Positions 1-64,000 of a DNA stretch of 64,000 nucleotides are shown piece by piece. Both the position numbers and the translations under genes were made by a program. Every line of letters starts with the position of its first letter. Positions within the stretch are counted from its first letter, which is position 1. The DNA lies in contig OZ023210.1 of NCBI GenBank assembly GCA_963995525.1, forward strand, positions 5,957,757 to 6,021,756. The letters run 5' to 3'. Source of the stretch: Escarpia spicata. Its lineage: Eukaryota; Annelida; Polychaeta; Sabellida; Siboglinidae. Under the pieces are notes generated by a model. It did not search any database. It was not told the DNA's origin and worked only from the letters and a program-made list of their open reading frames with translations.

Positions 1-2950
1 ATATGTATTTAATACGAGATCCAGCTATATAATCGTAATGACGTAAATGAGGCAGAAACTCAGATACTGAGATAGGGCAGAAACCGAGTAACTAAGAAGT
101 TAGACTAAGTGACATCATATATCGAACAAATATCAGCTGCCGCACATCTGACACTTCACATGTACACAAGCACTACGAACTCCCGCGTTAATCCGGACAA
201 GCTAATAAAGTAAACTTACTTTGACTTCGAATTGATTTACACTCTGCTTCTATCCTTGCACGAGTCCAACACTGAATTTCTTTCGCGTTTTGTGTCACTA
301 CCCCTTCACCAGAGGGCGCACACGGCGGTGTCGTGCCAAATCCCTCGCACTGCAGTCCAACATTCTCGCGAAGGGGTGCGAGTAATCTGGCAAAAAGGCT
401 GGCATGATCGCCATGCCATATTCCTCGCACCTGCTAAATTCTTCTCCTCTCTCTTGGTCTCTATGCTATATTCCTCGCACATGTTTTTTATTAAGCTATC
501 TAGATGGTTCTGCTAATCTACCTTGGTGAACTTATGCTGACGAAGTGATGCGGGGCTAGGGAATTGCGAATCCGCAAGGGGCGCGTCGGTAGGTCGGTTG
601 CCGTTTGTACACACTAGGGTTTTTCTGCTCAGGGAATCTCCTTTTATGAGCTTCGCGTTCATCGTATTACGGGGATGCCACACTTCTCACGAAGCCAATA
701 TGACGGAGAACGCCATCGTAGAAATGTCAACATTTTAGGCGAATTATTTATATTTGTTTATGATGAGTGAATATGCCATATGTTCGGATAATTACATCTT
801 TGTTTTAGTATAATGAAGTTTTCTTAAGTTTGGGTAGTAGATACATATGTATATAATAAAAATACCCTGAACGTTTCATACAAATCGGATCGCTCACTTT
901 GCGCCAAAGTCGCTTTGAAATTACCGCCCATAGCTTACATTGACTGGTGGTATTTAATTTAATTTACAGATAATCGTCAGCAGACATGTCAAGGTTGACA
1001 AACAGAGGTGCATGAGAAGTATTTACTAAATATAATACAGCTGATGAAGTATGTAAAAATTAAGGTTCTTAATTGAAGCATGTGGCAAACGGTATGTGCA
1101 TGTATTGATTCAGTTAATTAGCATAAATATTTATAGTATATATAACAATGATGATCAGTAATTACTTAACATACCATTAACTTTTTGTAATGATATGAAA
1201 AAAATATATGCATACCCACATTGTAATTTGCTGTTTTTTCTCTATGAACATTAATATTTGTTATTTTAAACTTTTTCATATATACATCACCAGACTTATT
1301 GTTTGGTGAAAATATAATTTGTAAATACAACGAGAGATAATTAACATCAACATGATGTCAGCCATATGAAGGAATGTATAAAGGTCTTGAATCTTGATAC
1401 ATTTTTATGAGATTTCATCATTATCCATTCCGGTTATAATCCTAAAATAATGTATTTAGGTGGGCATTACACCATATGTGTCCCGTTTAGGAAATGTATT
1501 CTTTATAATTAATTAATGTTAGCTAAATGTGAAACCATATATAATTTCATTTTATTTATTATGGAATATTTATGTTGTTAATATCTTACTTGTTAACAGT
1601 GTTAACTATTTAGTTATATGGGCTAATAAAAATAGATATACAAAATACGTTATTAATAGTATACATAGTATTATTGATTACGAATGCCTCTGTATGGCAT
1701 ATTGTTTGGCAAATTATTGTATCTGTTGCTAAAACATAATCATGTTAATTTGTTTGGCAAAATATAATTGATGAATTACATTACAATGTACATTGTATTG
1801 GATTTTGAAAGATGAATTGATGAATGTTTGGACAATTTATACTTATGAATAAACTCTTTACAGGTCTCAATATATGTTGTGAAGTGTTGGTTGGCTCTGC
1901 AAATAACCTTTTTTGTTTTTCTTCCGATAGCTGCAGTCCACCATGTTCTTGTAGCTGTTAAAATTGGATAAACCCTTCAAATGACCAAGAGGATCTCCTC
2001 GAACGGGTCCTTCCCGAATTCGCCCTGTCGCCATGCCGCTGTCATGCCAAATTACTGTGTAAATAAATAAAGGTGTTAAATCTACAGAAGGCCTTGGTAT
2101 TAATTAAATACATATGTATTCATTATTCAGCCCGTATCCAGGATTTTGAAAAGTGGGGGCACATCAGACATTCAACGACACACAATAAAATATAATAGAA
2201 TAAATAAATAAAATAATAACTATAACAATTTTAATAAATAACTAAAATTGTCTAAAAAGTTTCCATTAAGATAGCAAATTTAACCTTTATTTTCAGAATC
2301 AGACATGAAATTTGCAAAAAATTAGATTATTAGTACAACATAATACTAACAAAACACAAATTTTATTCAAGGATTGTCTTAAGGTAAAATGTTTCTAACA
2401 TATTACAATACAAGATGTTTTAATTGTACCGTATAATCTTCGCTTAAAATGTCTGAATGCATTGAGATAGCAAGGTGACTGACTTGACAACTTACTCTTA
2501 GTGTCATGATGGCACAGTATATGTTTTACTTGTAATGCACCACTCGTAATGCATTACTACTTCTACTGTGGATTACAACCACCAACAATATAGAACACTG
2601 GCCAAAATAATGACATCATCTAGCGATTAACAGCGAATACAATGTTCGCACCATCATTACCAACTGAATGCAATTCACATGAAAGCTACGTACCAGACAG
2701 GTTTCATACAAATCTTGTTCTTACCGCATTATATAAAAAAATGTGTTGTTTAATGTCGCCCAACACGGCTTAACGAGGCAAAATAGAAAGTTATCGCAAA
2801 CAGGAAATACAGCCTTCCATTTAAGTTACAACTACAACTCACAGGACATGCATGACGATCGACGTGGACACATGCAAAGATATACACATTACCAACCTTA
2901 GGGTGTCCCATTACAACTAACTACTGAAGGTGTGATCCATGTTCACACCT
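1..2950. other. Stretch without a recognised gene
   Basis: I see no coding region that can be supported here. Positions 240-720 are GC- and CpG-richer than the AT-rich remainder, with several copies of the word CCTCGCAC. Short open frames in this part look like nothing I know. At 1905-1930 a pyrimidine-rich run ending in AG resembles a splice acceptor, followed at about 2060 by AATAAA, but no coding frame continues from it. The sequence near 2130-2160 resembles the terminus of a decayed DNA transposon, without a matching partner that I could find. Confidence 0.5.
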
Positions 2951-2979
2951 TCCGCGGCTGTTTTTAACATTCGATAGCT

Positions 2980-3642
2980 TTGAACGACAGAGCATATAGA
3001 AGGCGACTTCAAAGGACTTTTTCTGGTATCTGCCCAGAAGTGGGAAGATTTCTCGAACATATGTGGGTGACCACTAACCTAAAACCGACAGTTCAATGCC
3101 AGAAAGCAGCAAAGAAAGCCATGCAAGCTCTTGGCATGGTAAAGAGAACTTTTAAGCACATGACCAAGAAATCATTTGTGACACTCTACCGCCCTTATCT
3201 GGCAAAGGACATTGACATCCTCGAAAAGGTACAGCGAAGAGCGATCAAGCTGGTTATCAGCAAAGCAAAGCTCACTTATGAACAACGATTACAACAACTG
3301 AAACTACATTCGTTGTATTACCGGCGTCTGAGAGGCGACCTTATTGAAACGTATACAATACTTAACGGAATCAACAAAGTTGAAGCTCGTCATTTCTTCC
3401 AGGAGAGTGACAATACAGCAACACGTGGACACACAACAAAGCTTTTCAAGCAAGCCATGCAGAAATACTTCTCATGTAGAGCCGTGGATCAGTGGAACAG
3501 GCTCGAAACGTATATCCCACAACATGTGGTAGAAGCCAAGACCGTCACACAGTTTAAGGCCAGACTTGACAAGCACTGGAACAGTCTGGGATATGGGCAC
3601 CAACAAAGGCCAATGTGTAAGTGGTGGCCTGTGGTGGCGTGA
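2980..3642 (+). pseudogene. LINE reverse transcriptase, C-terminal remnant
   Basis: The 220-residue open frame matches the region behind the reverse transcriptase core of CR1/jockey-type non-LTR retrotransposons. Seen: KKAMQALGMVKRTF near residues 45-60, then LEKVQRRAIKLV, YYRRLRGDLIETYTILNG, TRGHTTKLFKQ and a final FKARLDKHWNSLG, in the order usual for this tail. The endonuclease and catalytic YxDD parts are absent, so this is a 5'-truncated copy. The first 30 or so residues read as a degraded thumb region, and the expected LYRPYL-EYCIQ stretch is shortened by a small deletion after residue 75. It lies directly upstream of a different LINE whose ORF1 begins near 3650. Non-functional. Confidence 0.75.
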
Positions 3643-3649
3643 GACAACC

Positions 3650-4230
3650 ACGGCGCTGACCGAACTCCTAGTCAGTCTGCAGAATACGCAAACTCAAGTC
3701 GAGGAGATCATAGATAAGTAGTCGAAGAAAACATTGACGATCTGTCGAAGAAGATGATCGAGTTTGAAGAAATGATCAAGAAAGTCGAGCATGCGATCGA
3801 CTACAAAGAAAACCAGTCAAGACGCTGTACTCTATGTTTCGACGGCGTTGCTGAGGTCGACGGCGAGACGTGGGAGCAGACGGAGAAGAGCGTGCGCAGG
3901 GCTGACAACTGACCTAGAACTCCCCGAAGCTTAAGTGCGCGCCATCGACATTGAGCGCGGACACCGAACTGCCGTCACGGGGACGATAGCCCGGACCATC
4001 GTGGTCAAGTTCGAGTCGTTCAAGGACGGCCGCGAGCTGGTACTGCAGGCGGCAAAGAAGAAACGGCCTCTTGGCATCTACGTGAACGAGGACTATACGC
4101 AGAGTGTCGTGGCGAGGCGGAAAGAACTGCTACCAAAATGATGAAGACCAGGGAAGAGGGCAAAATCGCGTATTTGTCATTTGACAAACTGGTGGTAAGA
4201 GAGCGACATGATGTCGCAAGCCGTGGTTAG
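3650..4230 (+). pseudogene. LINE ORF1, L1-like RNA-binding protein, decayed
   Basis: A frame interrupted by stops and shifts encodes a coiled-coil-like stretch (NIDDLSKKMIEFEEMIKK and following, about 3720-3830), then FDGVAE, GETWEQTEKSVR, IERGHRT, RTIVVKFESFKD and GIYVNEDYTQSVV. That order is the RRM and C-terminal domain of L1-like ORF1 proteins, which coat LINE RNA in the cytoplasm. The best open piece is 3935-4141. The endonuclease/RT ORF of the same strand begins about 60 bases downstream, so the two probably belong to one LINE. Stops near 3718 and 3912 show it is dead. Confidence 0.65.
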
Positions 4231-4283
4231 ACAACCAAGTACATGCTGAATATCCTGACAAACGTTGTTTCGATCACTTAACC

Positions 4284-7160
4284 ATGGCGTCAACTATACA
4301 ACAAAATGACGGGTTAACGCCTGCGTGTGATACACAGTATGATTATAATGAATACTGTTACGAACACGATATTGATACTGATTGTTTGTTGTACGATTTA
4401 CCCACTCACTGTAAATACTACACCCCAGCACAATTGTTTCAACCAACTTTAGCAGTGCTGGAAAAAGCAGCCAAACAAACTGAGTATGATACACTTTAGT
4501 GCCCGGAGTTTAAAGGCTAACTTACCCAAGATTAAAGGCACTATCCAAAGCATGGAGTATAAATGTCATATAATTGCTATATCAGAAACGTGGCTTAAAG
4601 AAAACTGTTGGGACGGAACTGAAGTAAACTGTAACGACGTCGTATTTTCGGGTTACAAACTGTACTGTAACAAAAAAACAATTGCCAGTCTTCTGATATT
4701 TGATTAAGGAACATATCGTATGCTGTTGATGACTGTCTTAAAAGCATCTTTATTGAGATACAAATTAGTAAACACGAAAAAGTCAATGCCGGTTGTGTGT
4801 ATAGAGCACCGAATACCAGCATCAGCAAATTTAATGACAATCTGTCATTCATACTGGGAAATATCACCAGCAAAATTGTTTATATATGTGGTGACTACAA
4901 TATAGACTTAATGCACTGCGAAGAGCAAGCTGAATCAAAATACTTCATTGATCATATGTTCAGCTCTTGATTATATCCCTAGATCATTAGGCCCGCACGA
5001 ATAACAAGCACGACTGCTAGTAAAATAAATAACATTTTCTGTTCTGAACTGTTAAACAAAATGTGCGGCATTATTTTAAGCGATGCTACATATCATATGC
5101 CAATTTTCGTTCTGTGTGATAACAGCACTTATGCGGTTATTAACGATGATCCAATATATAAATGTATCAGATGAGGACTCATTAAACATATTTGAGCACT
5201 ATTTAAATTATGCAAACTAGGACACTGTAATGAACGAGTCAAACCCTGATTTAGCGTTCTCGCGTTTTATGTAAATACTAAGTAACACTTATAACGATGC
5301 CTGTCGTGTCAAAATGACAACGTATTCGAGAAAAACAAAAAACGATGATAAACCTTGGTAATCAAGAGGGCTAAAAACGCTTGCATAAAGAAGAATAACC
5401 TGTACTTAGTATTTCAAAAAAATAGTACAGGATTTACAGAAAGCCGCTACAAAAATAAGTTAACAAAATTATTACGTCTAGAAAAGCAAAACTAGTAGGC
5501 CTACACACACAAAATCATCGGCGATTGTAAGCCTAATATAAGGGAAACGTGGAAAACTCTTAACAGCATAATAGGTAAAAGAAAATCTCATACCACATAT
5601 TTGAATAAGTTTCATGTTGGTGAAAATCTAGTAGTATTAGAAAATAAAGAAATAGGTAACCATTTTACAACTTCTTCGTTGACATAGGTACTAAATTATC
5701 CAACCTCATAGAACCCTGCTTGGGAAAAAAGCCAACCGACTTAGTAAAACATACTGTATCACAATCAGTGTATATGTCCCCCGTTACTGAGCAAGAGGTA
5801 CTCGAAATTGTGTCTGGGTGCAAAAGTAAAACTTCATACGGACATGATGAAATCAGCATGAAAACAGCATGTAATAAAGCAAATTATACAATCGCTAACC
5901 CACATTTTAACAGATCTTTGATCAGCGGATCATTTCCAAATGATATGAAATTAGCAAAAGTCATTCCTATATTTAAGTCGGGAGATCGTTTTCCATTTTC
6001 TAATTAGAGACCTATATCCCTCTTCTCTAAATTTTCAAAAATACTTGAACAAATATTCCACAAAAGGCTAACGTCTTTTATTGAAACACAACGCATATTG
6101 ACAGATGGACAATATGGCTTTAGAAGTAATCACTCAACTTCCCTAGCTTTAACAGCATTTGTCGAAAAAGTTACTTCCGCAATGGATCAATTGTTATCGA
6201 CCTAAAAAGCATTTGACACATTGACCACAGCATACTGCTAAGTAAATTGCATTGCTACGGAATAAGGGGTCTGGCTCTGGACTGGATAAAAAGCTACTTA
6301 ACCAACCATAAACAATATGTATGCTACAACAGCAGTAACTCAGAACAAAAGGAAATCAAGTGTGATCGAGTCCCGCAAGGTTCAACCCTTGGCCCATTAT
6401 TATGTATTCTGTACATAAATGACATGTGTGAAGTCTCAAAATTGCTTCATCATTCTGTTTGCTGATGATACAAACAATGTTTTATTCCGCTAGTAACACA
6501 GATGATGTAAGCACTGTTGTTAACAACGAACTAAAAAAACTAGACCTGTGGTTCCGAGCGAACAAATTATCGCTCAGTGTGAACAAAACACATTTTATGA
6601 CGTTTAACAACAAACTTTCTTAGAGTAACCATTGATGAAAACTTAACATGGCGAGGAAACATAAAAATGGTTGAATCAAAAAGCATAGCAGTTTTGTATA
6701 AAACTATGCATGTTTTTGATTGTCAAGCGTTACACACATTATATAATTCACTTGTTCAACCACATATGTCATATTGCTGTGAGATCTGGGGAAATACTTA
6801 TAAATCTAGACTCAGAAAACTATCTGTTACAAAAAAAAGCTGTACGGATTATTTATAACCTTAATTACCATGATCGTACATCTGCATTTTTCCATCTCTC
6901 AAACATATGCTCAAATTTCATGATTTAGTTAAATACAAGACTATGATTATACTTTATAAAGCAAACAACCATTCTTTAGATGGTCGTGTTCAAGCATTAT
7001 TTGAACCAACCGCAGCTGTACACATGCATGATACCAGACAAAGCAAACTGTTCTATGTTAAAAAGACCATCCTCCGACTGCTGTTACTCACTGCCAAGTG
7101 TATAAAAACGTGGAGCAATTTACCAAATAAATTGACTCAGCTTGTGTTTAACACAATTTA
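4284..7160 (+). pseudogene. LINE ORF2 (endonuclease plus reverse transcriptase), decayed
   Basis: Broken frames carry a non-LTR retrotransposon ORF2 in order. Endonuclease pieces: FSARSLKANLPKIKG and IAISETWL at 4490-4600, and GDYNID near 4890. Reverse transcriptase pieces: AKVIPIFKSGDR at 5960, PQGSTLGPLLCILYIND at 6380-6425 and ADDTN at 6462. A C-terminal tail follows at 6670-7160 (YNSLVQPHMSYCCEIWGN, TWSNLPNKL). The aspartate pair of the RT active site survives, but numerous stops and frameshifts separate the pieces. The architecture fits the CR1/L2/Daphne group. An L1-like ORF1 lies just upstream. This copy is inactive. Confidence 0.75.
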
Positions 7161-7385
7161 AAAAAACACTCAAGTTGTCATTACTCTCTACATATTTGTG
7201 AATTGTTAATTGAAGATGATGTTTAGTTAAACCCATATATTAGCAACACAATCACTATGGTAACAAGTTTATATATGTGTTGTGAATATTAATTTGTAAT
7301 TTATTAAGTTTTTCTAGTTTGAGAAAGGCATATAACAACATATAAGTCTATGACATGACATGGGAACGAAGAAGTAGAATATACA

Positions 7386-8021
7386 ATGGGGGGTACTGTA
7401 CTAAGTACTACTGTAAAAGAAAATGACTTAGGGTTAACCATTAGTGCTGATATGAAGATTTCAGAGCAGTGCGGAATTGCAGCTTCAAAGGGAAATCAAA
7501 TCCTTGGATTAATTAGGCGAAACATAACGTATAAGGAAAAAGAGCTAATAATACCGCTGTACAAAACAATAGTTAGGCCTCATTTAGAATATTGTATTCA
7601 AGCGTGGAGGCCATATCGCAGGAAGGACATAGAAATGCTAGAAAGAGTGCAGAGGAGAGCAACTAAAATGAGACCAAATCTGAGGGATCTTAGTTACGAA
7701 ATACGCCAAAAAAAATGCGGTTTAACAACACTAGAGACCAGGAGATTGAGAGGAGATCAGATAGAAGTGTTTAAAATATTGAAGGGTTATGAAAATATTG
7801 ATAGAAATATGTTTTTCTCAGTTAAGAAAGATAGAAGGACTAGAGGACATGAACTTGCATTAGCAAAGGAGCAGAGTAGATTGGATATAAGAAAGTTTTC
7901 ATTTTCACAAAGGACTGTAAATGAATGGAACAGATTACCTGCTGATTGTGTGGGTGCTAGTAGCGTGAATATGTTTAAAAAAAAAATTGACACATACCTC
8001 AGACGGGCGGGATACACATAG
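7386..8021 (+). pseudogene. CR1-like LINE, 3'-terminal RT fragment
   Basis: A clean 211-residue open frame covers the region after the RT catalytic site of a CR1/jockey-type LINE: ENDLGLTISADMKISEQC, GLIRRNITYKEKELIIPLYK, VRPHLEYCIQAWRP, IEMLERVQRRATKM, RRLRGDQIEVFKILKG, RTRGHELAL and VNEWNRLPADCVGASSVN. The frame is intact to its natural stop at 8021, while everything upstream is missing. It is therefore a 5'-truncated insertion younger than the LINE just upstream. About 110 bases of 3' sequence follow before the CAG tract, which may have grown from the LINE tail. Confidence 0.8.
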
Positions 8022-8132
8022 ATAAAAGGGTCGGACTCTCGATAAACCAAAGGGCTTCCTTGTCCACCTGCCACCTATAGTTAATTCTCTGGGTGGTAAT
8101 CTTGTTAAATCTTGACTTCAGCTATGTCCTTT

Positions 8133-8236
<104 letters not shown>

Positions 8237-8440
8237 CACCATACTGTGCATGCATTAAGTTGTTGTTGAATAAACTTTTATTAATTCATTTTATATACCA
8301 ATTATTACAGTGCATGCCAACATTAATATTTAGAAAATGTCATTTATTAAACACAAACAGTTGCAAAATTAACTAAGATTAGAATATGTTAACACCTTAC
8401 ATTGCCTTAGATGTAACTGTGCACTATGTATCTCGTAATA

Positions 8441-8745
8441 GAACATTTAGCGAATGTCATTGTTTCCAAACTCGGCTTCCAAAAATAAACTTACCATCTG
8501 ACGTTTCGTGTGGCCAAAGAATACTGGTCTTGGCAATACGGCCACGATGCTGTCATTAATTACTGAGGAACATTTAGCGAATGTCAATGTTTCGATCCAA
8601 ACTGAACTTCCAAAACATTTAGCGAATGTCAATGTTTCCAAACTCAACTTCAAAAAATAAACTTCCCATCTGGCGTTTAGTTTGGCCAGAGAATACTGGT
8701 CTTGGCAATATGGTCCTGATGCTGTCATTATTTACTGAGGAGATA
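8441..8745 (-). repeat. Tandem partial copies of a transposase 3' end
   Basis: Three copies of a segment starting AACATTTAGCGAATGTCA lie in tandem at 8441-8567, 8568-8612 (short) and 8613-8745. On the minus strand the two long copies encode the same C-terminal peptide, with LPRPVF, TKRQM and a final acidic/aromatic run before the stop. They are therefore duplications of the last part of the pogo-like transposase gene whose main body is at 13164-14829. Confidence 0.75.
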
Positions 8746-8816
8746 ACTGGACTTTCTGACATTACAAATTTACCAAACATTTTTCTGCTCGCACGCAATA
8801 AGCTGATCATTATCAT
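8619..8816 (-). pseudogene. Pogo-like transposase, C-terminal piece (split by LTR element)
   Basis: A 65-residue frame contains LLRASRKMFGKFVM, SSVNNDSIRTILPRPVFSG and TKRQMGSLFFEVEF before its stop. Once the LTR element (8817-13163) and one copy of its ATCAT duplication are ignored, this frame follows directly on the transposase text that stops at 13164, apart from a small frame slip. The family assignment rests on the N-terminal part: a Tigger/jerky-type DDE protein whose C-terminus is a short basic domain. It is a broken gene in two pieces more than 4 kb apart. Confidence 0.65.
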
Positions 8817-9005
8817 TGATGTGTTATGTTGTCTATATATTCAATAGTACGTTACTTATGTATAGAATCAACATATTGACGTAACGAGCCTTGTGAAATT
8901 GAAGACGAGGATTTATTCAAGATGGAGGATTTCTGTGTCGGCGCCACTGCGCATGCACCAAGTATGGACGTTGTATGGAGAGCCAAAATGGTATGAATCA
9001 CGACA
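8817..9005 (-). repeat. 3' LTR of the 8.8-13.2 kb element
   Basis: 189 bp, matching 12975-13163 except for A/G near 8988 and G/A at 9002. Its internal edge abuts the polypurine tract at 9006-9015. Its outer edge carries the ATCAT target duplication. Confidence 0.93.
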
Positions 9006-9277
9006 TCTCCTTTCGTTAAATAATAAACAAAAAGTCTTGTAACAATAACTATTAATTAGGGTTCATTCGATATGCCAGTGTGCGGTAATTATAGGTCCAA
9101 TCTATTTGGCGGCTTGATCATTCGACTGGATCGCCTTGCCTCAACAAGTCGCGTGTGGCGGCTGTCACTGGCGATTCGGGTTGCAGGATCGCACTGGGAT
9201 GTACAGCCACTTGATCATCTTCGACGCCGTCATCTACATCATCGTTCGAGGCTTGTTCTTTCCATGTTTCTTGTGTG

Positions 9278-9919
9278 TTACGCAAGTGTCGCCGATTGCG
9301 TCTGTATGCAGCGCCTTGTTCTGTCAGAATGTTGTACGATCTGGGCGTTCTCGCCTTGCTGGTGACCTTGGCCAGGTCCCACGTTTTCCCGAGTCGGATT
9401 CAGCATTCGCATAGTCTGTTGTGAGGATAGAGGTGCGAGTTCCGTCGCCGTGCGGTCATGGTATGCCTTATATCCATCTTGTCGTTGTTGCAGATATGCA
9501 TTTACATCTCCATTCGAGCGTGATGAGACTGTAGGTAGATTTGACTTGTATCGTCTACCATTAAGAAGTTCGCACGGAGATGGCAGGTTGTGGTCGATTG
9601 GGGTTGTCCTGAGGCACAACATCGCCAAATGAGGGTCACTGCCGCTTTCCTTCGCCTTTGTGAACAGTTTTTTGACTGTTTGAACTGTCCGTTCTATGAA
9701 CCCATTCGACTGTGGATACAATGGTGAGCTTGTGACGTGCTCAAACCCGTATCTCGCACTAAAGACCCGGAACTCTTCAGAGCTGTATTGCGTACCGTTG
9801 TCAGAAATCAGTCTTTCCGGAATTCCATGCTCGTCGAAGATTCCTTTAAGTTGATTGATGACAGTGTTAGAGCTGATGTTGCTCAGTTTTCGTACGATCG
9901 GGAACCCTGGAGAGTGCAT
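9278..9919 (-). pseudogene. Integrase, C-terminal half, fused out of frame to RNase H
   Basis: The 213-residue frame enters the integrase core just after where the first catalytic aspartate should be: SGFPIVRKLSNISSNTVI, then LISDNGTQYSSEEF (second catalytic Asp) and PQSNGFIERTVQTVKKLF (catalytic Glu). A short tail follows. The HHCC zinc-binding domain and the first Asp are missing. At about 9900-9915 the upstream RNase H frame (LADALSR) joins this one in a different frame, so an internal deletion removed the integrase N-terminus. The protein cannot integrate DNA. Confidence 0.85.
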
Positions 9920-12650
9920 CTGCTAGTTTGACATCACTACCAGGAACGTACTTGATGTTCACGTCGTACTGCTGTATGCGGAGTAGCATACGTGCCAACC
10001 TGGGCGGGGCAGCGATCAGATGTTTGCTGTAGATAGACTCCAGCGGTTTGTGGTCTGTGTGCACTTGCACGTGCCGTCCATAGACGTATTGGTGGAACCG
10101 CTCAAGTCCAAACACGATGCCCAGCATTTCGCGCTCAATGTTGGAGTAGCAACTTTCTGTTTCGGTGAGCGACTTGCTGGCGAATGCAATGGGGCCATTG
10201 TCTTGCAGCAGTGCAGCACCAAGTCCCCTCTGTGAAGCATCCACTTGAATGATGAGCGGCTTAGTACTGTCATAGTATCGGAGCACCTCACTGGAAGATA
10301 TAGTCTTCTTCACGTCAGAAAACGCAGCATCGTGTTCTGGTCCCCAGTCACAGGGAACGTCCGTCTTGCACAAATCTCTGTGTGGTGCCGACAGTGCAGC
10401 TAGATGTGGGGTAAATCTTCCCAGATAGTTCGCCAATCCGAGAAAGGTCTGTAGTTCCTTGACATCTGTCGGTGCTGTCATGTTGCATATCGCGGTCACC
10501 TTCTCTGGGTCTGGTTCGATGCCCTCTGCACCAATGATGTTTCCAAAGAACGGAATGCGTTTGCACCGGACGACCATCTTCTTCTCATTGAAACGTAAAC
10601 CGGTGGCACTTGCTCGTTCCAGTACTGCTGTCAGATTCGCATCGTGATCGCTGCCATCTGACTTGTAGCCCACAACGACGATGTCATCCGATATGCCGGT
10701 AACTCCGGGTATGTCGCTGAACGTTTCGTCAACCTTCTTTTGAAATACATCTTGGGCGCAATTCAGCCCGAATGGCAACCTCATGAATCTGTGTCGCCCG
10801 TAAGGTGTGTTGAAGGTTGTGTGGTAGGAGCTTTCTTCGTCCAGCTTGATGTTCCAGTACCCACTCCGGGCGTCGAGGATAGTGAAGAACTGTGCCCCAT
10901 TGAGCTTCGGGAGCACATCGTCGAGCGTTGGTGTGAAGTGGTGTGGTCTTTTTATTGCCTTGTTCAGGTCTTTTGGGTCCAAGCATAATCGAAGCTTTCC
11001 GTTTGGCTTGGTAACACATACACACGAGTTCACCCAGTCTGTTGGGCGATCAACTTTGGCTATGATGCCCAGTTGGATAAGTGTATCAAGTTCCTCTTTC
11101 AGGGATTCGCGTAGTGCTACTGGCACACGACGTGGAGAGTGCACTACTGGCGGCACAGTTGGGTCGAGTGTGACGTGATATTCCCCTTCGAAACACCCAA
11201 TTCCATCGAACACATCTGCGTAGTCGTTCAGTATTCGTGCTTTTGCCGCTTCATCCCCTTTCGGCCGAGTAGTGCAGGCGGGCACAGGTGCTGTGGTGTC
11301 TGTGTGTCGTTCCGCAGTAGGGCCGATGTTCATGGCGTAGTTTAATGTTACTAGCTTCAGAGCTCTGCATGTCGGAAGACCAATGATAGTAGGTCCACTT
11401 GATTTCACAACATGAAACGTGCTTACTACTGATTCGTCTCGAACTTGAAGCTTGCATGTGCCATAGTGTGTAACCGTATGTCATCCGTACGCAGTGATCC
11501 GCATGTTAGATGGATGCAGATTCGTGGGAATGCCATCTTGCGTTACGTTGCAGCGAGGAGACATTGTCTTGTAAGTGGTGAGAGGTATGACGTTTCCTTC
11601 GGCACCTGTGTCGAGCTTGCAAGTGAGCTGATTTATGCACTGCGGAGACTGAACTGTCAATTGCACTAGAGCCTGCGTACTTTCAGTGTTCCCAGCTTTC
11701 CCCAGTGTGTTTATTTCAAGCTTGTCGAAGTACAGTTCACTCTGGTTGTCACTGCCCTTCGTGTTTTCGGGGGTGTGTATGCCTTGCTTTTTTGCCATTG
11801 CCGGACGGGTCGGCCTTCGTGCTCTGGCGTTTTGGGCACTGCCAATGCACATCTTTATCCAATGGTTTGCCTTGCCACAGCCACGGCACGTAGACCCGTA
11901 TGCGGGACATTCTTCGAGGGCGTTTGTATAAAACCGCCCGCATTGTCTTCCACAATGACCACAGTGACTACTGTCGTACTGTTGTACTGTGCGCCCTGGG
12001 TTTTGCTTAGACCTCCCATCCTGTGTTGTGCTGTAGTTGGCTGCACTCTGCCATGGTTTGCGTTGTGCCTGTGGCCTACGGTTGCTCATTGCATGAATGT
12101 TCGATTCGGCTCTAAGGTTTTGTAGTTGCTGTTTTGTAGCTTCTTCCGTTATGGCTATGTCAATGGCTTCGTCTAATGATAATGTTTCGTCTCGTTGGAT
12201 GAGCTTTGACAGTACACGCTCCGAGTTAGTGCCAAATATGAGAGTGTCCAGCATGTGTTCATTGGTATCTGCATATTGGCATTCTCGTGCCAAAATGCGT
12301 ACTGTTTTCATAAATGCATCAACACTTTCCCCATTTTCTTGTTTGATTGATCTCAATTTGAATCTAGCAATTCTGAAGTTGCTTTTTGGGGCCACATATT
12401 TTTCGAACCGGTCCCAATACACCGATAGTGTGTTTGATTCGGTGTCAGATAGGTCCCATGTGCTAGCAATTTCAATGCCTTCCTCCCCAGACCATAGAAG
12501 TAGGTATTTCACTTTCACAGTTTCAGTTTTTTCAACAAGAGGACCTTCAAACATGAGTTGGCACATGGTCTTGAATTTTTGTAATGCCTGTGGTACATCT
12601 GTCGACGCCCAGTCCATTGTTGGTGCGGACAATCCAGCCATTTCCGCCAT
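9867..12650 (-). pseudogene. Gag-Pol polyprotein (gag, protease, RT, RNase H) with one TGA stop
   Basis: Gag runs from the ATG at 12650: capsid-like helices, then a zinc knuckle CRGCGKANHWIKMC (CX2CX4HX4C). The aspartic protease motif DTGAE follows near 11560. A single TGA at 11481-11483 interrupts the frame. The next 24 codons and the long frame 11408-9867 continue in the same phase, so gag and pol form one reading frame. RT motifs: LDARSGYW, RLPFGLNCAQDVF and ISDDIVV (catalytic Asp pair). RNase H motifs: QVDASQRGLGAAL, IEREMLG and HTDHKPLE. The frame ends shortly after LADALSR, at the integrase deletion. The TGA may be a nonsense mutation or a programmed readthrough site; a mutation is the simpler view given the deletion. 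Confidence 0.85.
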
Positions 12651-12958
12651 GATGTCGGTACGTTGTATGCTTAGCCGTAGGCTTGAATCGTATCTTTATT
12701 TATTTTAATGTTCAATGACAATGACCATATTATGGTCTCATAAAGACTGACATTCCTCCTACCTTGTCTGCTGGCGTTGGCACATAGGGTTTACGTTACC
12801 GCACGACGCTGGTGATTGCATTCGGATTTCAATGACAATGCTTATACATTGTCTTCGCTTCTGTCAGTTTGGCGTTCGGTCTTGACTCTTGTCGACTTGA
12901 GTTGAGTCGCTGCGCTACCATTGCGACGTCAATCTAAATTATGTAGGCCTTGTGTTTC

Positions 12959-12974
12959 GTCCGCGCTAACACCA
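12959..12974 (-). promoter_or_regulatory. Candidate tRNA primer-binding site
   Basis: On the minus strand TGGTGTTAGCGCGGAC starts directly after the 5' LTR. TGG at this position, pairing with a tRNA CCA end, is the expected minus-strand primer site. I do not assign the tRNA species. Confidence 0.7.
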
Positions 12975-13163
12975 TGATGTGTTATGTTGTCTATATATTC
13001 AATAGTACGTTACTTATGTATAGAATCAACATATTGACGTAACGAGCCTTGTGAAATTGAAGACGAGGATTTATTCAAGATGGAGGATTTCTGTGTCGGC
13101 GCCACTGCGCATGCACCAAGTATGGACGTTGTATGGAGAGCCAAAGTGGTATGAATCACAACA
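12975..13163 (-). repeat. 5' LTR of the 8.8-13.2 kb element
   Basis: 189 bp direct repeat of 8817-9005. It begins at 13163 on the minus strand with TGTTGTGATTC and ends CATCA. ATCAT target duplication at 13164-13168. Confidence 0.93.
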
Positions 13164-14829
13164 ATCATCATCCTTTTCTTTCAGTACTTTGCCAATGTAG
13201 TAAACCTTACGCTTGTTGTTTTTCGCATCACAAAACTCAACTAGGACATAGCCGTCGCCCTCTCTCGGTTCTGCTTCAAGCTATTCGTTGAGTTCAATAC
13301 GAAGAAGACTATTTTCACTAGACTCGTCATCAAACTATGTTGATTTACATGAATCATCTTGTGAATTGTTTTCAGTTTCATTACGAAACAATGGTGTACG
13401 AGGTTTGGCATTCCTTTGACTGGATGCCTTTCTTTTTGATCCTTTGTGTTTGTTTTCCTGACAGGTATAATTTCAATTCAATTTCCTCTGGTGTAACAGT
13501 AGCTGTTATAGCTTGTCCCTTTTGGTTGATATGTTCTTGTGTGGTTCCTCTCTTCAGCTTTTGGGTACCCTCTGAAGTCTTGGGGACTCATGGAGTGTTT
13601 GTTTGTTGTACTTATAGCTCCATCTTCTGTAAAGAATGGTGTGGTTTGCTTGTTCATATCGGCGAAGCTGATGTGGAAGGCTTAGAATGACAAGATTCTG
13701 CTGGTGTCAAAAGCATAGAGTCGGGAGTTGCTGCTGGTGTCGAATGCATAGAGACAGGAGCTGCTGGTGTCGAAGGCATAGAGACAGGAGCTGCTGGCGT
13801 CGAAGGCATAGATGCGGGAGCTGCTGATGTGGAAAGTGTAGGCGCTGCTCACAAAGTCGGTATTAGTGAAGACATCAGAATTGTACGGAAATATTCCTGT
13901 CTTTCGAAATCCAACAGAGATAATGCTTGGTGTCTTTGCCAGCTGATGGAGTTTCCCAACAAACCCAGCTAACTCATAGATTGATAAGTCTTTCCAGGAT
14001 TATACATCATCCAGTTATCAACAGCCTGCCCGTAGTACGTTTCGAAAGGTTTAAATGCAGCAACATCCAGTGGCTGAAACCTATGGCTGGAGTGGGGAGG
14101 AATGGTGAGAATTGTTACACCACTGGCCTTTGCAAGGTCAATGACTTCTATTGATATGTTACTCTCGTGATTGTCGCATATGAGTAGAGTTGGGTTTGCT
14201 TTGGAGCTCTTGGTGTGATGAATGAAGTGTCGCATCATTTGAACAAAGTTTTTGTACGTCTTGTGTGCTAATCCGTTTGATCCATGTGGTGCACCATTCA
14301 GCATAGGTCGCTTGTAATTTACTTGAGGAAACCCCACAACAGGGGGTAGAGTATTTCCCGTCACACTAACGATATAGCATGTCGTCACAAGGGTACCCAT
14401 TTCTGCACTGGTACATTTACTAACTTGTTTGGCCCCTTTTTCAGCGACAACCTTAGGTAAATTATGCACGGTCTTGGTGCAGGTTTCATGAAGATAGTAA
14501 ATTCTGGTACCATCAGCAAACTGTGGTTCCATTTCTACTATCTTCTTCAAATTATCATAGAATGCAGCACAGTTGTGCTTGTTAAATGAGTTAGCTCGAT
14601 CGTGAGAGGCTACAGCCTTCTGGTGTTCGAATGCTCAGTGACTAATTTGCGGCACTCTGTGGTTGTTAGACCATAAAAGTTTGTTAAAACCTTGGCACTT
14701 GTTACAATGTATTCAGCCAACTGTGTTTCCTGTTCGTTAGTAAAAAATCTGTCTTGACTTATATTTGGAACACAAAATCTGTCTTGACTTATATTTGGGT
14801 ATTTCTTCACCAGGATGTTTCTTCACGTA
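13164..14829 (-). pseudogene. Pogo/Tigger-like DDE transposase, N-terminal and core part
   Basis: A likely splice acceptor at about 14830 opens YVKKHPGEE, then a CENP-B-type helix-turn-helix region (TNEQETQLAEYIVTSAK, FYGLTTTECRKL). A direct duplication of about 30 bp at 14743-14800 shifts the frame. The DDE core at 14550-13969 shows IYYLHETCTKTVH, where the family has an Asp before Glu-Thr, so the first catalytic residue appears to be His. It also shows LLICDNHESNIS (second Asp) and RFQPLDVAAFKPFE (third Asp). C-terminal text (GFRKTGIFPYN, later VYYIGKVLKEKDDD) runs to the ATCAT site at 13168. A piece between the HTH and the core is missing. Members cut and paste DNA; this copy is dead. Confidence 0.75.
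13699..13850 (-). repeat. 30-bp minisatellite inside the transposase tail
   Basis: Units 13711-13740, 13741-13770, 13771-13800 and 13801-13830 repeat a text like GGCATAGAGACAGGAGCTGC. On the minus strand one frame gives a Pro/Ala/Ser-rich decapeptide repeat, typical of a disordered linker. The frame differs from that of the preceding core. Confidence 0.8.
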
Positions 14830-15344
14830 CCTATAATGAAACAGAAAGACCCTGTAATAAACATGAATTTATGACTAATGTATACAGAAACATTAAAATT
14901 GTGCTATTCCTTATGTAGCATATTTTTCAGAGTTTCAGCGATAACTGACTGACATGCCGCAGTTGTATATTGACACACATAAATTGTTTATGTAAACATA
15001 AAGAAGTGACTAAATATGTATGGCTCATTTCAGAATGGGGTGTCTAACCATAAACATTTCTGGCACTTATGCATTCAATCTGTGACAAAGTTGTGACACA
15101 GTTGCAATGTAAAATAATATGATATTATATAACATGAGAGTTATGTCCCATACCAGGACGTAACATGTTACATGTAATATTATGTTGACGAGATTTGTAC
15201 GGGACACTGTCATAGAAAATCAGTCACCTGTTGGAAACTTTGATAGGCTGTAGCTCGGAGATAGCAGATACACTACTGACTGCATTTCTATTTTACTGGT
15301 AATATTTGCAGTCATATCCTCATATACTGTACTTACCCATCTAG
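14830..15344. other. Non-coding stretch
   Basis: AT-rich sequence between the transposase exon and the integrase-like exon. On the minus strand it has a plausible donor at its right edge and an acceptor at its left edge (TTTCATTATAG). It may be an intron, but joining these two unrelated domains is not otherwise supported. Confidence 0.4.
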
Positions 15345-15550
15345 CAACATCCTTTGTCATAGTGGTCAAATGATAGTCCTGTGTAAGGCGTGCCGATGTA
15401 CACTTCTGACCTTGGTGTGCATCATTGAGGTCAGGGGCTTCACGCGCAATACCTTCTGCTGCTCATCAGTTGAGAACAGGACCAGGCGTTTAACCTTCTC
15501 ATTGGGACGTTTCATTGCTGGATGTGTGTAGTACATTCTTCCACCTGGAC
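15345..15550 (-). CDS. Exon with integrase-type H2C2 zinc-binding motif (partial)
   Basis: Between an acceptor (TTTTGTCCAG, near 15551) and a donor (GGTAAGTA, near 15343) an apparent coding segment reads MYYTHPAMKRPNEKVKRLV, TDEQQKVL, then after a frame step HDLNDAHQG, ARLTQDYHL and MTKDVARW. The spacing of the His residues followed by MxxDVxxW resembles the zinc-binding N-terminal domain of gypsy integrases and of host genes derived from them. The Cys pair would lie in the next exon, which I cannot identify. The frame step near 15440 suggests decay. It could be a domesticated integrase gene or an old retroelement remnant. Confidence 0.4.
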
Positions 15551-15599
15551 AAAATAGCCACATTACCAGTATCCACAGCCATAGTACCAAACTATATAA

Positions 15600-16345
15600 A
15601 AGCAGTTGTTTTTATTAATGCCTTCAGTTAGGAGAATGCCACGGTGCTGTATAATAATACCATGACTCCAAAAAAATTTCTAGATATACACACGCACTTA
15701 CTTACCATACAAGAAAATAGTGACCAGATATATCCATAAACCAGTGTCACAGATCATCTACCACATCATTAATTAGTAGCTGATAGAACCATATAAATCC
15801 TATAGTTTTTTTTTACTAATTTAACCATACACCATAGATGTAAAATATAAACAAATGAGGTTATATGAAAGCTTAACAATGTTATGAATTACTAAAAAAA
15901 TATCCCAAATGATGTGTTTTGTTTTTAAAGTGAGAATATTTTATACATCTCATACTGCTGACATTATAATTATTTATGCTAAAACTATTAAAAGTGTTAA
16001 ATCATTATGTCACTGTATGCCTATGGCAAGCACACATATGTTCTTACTGAGAAGCTCCCGCGTCGTCCGACGCATGAGGCAGTCAACGCTCTACAACATG
16101 TATTCACTACTTTATAATCAAATTCACCTGTCACAGTATAATCAAATTTGTGATCACGTGACAAGTGTATACGTGTAGAATAGGTGTATTAGACATATCA
16201 TGTGAAGTTTAGTTGGTGACTGTAGGTGACCGTTTTCATGGTTTTTCCGATGTGCGGGCCTAAACTGCAAACTAACGTGACTACTATTCAAAAATACCTT
16301 CGTACATCCAGCGGCTTATACTAACTAGCATATATGACATTAGGC
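15600..16345. other. Non-coding stretch
   Basis: AT-rich, with no homology or structure that I can support. Short open frames near 15909-16178 show no recognisable motif. Confidence 0.5.
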
Positions 16346-16346
16346 C

Positions 16347-16507
16347 TATTATCTTTAGGGTCACGGTAACCTATAGGGTGGGTGGCCATGTTTTGGCTGT
16401 TCCGTCTCATCCAATGACGTATTTATAGATGGCTTTATTATCTTTAGGGTCACGGTGACATAGGTGAGATAGGATGGGCGGCCGTGTTTTGGCTGTTCCG
16501 TCTATTC
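16347..16507. repeat. Two-copy tandem repeat, about 90 bp
   Basis: The phrase ATTATCTTTAGGGTCACGGT followed by GGGTGG/GGGCGG, GTGTTTTGGCTGTTCCGTCT occurs at about 16347-16410 and again at 16437-16503, with drift between the copies. Confidence 0.8.
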
Positions 16508-16614
16508 AATACACGATAAATAGTCGGAATGCACGAACATCTCGGACGTTGTAACAGAATGGGCGGCGCACATTTTCGGTGTTCAACCGCTTCTGCCCCT
16601 CCACGGACAGACTT

Positions 16615-16900
16615 ACGCGCGATGTGAAAAAGTAATGCGCGATGCGATGGCGACGAAACAATGCGCGATGTGATCGACAATGCGCAACGCTATTGGCGAT
16701 GCGATGGAGCGATACCCGATGCGATGGAAATATGCTCGATGCTGTGGGCGATATGATGGGACGATGAGCGACGCAATAGAATGATGCGCGATTCGATTGA
16801 GCGACACTACGTGCAATGCTCTGAGCGATCGATGCTTTGTGCAATGACCCTTCTTGGCCGTAGCATCGCCCGTACCATCATGCATCGCATCGCGTACCGC
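16615..16900. repeat. Cryptic CpG-rich GCGATG repeat
   Basis: Dozens of variants of GCGATG/GCGATGCGATGG recur without a strict period over about 280 bp. CpG is far denser than in neighbouring DNA. Long open frames on the minus strand (Ser/His/Arg-rich) are a by-product of the repeat and are not called as genes. Confidence 0.7.
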
Positions 16901-17008
16901 ATCTAGTTGCGAAATTCAGAATTATGTACAGCGATAGCCCTTTTTAGCCATCGCAGAGTTGTACTGTGTGGTTAGTGAAGTGATAACACCACTAATCCAT
17001 CATCGCAA

Positions 17009-17040
17009 GCCAGGGGTGGTGGATGTACACTACCCCTGGC
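17009..17040. repeat. Short hairpin
   Basis: GCCAGGGGTGGTG at 17009-17021 and CACTACCCCTGGC at 17028-17040 are inverted with one mismatched pair, around a 6-base loop. They may be remnants of a palindromic element. Confidence 0.7.
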
Positions 17041-17301
17041 AGATATCCTACGCAAAGTGAGGAAGTTCGCTGAATCAGTTGTTCAGTTGTACTGCATGTG
17101 TCCTGTAAACTAGACCTATGTATCTGGCTCCGCCGGTTTTTCCTCAGTCCAAATAGCACCTATATGAAATCCTAATGTAATTACCTGTTCGATCATCCTC
17201 ATGAGCGGCTACGCGGTACTGTGTGTTCAAATAATGACTTCTACTTACCAATAACGTGTTGCTGAAAAAGTGAAATATGTCTCATATGGGTCCTAAACGT
17301 C

Positions 17302-17850
17302 CTCTACGCCTGCATGGTATCATTCCCTCTATGCAACTCACATGGGTTGGAATGGAAGAAAGTGGAAAAACAAGTGGAAGGTTGTGTGTACCTTGGAGGA
17401 ATGGTTACGGATGACCGGCGTACAGAGGTAGAGGTGCGACGTCGGATACAAGCGGAGGCAATTGCTTGGAGAAAGGTAGAGGGAGTCATGATGGACAGAA
17501 AATTCGAGGAAACTGAAAGGGAAAGTCCTGGGAGCATGTATTACACCAACAAGTCTGTATGATCTGGAGTATAAAATATAAAAAAAACAAAGAAAGTGGA
17601 CAGAAGAAAAATAACTGACCAGAAGAAAGAGGTTACGATGGAATGCAGCCTAACAGGAAGACTGGTGAGAAGCCGGATGAGATGGACAGGCCATTTGACA
17701 AGGATGGCTGCAGGCAAACTAGCAAAGAGAGCATAGGCAGAACAACATCAAAGACGCAGGAGAAGGGGAAGGCCAAGGGAGGACAGTGCGAGGAGGGACA
17801 TGAGACGATTGGGTGAGAATGAAGAATGAAGAGAAGGGGCTACTGACAGG
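17302..17850 (+). pseudogene. RTE-like LINE, RT C-terminal fragment
   Basis: The first open piece (17314-17562) reads VEKQVEGCVYLGGMVTDD, EVEVRRRIQAEAIAWRKVEG and VMMDRKF. This is the post-active-site region of RTE/BovB-type reverse transcriptases. A degraded continuation to about 17850 carries basic RLRW and GRRRRGRPR-like text. Stops and frame steps throughout show an inactive, 5'-truncated copy. Confidence 0.65.
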
Positions 17851-17931
17851 AAGTTATGAAGAGAAGGAACAGAGCGAGTTGTTCGACAGTACTACACCTG
17901 ACCCTTACCCAGGGTTGAACGGTTTTAACCG

Positions 17932-17958
17932 CCCGGTTTTAACCTGGTTAAAACCGGG
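17932..17958. repeat. Perfect 27-bp palindrome
   Basis: Thirteen-base arms CCCGGTTTTAACC and GGTTAAAACCGGG around a single T. A related text (CCGG, then GGTTTTTACCTGGTTTTAACC) recurs at 21134-21169, beyond the basic-protein gene. The pair may mark the ends of a DNA transposon. Confidence 0.8.
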
Positions 17959-18269
17959 CTCCTTTTCCCTAAACAATTGTCTAAACCCGGTCAAAACCCA
18001 AATATTTTGTGATAAATGTGTGCAATATTTCTGTAATTAATTGTCAATCACTATAAAAGCAATGCATGTGTCAAAATATATGTTCAGTATGAATTAGAAA
18101 CAAGATATCTTGAGGTATTATTGTTCATTGTATTCCAATCAAGCTCATACAAAAAGTAGACCGTAATCTTCAACAGTACGTGTAAACATGTCAGAGTAGT
18201 AATCAATGTAAAGCATAAAAACTAAAAAGTACGTTTGTCGTTATTACATTTATACGGGCGTTAAATAAT

Positions 18270-19340
18270 ATCAGGGTGACGTTTCAGCGTGCGCGTATCT
18301 AGGGGAATGTATGACGACATAGCATGACTCCAGCCAAGCGATGTCGTGTTTTTTTGGCCATCTGTACCGTTGGTTCCCACATAACCGACAGAACATGGAG
18401 AAACCCATCTTACACTTGGGGAATTCAGCACAGTATTTTCCATGCAGCCGAGTCATTGTCTGTGAGAGTATTCTTCGTTGCACTATAACCCCATTTTTGT
18501 GATTGTGTCTCATCTGCTAGTAGTAATCCTACTGTTGTCATCTCTGCTTAGGAATGTCTTGACTTTGTCTGTTAGTCTCTGTCCTAGCGATTTGTGAATG
18601 TTTCTTGTGTAGTTAGTCAAGTTCTGCATTCCGTGAGTCAGCTTTTTGGGGATGCCGAGAACATCATGAGCCATTGCACGCATCCTGTACTTCTTTATGT
18701 GGAATGGCATCAATTTGGTAATCATTTGCTATTCTTTATATGACTTGGATCTTCTGTACCTCTCCTTGATGCCTATCATCACAGCTGTTGAGAAGGTCAA
18801 TTACTTGCGCATCTTTGGAGTAAGTTTGCTCTTGCTGTTTCGCAGCAAACGGTTAATATGTCTGGTTAGTGTTGGCTTGCCCAGTTGTTGTGATTTAAGG
18901 CGCTGTAATCTTTTTCTGTATTTTTCTGCTCTACGGTTTGATTTCTCCATTTCTTTCTCAAATTTCTTCATTCTCCTGTACAACTTGCTTCTGTCCCGAC
19001 GCACTCGTTGACGACCACGTTGCTTGTGTAGTAATTCGTTCTGACGTGTTTGTTGCATCGTGTTTGCTGCATTTGCATTAGCACCACTCTCATCTTGTTC
19101 TGGTGATGTTGTTTGGGTGTTTTGCTGAAGTAAACATAGTTGTTGCTGGTGAGCCTTTTTCTTTGCTCGAGAACGTTCAGCTGACTCTCGCCATCTTTGT
19201 CTCTGCTGCCTCACATCCCTGTTGCTTACCTTAATTTGTTTCTGTCTCTGATGCCAACGTTGTCTATCCTTTTCTTTAAAATCTTCATATATCTCAGTGT
19301 TTGACTTAATCCTGTCGATATACACCCTCTGGTGTTGCAC
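18270..19340 (-). pseudogene. Decayed gene for a very basic coiled-coil protein with a DDNSR motif
   Basis: I do not know the function. The N-terminal piece (ATG at 19340, 179 residues) is highly basic: a bZIP-like stretch WRESAERSRAKKKAHQQQ near residues 50-67, a Gln/Asn linker, and a long Arg/Lys/Glu coiled coil ending at a stop at 18801. The text continues in other frames at 18725-18510 (FHIKKYRMRAMAHDVLG, then VKTFLSRDDNSR) and 18513-18271 (CRLCGNQRY). From memory, proteins with a basic N-terminus followed by a DDNSR block recur in many copies in invertebrate and fish genomes, which suggests a transposon protein. Frameshifts make this copy a pseudogene. Dyad 13-mers lie upstream. Confidence 0.5.
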
Positions 19341-19525
19341 CCCAGATTTCTTTTTACCAGTTATTTTCCTCTGGTGTGATCCAGTGTTTTCTCTCTAGAA
19401 TACATGCAAAACTTAAAATAAATATGTGGTCCTTGCAGATCACTATATTTTGCTGGCGATAATGTTTTATTAATTGGCATTATTTAGGCTTGAGGAGCTG
19501 AGAAAGCAACCCACACTCAACTGGT

Positions 19526-20322
19526 GTCATGGAGTGCCTCTCCAAGACATCCATTTCCAATAAAATGGCCATGAAATGAATGACACTGTCATTGGATTGG
19601 GCACGCAATAGATGTTATGATGGTTCTGCATGTAAGAACATATTTAAATGTACATATGCCCCAATCACTAACAAGAAATTAAATAATTGTACTATTCATT
19701 AACTCCATGACACAACAGTCACTCCATGACATGTTCATTTGTCATGGAGTGACTGTCATGGAGTGACACATTCAAGTATTCCACTTCAAAACATGCAGCT
19801 AAATGTGTCTGTTATCAGCCATATCACAGAATAGTCAAGTGGTTTAATTACTTTTTTATGATTGGTAGTGTCAGGCAGATAGGTTTACTGGGAAGTGGGG
19901 AGTGGATGTCACTGAGGTGACAACGAGTTAACACATGCATTGGTATTCTAGCACATTATATCGGATAGTTCAAATAGTTTTTATTGCACACAATATTACC
20001 ATGTTTCAGTGCCAGCAGTATGTGTTTGGGAAAAGTGAGCACCATCAGCCTGCTTCAACAACATTTAGAAACCCGTTGCAACGGTCAATTGTAGTACAAT
20101 GTCATGGAGTGACACAAGTCACTGGGACAATGTTATTTATAGTTGTAACAAGTAAAAGACACATATATTTGTTTCAACAGTTGTTCTGTTATTAAAGTAA
20201 ATACATTGATTACTGGAACAGGGCATATTTGAATCAATTCTGCATCTTGAAATTATCTAAATAAACATTGACTAAGTTGAGAACTTGTACTGGGACATAG
20301 TAACTTTGCGTCATGGAGTGAC
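19526..20322. repeat. Cluster of dyad 13-mers GTCATGGAGTGAC
   Basis: Five perfect copies: 19718-19730 (inverted), 19741-19753, 19755-19767, 20101-20113 and 20310-20322. Two imperfect ones lie at 19526-19538 and 19699-19711. Each has GTCA and TGAC half-sites around a five-base centre, so it is close to a palindrome. They lie upstream of the minus-strand gene at 18270-19340, which suits transposase-binding subterminal repeats or operator-like sites. Nothing here shows binding. Confidence 0.8.
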
Positions 20323-21133
20323 ATTTGACATTTCAGTCTACATCTGTTGGTATACCAGAAGTGATAAATATTTTAGTATGATATATTCATAACCTTTAAG
20401 GAGGGCTATGTCCAAAACATTACTTGTAAATATAATTTTTCAATGAACAGGACAGGACCTCTTGCAATGTGTGGACACAAAAAGTCACTAAAAATATGGA
20501 AACCCTCACATATGTAAATAAACATCACCGGATAAAATTTAACGCCCGAATAAATGTAAGCGTTTTCACTATTAAGCATACATTTACATCCGCTCCCAAA
20601 TTATGTGTTATATACAACAAAAACGTGTATATATTTAGATCCAAAATCCAATCATTTTCATTAGCATGACACTGCAAACATTGACACCAGACAACGCATT
20701 CGAATTCGGCGTAGCCAGGCCGTTTCCGTAGGCGTAACGTAGATTTAGGGTCAGCCCGCGGTCTATGTGAATTATTCAAGAACACGGCCACCTTTTTTCT
20801 GCCAAAATAGTTTCTACAATATTTGTGCATATAAAGAACTCTGTAACTGGTGAATACTTTACAATAATTAATACGTGTTATAAACATGCTTTTATTTATT
20901 AAGCATGTGTGTCAATTCAGTTTCAGTTGTGCAGGAACAATGACTACTTCAGAGTAATTGCACGACAATTCAGCATTGATCTTTCATAATCTCCAGCCAT
21001 GCTTGTTTTAAGCAAGTAGATATTTACATTTTGTCACTAGGTAAATTTTGAATATGAGCTAAATATAAGCTACGAGAAGTTTGGTGTATGTTGTGTTAGT
21101 GTTAGGCTTTTCAATAGTAGTAATAGGCTTTGG

Positions 21134-21169
21134 CCGGATTTTTACCGGTTTTTACCTGGTTTTAACCGC
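21134..21169. repeat. GGTTTTAACC-type terminal motif
   Basis: CCGGATTTTTACCGG then TTTTTACCTGGTTTTAACCGC, closely related to the palindrome at 17932-17958. No target duplication could be fixed. Confidence 0.5.
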
Positions 21170-21359
21170 TTAGCGGAACTCTTTCCTCCACGATTGTCAT
21201 TTCGTCTGCATACATCTATAATTATGTTCAGCTAATTCCTGGTCCATTCTCATATACATGTGTCCATCTCAGGCACCTTCATAGCATGATTTAGAAGTGC
21301 AATGTCGCGATACTCCCCCAGGACTGTTGTTTCGGACAGTTGGTGTTGATGTGGTTTAT

Positions 21360-21590
21360 GGAAGCGAAGTGGTGCGGTTAACGAGCTCCGGACTATCGAC
21401 CGAGAGAACCCGGGTTCGAATCCTTTGCTGCGGTGTCGAACCTTGGGCAAGTTCGTTCACTCTAGAGAAGTCGAGATGGTGATCGATTGAACAGGTTTGC
21501 CAGGGAGTAAAGGGTAAAGCGCTTTAAGCAGTCACAACTGCTATATAAGAACGAACCTTTACTGCTTCACACTCATATCAGTTCTTTTAT
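21360..21590 (+). mobile_element. tRNA-derived SINE
   Basis: The head resembles a tRNA gene: an A-box-like GTGGTGCGGTTAACGAGC at about 21370-21387 and a canonical B box GGTTCGAATCC at 21412-21422, correctly spaced for RNA polymerase III. The downstream body ends in AAAGCGCTTTAAGCAG and CTATATAAGAACGAACC, a tail style common in invertebrate SINEs. It is not a functional tRNA, because acceptor-stem pairing and a CCA-side match are missing. Confidence 0.65.
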
Positions 21591-21599
21591 CTTACAGAA

Positions 21600-22225
21600 T
21601 AGTAAACAACCATCCCTGCTATGCCAGTCATCTGCAAATTTATCGTATTTTAAATTGGACCAGCATTTTACGTTGACGATGTTTAAATTAACATATATAT
21701 ATAGTAAATATTAAACATATTGTATACCTTTATATTATGAACTTTATTGTACATTTTCACTGTACAGCTTGTGGTAGTAATCATTGGATGAGCCGCCGAA
21801 GCTCCCATGGTTATGTGCCTAATAATAAAAAAGCTGTTGACATGAAATGGCTGGAATAACGTACAAGCCATTGCTTCCAGTGATATGCAAACCGAAACTA
21901 TGGAACAGCTACGTGGATGATGTGATGGAATTAATACGGAAGGGATGTGAGAAGAAATTGAGATATATAATCGTAATATAAACAATAGGCAGCATAAAGT
22001 TTCTATTTGAAGAGAACATAAATTATTTCTAAATATTCTCGCTGCTAGCGTTTACACAATCAGCATGCATTTGTTCCACTCATTTGGTCTTCTGTGATAT
22101 ATAATCTTCACCATTCCTCCACTAGCGTTATGTCGTGTCCTCTAGTCCTTTATTTGTCTTAGAGGAGAAAACGTACTTAGACTTAGTGGCTCCCGCGTAT
22201 GGCTGTCAAAGCGCATATGTTATTT
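21600..22225. other. Non-coding stretch
   Basis: AT-rich. I see no gene, no RNA gene and no clear repeat. Confidence 0.5.
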
Positions 22226-22229
22226 TATT

Positions 22230-22930
22230 AGCGTTTTGACGTTGCTCCATCTTTTGTTGATCGGCTGTAGGTCGCGGTCGATGGTCTGGCGCCAGTTCAT
22301 TCTCGGTTGTCCTCTCGTCTGATCAGCTGGTGTGCATCATATTGTGCTTGTTGGGCATGTCTAGTAGGTGAGAACGTTGTCACTTGGCCGGGCCAGTTCA
22401 TACGTCGTCTGCAGATAGTTGAGGATGCCAGAAGTTGTCCTCGTCGTATTCGAACCTCACATGGTCGCTCCACTAAATGTCCAAGATCTTGCGCAGGCAT
22501 ATAGTGTGGAATGCGTCTATTTTATTTTCTTGGCTTACTTTTAATTGTCATGGTTCGCACCCATATAGTAAGAGAACTAGATAGAACAGTTGAATTATAG
22601 AAGCGGAGTTTATTTCTTGGGTACATTCCTTGTTGTTCCAAATTTTCCTCAGCTGGTTGAAGGCTGCTTGCTTTCCCCACTCTTGAGTTTAGTTCGTATT
22701 CGATGATTCTTTGTTGTTGAAGGAACTACCAAGAAAGGTGAAGTTTTCGACTGTGTCTACTTTGTTTTGGTTTATCAATACATATGTGGGTGGTTGGTTC
22801 TCCCCTATCTTTTCATGGAATTTAAATAGCAAACCATCTGCGTAACTCCTAACTGATTTCATGAGACGTTCTTGTGTGGTTACGATTTTCCACATGTAGG
22901 GTCTGAGGAAGCTGTCGAACGGGTGCGAGG
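22230..22930 (-). pseudogene. RTE-like LINE, RT C-terminal remnant
   Basis: Minus-strand frames read SYADGLLFKFHEKIGENQ, NKVDTVENFTFLGSSFNN, then in other frames a QLFYLVLLLYGCE-like stretch and MNWPGQVTTFSPTRH. This order (antisense core, FTFLGS, LLYGCE, basic tail with NWxGQV) is the end of an RTE/NeSL-like reverse transcriptase. Several frame changes show decay. Confidence 0.55.
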
Positions 22931-22997
22931 ACGAAACCCCGAACGACATAAACCCAGTGGACATAACCCCAACAGACAAAACCCAAACCTCTGGGTG

Positions 22998-23049
22998 CAT
23001 ACATACATACATACATACATACATACATACATACATACAAACATACATA
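22998..23049. repeat. (CATA)n microsatellite
   Basis: Eleven or more CATA units with one interruption near the right end. Just to the left (22940-22990) lie imperfect 15-bp repeats of the type GACATAAACCCAGTG. Confidence 0.9.
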
Positions 23050-23059
23050 TGTAGCGGGG

Positions 23060-25040
23060 GATTTACCATGAAGACAGACAACACGGTTAAATGATGACTA
23101 TAATTTATTGTGTTATAAATCTAAAATAAAAAATAAAAACCTGCAACATAATAACACATGATTACTACAAATGCAACAATGGATACAAAGTACCATTCAA
23201 CAACAGCATTAAACATAATATTCCTTGCATAACTTTGATACAGTTAAATTGCATATAAATCATCTCAGATACCAAATAGCAGGCTAGCACCTGTGACATT
23301 TGTAACTAGATATCCAACGGCAATACACCTTGACGGACTTACTATCAATAACACATATGTCTATATTAGTTTAAACACTATATTCCCAAATCAAGAAATA
23401 CATTCAAATGCATCCTAAGTATCATTAACACAGTATCAAATCAATGTAAAATGTCCATAAAGTATAAACTCGGTTGTAATACTTCAACAATTAAACACAT
23501 GTATATGAGGCACTCCTCTGTGCATAATAAAGCATCGGTACATATACATGACCAGTATCATCATGTAACGGCTCATCATCCACATAGAATACGAGTCCAG
23601 TAATCAATACTAAACGCATGTCTAACTGCATTGTCTATAATTCCTTAATACAGTTGTGTATAATTACTGTCAGACTAATTGTTTCTAACCAATTAGTAAT
23701 ACACTATGACATTGAAGGTAGCAATGCTCACCCCAGCTGGGAACTGCAGTCTAACACAGCGCCTGAGCACTGCTCAGTGCAATCACACCATGCACTGTCT
23801 GTAAATAAACAAGCAAGTGAAATATAATACTGCACAGCACTGCACTAACTAACAAGACTCAGTGACTGATATACAACCAATTATCAGTTATAAATGAATA
23901 AATCAAATAATGACTAACACTATATCATTATATGTATGCTGACATAATGATTCCCTTAAAATGCACTAAAATAGCATAATTCTGCTGTGAAAACACCTGC
24001 TAAGTGTCACATATATAAGCTGGACTTGTCTAGATTTGCAAGTACACGTAAGTGTAATTGCTAACAACAATTAGAAATCAACTTATTACTTAAAACATTT
24101 ATTAAGCACTCTTCTGCTAACCTACCCTACCAACATCTACATTACCCACTACACTGGGGGTTAACAGCCCTTCAGTAGAAACTACCCTGCTAATATCAAT
24201 GGGCAGTCGGTCTATCCATTGACAGTCAACATGCTGTCCCTACTCCCTAGGGAATAGCGATACCCGACACCGCTGCACCGTCACACAGCCTACTGTGCCA
24301 ACATCTCAGCAGGGAACATATCAACACAATGATATCCTATTGAGTATTAAAGGTTCACGGTAATGACTAGATTAGGAACCATGCAATTGTGTAGATAGTG
24401 CTTCCTTATCCCAAACAGTGGAATTTAACCTGTGTATACCATAATACACAACATCTGTAAGTGCAGGGGGAATTCCGCCCACACTGTCAACACAGACCAA
24501 TTAACGGACCTTCCCACGGGGAACTTAAAAGTCACTTTAACAACACGTATTGGGAGATAATTATATAAATCTGCTGTTAGTTAAATCCTGGTGCAATCCA
24601 CCCACCTTACATCTTCATTTGTGTTTTTCTTTCTGTTAAAACACGAAACCTCGTGGTGTAAGTGTGGGAGGGGAGAAAAGTAAAATTATTGAAACATATG
24701 TACAATTGAATTTATTCAACAATAATTGAATAAATAATTTGATGTTAATAAAAAAGATCGAATTTATACACATACATCTATTTAAACCTGATACAGACAT
24801 CTATTTAAACCTGATACAGACACCAACACCTTCTTGAACAGTCTTGCGAGCTTGATGCCGGTCACTACACATGTTCTTGATGCGTTCATTGAACGTCTTG
24901 TGAGAACGTATGCAGCGATTGTGTGGTTGGAATACACATTACATCTATTTATACTTGACACCAACACCTTCTATGAATTCCAACAATGTTGGATTTAAAA
25001 TCTAAAGTGCATTACTGTATTTTTTTTAATTTCAACACTT
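23060..25040. other. Non-coding stretch with small repeats
   Basis: Mostly AT-rich sequence without a supported gene. A 23-bp unit (ATCTATTTAAACCTGATACAG and following) is duplicated at 24777-24825, and a related line recurs at 24945-24970. A GC-richer patch at 24160-24310 shows no match that I know. Confidence 0.5.
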
Positions 25041-25049
25041 ATTTAAATA

Positions 25050-25550
25050 AAGCTATATGATGTTTACATAGACAATTTATGATACACCAAAACATTCTAG
25101 GCAGCGTTGGAGTTTTGGCCACATTTGAAATAAGAGGTTGGTTTCTGTTTGTAGGGGCTTTGTCCTGAATCCGTCGAACGTCTACGAAACTAACTTCGAG
25201 GGGTAATTGGTACTCTTGGCATTTCTCTGTGATGCATCCGAGTGTGAATATTTGCTCAGTATCACATCTCGCATTCGATTCAGTTTCATCTGGCAGTTCA
25301 TTTTTTTCTGGTATTGACAACAGTGTCACGCATCTTCAGTTGTCACATTCAGTTAAATTTCCTTTCTTACGAATACATAAACAGCACCATTTTTCCAATC
25401 TGCAGGTACGATGTCAAAGACCCACACCTGGTTGCGTAGTCCGCACATCCACTGTACAATTGTTTCACCACTTGCTTTGATCATGTCAGCTGTGATTTCG
25501 CCAATGCAAGGTGACATGTTTGTCTTAAGCGTCGCAGTGGCCTTCATCAG
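25050..25550 (-). pseudogene. RTE-like LINE, RT core remnant with internal deletion
   Basis: The minus-strand frame 25547-25353 reads ITADMIKASGETIVQWMCGL, then NQVWVFDIVPADWKNGAVY: the N-terminal fingers of an RTE-type reverse transcriptase. The frame 25329-25039 begins with TLLSIPEK, skips a segment, and continues TEQIFTLGCITEKCQEYQL and VSFVDVRR, which covers the region just before the first catalytic Asp. The missing segment and the frame steps mark it as dead. It may derive from the same LINE family as 22230-22930. Confidence 0.65.
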
Positions 25551-25559
25551 TTTGTGTTA

Positions 25560-28527
25560 ATAATAATGGATTATAATTGAAATATAATTTGCTTTCCAGA
25601 ACAATCCTGCAAGGCACCAAGAATAGAGGATGAAGAAGAGGAAAAGAAGATTGGGAGTGACAGTATGAAAGAGAGACAGCCTGGCGGAGGCGTGGGATCG
25701 AGCGCGGGGAAAATCTGTGAAGAAAGTCTTTGACTGACGTGGTGTCCCAATGACAGCCTTTGTCATGGGACCGGTGAAGATAATTGAAATTCATGCTTAT
25801 TTCCATTAAAAGAGTTGTCATACACAATTGTGAAAAATGTCACTAAAACTAACTATATAAAAACAAGGAACTTGTGAGGCTGAAGCTCCAGACGATTGAG
25901 TGCGAACAATATTTATTAATTTGCTACAGAACAAAATTCACGTATATCATGTACAATTTACAATTCGTGATGCCAAGCCAGAAATCTGAAATACCATAAT
26001 TATTCGTATTTTACAAATGTTCATCGATAAATAAATGTAATCGAACCTTGGCTTATGGTCACCCCATTATTATGGTAATCTCGTCGTTATGGATACCCCT
26101 GCATACTCAGCTTTTGCATAATTACTTTACAACAAAAACTTAATTAATTATTGTAAATCAATAATTCAAAAACAGGTGTAACTGAAAAAGAAACAAGTGT
26201 AACTCATAACTGCTACAGGTTGCTTATTTACAAGGATTGATAAGAATATTTCAAAACAGTACACTATATTACCTCCCATGATTTTTAATAAATGTAGGCC
26301 AATGTTGTTGAATATTTTATTACATATAACATATTTATAATTTCATGGCCTTTATATTTGATGTTTTCATAATTTGTTGTATAATTGTTGTTCAATTTTC
26401 TTTCAATTTTCTTTGTATTCTGCAACTAAATTAAGTGGTGCTGTGGATAATAAGCAGTTGTAACAGGATAATTACTCTAATGGAAATATATTATTTTGAA
26501 TAAGTATCAACCAAAAACAACAACTAAAATACTCATGAAATAAAATGAGTTATACAATACAGAAACATAGTTATCTAACTCATACAGTTACACCATTGAA
26601 TTACAATTACAAACATTGACTATAAACAATATGGCTGCCAGTGAGTGATAAATTATCTAAAAAATCAGACATCACAGAAATATTATAATGTCACCATTGC
26701 AAGACAGTACAAAAATAAAAATTCACCAATGTACAATGTGCACAACACCCGTGAATCTACAGACACAACCACAACACAGAGAATATGTAAACACCATGTA
26801 CAATACTACTCTATTACGAAGAAGGTAAGACCATAAATAAACAGTTTGTAACTGCTCCACATACGTGAGATATCAAAAGCTTATTGGTAGTCAAGTTGTT
26901 GTGACGATATGGACTGAAGCTGTCATGAAGAGTTGACCGAGCTAGATTCCAAAACTTGTTAAGTTCATGTGTTCAATAACGTAACCTAATGTATCTATAT
27001 AAATCGCAATTACAAGGTGAACAGGCCAACTTACGATTCAGCAACAAAGGCGCTGAACCATACAATACGGAATAGAGATGACATTATTCGAAAGCTGACT
27101 GGGAAGACATAAAGTTACGAATCCACCTCTGTAATTATGAAACACTATATTTATGCAGTACTTTGTTAATGAATTATTTTAGATTAGACAAACTATAGAT
27201 ATCATGACCTCAAATACAGTGTACTAATTATCCTTTCACATGTTGGTTAGTTGCAAGTATATGAATATCGTAGAAATGCTTTCCCAATTCCAAAATATCA
27301 GGGCTGGTAATTTACATTTCCACGTCAAAAGTCTGATATTGTCAAACACATTGAAAAACAGCCAAACTTAAAATCTATTATAACTGTTATGGATAAATAT
27401 ATTTTCATAATTCCATGATGTCTTTATTCTTTTTGATATCATGAGGTAGATTGGTAGATTAAGGAACTAGAAACCATAATATGCCCATGATAACTACTAG
27501 CAAATGCTATTCAAATGAGTGAGAAGAAACATGGTAATATCAAAGTAAGCTACAATAGTTGAATAGTTGTTTAAACAGCAAGTTGTGTCATGGCATATGC
27601 AAATCCTTGCAAATGTGAAGAAAGTATTTATGGACATGTTGAAGAATAAAACTCTTATCAATAAACTAGGTTCAGAATCCACTAAAGTACATATGGGGTT
27701 GTTGTGTGGAGGGGGAACCTGGATATAATGGTAAAACACAAGCAGAACAGACTTGCAGCAAGAGAAATACAGTTCCTTGGGAGAATAGAACACGCATTGA
27801 GCACAAATGTGTGACAAAGAGCTGAACTAGAAATATGTTAATTATATTACAATGACAATAGAAAGACAGTTACCACTTTGATGATTTATAAATGAAGAAG
27901 GGTCAAATTAGAAAATGTTGCAAACTAACTGAAGGTCCCAAGAATTGAAATTTTTTAAAAATACACCAATAATTTATACAAATTACTCATTTGCCGATAA
28001 CATTCAGCCACCGACACCAAAGTATTTTGATTATTGAAATAAAAAAACGATCTGAGCAGAAATCACTGAGAATTGCATAACAAGAACAGTATCACATCAG
28101 TAATGACTTCAGTTTGTCCTCATAAAATATACTATATCCTAGTAAACAGTGATCACTTTTCATGTTGGAGATTAACTAACAAAGGATTACACGTAATCTT
28201 GTAACAGTAGTTACTAGATTTTTTAACACAGTTCAGACATTTCACACAATGAGACTTATTACACAGTACGATGCTAACTCTACGTCCTGGCCTAAATGTG
28301 TGCACTAATCAATGCAAAGTGCATCCCGTTCTGTCCAAGAGCTATGTATGCCTAACAGTAAAAACTAGAAGCTGTGTTATACACACCAGCTATAACAACA
28401 CTTGCAGCAAAAGCATTTCCAACAAGCCTAAATGAGCAATACTGAGACACAAATATGGCTTATTTAGAAACAGTGCCTCTATGAGATTTCAAAGAGGTTC
28501 CAGTTGAGCAGTCCACCGTGGGTGACA
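25560..28527. other. AT-rich stretch downstream of the caspase gene
   Basis: No gene recognised. The segment directly left of 28528 is the likely 3' untranslated region of the caspase. It has several AATAAA-like words on the minus strand, but I cannot choose among them. Confidence 0.45.
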
Positions 28528-31500
28528 TTATTTCTTTGGTGGTAGATACAGCTGTTTTGTCAACATCGACACAATAGACGGGATCTGTTTCTTGCGGTTC
28601 ATATCCTCGCGACTTGCATTTGACTGGAAGTCGTAGGCGACGAGACGGTTGACTTTGGTGAGCAACGTCAGTATGTCATTCTTCTCGGCATCTGTCTTGA
28701 AAACCTTACACAGCGCCTGGATGAACCACGATCCCTTGTTGGAGTTGCGCCAGGAGAAGTAACCTGAAATGTGTAATCAGTCGCAATGTTGTAAACTTTA
28801 CAAGCCCTTACAATTTTGTCATTCTGTCTGGCTTATAAATGGCAAAACGTAAACAGAAATGATGCACTATTAGAGGTGATGTTATAAATTAATGAAGAGT
28901 GGAGGACTGCAGGGCTGAATTTATGTTGTAAATTTTACAAGGCTTTACAGTTTTCTTCAGCAAAAGATGTCACCACATTCTGCCAGGTGTATAAATGGCA
29001 AAACACTAGACCAGTCATAAAAACAATATAATGCAGGCATTTTACTAAACAGAAATGAATGCACTATTACAGGTGATGTTATAAATTAATGAAGAGTGGA
29101 GGACTGCAGGCTGAATTTATGCTGTAAACTTTTACTTTTGGTCACCTCGATAATACAGCCACCTCACAATTACGATCACCTTAGAACATCCCCAAATCAT
29201 TTTTGTAACAGCAAAGTATTGGAAATGAATCTAGGTAATACAGTCATTCTGCCATTAAGGTAAGTTTGGCACTGTCCCAAGAGTGACCTTAATAGTGAGG
29301 TTCCACTCTATATTTGGTATATGTTTACTACACAAATGGCATAAATTATGCAACATATTCAAAAGATTAAGTAATAGTAACTAGTATTAGATAGGCATCA
29401 CATACCGGGAGCCGTAGAGTACGCATACAAGAAGTCCGCTTCTTCTGGGATGCGATAGATCTTCTGCTCTGGCTCCCCGATCGCATCAGCCACCTCGACG
29501 CCATGGTCCAGCTTGTTACCACGACAAGCCTAGAACATGAGACTTGTAGAATTGAAAAGAGGATATGACAGAGAACCAAGTGTGGTGCACAACAAAAGTG
29601 CAGTCTTTGTTTGTATTTTAAAATCTGTTAATGTTGAGTTCCACCGTAGGGACACATATATCAGTTTATTCCAAACTAAAATGATATTTACGATGCACAA
29701 TATGTAAGCAGCAGGCCTGGGGTCAATTACATTGCAATGTAATCTATTACTATTACTTTGTTTCCTTCCTATTACTATTACATGCTGAATTCTTCCTATT
29801 ACTATTACATTTGAAACAATTACTATTACTATTACATTTTTTATCGGAACATGTGCATTATACCATAGTATAATGCACGGTATGCATGAATACAATACAG
29901 TAGTTTCACTCAGTCTCAAGACAGCTGAACAAAATGTAACTTGCCATTTATTGATACCCATGCCGAAAGTACTTTCACCATCAGTATCATCATTAGGGAA
30001 GTATTATAAAGTATAAACAATCATAAATATTTACAAAATATATCTATATAGTATATACCATATTTAGCATAGAACATAATATATGTTCAGTTTTATATTT
30101 AAAAATCATACTGGAATGAAAGACAAAAGCAATAGTCAATGCCACATAACTTGATGGATTATATAACTGTCTACAGGGACACTGATTTTCTGTTTCAAAA
30201 AAATGCAAATTCCGTTTCAAAATTCTGTTTCAGAAAAATGCAAATTCCATTTAAAACAACGTATTTCCTGTTTCATAAAAAATTAATTATGTTTCAAATG
30301 ATGCATTTTCGATGTCAAATTACACATTTTCCGTTCAAAAATGGCATACTGCCTAAAGAAGCCCATTTCTGTTTAGAAAAGAAACATTTTATTTCAAAAT
30401 TAACTTTGAAAACTAATACATTCTGTGAAATATTTAAAATATCACAATGTTAGGATTACTGCGTCTAAATAATACTGTTTTACTGTATGGTTAACTTTTT
30501 TTTCTAACATTTATTTGTGCAATATTTGCAACACAGTAACAACTGTACATAATCACATGTCTTCAATGCGCTTAGCAGACAACCAGACAACGATCACGAA
30601 TCGGTTTACACTGTATGTTAGTGCCTTCCACCTGCGTCCCTGTTTACGTCTGTTGACACGAGATAGCAGGGGCACCATGACACTTTACAAAGATTTGCCT
30701 TGTGCGTTTTAAAAATCCTGTGTAATAAATCCACCAAACTAAACAAATATTGTTGCATAGTAATCATGTTTATTTCAAAATATCGCCAATAAAGTCATAA
30801 TTTACGTTGTTGGTAATTCTACTCTTTTATGGAGTTTCCATTCGAAAACGCAAATCCCATGTCAACCTAATCAATTGGAATTGTTATGTAGTTGAAATTT
30901 GATTGAAATGCTCAATAGAAATAAAAAGGTAATAGGTCAATTACGATTACATTGATCCCTATTACTATTACATTGAGCTTTTGCTCAACCTATTAGTATT
31001 ACTTCAATGTTTGTAATCGTTACTATTACTATTACATATTACTATTACCCCAGGCATGGTAAGCAGATGTCAAAGAATCTGACCGCACATTTTGGTACGA
31101 CTTACCTTGTTTAAACGTGACCATGTTAAACAGTTATCATGGTCACCAACATGCGAAGGAGATACAATTTATAATAATCTTTGTTGTAAACAAATAAGAT
31201 ATGTAGGTTGGTACTGGAATGATGAAGTAGATGTGAGGTGCCTGACCAGTGGACTAGAAACAGCTCTACAATGTAACTCTTATACCTCGCTACAGTGGAA
31301 CATGCTAAAAATATTTTCTAAAAGTAAATTTTCGACCATCTAGTTCTAGTTGTTTCCAGTGCTAAGCAACGTTCTATTAACAGACTACCGGTAGTCTGTA
31401 TTATTGTGGTTACAATTTAATGGTCTTATGAGGTCTCATTCAACTAGTCAGCCTTTTTCAGAACATTATCGCCAAACCAACCTTTATATGCTGGCACTGA

Positions 31501-34500
31501 GGGTGGTCACTGCCAGGGTGCTTGTCGTCCTCAGTGGTTGTTTTATGCCCCAAATTTAGACGGGACGGACATTAACGAGATCTCCGAGTCACGGGGGATA
31601 CACAGTACACAATGTTGAGAGCCAGGTTTTTACACCACATATCATGCTTACGGCAAGCAGCTTGCCCAGTCCAGTTTTCGAACTCAGTGCACTGGCATGC
31701 CAGGCAGATGTGCTAACCACTACACTAGTCGCACTCCCATAGTTGACTTAAATTAAACAACAGTTTATTCATACTCTGCCAGTGTGAAATGTCAAACGTT
31801 TTCTGGACTTTGCAAACTTCTGACACAATCCCTGATATTGATGCTCAAAATTAACATCATGACAACCGACTTTGTGATGTTGTTTACTTCTGACCTCACC
31901 TGTATAATGAAGACCTTAGGCTTGCCGAGCAGTGACACACACTGTTTACCCTTGAAAGGGTTGATAAGCATGTCTAGCTGGATAATGCCATCAGTGCCGT
32001 AGACTAGGCCTGAATCGCCGTGACTGAGGATTGCACACACGAAACAGTTGTTGTTGGAATGATCTTCTTTAGCCACTGAAACAACACGACACAATATTAC
32101 ATGCATACTGATATATTATGTCAGTAGGGACACTACACCGTAACATACATCTACTCTGTATTTTGTGGCATCCACAAAATTTGTGGAAATTATTAAAACT
32201 TGTATGAAAGGAATTGCATGAAACACATGTAATGTACTTTCAGTAGTGAACACGTATTAATTTATATGGTAATCTCACACTATGCACCACTTTTCAGATA
32301 CTTTCTTGATAACAATTCATTGTACTTTTAGCCATAGGATGACACTATGTTTCTCATTTGAATGGCTTTTGTTTTATTCTCAAAGTTGGGCGGCTTGTGG
32401 TCATAATCATAAAAAAAAAATGTGTAACAATGTAGACGAATGGTCGACATAATGTGATTTTCTCAATCCATGAGAGCCATAACTATCTACAGCCATGTTA
32501 ATGGAATAAAACAACAAAGAGCGCCTGGATGTTCGACTTGATGTCTCCAAGTATTGTTACCTACGTGCCCACAGTTGGCATTGCACTGTTGCATCTTAAC
32601 AAACTTGAAAGCATGCGGGTTTGCATTATTTGAACACCAATTCAGTACAGATCGATGATATCCATTATGCTTTTTGGTGAGCGCGATGATTTGCTGTTTT
32701 GCACCGTTCAATTAAATCAATCTGGCATTTGTCTGAAGTTATAAAAACACGAACGATTGCACTGTCGCCTCTAGCTGTCTGCTTCCAGTCGTGCGTTCCT
32801 GTCGTGTGCTGAATCTGATCTTTGCTATGTTTTTCTGACCTTACAGTTGCACATACATGACATGTACGCAATTTTAATGCTCACCAACTGCTGACAGCTT
32901 ATGCTACTTCTGTCTTATGAGAAATTAATAGATGCGCACCCGAGCCCTTGCATTCGTGCACAGTGCGTTTATTTGGAACAATACGGTAAATAGCACAGTG
33001 GCTTTGGTGTTTTACATAATTATTTTGGAACAAGAAAGATTAAATATTTGAATTGAAGGAGTTTTAAGATAATGAAGAGGGTAATATTCTGGGTCAAAGC
33101 ATTGAACATTTAAGGAAGTTTACGGAACACAGATGAATTAATGAACAAACCAAAAAGGATAAAAATTGAAGAAATTTTAAAAGTAAACAAATCTCAGGAA
33201 CAGATCCCATTAACCTTTACAAAGGGAGCATAGGGGATGTCTTATGTTGTCCGGTGCAGTTTTTCTATTGCTTCTTTAAAAGGGTATGGGTATTGAGCAA
33301 TAGCTGAATAGACTATATTATAGTATTGCCTGTTGTAATGGCATCGCGAAATATGTAGTTGTAGAGTTGCAATCGAGATTTTAGTGCAAAATGGAAAGAA
33401 TTTGGACGTTGCCTCTTGTGATGAAGTATCTATGAAATGTCAAACAATGGACTGATTTCATTCATGTTTTGATAGTTTGTCTAAATATGTGTGTTCTTTC
33501 TAAATATGCTATCATCATTCATCTGTGGCTAGTAGTTTTTTTGACAGTTAGGCTAGCAAGAGTGTACATGACTAGTAGTTTTATTTTGGCAGTTAGGCTG
33601 GCAAAGGTGTAAATATAGAAATCGTAAAATTTTCCATTTTCCAATGAAATCTCAAATAATGTTCTGATTTCGTTCATATTTAGCAACTTCGTGTAAAAAT
33701 GAATGTTCTTTCTAAATATGTAGTCCTAATTCGTCTGTGACTAGTAGTTTTATTGCATGCAAAGATCCCTGTTATGATATTACCGGCCGTTTTCAATAAA
33801 TTATGATATTACATGACTTCAGAATTATTTGGTGTCTCCATGGATGAATTCTTCAGGATGGTACCTTTCCAAAAATGTATAGATATGTGGGGAAGTCTCA
33901 GTAGTAATGAAACCACACGCTTTTAAAATATACATCAACATTTCGAAAAAAAATCCAAGTCTGTAAAGGTTAACATCATTTTGGGTACGAAATGTCACAT
34001 TTTGTGCATCCTTACCTCCGCCTAATATCCTCAGCATATCTGTTGTTTTCTTATTTTGTTCCAGTCTCACATCAAATCCAAGTGTCATGAACAGTTGGTA
34101 CAGACTTGCAGCATCAACATCAGTCCCAGAACGATCACTCATGCCCGTTGACTTATCAAAATAACGGTTGTTAATGATCACACATATACCCGTTTTAGGT
34201 CGGTTCATCCTGTAGACATCCTCATCGACATCTATGTCCATGCTGCAGAAAACAAACAAGAGATGATGTAAAATTAAACATCAGTCCAGGAATTTTCATA
34301 CTAATTTCAAATTCAATAATGTTGTATAAATATGTTCAAATTTGTAACTGGCAATAAATTACAAGATGACACGTTTTATTTTAATTATATACCACAGCTA
34401 CCTTAATTCCACCTGGCTGTCAAAACCAACCAGCCTACCTAAGTTAATTCCAGAACCATCTGTGCACTGTGCTGGTTTCAACCTCCCATGAAACGCATGG

Positions 34501-35054
34501 ACGAAGCACAACCGCCTGTGAATAGGAGTTGGAATATTCAGAGTTTCTATGTATAGTTGGGGACTGTGTGAAAGTGCTGCAGGCAAATGTGGTGTGACCC
34601 AACAATCAGCTGATCACATTATCAGCCAACTCTCTACAGTGCTCTGGAAGGTGAGACTGGCACCGCATGACGAGTGGCTGCTCGACAACAAACTGCAAGT
34701 CTAGGCTATAGACACACACAAGGAGAAGAAGTCATTCCACCTGTCTATTGCTAGACTTATTTGATAAAGCTGCATGAACAGCAGAGCATCAGGTATTGAA
34801 CACACTGGCCAGGTATCCTGTCACAGCAACAAAATTTGAACCCAAGACCTCTGAAATGGGAGTCAAGTATTCTAACCACAACCTGGGATATGTTATCACC
34901 ACGAGAATTATCATATATTTTAATAATGTGGTATTGCATATATATTATATAGATTCAGTGATTTCTGACATCAAACTCACCATTCTGCAGCATTCATTGC
35001 AGCTCTTCCTCCACTGCCTGTCAACATCTTATTTGCGTCTGGTTCGTCGCCCAT
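28528..35054 (-). CDS. Executioner caspase (caspase-3/7-like), five coding exons
   Basis: Cysteine protease that cleaves cytosolic and nuclear proteins after Asp during apoptosis. Coding exons on the minus strand: 35054-34981, 34242-34016, 32075-31900, 29529-29406 and 28763-28528. All junctions obey GT/AG and the phases join without a break. The total is 837 nt, 278 residues plus stop. Residues 1-35 form a short prodomain without CARD or DED. Large-subunit marks: RSGTD (Arg62, substrate pocket), SHGD (catalytic His119) and QACRG (catalytic Cys161). EVAD ending at 174 is a plausible inter-subunit cleavage site. Small-subunit marks: [17 protein letters not shown] (Arg206), GSWF and [13 protein letters not shown]. 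The length matches caspase-3 (277 residues). A likely acceptor at about 35079 implies a non-coding first exon. It appears intact. Confidence 0.93.
28785..29130. repeat. Tandem duplication in caspase intron 4
   Basis: The text TGATGTTATAAATTAATGAA, then GAGTGGAGGACTGCAGG with flanking TGTAAA-TTTACAAG and ATAAATGGCAAAAC, occurs at about 28785-28925 and again at 28928-29130 with small changes. Confidence 0.75.
29712..31058. mobile_element. Non-autonomous hAT-like element in caspase intron 3
   Basis: An 8-bp direct repeat GTAAGCAG lies at 29704-29711 and 31059-31066. Directly inside are inverted ends CAGGCCTGGGGTCAAT and (reverse complement) CATGCCTGGGGTAATA. Both ends continue into TATTACTATTAC-rich subterminal sequence (29740-29840 and 30985-31047). 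An 8-bp duplication with CA-starting ends is the hAT pattern. The interior holds irregular repeats of TTTCAAAA/ATGCAAATTCC (30170-30420) and no transposase. Confidence 0.75.
31345..31740 (-). mobile_element. tRNA-derived SINE, copy 1 (caspase intron 3)
   Basis: On the minus strand the right end reads AGTGTAGTGGTTAGCACAT (A-box-like) and then GAGTTCGAAAAC (B-box-like), a tRNA-derived head. A body of about 300 bp follows, ending in GTTGCTTAGCACTGGAAAC. It is the same family as 61298-61660, at roughly 80% by eye. Confidence 0.7.
32076..34015. other. Caspase intron 2
   Basis: AT-rich intron with no supported insertion. Two similar lines (GTTCTTTCTAAATATG with CTAGTAGTTTTAT) recur around 33490-33600 and 33700-33760, suggesting a small internal duplication. 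Confidence 0.6.
34490..34700 (+). pseudogene. Possible LINE C-terminal zinc-knuckle remnant (caspase intron 1)
   Basis: The plus strand reads [17 protein letters not shown], then [11 protein letters not shown], which resembles the Cys/His tail that ends many non-LTR retrotransposon RTs (CG-x4-ADHIIxxC). The last Cys is absent and no upstream RT is visible. Confidence 0.35.
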
Positions 35055-35512
35055 TCTCTTGCACACTTAGGTCACTCTGCAACCACGAATGATGTCAGAC
35101 TGAAAAGAAACAGGTTTTATTGTAATAATATAAAAAGCAAAACAAAACATATTTATAGTCAGTAATTTAATCCGTTTTAGAGGTCTATTGCTTTTGTGGG
35201 TGATACTATCTTGATATGTCACCGTTATGACGTGTATCCTAAATGAGGATGTCAATCCATTTAAAAATCCAGCTGATGTGTTTATGCAACCAATTTAGGC
35301 TGCCTCATAACCATGACCGACGACACGACATGAAGATGTGGTGTTTAACGTTCTTGGATAGCGGTTTCATGCGGAGGCATAAACAATAACAACACGGAGG
35401 TGTGGCCTAGAGCGTGCACTTGTTTATCTTATTTTCTCATACAAGTATGTGAAGCTGTATGTTGCTTCCTAGCTATTAAATGGATAAGACTATGGTTACA
35501 TTGGATGCTACA

Positions 35513-36735
35513 GCCATCCTTTCTTTAGATTGAACTTCCAATATCTCTAGTTTACATTTGACAAATTGTTAAGCAACTAATAGCATTGCTAACGTGCATC
35601 ATACAATTAATGGTAAATTAGTGTTACACTTTCAGCATTCAAATTTCAAAGAAAAATAATCCCACATCAATAGATGAAAACAAATATGAGTGTCCAACAT
35701 TTAAATATCGTATAGAGTCTGAAAGTTCACTATTAAAGCGATTCTTTGTAGGCTAATATACATTCGAGATATACTGCATCGAAGCGTGATAAGTACTCTC
35801 TCTGCTACCCTAATTAATTTGGGTGTTATATCTGCACAAAAAGCCAATAAACAATTGTGTTTATGCGAATCATTTTGAGCTTGCTGCAACGTGGGTGATT
35901 AATTATGCAGCCCAAGTATAATGAATAGTCATGCACGCGCAGAGAACAATGCAAAGAACGTTGATGTCACACACACAGTCAACATGTCAGATTCCGAGGT
36001 GAGTTGATTCAAGCAATGGCATTGTAAATAAGTAATTTGTAGACATATGTATATTGACAGGTATTTTTTATAAGTGTAGGAAGCGTATGCATTGTTTATT
36101 TATCCCACTCCCCAGTGCCGTCAGCCGAGTAATGTTTCGATTAAGTAGAATTATAACATCTGCCGACGCCAACACTGCCTTCAGTCGGTGTCAGCTGGTA
36201 CTGGGTCTGCCGAGCCTCTACTACTAACCTAGGCAGGGGTCTCATTTTTCTAGTTAGTAAAATTGCACTTCCCAGTTTTTTACATGCAGTGAACGAAAAT
36301 GCACAGTAAAATATCAGTATATGCAACCACAGCAAGAGGACTGGTCGTGGATGTTATTTTTGGCCTAAATCTGGGACTTGGGGCATATTTTGGATTGGGT
36401 CTGTGTGTCTACGGGTCTTGCCTTTCCAAATTTCAGTCAGTCGTTTTTGAAAAGTCCCCGTTTCCCCACTTATTTGAACCGAAACATGAAAATGTGAGAT
36501 TCGAACGTTCACAGACTGTTTCTAATGCTACAGCTACGATTGTTAGTAAACCTGGCTGGCATTCAATATAAAAGTTTTAGGTTTGTTAAAAAGTACACAA
36601 TATTGTGATGCACAAATTTAAGACACTAGCACATCTGCACTCTAGTATACATAAGTTTTTACCCATGAATATATTTAAAAAATCTATAATAGATCAGATC
36701 AAGTTGCGCTGCTTCATGTGAATAGCACATTTGAT
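35513..36735. other. Stretch without a firm gene
   Basis: Inner sequence between the left LTR-like repeat and the integrase. At 35984-35998 a plus-strand ATG TCA GAT TCC GAG is followed by GTGAGT, which looks like a short first coding exon with a donor, but no downstream exon is visible. An open frame at 36299-36571 shows no known motif. Confidence 0.3.
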
Positions 36736-36740
36736 ATGGG

Positions 36741-36816
36741 CGTTATTATGTCCCACGGGTGTTACTATGTCCCACGGGCGTTACTATGTCCCACGGACAT
36801 TATTATGTCCCATGTG
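36741..36816. repeat. 19-bp minisatellite, four units
   Basis: Units of the type CGTTACTATGTCCCACGGG at 36741, 36760, 36779 and 36798. The last is the most diverged. Confidence 0.9.
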
Positions 36817-36869
36817 TGAATGCATGTGTTCCTCAGTGAAATTATGTTGAACCAGCCATACTGGCGTGT

Positions 36870-38034
36870 CACATACTTGGCGTGGACGTAGGCTGTCTAC
36901 TTTCACTGGGGCGTGTCTGTGTGTAGCTTCTCTTGACAGCGATTCTGTGTCGGTGGAAGGCTGCATTGGTTGAGTTGGTGTCCGGTTGACACGTGGACAA
37001 AATTAGGCGTTTCTTGTGATTTTCTCTTTGCGTTGTGATCATGGATCCATCCGCGTGTGTAACGGTGCATGGCTTGGGATCAAACACTGGTGAAAACTTG
37101 TTGTATTTCTTCACTTTCACCAGCACCTGGTCGCTTTCTTGCAGTCGTCCACATTGCATTCTTTCTTTTGTTAAGTCGTCATTTTTCCACATAATTTCGT
37201 CAAGTTCAGGGTTAATTCTCTGGGTGGTGTCTAATATGCTTGGCAGCTTGATTCGAATCAGTCAGTTGAACAGCACAGTTGCTGGCGCTACTTGTGTCTA
37301 ACTGTGTGGAGTAACTCGGTAGATTCTCAGCAGTTTGTAGAGCTCTTGCTTCCAGTTCTTTCCATCCACTTTGGCTGCAGTGACAGTTTTTGCAATGGTT
37401 TGCATGAAGCATTCTGCTTCTGCATTGACTTGTGGCCAAAGTGGTGTGATTTTCTGGTGTTTGAACCCTAGGAAGTCTACGAACTGTGCGAATTCGTGTC
37501 CATTGAACGGTGGTCCGTTATCAGTGGTCACTACACATGGAATGCTGAACATAAGAGAAGATCTTGTTAAGCACTGCAATTACAATGGCGGCTGATGTAG
37601 AAAAGATGATGTCTACCATGGGGTACCATGCGTATTCATCCACGACGACCAGCACGTACTTATCATCTGGCGTTGGACCCCAGAAATCAACCGAGACATG
37701 AAATCATGGTCCTGGTGGGACCTCGGACATTTTCAGTGGTTGCTTGTGAGCGGTCTTGGTGAGTCTGGTGGCTTGGCATGCCAGGCAACCTTTCAACAAT
37801 TTCAGCTTGGTGGTCGATGCCTGGGAACCGCACCCTCTCTCTCTATAGGTGCTTTGTTTTGAAAAGACCTTGATGTCCTCCGCGTGCGATGGTTAGTGTT
37901 CGAGCTCGCGGTGTGTGTGGAATGATGAGCCTAGTTCCTCGGAGTAGGAGGTCATTGTCTGGCAGCAGAGCGAGTTCATCTTTCATGTTTTTGAAAGATG
38001 ATAATGTTGCAGCATCTACTCTGGTAGGACATGG
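36870..38034 (-). pseudogene. Gypsy-type integrase (main part), decayed
   Basis: Reading leftward: GGHQGLFKTKHL (zinc-binding region) and CLACQATRLTKTAHKQPLK (Cys pair) near 37900-37740, then FHVSVDFWGP, DDKYVLVVVDEY (first catalytic Asp region), VTTDNGPPFNGHEFAQF (second Asp) and QVNAEAECFMQTI, where the catalytic Glu is expected. A C-terminal region follows (DQVLVKVKKYNKFSPVFDP). Frame changes at about 37560 and 37300 and a stop near 37710 break it. The frame upstream continues past the 562-bp insertion at 38603. Confidence 0.75.
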
Positions 38035-38040
38035 CTCCTT

Positions 38041-38602
38041 CAGGCCTTGACATTAACACTGGCCCGCTGGTCCGACGCATCGCATCTGTCATCCTCAGTC
38101 ATAATGATAATGTCATAATGATAATGTCATACACACGGTATGGCATTCAGATGCACATTTATCACGGTATAATGTGCCTGATTCTGGCAATACCGGCCTT
38201 AGCATTGAGCTTCAGGCACAGCCAAACCAAGAAATGCTTTTGATGTGCTGAGGACAGCCAGCTAAAGTATCAAGCCCCAAGCTGAAAATATATAGGTCGG
38301 AGACGTCTCAGATTTTGCATCAATCGCAGACTGCAGAGTGATACCATGATTAAAAATCTTCATTTAACTTTGCCTTATCACTTCTTATTGTCGCTATCTT
38401 AATTTTGTAAACGATGTGCACAAATATGAACTTCGGAAAAATGACACACTCCAAGCAAACCTTTGACTTTGTGGACTTCTTGTGAAGCGACCAACAGGCA
38501 CCTCAATATCAAAATATTTTTTTTACAAAATCCGGGCCAGTAACTTTTCAAATTTACTGGCCTCCTGGGCCAGTGGATTAAAACCCTTAATGTCAAGGCC
38601 TG
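38041..38602. mobile_element. 562-bp inverted-repeat element inside the integrase linker
   Basis: The ends are CAGGCCTTGACATTAA inward from both sides (38041-38056 and, inverted, 38587-38602), continuing into CTGGCCC words. The 6-bp direct repeat CTCCTT lies at 38035-38040 and 38603-38608. Leaving out the element and one repeat makes the integrase linker frame read through, which confirms both edges. No transposase inside. The termini resemble hAT-like ends, but the duplication is six bases. A related half-copy is at 60870-61000. Confidence 0.85.
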
Positions 38603-38900
38603 CTCCTTCCACTGTCCACTTCTAATGCGACTTGCTACTTCCTGCAAGGTCACATCTTTGAGCGTTGTGCATTTAATTGTTTTTAGAAACATCGCCCTGG
38701 GTACCGCATGGGCGGCTACAAAGTTGATGTAGTGGTCCCCTGTGTCTTCTCCTTCTTGTGGATCAGAACTTGGCACAGGATGTCGTGAGAGATGGTCAGC
38801 AGGGTTGCTAGCTCCTGGCTTGGTTACGGCGTTTGTATGTGTACAGCTTGTGAATTTGACCCGATGACATCCCTTCATATGTCACAGGCTTGTATTTCCG
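38603..38900 (-). pseudogene. RNase H end and integrase linker of the old gypsy-type element
   Basis: The frame reads KPGASNPADHLSRHPVPSSD, the hallmark end of a retrotransposon RNase H, then LKDVTLQEVASRIRSGQWKE up to the insertion point at 38608. Just to its right the text changes to the gag region, so RT, protease and most of gag were removed by a deletion ending near 38900. Confidence 0.75.
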
Positions 38901-38956
38901 ACAATTCATTGGACCTGGCCTTGGTTAATACGGCAGCGAGATCCCATGCACCATGC

Positions 38957-39166
38957 TTAAGTATTGCTCATCTGAGCCGGCGAGACTACGTTTTCTGAAG
39001 CCTGGGCACGTAGATAGTTTTCAAAGCGGTTTACCCATTTTGTCCAGCATGACCCATTAGTGGTGGGCTCAAATGAAGGGATTGGGGGCATAGTTGACAT
39101 GTGTATCAGGACGGCCTTGATACAAATATGTGAAGTGCGCGAATGAGTGACAGCGTCACCGTGCAT
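38957..39166 (-). pseudogene. Gag N-terminal fragment
   Basis: The frame contains MPPIPSFEPTTNGSCWTKWV, followed by RFENYLRA, resembling the start of gypsy-type Gag (a Trp-rich first capsid helix). It stops after 69 residues, where the deletion begins. Its leader was separated from the LTR by a LINE insertion. Confidence 0.5.
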
Positions 39167-39214
39167 GAAACTCTACCGTGCATCCTTGTGCGTAGTTCTT
39201 TGTAGTTGTCCACT

Positions 39215-41194
39215 TCTCATTCAGATTCAGACTCTTTATTACCAAGTAGCATTTCAAATGTATGAGGAATTCTTGGCGTTGTGGCATCAACATACATGCA
39301 TGCTTGTCTCCCCTGCCCCCCATCATGCACATGCAAAATATACACGCAGAAACATTATGAAACTGTGCTAAATCTAGTATAAATTTAAACCAAGGCCAAT
39401 TGCCAACATATTTTAAGACAGTCGTACATCTATTGACATAAAGTGAACTTGATAACATAATATTAATGCCGTCTGAACATTACCTAAAAAGTATACATGT
39501 AATTAAATAATAAATAAATAAATATATAAATAAATTAGCTGACGATATAAAAACTAAGCACTGTTAAAAAGTGTGTACATACATGTAGTCAAGATAATAA
39601 ATAACTAAATAAATAACGAAAAAAATAATAAATAATTTAACATGGCGACATAATCTAAACCGACTGAAAACAGTATCATGGCATCTCGCGGTTCAAGTGA
39701 CTCACAGCCTGCGGATAAAAACTATTTATAAATCTAGTGGTCCTTGTCTTAATACTTCTATAGCGCTTGCCAGAGGGAAGAAGTTCAAAGAGATGGTTGG
39801 CTGGGTGGGTAGTATCCCGTACAATGCTCTTGGATTTTCGCGCACAGCGAGCATGGTAAATAAATTCAATCGATGACAACTTGCGCCCAATGATTCTAGA
39901 TGCGCCCTTCACGATAACTTCTAGCCGTTGTTTCTCCTCCTGACTGGCGTGGCCAAACCACACTACAATCAAGAAAGTGAGGATACTTTCAATGATTGCG
40001 TGGTAGAATCGTATCATAATCTCCTGAGCAATGCCGAATCTCCTGAGCTGCCTAAGGAAGAACAGGCTTTGTTGTGCCTTTTTTGTAAAGCAGTGTGTTT
40101 GTGCACCAGCTGAGATCATTTGAAATTGTTGTTCCAAGGAATCTAAAAAATTCAACCTGCTCGACCCCCACGCCATTTATGGAAAGAGGGTGGATGGGAG
40201 TCTTCTTTTTATGAAAATCAACAATCACTTCTTTAGTCTTTGAAACGTTCAATTCGAGATTGTTATCCGCACACCAGCCAACCATTCTCTGAACTTCCTC
40301 CCTGTATGGCGTCTCATTCGCATTCTCAATACAGCCCTCCACAATAATGTCATCAGAAAACTTGATCACAAGGACCAATTGGTCCACGGAGACACAGTCA
40401 TTTGTGAAGATAGTAAACAGGAAGGGGGATAGCACACAACCTTGTGGGGCACCTGTATTTAGGATAAGAGGTCTGGAGATAGAGTTGTTGACTCTGACAG
40501 ATTGACGCCTGTGAAGAAGAAAGTTAAGGACCCAGTGACACATGGCAGGATGTACATTCAACAATGACAGTTTATCAAACAGCTTGAATGGGATGATAGT
40601 GTTAAATGCTGAGCTGAAGTCAATGAACAGGATCCTGGCCTCTCTAGGTGGTTCAGAATGTGATGCAGACCTAAAGCTACCACATCATCTACTGATCTGT
40701 TTGCTTGATATGTAAACTGGTGCGTGTCCAGGAGGCCGTCGGTGGCCGACTTCAGGTACTTGAGTACTATGTGCTCGAACACTTTCATGGCGACTGAGGT
40801 CAGTGCCACTGGACGGTAGTCGTTCAACCTGGTGATGTTGGACTTCTTGGGAATGGGTATGATAGTGGAAGTTTTGAAGCAGACCGGAACTCTGCACTGC
40901 TGGAGAGAGGAGTTGTAGATGTCCGTAAACACTGCAGAGAGTTGGTCGGCGTGGTTTTTCAGGGTAGATGTGGAGATGTTGTGTGGACCCGAAGCCTTCC
41001 GCGTGCTCTGTCTCCTGAACAGTTTCCTCACCTCAGTTTCCTGGAGTATGAAGGGCGGAGACAGATAGGTACATGCTGGAAGTGGGCGCCGCTCTGGTGA
41101 ATAGTTAAGCTTGCCAAATCTGCTGTAAAAGTCGTTGAGCTGATCAGGGAATGAGGGGTCACTGCTGTTGGTGGCAATGTTCTCATTGCCAGAA
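39215..41194 (-). pseudogene. LINE (Rex1/L2-like), 5'-truncated, decayed
   Basis: Minus-strand frames give RT in order: RKASGPHNISTSTLKNHA (41031 on), [48 protein letters not shown], then [47 protein letters not shown] (catalytic Asp pair, with Ser for Ala), [16 protein letters not shown] and [14 protein letters not shown]. The tail (39676-40176) has [27 protein letters not shown] and FINSFYPQAVSHLN. The 3' end near 39220 reads AATAAAGAGTCTGAATCTGA, a typical LINE terminus. Frame changes near 40560 and 40110 make it inactive. It starts exactly at the LTR-like repeat edge. Confidence 0.8.
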
Positions 41195-41367
41195 TGTGGT
41201 GTTTAACGTTCTTGGATAGCGGTTTATGCAGAGACGTAAACAATGACACCACGGGGGTGTGGCCTAGAGCGTGCACGTGTGTCTTATTTTCTCATACAAG
41301 TACATGAAGCTGTATTTTGCTTCCTAGCTATTAATGGGATAAGACTATGGTTACATTGAATACTACA
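41195..41367 (-). repeat. Right LTR-like repeat of the old gypsy-type element
   Basis: Direct repeat of 35337-35512 with small indels. It could alternatively be an unrelated dispersed repeat, since a LINE, not a primer-binding site, follows its inner edge. Confidence 0.55.
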
Positions 41368-41485
41368 GTAGACATGTGTGAATTCCTATAAAAAGGCTAT
41401 AAAATAATATTTAAAAAACTATAAAATATATATAGGCCCTATCTATAAAAAATGCTTTGGCTTGCTAAGCCCTGGATTATTTATA

Positions 41486-43145
41486 TGGGTAAGTTCACAA
41501 GTTGGCAAACCTTTCAGCTTGTTGATTTCATGTACATTGTTTACAATAATTGCTGCCAACAATGGCAACCATTTCACATCAAATGATACATTATACTTGA
41601 TAGATATACTAGACATAAAAGTAGCCTTGATGTAGCAACCGTGTATTTGTAATTGCACATGTCTCTCGTCGCAGAGGGCTGATTTTGCAAGCCTAATTTG
41701 TGACATGGAAACAGGGTAAATTTGTTTTTAGTGTAGCTGTGAATGGAACAACATGCATTCTACTTTATGCATCCTGGCATAGTTCAATGTGTGTATTCCT
41801 TGGATCCAACAAAAAAATTGATGGGATACCATGCGTAGCACTGATGGGGGGCTGCAAACTTGTGGTTGCACATGTAATATGTGGTGTCCACATTGGTTAC
41901 ACTTTCAACCACATACCTATATCCATATTTTAGGATACCACTTGCTTTACACTTATAACATAGAAATGATATCATATATACATTACTACATCAGCAGTGA
42001 ATTTAACAATACTGTATTTGAAATGTACCAAACACATCATAGGGAGTTTAGGTATCTATCACACATGCAACCGTGCATCACACCTGACAGCTGCAACACT
42101 GTCATTTTTCAAGATAATGTGTATCTAGTGTGCACAGACTGGCAGATAGCATCATGTCATGATGTCTTTGGCCTCTTTTCGAAAACAGCAAGCAATGTAG
42201 AGCGAGGGTATGTTTGGTGTCTTCAGTTGTTACCTAATACCTGTACAACCTTGTTAGACGTGAATCATTAAAACACATATCATATTAATTATAAAGATTT
42301 CTAAGTGAACATCTATTTGTGATTATGTTGACCTTATTGGTGGTTAGCAATCTGGTGGCTTTGATGGAAATATCACCACCTGTTGTTTCTGCTTGGTACA
42401 TCATCTAATGGACACCAGTTATATTTGGTGTCCATGGTTACACCTACAACCCTGCCACTCAATATATTTTCCTTGAAGCCCAAGTTATTGGGTCTTTGTA
42501 ATAGGTACTAAGACACATAATTCTACCTTTAAGAGTGGTTGTAGCTGATGTAATGATACTACAATGGTCCAATACATCGTTTGTATAATGTTTGTGTCCA
42601 TGTTACAAGCACAACCTTTGTGTACTGTAATGCTCCTGTACCATTTTTTTTATATATGGAAAAGTTAATCACTGTATTAGTGGGCCTATTATTATTATTA
42701 TTATTATGATACTGTTTCTATGTTATTAGTTCCTTAAATGTATATTTGCCTAACAAGATTATGCTGACTAGCATACTAATATCACAAGACGGTAATAATA
42801 TTTTAAAGTTAAGTATTTGAATGTTTTCATACTTTCTCTGGTCAAGCGACAACGTAATGACCAATGCCTCTTTTAACAGCTATACTGAGGTAGGAATAAT
42901 AAAAAAGATGTGACATTCTGTCAAATTATACATGTGTGTCCATGTTACACCTACAACTGACATGTTGGTAGTTCATTTGCATGTTGGAAATAAATAGATA
43001 CAGTTGTGTCATTATCTCCTTATGTCTAATTACTTAAATTATACATGTTTGTACACCAAATAACAGGAAAGACACATTGAAAAAATCAGTTTTAATTTGT
43101 CACTACAATACCACACATTGGTTTGCCAACTCGTGAACTTACCCA
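41486..43145. mobile_element. Non-coding inverted-repeat element with internal motif repeats
   Basis: TGGGTAAGTTCACAAGTTGG, followed by CAAACC, at 41486-41511 is matched in inverse orientation at 43120-43145 with about one mismatch. TATA flanks both outer edges (41482-41485 and 43146-43149), consistent with a target duplication. Inside, the phrase GTGTCCATG-TTACACCTACAAC recurs at about 41883, 42427, 42592 and 42935. No transposase frame was recognised; open frames at 41831-42271 look chance. Superfamily unknown. Confidence 0.65.
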
Positions 43146-43636
43146 TATATAAGCATAAGTTATACCGGTACCATAGTGTTTTCGTTGTCTTGGTTTTGCC
43201 AACTTTTGGTGTAGAAGTAACAATGTCAATGGCTACGCACAGCCGGATACCCTTGTACTTAAGTTATTGGCATAGTTAAACTACACTACAGAGTCGAAAC
43301 AGTGACAAAATGATTGAACTGGTCTGGAGACAGTAGAGTCAAAGAATCCTTACCAGCTACTGAAGTCTGTCTGAAGACAAAGTCTGAACTGAATCCGGTT
43401 ACTGGGTTAGGCTAGCTTTAGCCTTGCCCTTAGGCTTAGTAAGTTAGTTAGGCTAGCGCTATTCATACGATTCTTGCAACACCTCCTGTTTCTAATTTGG
43501 TCTTGGTAAGTCCCAGAATGAATCATTTGCAGCGTCATCGTTTAATTATATAATCTAATGATTAATTTAACCACCGCATAGCCATAATGATGGTTATAAA
43601 TAAAGCATTACCATTACCTAAGTCCTAACAAGCAGC
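43146..43636. other. Non-coding stretch
   Basis: A small GGCTAGC/TTAGGCTTAG-rich patch at 43405-43460; otherwise nothing recognised. It ends in the CAGC target duplication of the next LTR element (43633-43636). Confidence 0.5.
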
Positions 43637-43881
43637 TATTGTGCGCGGCACTTACTTGGGCAGGCACAATGGTGTACCCCACAGCGGAGGCCGAAGGCCG
43701 ACGGGAGCGTCTCCTCGATGAGGGGCTGTGCTTCTCGGCGGCGGCGGCAATACGGACCCTGGCTATTGTGTAGCACGGGTATTTATAGGGTGTATGTGTG
43801 GGGGGTGTATTGTTAGGGTGTAATGCGGTTGTGCGTACTTATCTTGGGTGTGACCTAATTACAGTGCTGCTCCGCACTACA
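43637..43881 (-). repeat. 3' LTR of the TatD element
   Basis: 245 bp identical to 50357-50601. On the minus strand it runs TGTAGTGCGG to GCGCACAATA. It contains a GTATTTATAGGG/ACACCC-rich middle that could hold a TATA-like site (ATAAATAC on the minus strand). Confidence 0.96.
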
Positions 43882-43895
43882 TTCCTCCCCATCAT
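43882..43895 (-). promoter_or_regulatory. Polypurine tract
   Basis: Minus-strand ATGATGGGGAGGAA directly before the 3' LTR start, the expected plus-strand DNA primer site of an LTR retrotransposon. Confidence 0.75.
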
Positions 43896-44377
43896 AAAAG
43901 GAACGGGATGTATTGCAGGAAATATATCCGTCATTTTATGTAATTATCGAGTAATTACAATCAAAACATTTGATTATTACCCAAGACCGTGCATACACCC
44001 TACACAAAGACAATTCACTCAATGTGACAATTAAACAAATATAGCTTGATAATTATCTAAAATATATTTTTAAAGGGTATTTCCGTATTATTACTTTAAC
44101 TAAACCCGAACACCAACATATTTTTTTTTTAATACAGTTGATTAAACCCACACCCAATATGCCAATAGTTACATAATATAACAAAACGACTTTATCGAAA
44201 ATGACTTTTCACTTCCAATAAAGAAATAGGTATGTACACAAAATTTATCTACACAAATTTATCTACACGAGAAGATATGTATGTTCTAGAACCCGGACAC
44301 CGACAAGCGTCCTAAGCTACTAGATTGTGTCTGTGCATGTATGTGTATGCGTATAGTGTGCATTGCCCATTTAGATG

Positions 44378-47300
44378 TTACGCCATGGTATACAGGAGGC
44401 GTGCATCGAGGCCGTAAAATGTACACGCATTCAGGCGGCTCGCTTCCACCACCATATCAGTAGTTAACCCCTTCAACGAGGCCACCCTCTCTGCTACGGT
44501 AATTATGTTCCATGGGTGGTTCGGGCCAGTTGTTCCTGGTGGTGGAAGATATGGCGCATCTGACTCCAGCATGATCTTATCGAGCTTTAGACTACACACC
44601 GCCTCCTCTTCCTCCTTCACTCCTCCACATCCTACTCTCAGCAGGGTGCCAGACAGACCGAATTTCGCTTCGGGGAATGCCCGCAACCATTCTGTGATAT
44701 CCCCTTTACTCCCGCAAAAGGAGTGGACATGCACTTTATGCGTCTTTGGGAGGACTTCCGTCATTATGTTCAGGCAATCCTCCAAGCACTGGTTTGCATT
44801 ATCGTTGCTGCATGGCCGTAGATGGATCACGACGGGTTTGGCATGCCTGACAGCCAATTTAAGCTGTGGCACCAACATCTGCCGTTGGTTCTGGCGCTCC
44901 TTTGATCTCTGGTGTCGATGATAATCGAGGCCAATTTCTCCCACACCAACGCATTTGGGATGGCGGAGTAATATATTCATGGTGCTTAGGTGTCTGTCAT
45001 GGTGGCTGTTGGTGGATGCGACGTGTGGATGAAGGCCGATTGTGGCGTATATGCCATCATGACTATCGATGTGTGGTTGTAGCATGTGCCAGTGCTCAGG
45101 GAACACGTAATTCCCCACAACGTAATGGAGATTCCAGGCAGGTTTTACCTTGTCAATCAGGGTTGACAGACCGTCAACCCGATACCTCTTGAAAAGAATA
45201 TCTAGGTGACAGTGGCTATCTACCATTTGTCCGAGTGCCGGCAGGCACCTCAGATGAACGGGATCGCCACTGTAATCGCATTCTACGTCTGACGATTTTA
45301 TTTGTTGTCGTATTTCGAATGGTAGGTGTTGTAGAATGCAGGCCATCACCTTCCAGTGCAACAGACACGCCACCGAGGCCGGTGGTGTGATGGTCAACGA
45401 ATCGATGTTACTCAGATTTAGGCGATTACCAGCTTCCCACATTCTCATCACGATCCGTTGTTCGAACGAGAGGGTACAGTCACCTTGATCCCAAGGATAC
45501 CATTCTCGTTGTGCGGCCACATGGTTTCTAACTAACTCCAGGAATAATTCAACTTCCGTTTTGTTACTCGGGACTGGCCAATTTAACACAGTTTCGATTT
45601 TACTTTGTGTAATGCCAACACCTTCACAACCTACTTTTCGTCCCAAAAATTCTACCTCTCTTTGAAAAAGTACACATTTTCGTGGTTTCAATTTCATTTT
45701 ATATGTACGAAACCGATCTAAAGTCTGTTGTAGATTGTCGATATGGTCTTGAAATTCCTTTCCCAAAACGATTACATCATCCAAATAGGCCAACACGTTC
45801 TTCCAAACCATACCCTTCAATATCCGATTCATTGCTCTCTGGTAAGTTGCTGGTGCATTACATAATCCTTGTGCCATTCTAACGTGTTCAAAGAGGCCAT
45901 ATCTGGTGATAAATGCTGTCTTGTGGCGATCTTCTGGTTCAACGTTTATTTGCCAATATCCGCTAGCCATATCTAGTGTGCTAAAGTATTGATTACCCTC
46001 CAAATTATCTAAGCATTCTTCAATTAAGGGTATTGGGAATGCATCCTTCTGGGTTACAGAGTTTAGTTTCCTAAAATCTACACAATAGCGTAGTCCTCCA
46101 CACCGCTTACGCACGATAACTGGTGCGGCAGCCCATTCAGACTCCGATGGCTGTATAATTCCCTGTTCCAGCATGGATTGTAACAGAGTCTCCTCTTCCT
46201 TTTGAAAACCCAGCGGGGTTCGCCTCATTCGCATCTTTACAGGAGCCGCATCACCAGTATGAATACGGTGTGTAGTGGCTGTGTAGTTACCCAAGTCTAA
46301 GTCGTGCTTTGCAAATACATCCTCATAGTCCAATAATAATGTCTTCAGAACTTCAGACTCTGATTCATCGAGTTGTACAATTGATCTTTGGTATAATTCT
46401 TGTACATGTGGAGCTGTTTTCCAACAGTCATCTTCCTCTAGCTCATGTTTAGCTGTTATACTTGACAAAGGTGTTCCGATACTAGGGCTTGATGTTAGCC
46501 GGCTCTGGCATAGAGCCTGACTTGGCATTAGCTCAGTGTCGAGCTTTGTTAGTTCTGTTTCATCATTGGGCATATCCAATAAACAATCAGTTATTTCTGT
46601 TGACAGCCGGCTCTGACATAGCGCCTGATTGTCTACAGAATTCTCTGAGTTTGGTGGAACGGAATGAGAAACTGATAGCGTAACTGGTTGATCGGTTACC
46701 ATATCTGTTTTACTTCCCTCTTCGCTATGTACATCAATATCCTGATTTGGGACCATATTTGACGATATCCCCTCAGACTGACCCGAAATTTCAGTGGCAC
46801 ACGCCAATAACTCCTTAGCGGGTATCGTGACTGGTTTATCTGTGAGATTCATGACACATATGTTTATGATGTTACCCCCGTTTACCACAGAATCTGGGAT
46901 CCATACTTGTTTATGTCTGTGGACCGGTTCGATGGCAAAATCGCCAGTTGTTGCATTATCCATGTGACATTTAAGCATTCGTCCACTGTTTGGTGGTATA
47001 GTTGTTTTTCTACATAGTTTTACTCGACAGATAACAACTTCTTCATTGGACAGATTCCGCTTCATAGTTGCAGGTATTACCTCGTCGCCTATCATGACTA
47101 TATTGGCATTAATGTCTAAAACTGCCCCCACCGATTTCAGGAAGTCTAACCCCACGATGAATGGGTCTGTTGTATCCATTACCAACATATCTACTGGATA
47201 GTGATTCTTCCCTACTTGAATGGTAAGTTGGGAGAGTAATTTCCCTTCTGTCTGGATGTGCCCTACACCTCGTACACCAATACTCGAATTTGACTGAACA

Positions 47301-47575
47301 GGAATGTTAAGATTCTTAAGGAGTTCCTCACTGATTATTGTTGCTTGAGCGGCCGTATCGACCACTGCTGATATTCTCTTACCCTTAATGGTAATCGGAA
47401 TGGTCATAGTCCAACCCATGGTCTCTGGAAGTTTAGCCTCATATACTGTGACATTTGCCTGTGTATCTGTCCTTATATTTGTGTTATTTTTATATTCCGT
47501 TCCATTCTCCAAATGATTTACAGAAGTACTCACAGGAGTGATTAACTCAGAATCACTGTCAAAACAAATAAGCAT
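44378..47575 (-). CDS. Pol: aspartic protease, reverse transcriptase, TatD deoxyribonuclease
   Basis: 1065 open codons. Residues 55-165: retropepsin-like domain with VVDTAAQATIIS (catalytic DTA, Asp73) and IVGLDFLKSVGAVLD. Residues 260-380: acidic linker with a motif ALCQSRL repeated at 318-324 and 354-360. Residues 420-680: Ty3-type RT with CVDFRKLNSVT, STLDMASGYWQI (Asp535), HVRMAQGLCNAPATYQ and AYLDDVIV (Asp599, Asp600), ending VELFLEL where RNase H would begin. Residues 681-783: Trp/Cys-containing spacer, unrecognised. Residues 784-1056: TatD family with DSHCHLD (His788, His790), IGLHPH, VGEIGLDYH (Glu880), VVIHLRP (His918), VHVHSFCGS and LESDAPYL (Asp1006), so the metal site is complete. 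RNase H and integrase are absent. The frame is open upstream of its Met into the gag end. Confidence 0.93.
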   Translation of the reverse strand: MLICFDSDSELITPVSTSVNHLENGTEYKNNTNIRTDTQANVTVYEAKLPETMGWTMTIPITIKGKRISAVVDTAAQATIISEELLKNLNIPVQSNSSIGVRGVGHIQTEGKLLSQLTIQVGKNHYPVDMLVMDTTDPFIVGLDFLKSVGAVLDINANIVMIGDEVIPATMKRNLSNEEVVICRVKLCRKTTIPPNSGRMLKCHMDNATTGDFAIEPVHRHKQVWIPDSVVNGGNIINICVMNLTDKPVTIPAKELLACATEISGQSEGISSNMVPNQDIDVHSEEGSKTDMVTDQPVTLSVSHSVPPNSENSVDNQALCQSRLSTEITDCLLDMPNDETELTKLDTELMPSQALCQSRLTSSPSIGTPLSSITAKHELEEDDCWKTAPHVQELYQRSIVQLDESESEVLKTLLLDYEDVFAKHDLDLGNYTATTHRIHTGDAAPVKMRMRRTPLGFQKEEETLLQSMLEQGIIQPSESEWAAAPVIVRKRCGGLRYCVDFRKLNSVTQKDAFPIPLIEECLDNLEGNQYFSTLDMASGYWQINVEPEDRHKTAFITRYGLFEHVRMAQGLCNAPATYQRAMNRILKGMVWKNVLAYLDDVIVLGKEFQDHIDNLQQTLDRFRTYKMKLKPRKCVLFQREVEFLGRKVGCEGVGITQSKIETVLNWPVPSNKTEVELFLELVRNHVAAQREWYPWDQGDCTLSFEQRIVMRMWEAGNRLNLSNIDSLTITPPASVACLLHWKVMACILQHLPFEIRQQIKSSDVECDYSGDPVHLRCLPALGQMVDSHCHLDILFKRYRVDGLSTLIDKVKPAWNLHYVVGNYVFPEHWHMLQPHIDSHDGIYATIGLHPHVASTNSHHDRHLSTMNILLRHPKCVGVGEIGLDYHRHQRSKERQNQRQMLVPQLKLAVRHAKPVVIHLRPCSNDNANQCLEDCLNIMTEVLPKTHKVHVHSFCGSKGDITEWLRAFPEAKFGLSGTLLRVGCGGVKEEEEAVCSLKLDKIMLESDAPYLPPPGTTGPNHPWNIITVAERVASLKGLTTDMVVEASRLNACTFYGLDARLLYTMA

Positions 47576-47646
47576 TTCAGTATTATCTTTGTCATGATTC
47601 AGGCCTTGTTTCCCTGGGGATAGACTCTGGCCATCTAGTCTAACCC

Positions 47647-49659
47647 TTATTCTTTTAGTGGCATGCTGTCATTGCGGGCATTCCCCGAAGCACTTGACGG
47701 GGACCTACTCCTATTCTGAGTGCAACTGCGACTCATGTGACCTGTTTCACCGCAATTGTAACATCTGCCATTGAAGGACGGTGATTGTCCACGGCCGGGT
47801 GACTGCATGCGATCCGGTGATTGGTATCTATTGGGAGATCGACCATATCTCCTGAATTGCGGTTGACTGTTCATGGGTGGCGTCAGTCGCTCCCGATCTA
47901 GACTTTTCTCCACTTGGATCAGTCTCCTCAATATTTCATCTATCCTACTGTCCTCTTTGTCTTTGTTATTATTGCCAGAACCGACTGGTTCCTGACACTT
48001 ATCCTCTATCGGTCGTTTTGTATGGCGACCATCATTCTCAGGTGATGCATATGTGGTGCGTACCAGCACTTCGTCCTCGAATGCTACCTGCCTCGCTGAA
48101 ACTGACAGTGTTCTACCTAAGACAGCCTTCTGGTTGCTGATGCTACTCTTCATCTCCTTCAAGGCTTTCCGAACTGACCTTGGCTGTCTCTCGCTGACTG
48201 CTAAAGCTGCCCCCTTCTCCCTGGCACCTTTGAGGAACAGCTCAGTGGCCCATTTATCTATTGCTCTGTCTCCTGCTCCTTTGTATCCCAGAGAGACGGC
48301 ATGTTGTACTCGATCCGCATAATCTTCCAGGGATTCGTTGGCTTCCTGCTTGATATCATGGAGATTCCGTCGCACTACGCTTGAGTCTTCTTTCATACCG
48401 AATCTGTTCTTCAAGCATTTCATGAGCCGATGGTAATCATGGCGATCTTTGCGAGAGCGTGTCCGTACATAATTTATGGCTTTGTCACGCATACATTCCT
48501 TGAGTCTCCGTAGTTTCTGATGACTACCCCAGTGATAGTGTTTAGCAGTACCATTGAACAGGTAAAGAAAGGCATCCCATTTTGTAGAGTCTCCCGAGAA
48601 CATAGGTAGTTTAGGTCCGGGAGGGCTATTTCGTTGACGATGCCGTGTGTCCTTCCCCCGTCGATCCCTTTCCATTGATTCGTCAGACGATCCTGAGTTT
48701 GAGTTCAGAGATTCAGAAGACGATGATGATGACATTGAAGACGAGTCTTCGTCTGAATATCGGTGATGTGATTTGCCGTCTTTCTTCTTCTTTCTTCTTC
48801 GACCATGGGCTACGTCATGTGTGTGATGACTCTCATTTTTTTCATGTGTGTGATGTCCATCGGTTTGAGGTGTGGTGTCTATTCTTCCCATTGGCTCGCG
48901 TTTCACACCGACTGGAAGATTTGTGTTGTTAGTAGGTTGAAGTGAGGTATCCTTCCTGCGTACTTCTTGTCCTAACAACCGCGAGGGACCGGAACTGTAT
49001 ATGCCATCCTTTGGATGCGCATCAAGGAGAGGTTTGTCATCAAAAGGATGACCCATTGATTTGGAAGAGCTCTTATACATTTCCCATCTCATTTCATCAC
49101 CTATTTCCTGTGACCTGCGTCTATTCATTGTGTGATCCCATTCTTCCATCTCCTTTCCCATTCTTTCTTCCAGTTCTCTTCTCTTTACTTTCCTCATGAA
49201 TTCATACTCGTCAATACCAACCCTGACCCTGTTTGATCTCTCTCTTTCATATTCTTTGATTCTGCAATCCCTCTCATCAAGTTGCGCATGATATTGTGCT
49301 TCCATCCTTTCCAGTTTATCTTTTAACATCTCTACCTCGTTGCTACTAGAATCTATCGAACTAGCTCCCCCGGTCTGGGGTTTCTCTAAACTGATTCGTC
49401 CTGTTTCCAGCAAGTTATCCCAAAACGTTGTAGTAGCGCCCGTGGCTGTCGCTAAGTCAGCAATTTCTATTTTATCTTTCTTCCTGAGATTCAGTATTTT
49501 GGTAGCCTTTGTGGTGGATACCCCTGCTACTTCCATAACCTGTTCTTTAGTGCATGTATATAAGTTGATTGTTGACGTCATGTTGACGTATAAATGTAAG
49601 TGTAAATGCCAAACTGTGTATACAAAATAATGCCTACTGTTTAACAACGTTAGTTGCAC
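47647..49659 (-). CDS. Gag with helix-hairpin-helix-like N-terminus and zinc knuckle
   Basis: Up to 670 residues from the first Met. Met27 (49581) is a likelier start, because the text before it is hydrophobic filler and the text after it begins a domain. Residues 31-80 (INLYTCTKEQVMEVAGVST and following) resemble the ComEA-type helix-hairpin-helix fold, unusual for a Gag. Residues 105-200 are a charged coiled coil. Residues 270-350 are a low-complexity His/Lys/Ser/Asp region. Residues 350-500 are a capsid-like domain (PKLPMFSGDSTKWDAFLYLF, ESLEDYADRV). Residues 633-646 are the zinc knuckle CYNCGETGHMSRSC, flanked by Arg/Ser-rich text that should bind RNA. The stop TAA at 47647 precedes the pol Met by about 70 bases. 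Confidence 0.9.
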   Translation of the reverse strand: MQLTLLNSRHYFVYTVWHLHLHLYVNMTSTINLYTCTKEQVMEVAGVSTTKATKILNLRKKDKIEIADLATATGATTTFWDNLLETGRISLEKPQTGGASSIDSSSNEVEMLKDKLERMEAQYHAQLDERDCRIKEYERERSNRVRVGIDEYEFMRKVKRRELEERMGKEMEEWDHTMNRRRSQEIGDEMRWEMYKSSSKSMGHPFDDKPLLDAHPKDGIYSSGPSRLLGQEVRRKDTSLQPTNNTNLPVGVKREPMGRIDTTPQTDGHHTHEKNESHHTHDVAHGRRRKKKKDGKSHHRYSDEDSSSMSSSSSSESLNSNSGSSDESMERDRRGKDTRHRQRNSPPGPKLPMFSGDSTKWDAFLYLFNGTAKHYHWGSHQKLRRLKECMRDKAINYVRTRSRKDRHDYHRLMKCLKNRFGMKEDSSVVRRNLHDIKQEANESLEDYADRVQHAVSLGYKGAGDRAIDKWATELFLKGAREKGAALAVSERQPRSVRKALKEMKSSISNQKAVLGRTLSVSARQVAFEDEVLVRTTYASPENDGRHTKRPIEDKCQEPVGSGNNNKDKEDSRIDEILRRLIQVEKSLDRERLTPPMNSQPQFRRYGRSPNRYQSPDRMQSPGRGQSPSFNGRCYNCGETGHMSRSCTQNRSRSPSSASGNARNDSMPLKE

Positions 49660-50340
49660 TATTTATTCAAAAATTAGGTAATTCAAATCAAACTGAACAG
49701 TGCAGCTCAGATTTTTTTTAAGAAAATCAATATAATTGCACAATTACCAACACGTTTTAGTGAGAACAGTAAACAGTATCACGCGATAGATACATTACAA
49801 TTACGTTGGCGATAATACCCAATTAGTAAGTTCAGGAAGTAAACCAAAAATATAGCTTGATTTATGATTAACAACAATGTCATAAACACGATAAACTCTT
49901 AACTAAACTTAAGAAAGAATTCAATTATAAAGCTATCCGTGGGTCATGTAAACACCACGGCGTGATCAAAGGGTTAAACCCAGTTCGAGTCAGCTAGCAG
50001 TCGCGTAGCAACCGACGGCGACGCGCGACGCTGGTTGTATGCTGCCAGCGACCACGCCCGTATACTGGTTGTCCCGACGTCAAATTGTAATTGCAGACCT
50101 TTCAAATAAGCGTTTGAATACTGCTATATGATAATTAGCAGAACTTATCTCACGTATAATTACTTCATACTATGCGTAGACAGAACCGGCAGATTCCTAT
50201 CATACGCACAGGCAAATTGGCGCGTAAATGTTGAAACAATTAACGCTTGAAAACCGACAGGTTTCTCCTGGTTAATTGCGCGTAGAATATAAATTGTTTA
50301 ACATGGAACTATAACGCAGATTCGCTAGCAGAAATATACC
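49660..50340 (-). other. Leader between the primer-binding site and gag
   Basis: About 680 bp of untranslated leader, probably holding packaging signals. A GC-rich segment at 49960-50070 contains CGCG-rich text. No frame is supported. Confidence 0.6.
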
Positions 50341-50355
50341 CTGCTCGCAGCGCCA
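50341..50355 (-). promoter_or_regulatory. tRNA primer-binding site
   Basis: Minus-strand TGGCGCTGCGAGCAG, one base after the 5' LTR, complementary to a tRNA 3' end finishing CGCCA. The tRNA species is not assigned. Confidence 0.75.
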
Positions 50356-50356
50356 A

Positions 50357-50601
50357 TATTGTGCGCGGCACTTACTTGGGCAGGCACAATGGTGTACCCC
50401 ACAGCGGAGGCCGAAGGCCGACGGGAGCGTCTCCTCGATGAGGGGCTGTGCTTCTCGGCGGCGGCGGCAATACGGACCCTGGCTATTGTGTAGCACGGGT
50501 ATTTATAGGGTGTATGTGTGGGGGGTGTATTGTTAGGGTGTAATGCGGTTGTGCGTACTTATCTTGGGTGTGACCTAATTACAGTGCTGCTCCGCACTAC
50601 A
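50357..50601 (-). repeat. 5' LTR of the TatD element
   Basis: Identical to 43637-43881. The outer edge is followed on the plus strand by CAGC (50602-50605), matching 43633-43636. Confidence 0.96.
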
Positions 50602-50605
50602 CAGC

Positions 50606-51836
50606 AATACCAATGGCCAATGCAATGGCAATGCCAATCCCATGTCGCAGTATTTGCAGCGGGACGGGCACGGACATAACTACGTATTTAATGGCCACGA
50701 AATTATCGCTCAATGTTCATACTCACTACAAATGAATTTACTTACCCTAATAATATAATAATGTCAACAGACGCGATTTGGCCGTTTAGTTACACTACTA
50801 TTAGTAGTAACAAAAACGGAACTCGCGTTTCCTGTTTGTGGGTTCTTGTTTCGCTCGAAGGGTTGTAGTTGTGGGATCAGTCACCAGGGACAGTAACTAT
50901 TATACTTCATGCTACCCACTAGAGGCGCTGCACTAATGCAGGATTTTTCTGGAAACTTGTCTTTTTCTGTTATAGCAACATACTGTAATGGAAACAAAAG
51001 GCAATTGTGTGGACCTACACACATAAAAAGATGTAATACGATTTAACCGTTTGCAACAACAATCAACAATATCACGGTTGTGGTTTACTCGGAATGTATT
51101 TAAAAAGTCTGAGATTCTAGTGAAATCTCGCGATCGCAGTTCCTGGCTGCTGACATATTGAGATACGCCCAATAAGTGCATACAGCTTCTTTGACCATGA
51201 CGCTGCGTAGACGCGTCGAATGCCATTTTCATCGAAATGTATATGATTATACTACCTAATTGTTGTAATGTTACGATTCAGAATTACACTTGTACCAACT
51301 GTTATAATGCCATTACGCTGATACAGTGCACCATACGGACGTAACATTTTAGTAGTTACAGCACCAAAACAAATTCGGCGACGCAAATTAGTCACATTCT
51401 CAGTTTGGCGATTGGGAAGAGTAGGCATTGCCATTGGTGATGTCAGGCTTTCTATCACAATGGCGCTGTCCGTACCATTTAAATTACGCGTCTTTAATTA
51501 ACTTATTCTAATAAATTGCTGGCGTAGCATTCTTTACCGTACATAATATAGTTGCAAATTGTTAGTTTTAACTCTTAGATTAATATACTTTTTGTAGTTC
51601 CCTTTACTTTTATAATACTCATCCTCGCAAGCCAGCTGTGTGACTACGTACACTATCGAGAGTTCGAGACTAATGTATTTTAACCGTTAGATTTTTTTGA
51701 TATATGTAAAAAGATCATTTTATGACATTTCACTGGACTCTTGACATAAAAAAGGCACCCCTCCCGACGGCTTCGTTTCTACTCTAGTGTGTCATTCTAC
51801 GTTTCTAGTTTATCTGGAGCATTGTCGCACTGTTGT
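50606..51836. other. Stretch without a recognised gene
   Basis: Contains a CCAATGGCCAATGC-like run at 50610-50640 and otherwise unremarkable sequence. Open frames at 50933-51232 and 51252-51458 on the minus strand show no known motif. Confidence 0.5.
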
Positions 51837-52061
51837 CAGGGGCGGATCCAGAAAGCAAGTCTATTCTCGGGGGACACAAAAACCTCGGGACTGGTGATAT
51901 CGGAAGACGATGAGGGGGTTCTGTTGACCATTTTCGCCGTCGCATCCACTTATGATTTCAAACGGCCAAGGGGCACGGTCGAGTGGGCCCATTATAAAAG
52001 GTGTGCGAACACACCTAAGTCTTAAGGTCTAGGGGTACATGTGCCCCAGGATCCGCCTATG
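51837..52061. mobile_element. 225-bp miniature inverted-repeat element
   Basis: It starts CAGGGGCGGATCC and ends GGATCCGCCTATG: 13-bp inverted ends with two mismatches. The 5-bp direct repeat GTTGT lies at 51832-51836 and 52062-52066. Confidence 0.75.
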
Positions 52062-52139
52062 GTTGTCCAATGAGTTTGTGTTGGATTTGTAACGACGTAT
52101 CTGTATTCACGTGTGTGCGTGATGGTGTGGGGGGGGGTG

Positions 52140-52440
52140 ACTATTGAGGGGGCTACTGAAAGGCGTTTGCTGCCGCCACTTCAGTAACGGCGGAAGATTC
52201 CAAAGGTCTAGAGGGCACGTGCCCCCATTATACGCCTACGCAAACATTACGCAATCAATGTTGAAATTTTTTTGCCGCTGCGCCACCGTAACTTCAGTTT
52301 CATCTGGTAACATTGGAAGACGGGACGGGTAATGTGAACGTCATTTGAGGGCACATCCCAAAGGTCTAGCGGGGCACACCACTCTAGCTCAGACACAGTG
52401 CAGGTAAACTCCAGGCTCCGCATATGCAAGCATTACGTAA
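52140..52440. repeat. Decayed relatives of the 225-bp element
   Basis: Two degraded lines resemble its right end: AAAGGTCTAGAGGGCACGTG, then CCCCATTATACGCCTACGCA at 52200-52240, and AAAGGTCTAGCGGGGCAC at 52369 with CTCCGCATATGCAAGC at 52415. Both are followed by CATTACG-AATCA. They look like old tandem copies. Confidence 0.5.
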
Positions 52441-52923
52441 TCACAACAGTGGATATTACATGAAAATAATTTTTTTGGCCAACTATGATTCATCGTGATA
52501 TTACAAAATAAATATTGGCGCCACGGGCTACTTGTGGATAGCAGTACAAAGATAAATCCTAAATTCAAGATGTTCAATATGTTGTTTTAAGAATTGTTTT
52601 GAGTGTAGGTATAGATTATGACCATCCAGCCCCACAGAACTCGTTCTCCACCGTATACTATACAAACTTTATGAAGGTTTTGGTTTAAAATATCATTTAA
52701 CTATTTCCATACAATTTTGTGTAACCAAACAATTGTCGATCAGCATTTTCCCAAGTAGTTCAAACACTACCCCCATAGCAGACCTTGGATAAACATGAAC
52801 TAGTTGGCTATTCTGTAGCCTGAAAATTGTGCAAGACAATGAAGACAGTTACACAGTGCTTTAATTGTGTAATCTGATGTACAAGCTGTTCAAACAAACT
52901 GACGAGCTATGCAAGCCACGGTT

Positions 52924-62066
<9,143 letters not shown>

Positions 62067-62237
62067 CTTGAAACTGAAAATACACAAAATGCATAATGGT
62101 TACTACATTTCCATTAATTGACATACATCAAAGATACAGTATATGACATCATGGTTATTTAAACACGTAGAAAACGGTGAGAATTTGTGAGATGAAGATT
62201 GATTTAAATCGCACTACCACAAATACCATCTACTCAC

Positions 62238-62262
62238 CAAAGGCCGCTCACTGCGCGAAAGG
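62238..62262 (-). promoter_or_regulatory. Likely non-coding first exon of RPL10 with TOP motif
   Basis: On the minus strand CCTTTCGCGC starts a 25-base segment ending in a donor (TTTG, then GTGAGTAG). An acceptor lies at 62074. A transcript starting with C and a pyrimidine run is the 5'TOP signature of animal ribosomal protein genes, which puts translation under nutrient control. The start point is inferred. Confidence 0.55.
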
Positions 62263-62269
62263 CTGTGAA

Positions 62270-62936
62270 CCGGAAGCGTTTGTCTGACCCAATCATGTGA
62301 TCACCGATGGCAAGTGTTTTGTGTATTTTGTGGCCTTCATGACGAGAATGAAGACTTTCTAGCTGCCCAATCGAATATGTTTCGTTTGGTGTCGTATCAG
62401 CGTATTCTTAATTAAGCTAGGAACAGCTGACATCTAACGAGATGTCGTTAGACGGTAGGTAGAATGCTAACAATAAACAAGTTATACCCTATCAACATCC
62501 GTCACTGGCACTGCAGGCTGCAGCCAAACGTGATTACTGGGCCTGAACCAGGCTGACTCGAGTCTTGTGGGTTTTTTGAGTGACACTGGTCAGATGATAG
62601 TGATGGGGTCGGTTCGTTTATGATAGAACAGTGCTAATGCCATTTATTGTTTGTGAATAGTCCAAGTAATTAAACATTAACCAATACTAGGGACCGGCAA
62701 AAAATATATAATTGCTTTACCATATTTATTTTATAAATATAATGGTGCATGTCGTCTTTTTATTGTCGATTGTTATTTTTGTAGGTATAATAAGAAATAA
62801 GATACCATTTACAGAATTTAAATATCTTCATTCAATAACAAATTATGATCATTTGAATTTTTTGAAAATGATACGTTCATCTGTATCTGTATTTTGACTG
62901 GCAAAATGGCCTACGGACACATCATGCCAGTGGCTC
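62270..62936. other. RPL10 upstream region
   Basis: No gene recognised. The 300 bases next to the TOP exon are moderately GC-rich and probably hold the promoter. The rest is AT-rich up to the LINE end. Confidence 0.45.
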
Positions 62937-64000
62937 TTATGGACTAAGAGGATTTTTTACATGTTGGGCTAGACTAATCTGGAATGAATTCAGTGATGTA
63001 CTTGATACAATGCTTGGAGGTAGAGAATTCCACTCTTTTATTGTGACTGGGAAAAAGCTGTTTCCAAATATGTTTGTCGAGTGCCTGATTTGTACTAACT
63101 GTTTATTATGTTTATGTGAGCATCTGGTGTTGTGTTTGATGTATTGATCTAGTGGGATATCTATGAGGTTATGTTCCATTTTATATAATATGCTAAGTCT
63201 TTGGGTTTTTCTTCTTGATTGGAGGGTGTCCCACTGGAGATCTTTAAAGAGTTGTGTTACCGTTCCTGGCTCTCTAGAATACTTGTTCTTACAAAATATG
63301 GCGGCTTGGCTCTGGGTTCTTTCTATGAGTTTTATATTTCTTAGGCAATGTGGATCCCATGATGCTGATGCATATTCAAGTATAGGGTGGACAAGGGTTG
63401 TGTAGGCTATGGACTTGATTTGGGTTGGGCATTTATTAAAATTTCTTCTAATAATTCCCAATGTCTGTTGTGCTTTTTTGTGACTGAGTTGCTTTGTATT
63501 GTCTAATTTAATGTATTTGATATATGTATGCCAAGATAACAGTGTGATTCAACAGATTTAAGTTGTCCGCAGAAGGTGTAGAGGTTTGGTGTCGGTTTTC
63601 TTGAGGCTATTGTCATTGTATAACATTTAGTGGGGTTGAATTTCATAAGCCACGTGTGTTGCCATTTCTCAAGTTTGAGCAGATCGTTTTGGAGGACAGA
63701 TGTATCTTGGTCAGTTTTAATCGGTGAATACAACAGGCAGTCGTCTGCAAAAAGGCGAACAGTTGAGGAAAGATTGTCTGGCAGGTCATTTATGTAAAGT
63801 AGGAAAAGTAGGGGCCCCAGTACTGTGCCCTGTGGTACTCCAGAAATGACTTGAGTTGATGTTGACTTGGATCCATTGATAACAACCCGTTGAGTTCTTC
63901 CTGTAAGGAAGCTATTTATCCATGATGATATTGGGCCTGTGATGCCATAGTGTTTGAGTTTGTGGATTAGTCTTTTATGTGGAACTTTATCGAATGCTTT
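62937..64000 (-). pseudogene. LINE reverse transcriptase, partial at the window edge
   Basis: Entering from 64000: KAFDKVPHKRLIHKLKHYGI (first catalytic Asp region), SGVPQGTVLGPLLFLLYIND, FADDCLLYSPI (catalytic Asp pair), KWQHTWLMKFNPTKCYTM and HCYLGIHISNTLN to a stop at 63503. The text resumes in another frame (GIIRRNFNKCPTQIKSIAY, LVHPILEYASASWDP, IKEWNSLPPSIV) to the end at 62937. It is a jockey/CR1-type RT with one frameshift near 63500. The endonuclease and any ORF1 lie beyond the window. It ends just upstream of RPL10. Confidence 0.85.

Follow-up and report, generated by a model that had tools for sequence, protein, structure and literature searches.

LTR-mediated retroposition in metazoans was reportedly described by Tan et al. 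2016. PMC5408686 and PMC8232201 present it as a mechanism of LTR elements that occurs in animals, and section 2.2 of PMC5408686 describes template switching between the RNA of an LTR element and an mRNA at sites of microsimilarity. According to PMC4299795, the capture of a host mRNA usually costs an element internal domains and its autonomy. The same paper treats crocodilian ERVs that captured the mRNA of KIT-ligand or nectin3: nectin3 took the place of the envelope gene and is found in six insertions and in a second alligator species too, and the KIT-ligand ERV lost no ERV domain. In maize, the LTR element Bs1 has taken up segments of cellular genes, described in PMC13317346 as pieces of three genes, none of which is a full-length ORF.

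We analyzed a 64-kb stretch of Escarpia spicata DNA (the window), in which an LTR element carries a reverse transcriptase (RT) and a TatD domain in a single pol frame. As in metazoan LTR-mediated retroposition, what appears to be cellular mRNA sequence lies between LTRs and the element ends are kept, and the partners are apparently alike over a short stretch at the putative switch point; unlike those cases, the window copy fuses the capture in frame to a protease and most of an RT. It resembles Bs1 in having taken up cellular gene sequence, but this comes from one gene and includes a complete catalytic domain. Compared with the nectin3 ERV, the window element is seen as one copy, and unlike the KIT-ligand ERV, it has lost domains of its own. 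Within the open-licence literature, we found no paper combining TatD, retrotransposon, integrase and RNase H; a search of the same literature with TatD, retrotransposon and reverse transcriptase gave no paper on such a fusion, judged by titles and the beginnings of abstracts.

Architecture of the element

The element has a total length of 6,965 bp and lies on the minus strand of the window, as do all of its features given below, with gag and pol inside one LTR pair. The 5' LTR (50357–50601) and the 3' LTR (43637–43881) are 245 bp each and show no differences; they run from TGTAG to CAATA, ending in TG..TA and not TG..CA, and carry TATAAA at LTR position 95. A target site duplication, GCTG, is located on the 5' side at 50602–50605, where the flank reads ...ATTGCTG ahead of TGTAG, and on the 3' side at 43633–43636. 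A putative primer-binding site, TTGGCGCTGCGAGCAGGG (50339–50356), adjoins the 5' LTR, and a polypurine tract, GGGGAGGAA (43882–43890), adjoins the 3' LTR, both assigned by position. Given this LTR pair with its polypurine tract, primer-binding-like site and 4-bp duplication, the chimera was most likely integrated as a single unit. Apart from the two LTRs, no second copy of the element exists within the 64-kb window, and a comparison of the 5' and 3' untranslated regions revealed nothing beyond matches of 10–15 bases.

The gag ORF (47647–49659), identified from Pfam and the ORF list, contains a CCHC zinc knuckle together with HHH-like and Retrotrans_gag-like matches, both under the Pfam cut-off; its true start is likely the ATG at 49581. 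The pol ORF (44378–47575) has 1065 codons. Its ATG is out of frame with gag. A further 31 codons of the pol frame are open upstream of this ATG (47575–47668) and overlap the end of gag; hence, gag and pol may be joined by a frameshift. Residues 1–676 of pol (45548–47575) comprise an aspartyl protease (57–154) and an RT (RVT_1, 489–646, E 8.7e-30) with YLDD at 597, and the best matches of the RT among solved structures are 4ol8 (E 2.2e-43) and the Ty3-G Gag-Pol 7q5b (E 1.2e-42). The LTR pair, primer-binding-like site, polypurine tract, short target duplication, gag and Ty3-type protease–RT are features of Ty3 elements (Metaviridae). No match of pol to RNase H, the integrase zinc domain or rve appears in the Pfam listing up to E 1, in which weak matches above about E 0.1 are mostly filtered.

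Behind the stop of the TatD part lies a 3' region (43882–44377), which presumably consists of the 3' UTR of the donor followed by that of the element. The GC content drops sharply near 44300 within this region, and a run of ten A residues (44130–44121) is the sole candidate for a poly(A) relic, an unconvincing one.

The window holds further mobile elements. A second, different Ty3-type element (8817–13163, minus strand) has 189-bp LTRs (99%) and carries a gag-like ORF, an RT–RNase H ORF and an integrase piece, all as separate ORFs. Two transposase pieces also lie on the minus strand: one at 55578–56219 (DDE_Tnp_1_7, E 4.6e-48), which we take to be PiggyBac-like, and one at 13969–14550 (DDE_1, E 1.3e-10), presumably Pogo/Tigger-like.

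Parent, donor and swap point

Two separate proteins match the two halves of the pol frame. P0022 (1445 aa, on a 7,030-base contig) is identical to pol at 675 of residues 1–676, the sole change being D403N. Past residue 676, it departs from pol and runs on into RNase H (711–839), and it also has an integrase zinc domain, an rve core and an integrase C-terminal domain. Judged by sequence, P0022 is a near-identical parent-type protein of the element; it possesses the RNase H and integrase that an autonomous element requires, both of which are missing from the window copy. The break against P0022 further suggests that the RT of the window copy is without the end of its thumb.

The captured TatD gene segment corresponds to pol residues 678–1065 plus the stop (44378–45544), a run of 388 uninterrupted codons. 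From Phe678 onward, P0024 (281 aa, on a 1,521-base contig) is identical to it at 144 of 146 residues. Upstream of the matching Phe, P0024 has 133 residues that are absent from the window copy, with a Cys/His pattern that we read as possibly zinc-finger-like; Pfam names none. Two mismatches (W-L and N-D) lie near the end of the match, the last two residues diverge, and the protein ends after the first 39 residues of the TatD domain; Pfam gives it no TatD match of its own. Given the mismatches and early stop, P0024 could be a paralogue, or a copy that has been damaged, and it probably represents the donor gene or a close copy of it. Over the following 200 captured residues, P0023 comes closest, with 221 of 315 identical (70%) over segment residues 33–346 and a departure thereafter; the last 42 captured residues match distant relatives only. 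Since P0024 covers 146 residues and the identity to P0023 beyond them is 70%, the donor is well identified for the first part and inferred for the rest.

The junction (45539–45547) consists of codon 677 and a Phe-Leu common to the parent, the chimera and the donor (45544–45539). It reads TEVE-S-FLGFV in the parent, TEVE-L-FLELV in the chimera and NL-P-FLELV in the donor. With Phe-Leu common to both partners, the switch sits at or beside it; because parent and donor are known as proteins alone, the shared residues suggest, at one remove, a shared stretch of DNA at the junction. Codon 677 (TTA, Leu; 45545–45547) encodes neither the Ser of the parent nor the Pro of the donor, which may reflect allelic differences or an alteration that arose where the templates were switched. 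The third-position GC content is 0.36 before the swap and 0.55 after it.

The TatD domain and the survey of relatives

The Pfam TatD_DNase profile aligns in its entirety (1–253 of 253, E 3.2e-46) with pol residues 785–1055 (44411–45223). His788, His790, Glu880, His918, His951 and Asp1006, which we take to be the metal-binding residues, are all present, matching the HxH, E, H, H, D pattern, and align with their counterparts in solved TatD enzymes, human TATDN3 included. Five of the six are invariant in an alignment of 35 rows; for the first His, conservation is at least 90%. A structure model of the TatD part, built from the same alignment, has a mean pLDDT of 86.7, with most ten-residue blocks above 90, and TatD enzymes lead its matches among solved structures, namely 6l25_A (TM by target 0.87) and 2y1h_A (0.83). 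In the model, the captured part is structurally sound and is a predicted TatD family nuclease. The initial annotation had described a 1065-codon frame with protease, Ty3-type RT and a full-length TatD domain that keeps its metal-site residues, flanked by identical LTRs and devoid of RNase H and integrase; our analysis bears out this description, and adds to it the minus strand, the gag ORF, the GCTG duplication and the change of identity at codon 677.

In a tree of 35 hand-chosen rows, in which several deep forks are weak and TATDN1 and TATDN3 rows were left out, the captured domain pairs with P0023 (100/97) and falls outside the TATDN2 clade (100/98), which comprises seven rows from animals, of which four bear the name TATDN2 or TATDN2-like. 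The oyster protein P0028 is named TATDN2 and likewise falls outside the clade, and thus the name by itself does not decide membership. The captured segment aligns with TATDN2-named or zinc-finger-like TatD proteins such as P0001, P0002 and P0028, in which an upstream region is followed by TatD; in contrast to these, the chimera left the Cys/His-rich N-terminal part behind and has the RT in its place. P0001, P0002, P0003, P0004, P0028, P0030 and P0031, one of them from oyster, form a very divergent TatD set with a Cys/His-rich N-terminal part and long branches outside the TATDN2 clade. A figure in PMC6962438 places a TATDN2 gene next to transposon-like genes in the Hox cluster of the giant squid.

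The search with the pol protein gave 982 significant matches, 120 of which were listed; among the latter, the RNase H of the parent matched in 115, its integrase in 91 and neither in 5. The TatD part matched none of these 120 relatives. Conversely, no RT was found in 136 TatD relatives, made up of 21 from one search (P0022 left out) and 115 additional ones from another, which gave 419 matches and listed 120 of them. The matches listed in the protein collection, a clustered database that could hide a copy, include no RT–TatD fusion protein, and scans of viral and prokaryote contigs found no relatives. We also scanned the six pol relatives for which the listing showed no RNase H or integrase: five end no more than about 80 residues after the RT, P0154 has an integrase-type SH3 match behind an incomplete RNase H, and none of the six has a new domain in this region. 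An established lineage with the RT–TatD order, one prospect raised by the initial annotation, was set aside as the leading idea on these counts (0/120 and 0/136). Relatives with RNase H and integrase but no TatD, which the initial annotation had named as an outcome that would refute it, are what the protein collection showed among the matches listed. Two Ty3-type pol relatives, P0138 and P0239, have a Macro domain ahead of the protease and keep RNase H and integrase; this accessory enzyme domain is perhaps a more interesting capture than TatD.

Origin of the chimera

The element is very probably a chimera of recent origin, a non-autonomous copy of an LTR retrotransposon of the Ty3 type (Metaviridae) that arose when the RT switched templates to a TatD mRNA. 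As minus-strand synthesis begins at the 3' end of the element, the simplest path is a switch in the TatD 3' UTR and a return in pol. A cellular TatD mRNA would have been co-packaged with element RNA that was being copied in a virus-like particle; the RT would have jumped to the 3' UTR of this mRNA, proceeded along it in the direction of its 5' end and then returned to the element RNA in pol, at the short stretch coding for Phe-Leu. Such a path would have cost the element its RNase H, its integrase and the end of the RT thumb, and 388 TatD codons would have come to follow the RT in frame; a junction falls in frame by chance in one case out of three. The second junction would be expected within the 3' region between the TatD stop and the 3' LTR. 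Integrase from intact parent elements would then have inserted the copy with its 4-bp duplication. With a shortened RT and no integrase, the copy probably needed the proteins of intact parents to integrate and would need them again for any further move. We infer template switching, the order of the switches, a helper in trans and the lack of a selected role for the fusion. The event is young, and it looks like a fresh one-off chimera, a known kind of event, rather than an established lineage.

A different view is that the element founds, or belongs to, a lineage that has come to use a TATDN2-like nuclease for one step of its replication, for example RNA removal from RNA:DNA hybrids in place of RNase H, with integrase supplied in trans. 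The TatD frame is open and in frame with the RT, its six site residues are kept and its fold is well modeled, and the idea is made less far-fetched by TATDN2, a relative in the same family that acts on RNA in R-loops; however, any fresh capture would show an open frame, and the grouping with P0023 outside the TATDN2 clade means that the TATDN2 activity is not directly transferable. Furthermore, no second copy or relative of the same order was met among the proteins reached, the RT seems to be without its thumb end, and selection has had little time, since a parent whose RNase H and integrase are normal still differs at just one of 676 residues. Such a lineage is extremely unlikely, and it is scarcely credible that an RT–TatD polyprotein is made whose TatD part works on RNA:DNA hybrids instead of the lost RNase H; if true, it would mark the beginning of a new kind of LTR element, one needing only integrase in trans. 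The initial annotation had offered a choice between capture of TatD with integrase in trans and use of TatD in a replication step: the existence of the near-identical P0022 and P0024 speaks for the former, and the absence of the combination from the listed pol relatives and the TatD relatives speaks against the latter.

Two further explanations would dispense with template switching. A false assembly join between a normal element and a TatD gene would agree with the single copy seen, with the fusion protein not being found in the collection and with near-identical partners that both exist separately. It is nevertheless highly unlikely, as two false joins, one on either side of the TatD part, would be required within one LTR pair, the identical LTRs and the matching duplication would have to survive them, and the 5' join would have to land in frame at the Phe-Leu common to both partners; the same points weaken the suspicion of a join at the RT–TatD boundary raised by the initial annotation. 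It is very unlikely, too, that the TatD segment entered an already integrated element at the DNA level, via ectopic recombination or gene conversion and not through RT: identical LTRs and a simple duplication are the product of fresh integration of an already chimeric cDNA, and a genomic piece might well contain introns, yet the captured codons are uninterrupted.

We favor a new example of an already known kind of event, probably template switching, and not a new replication enzyme. As a host-gene capture by an LTR retrotransposon, it is unusually clean: about 99% protein identity makes both the parent and the beginning of the donor recognizable, the 5' swap point can be placed within a few codons, and the reading frame continues across the fusion. 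The requirement for RNase H and integrase is not overturned by it; the RT–TatD chimera is an example of how retrotransposons could gain enzymes.
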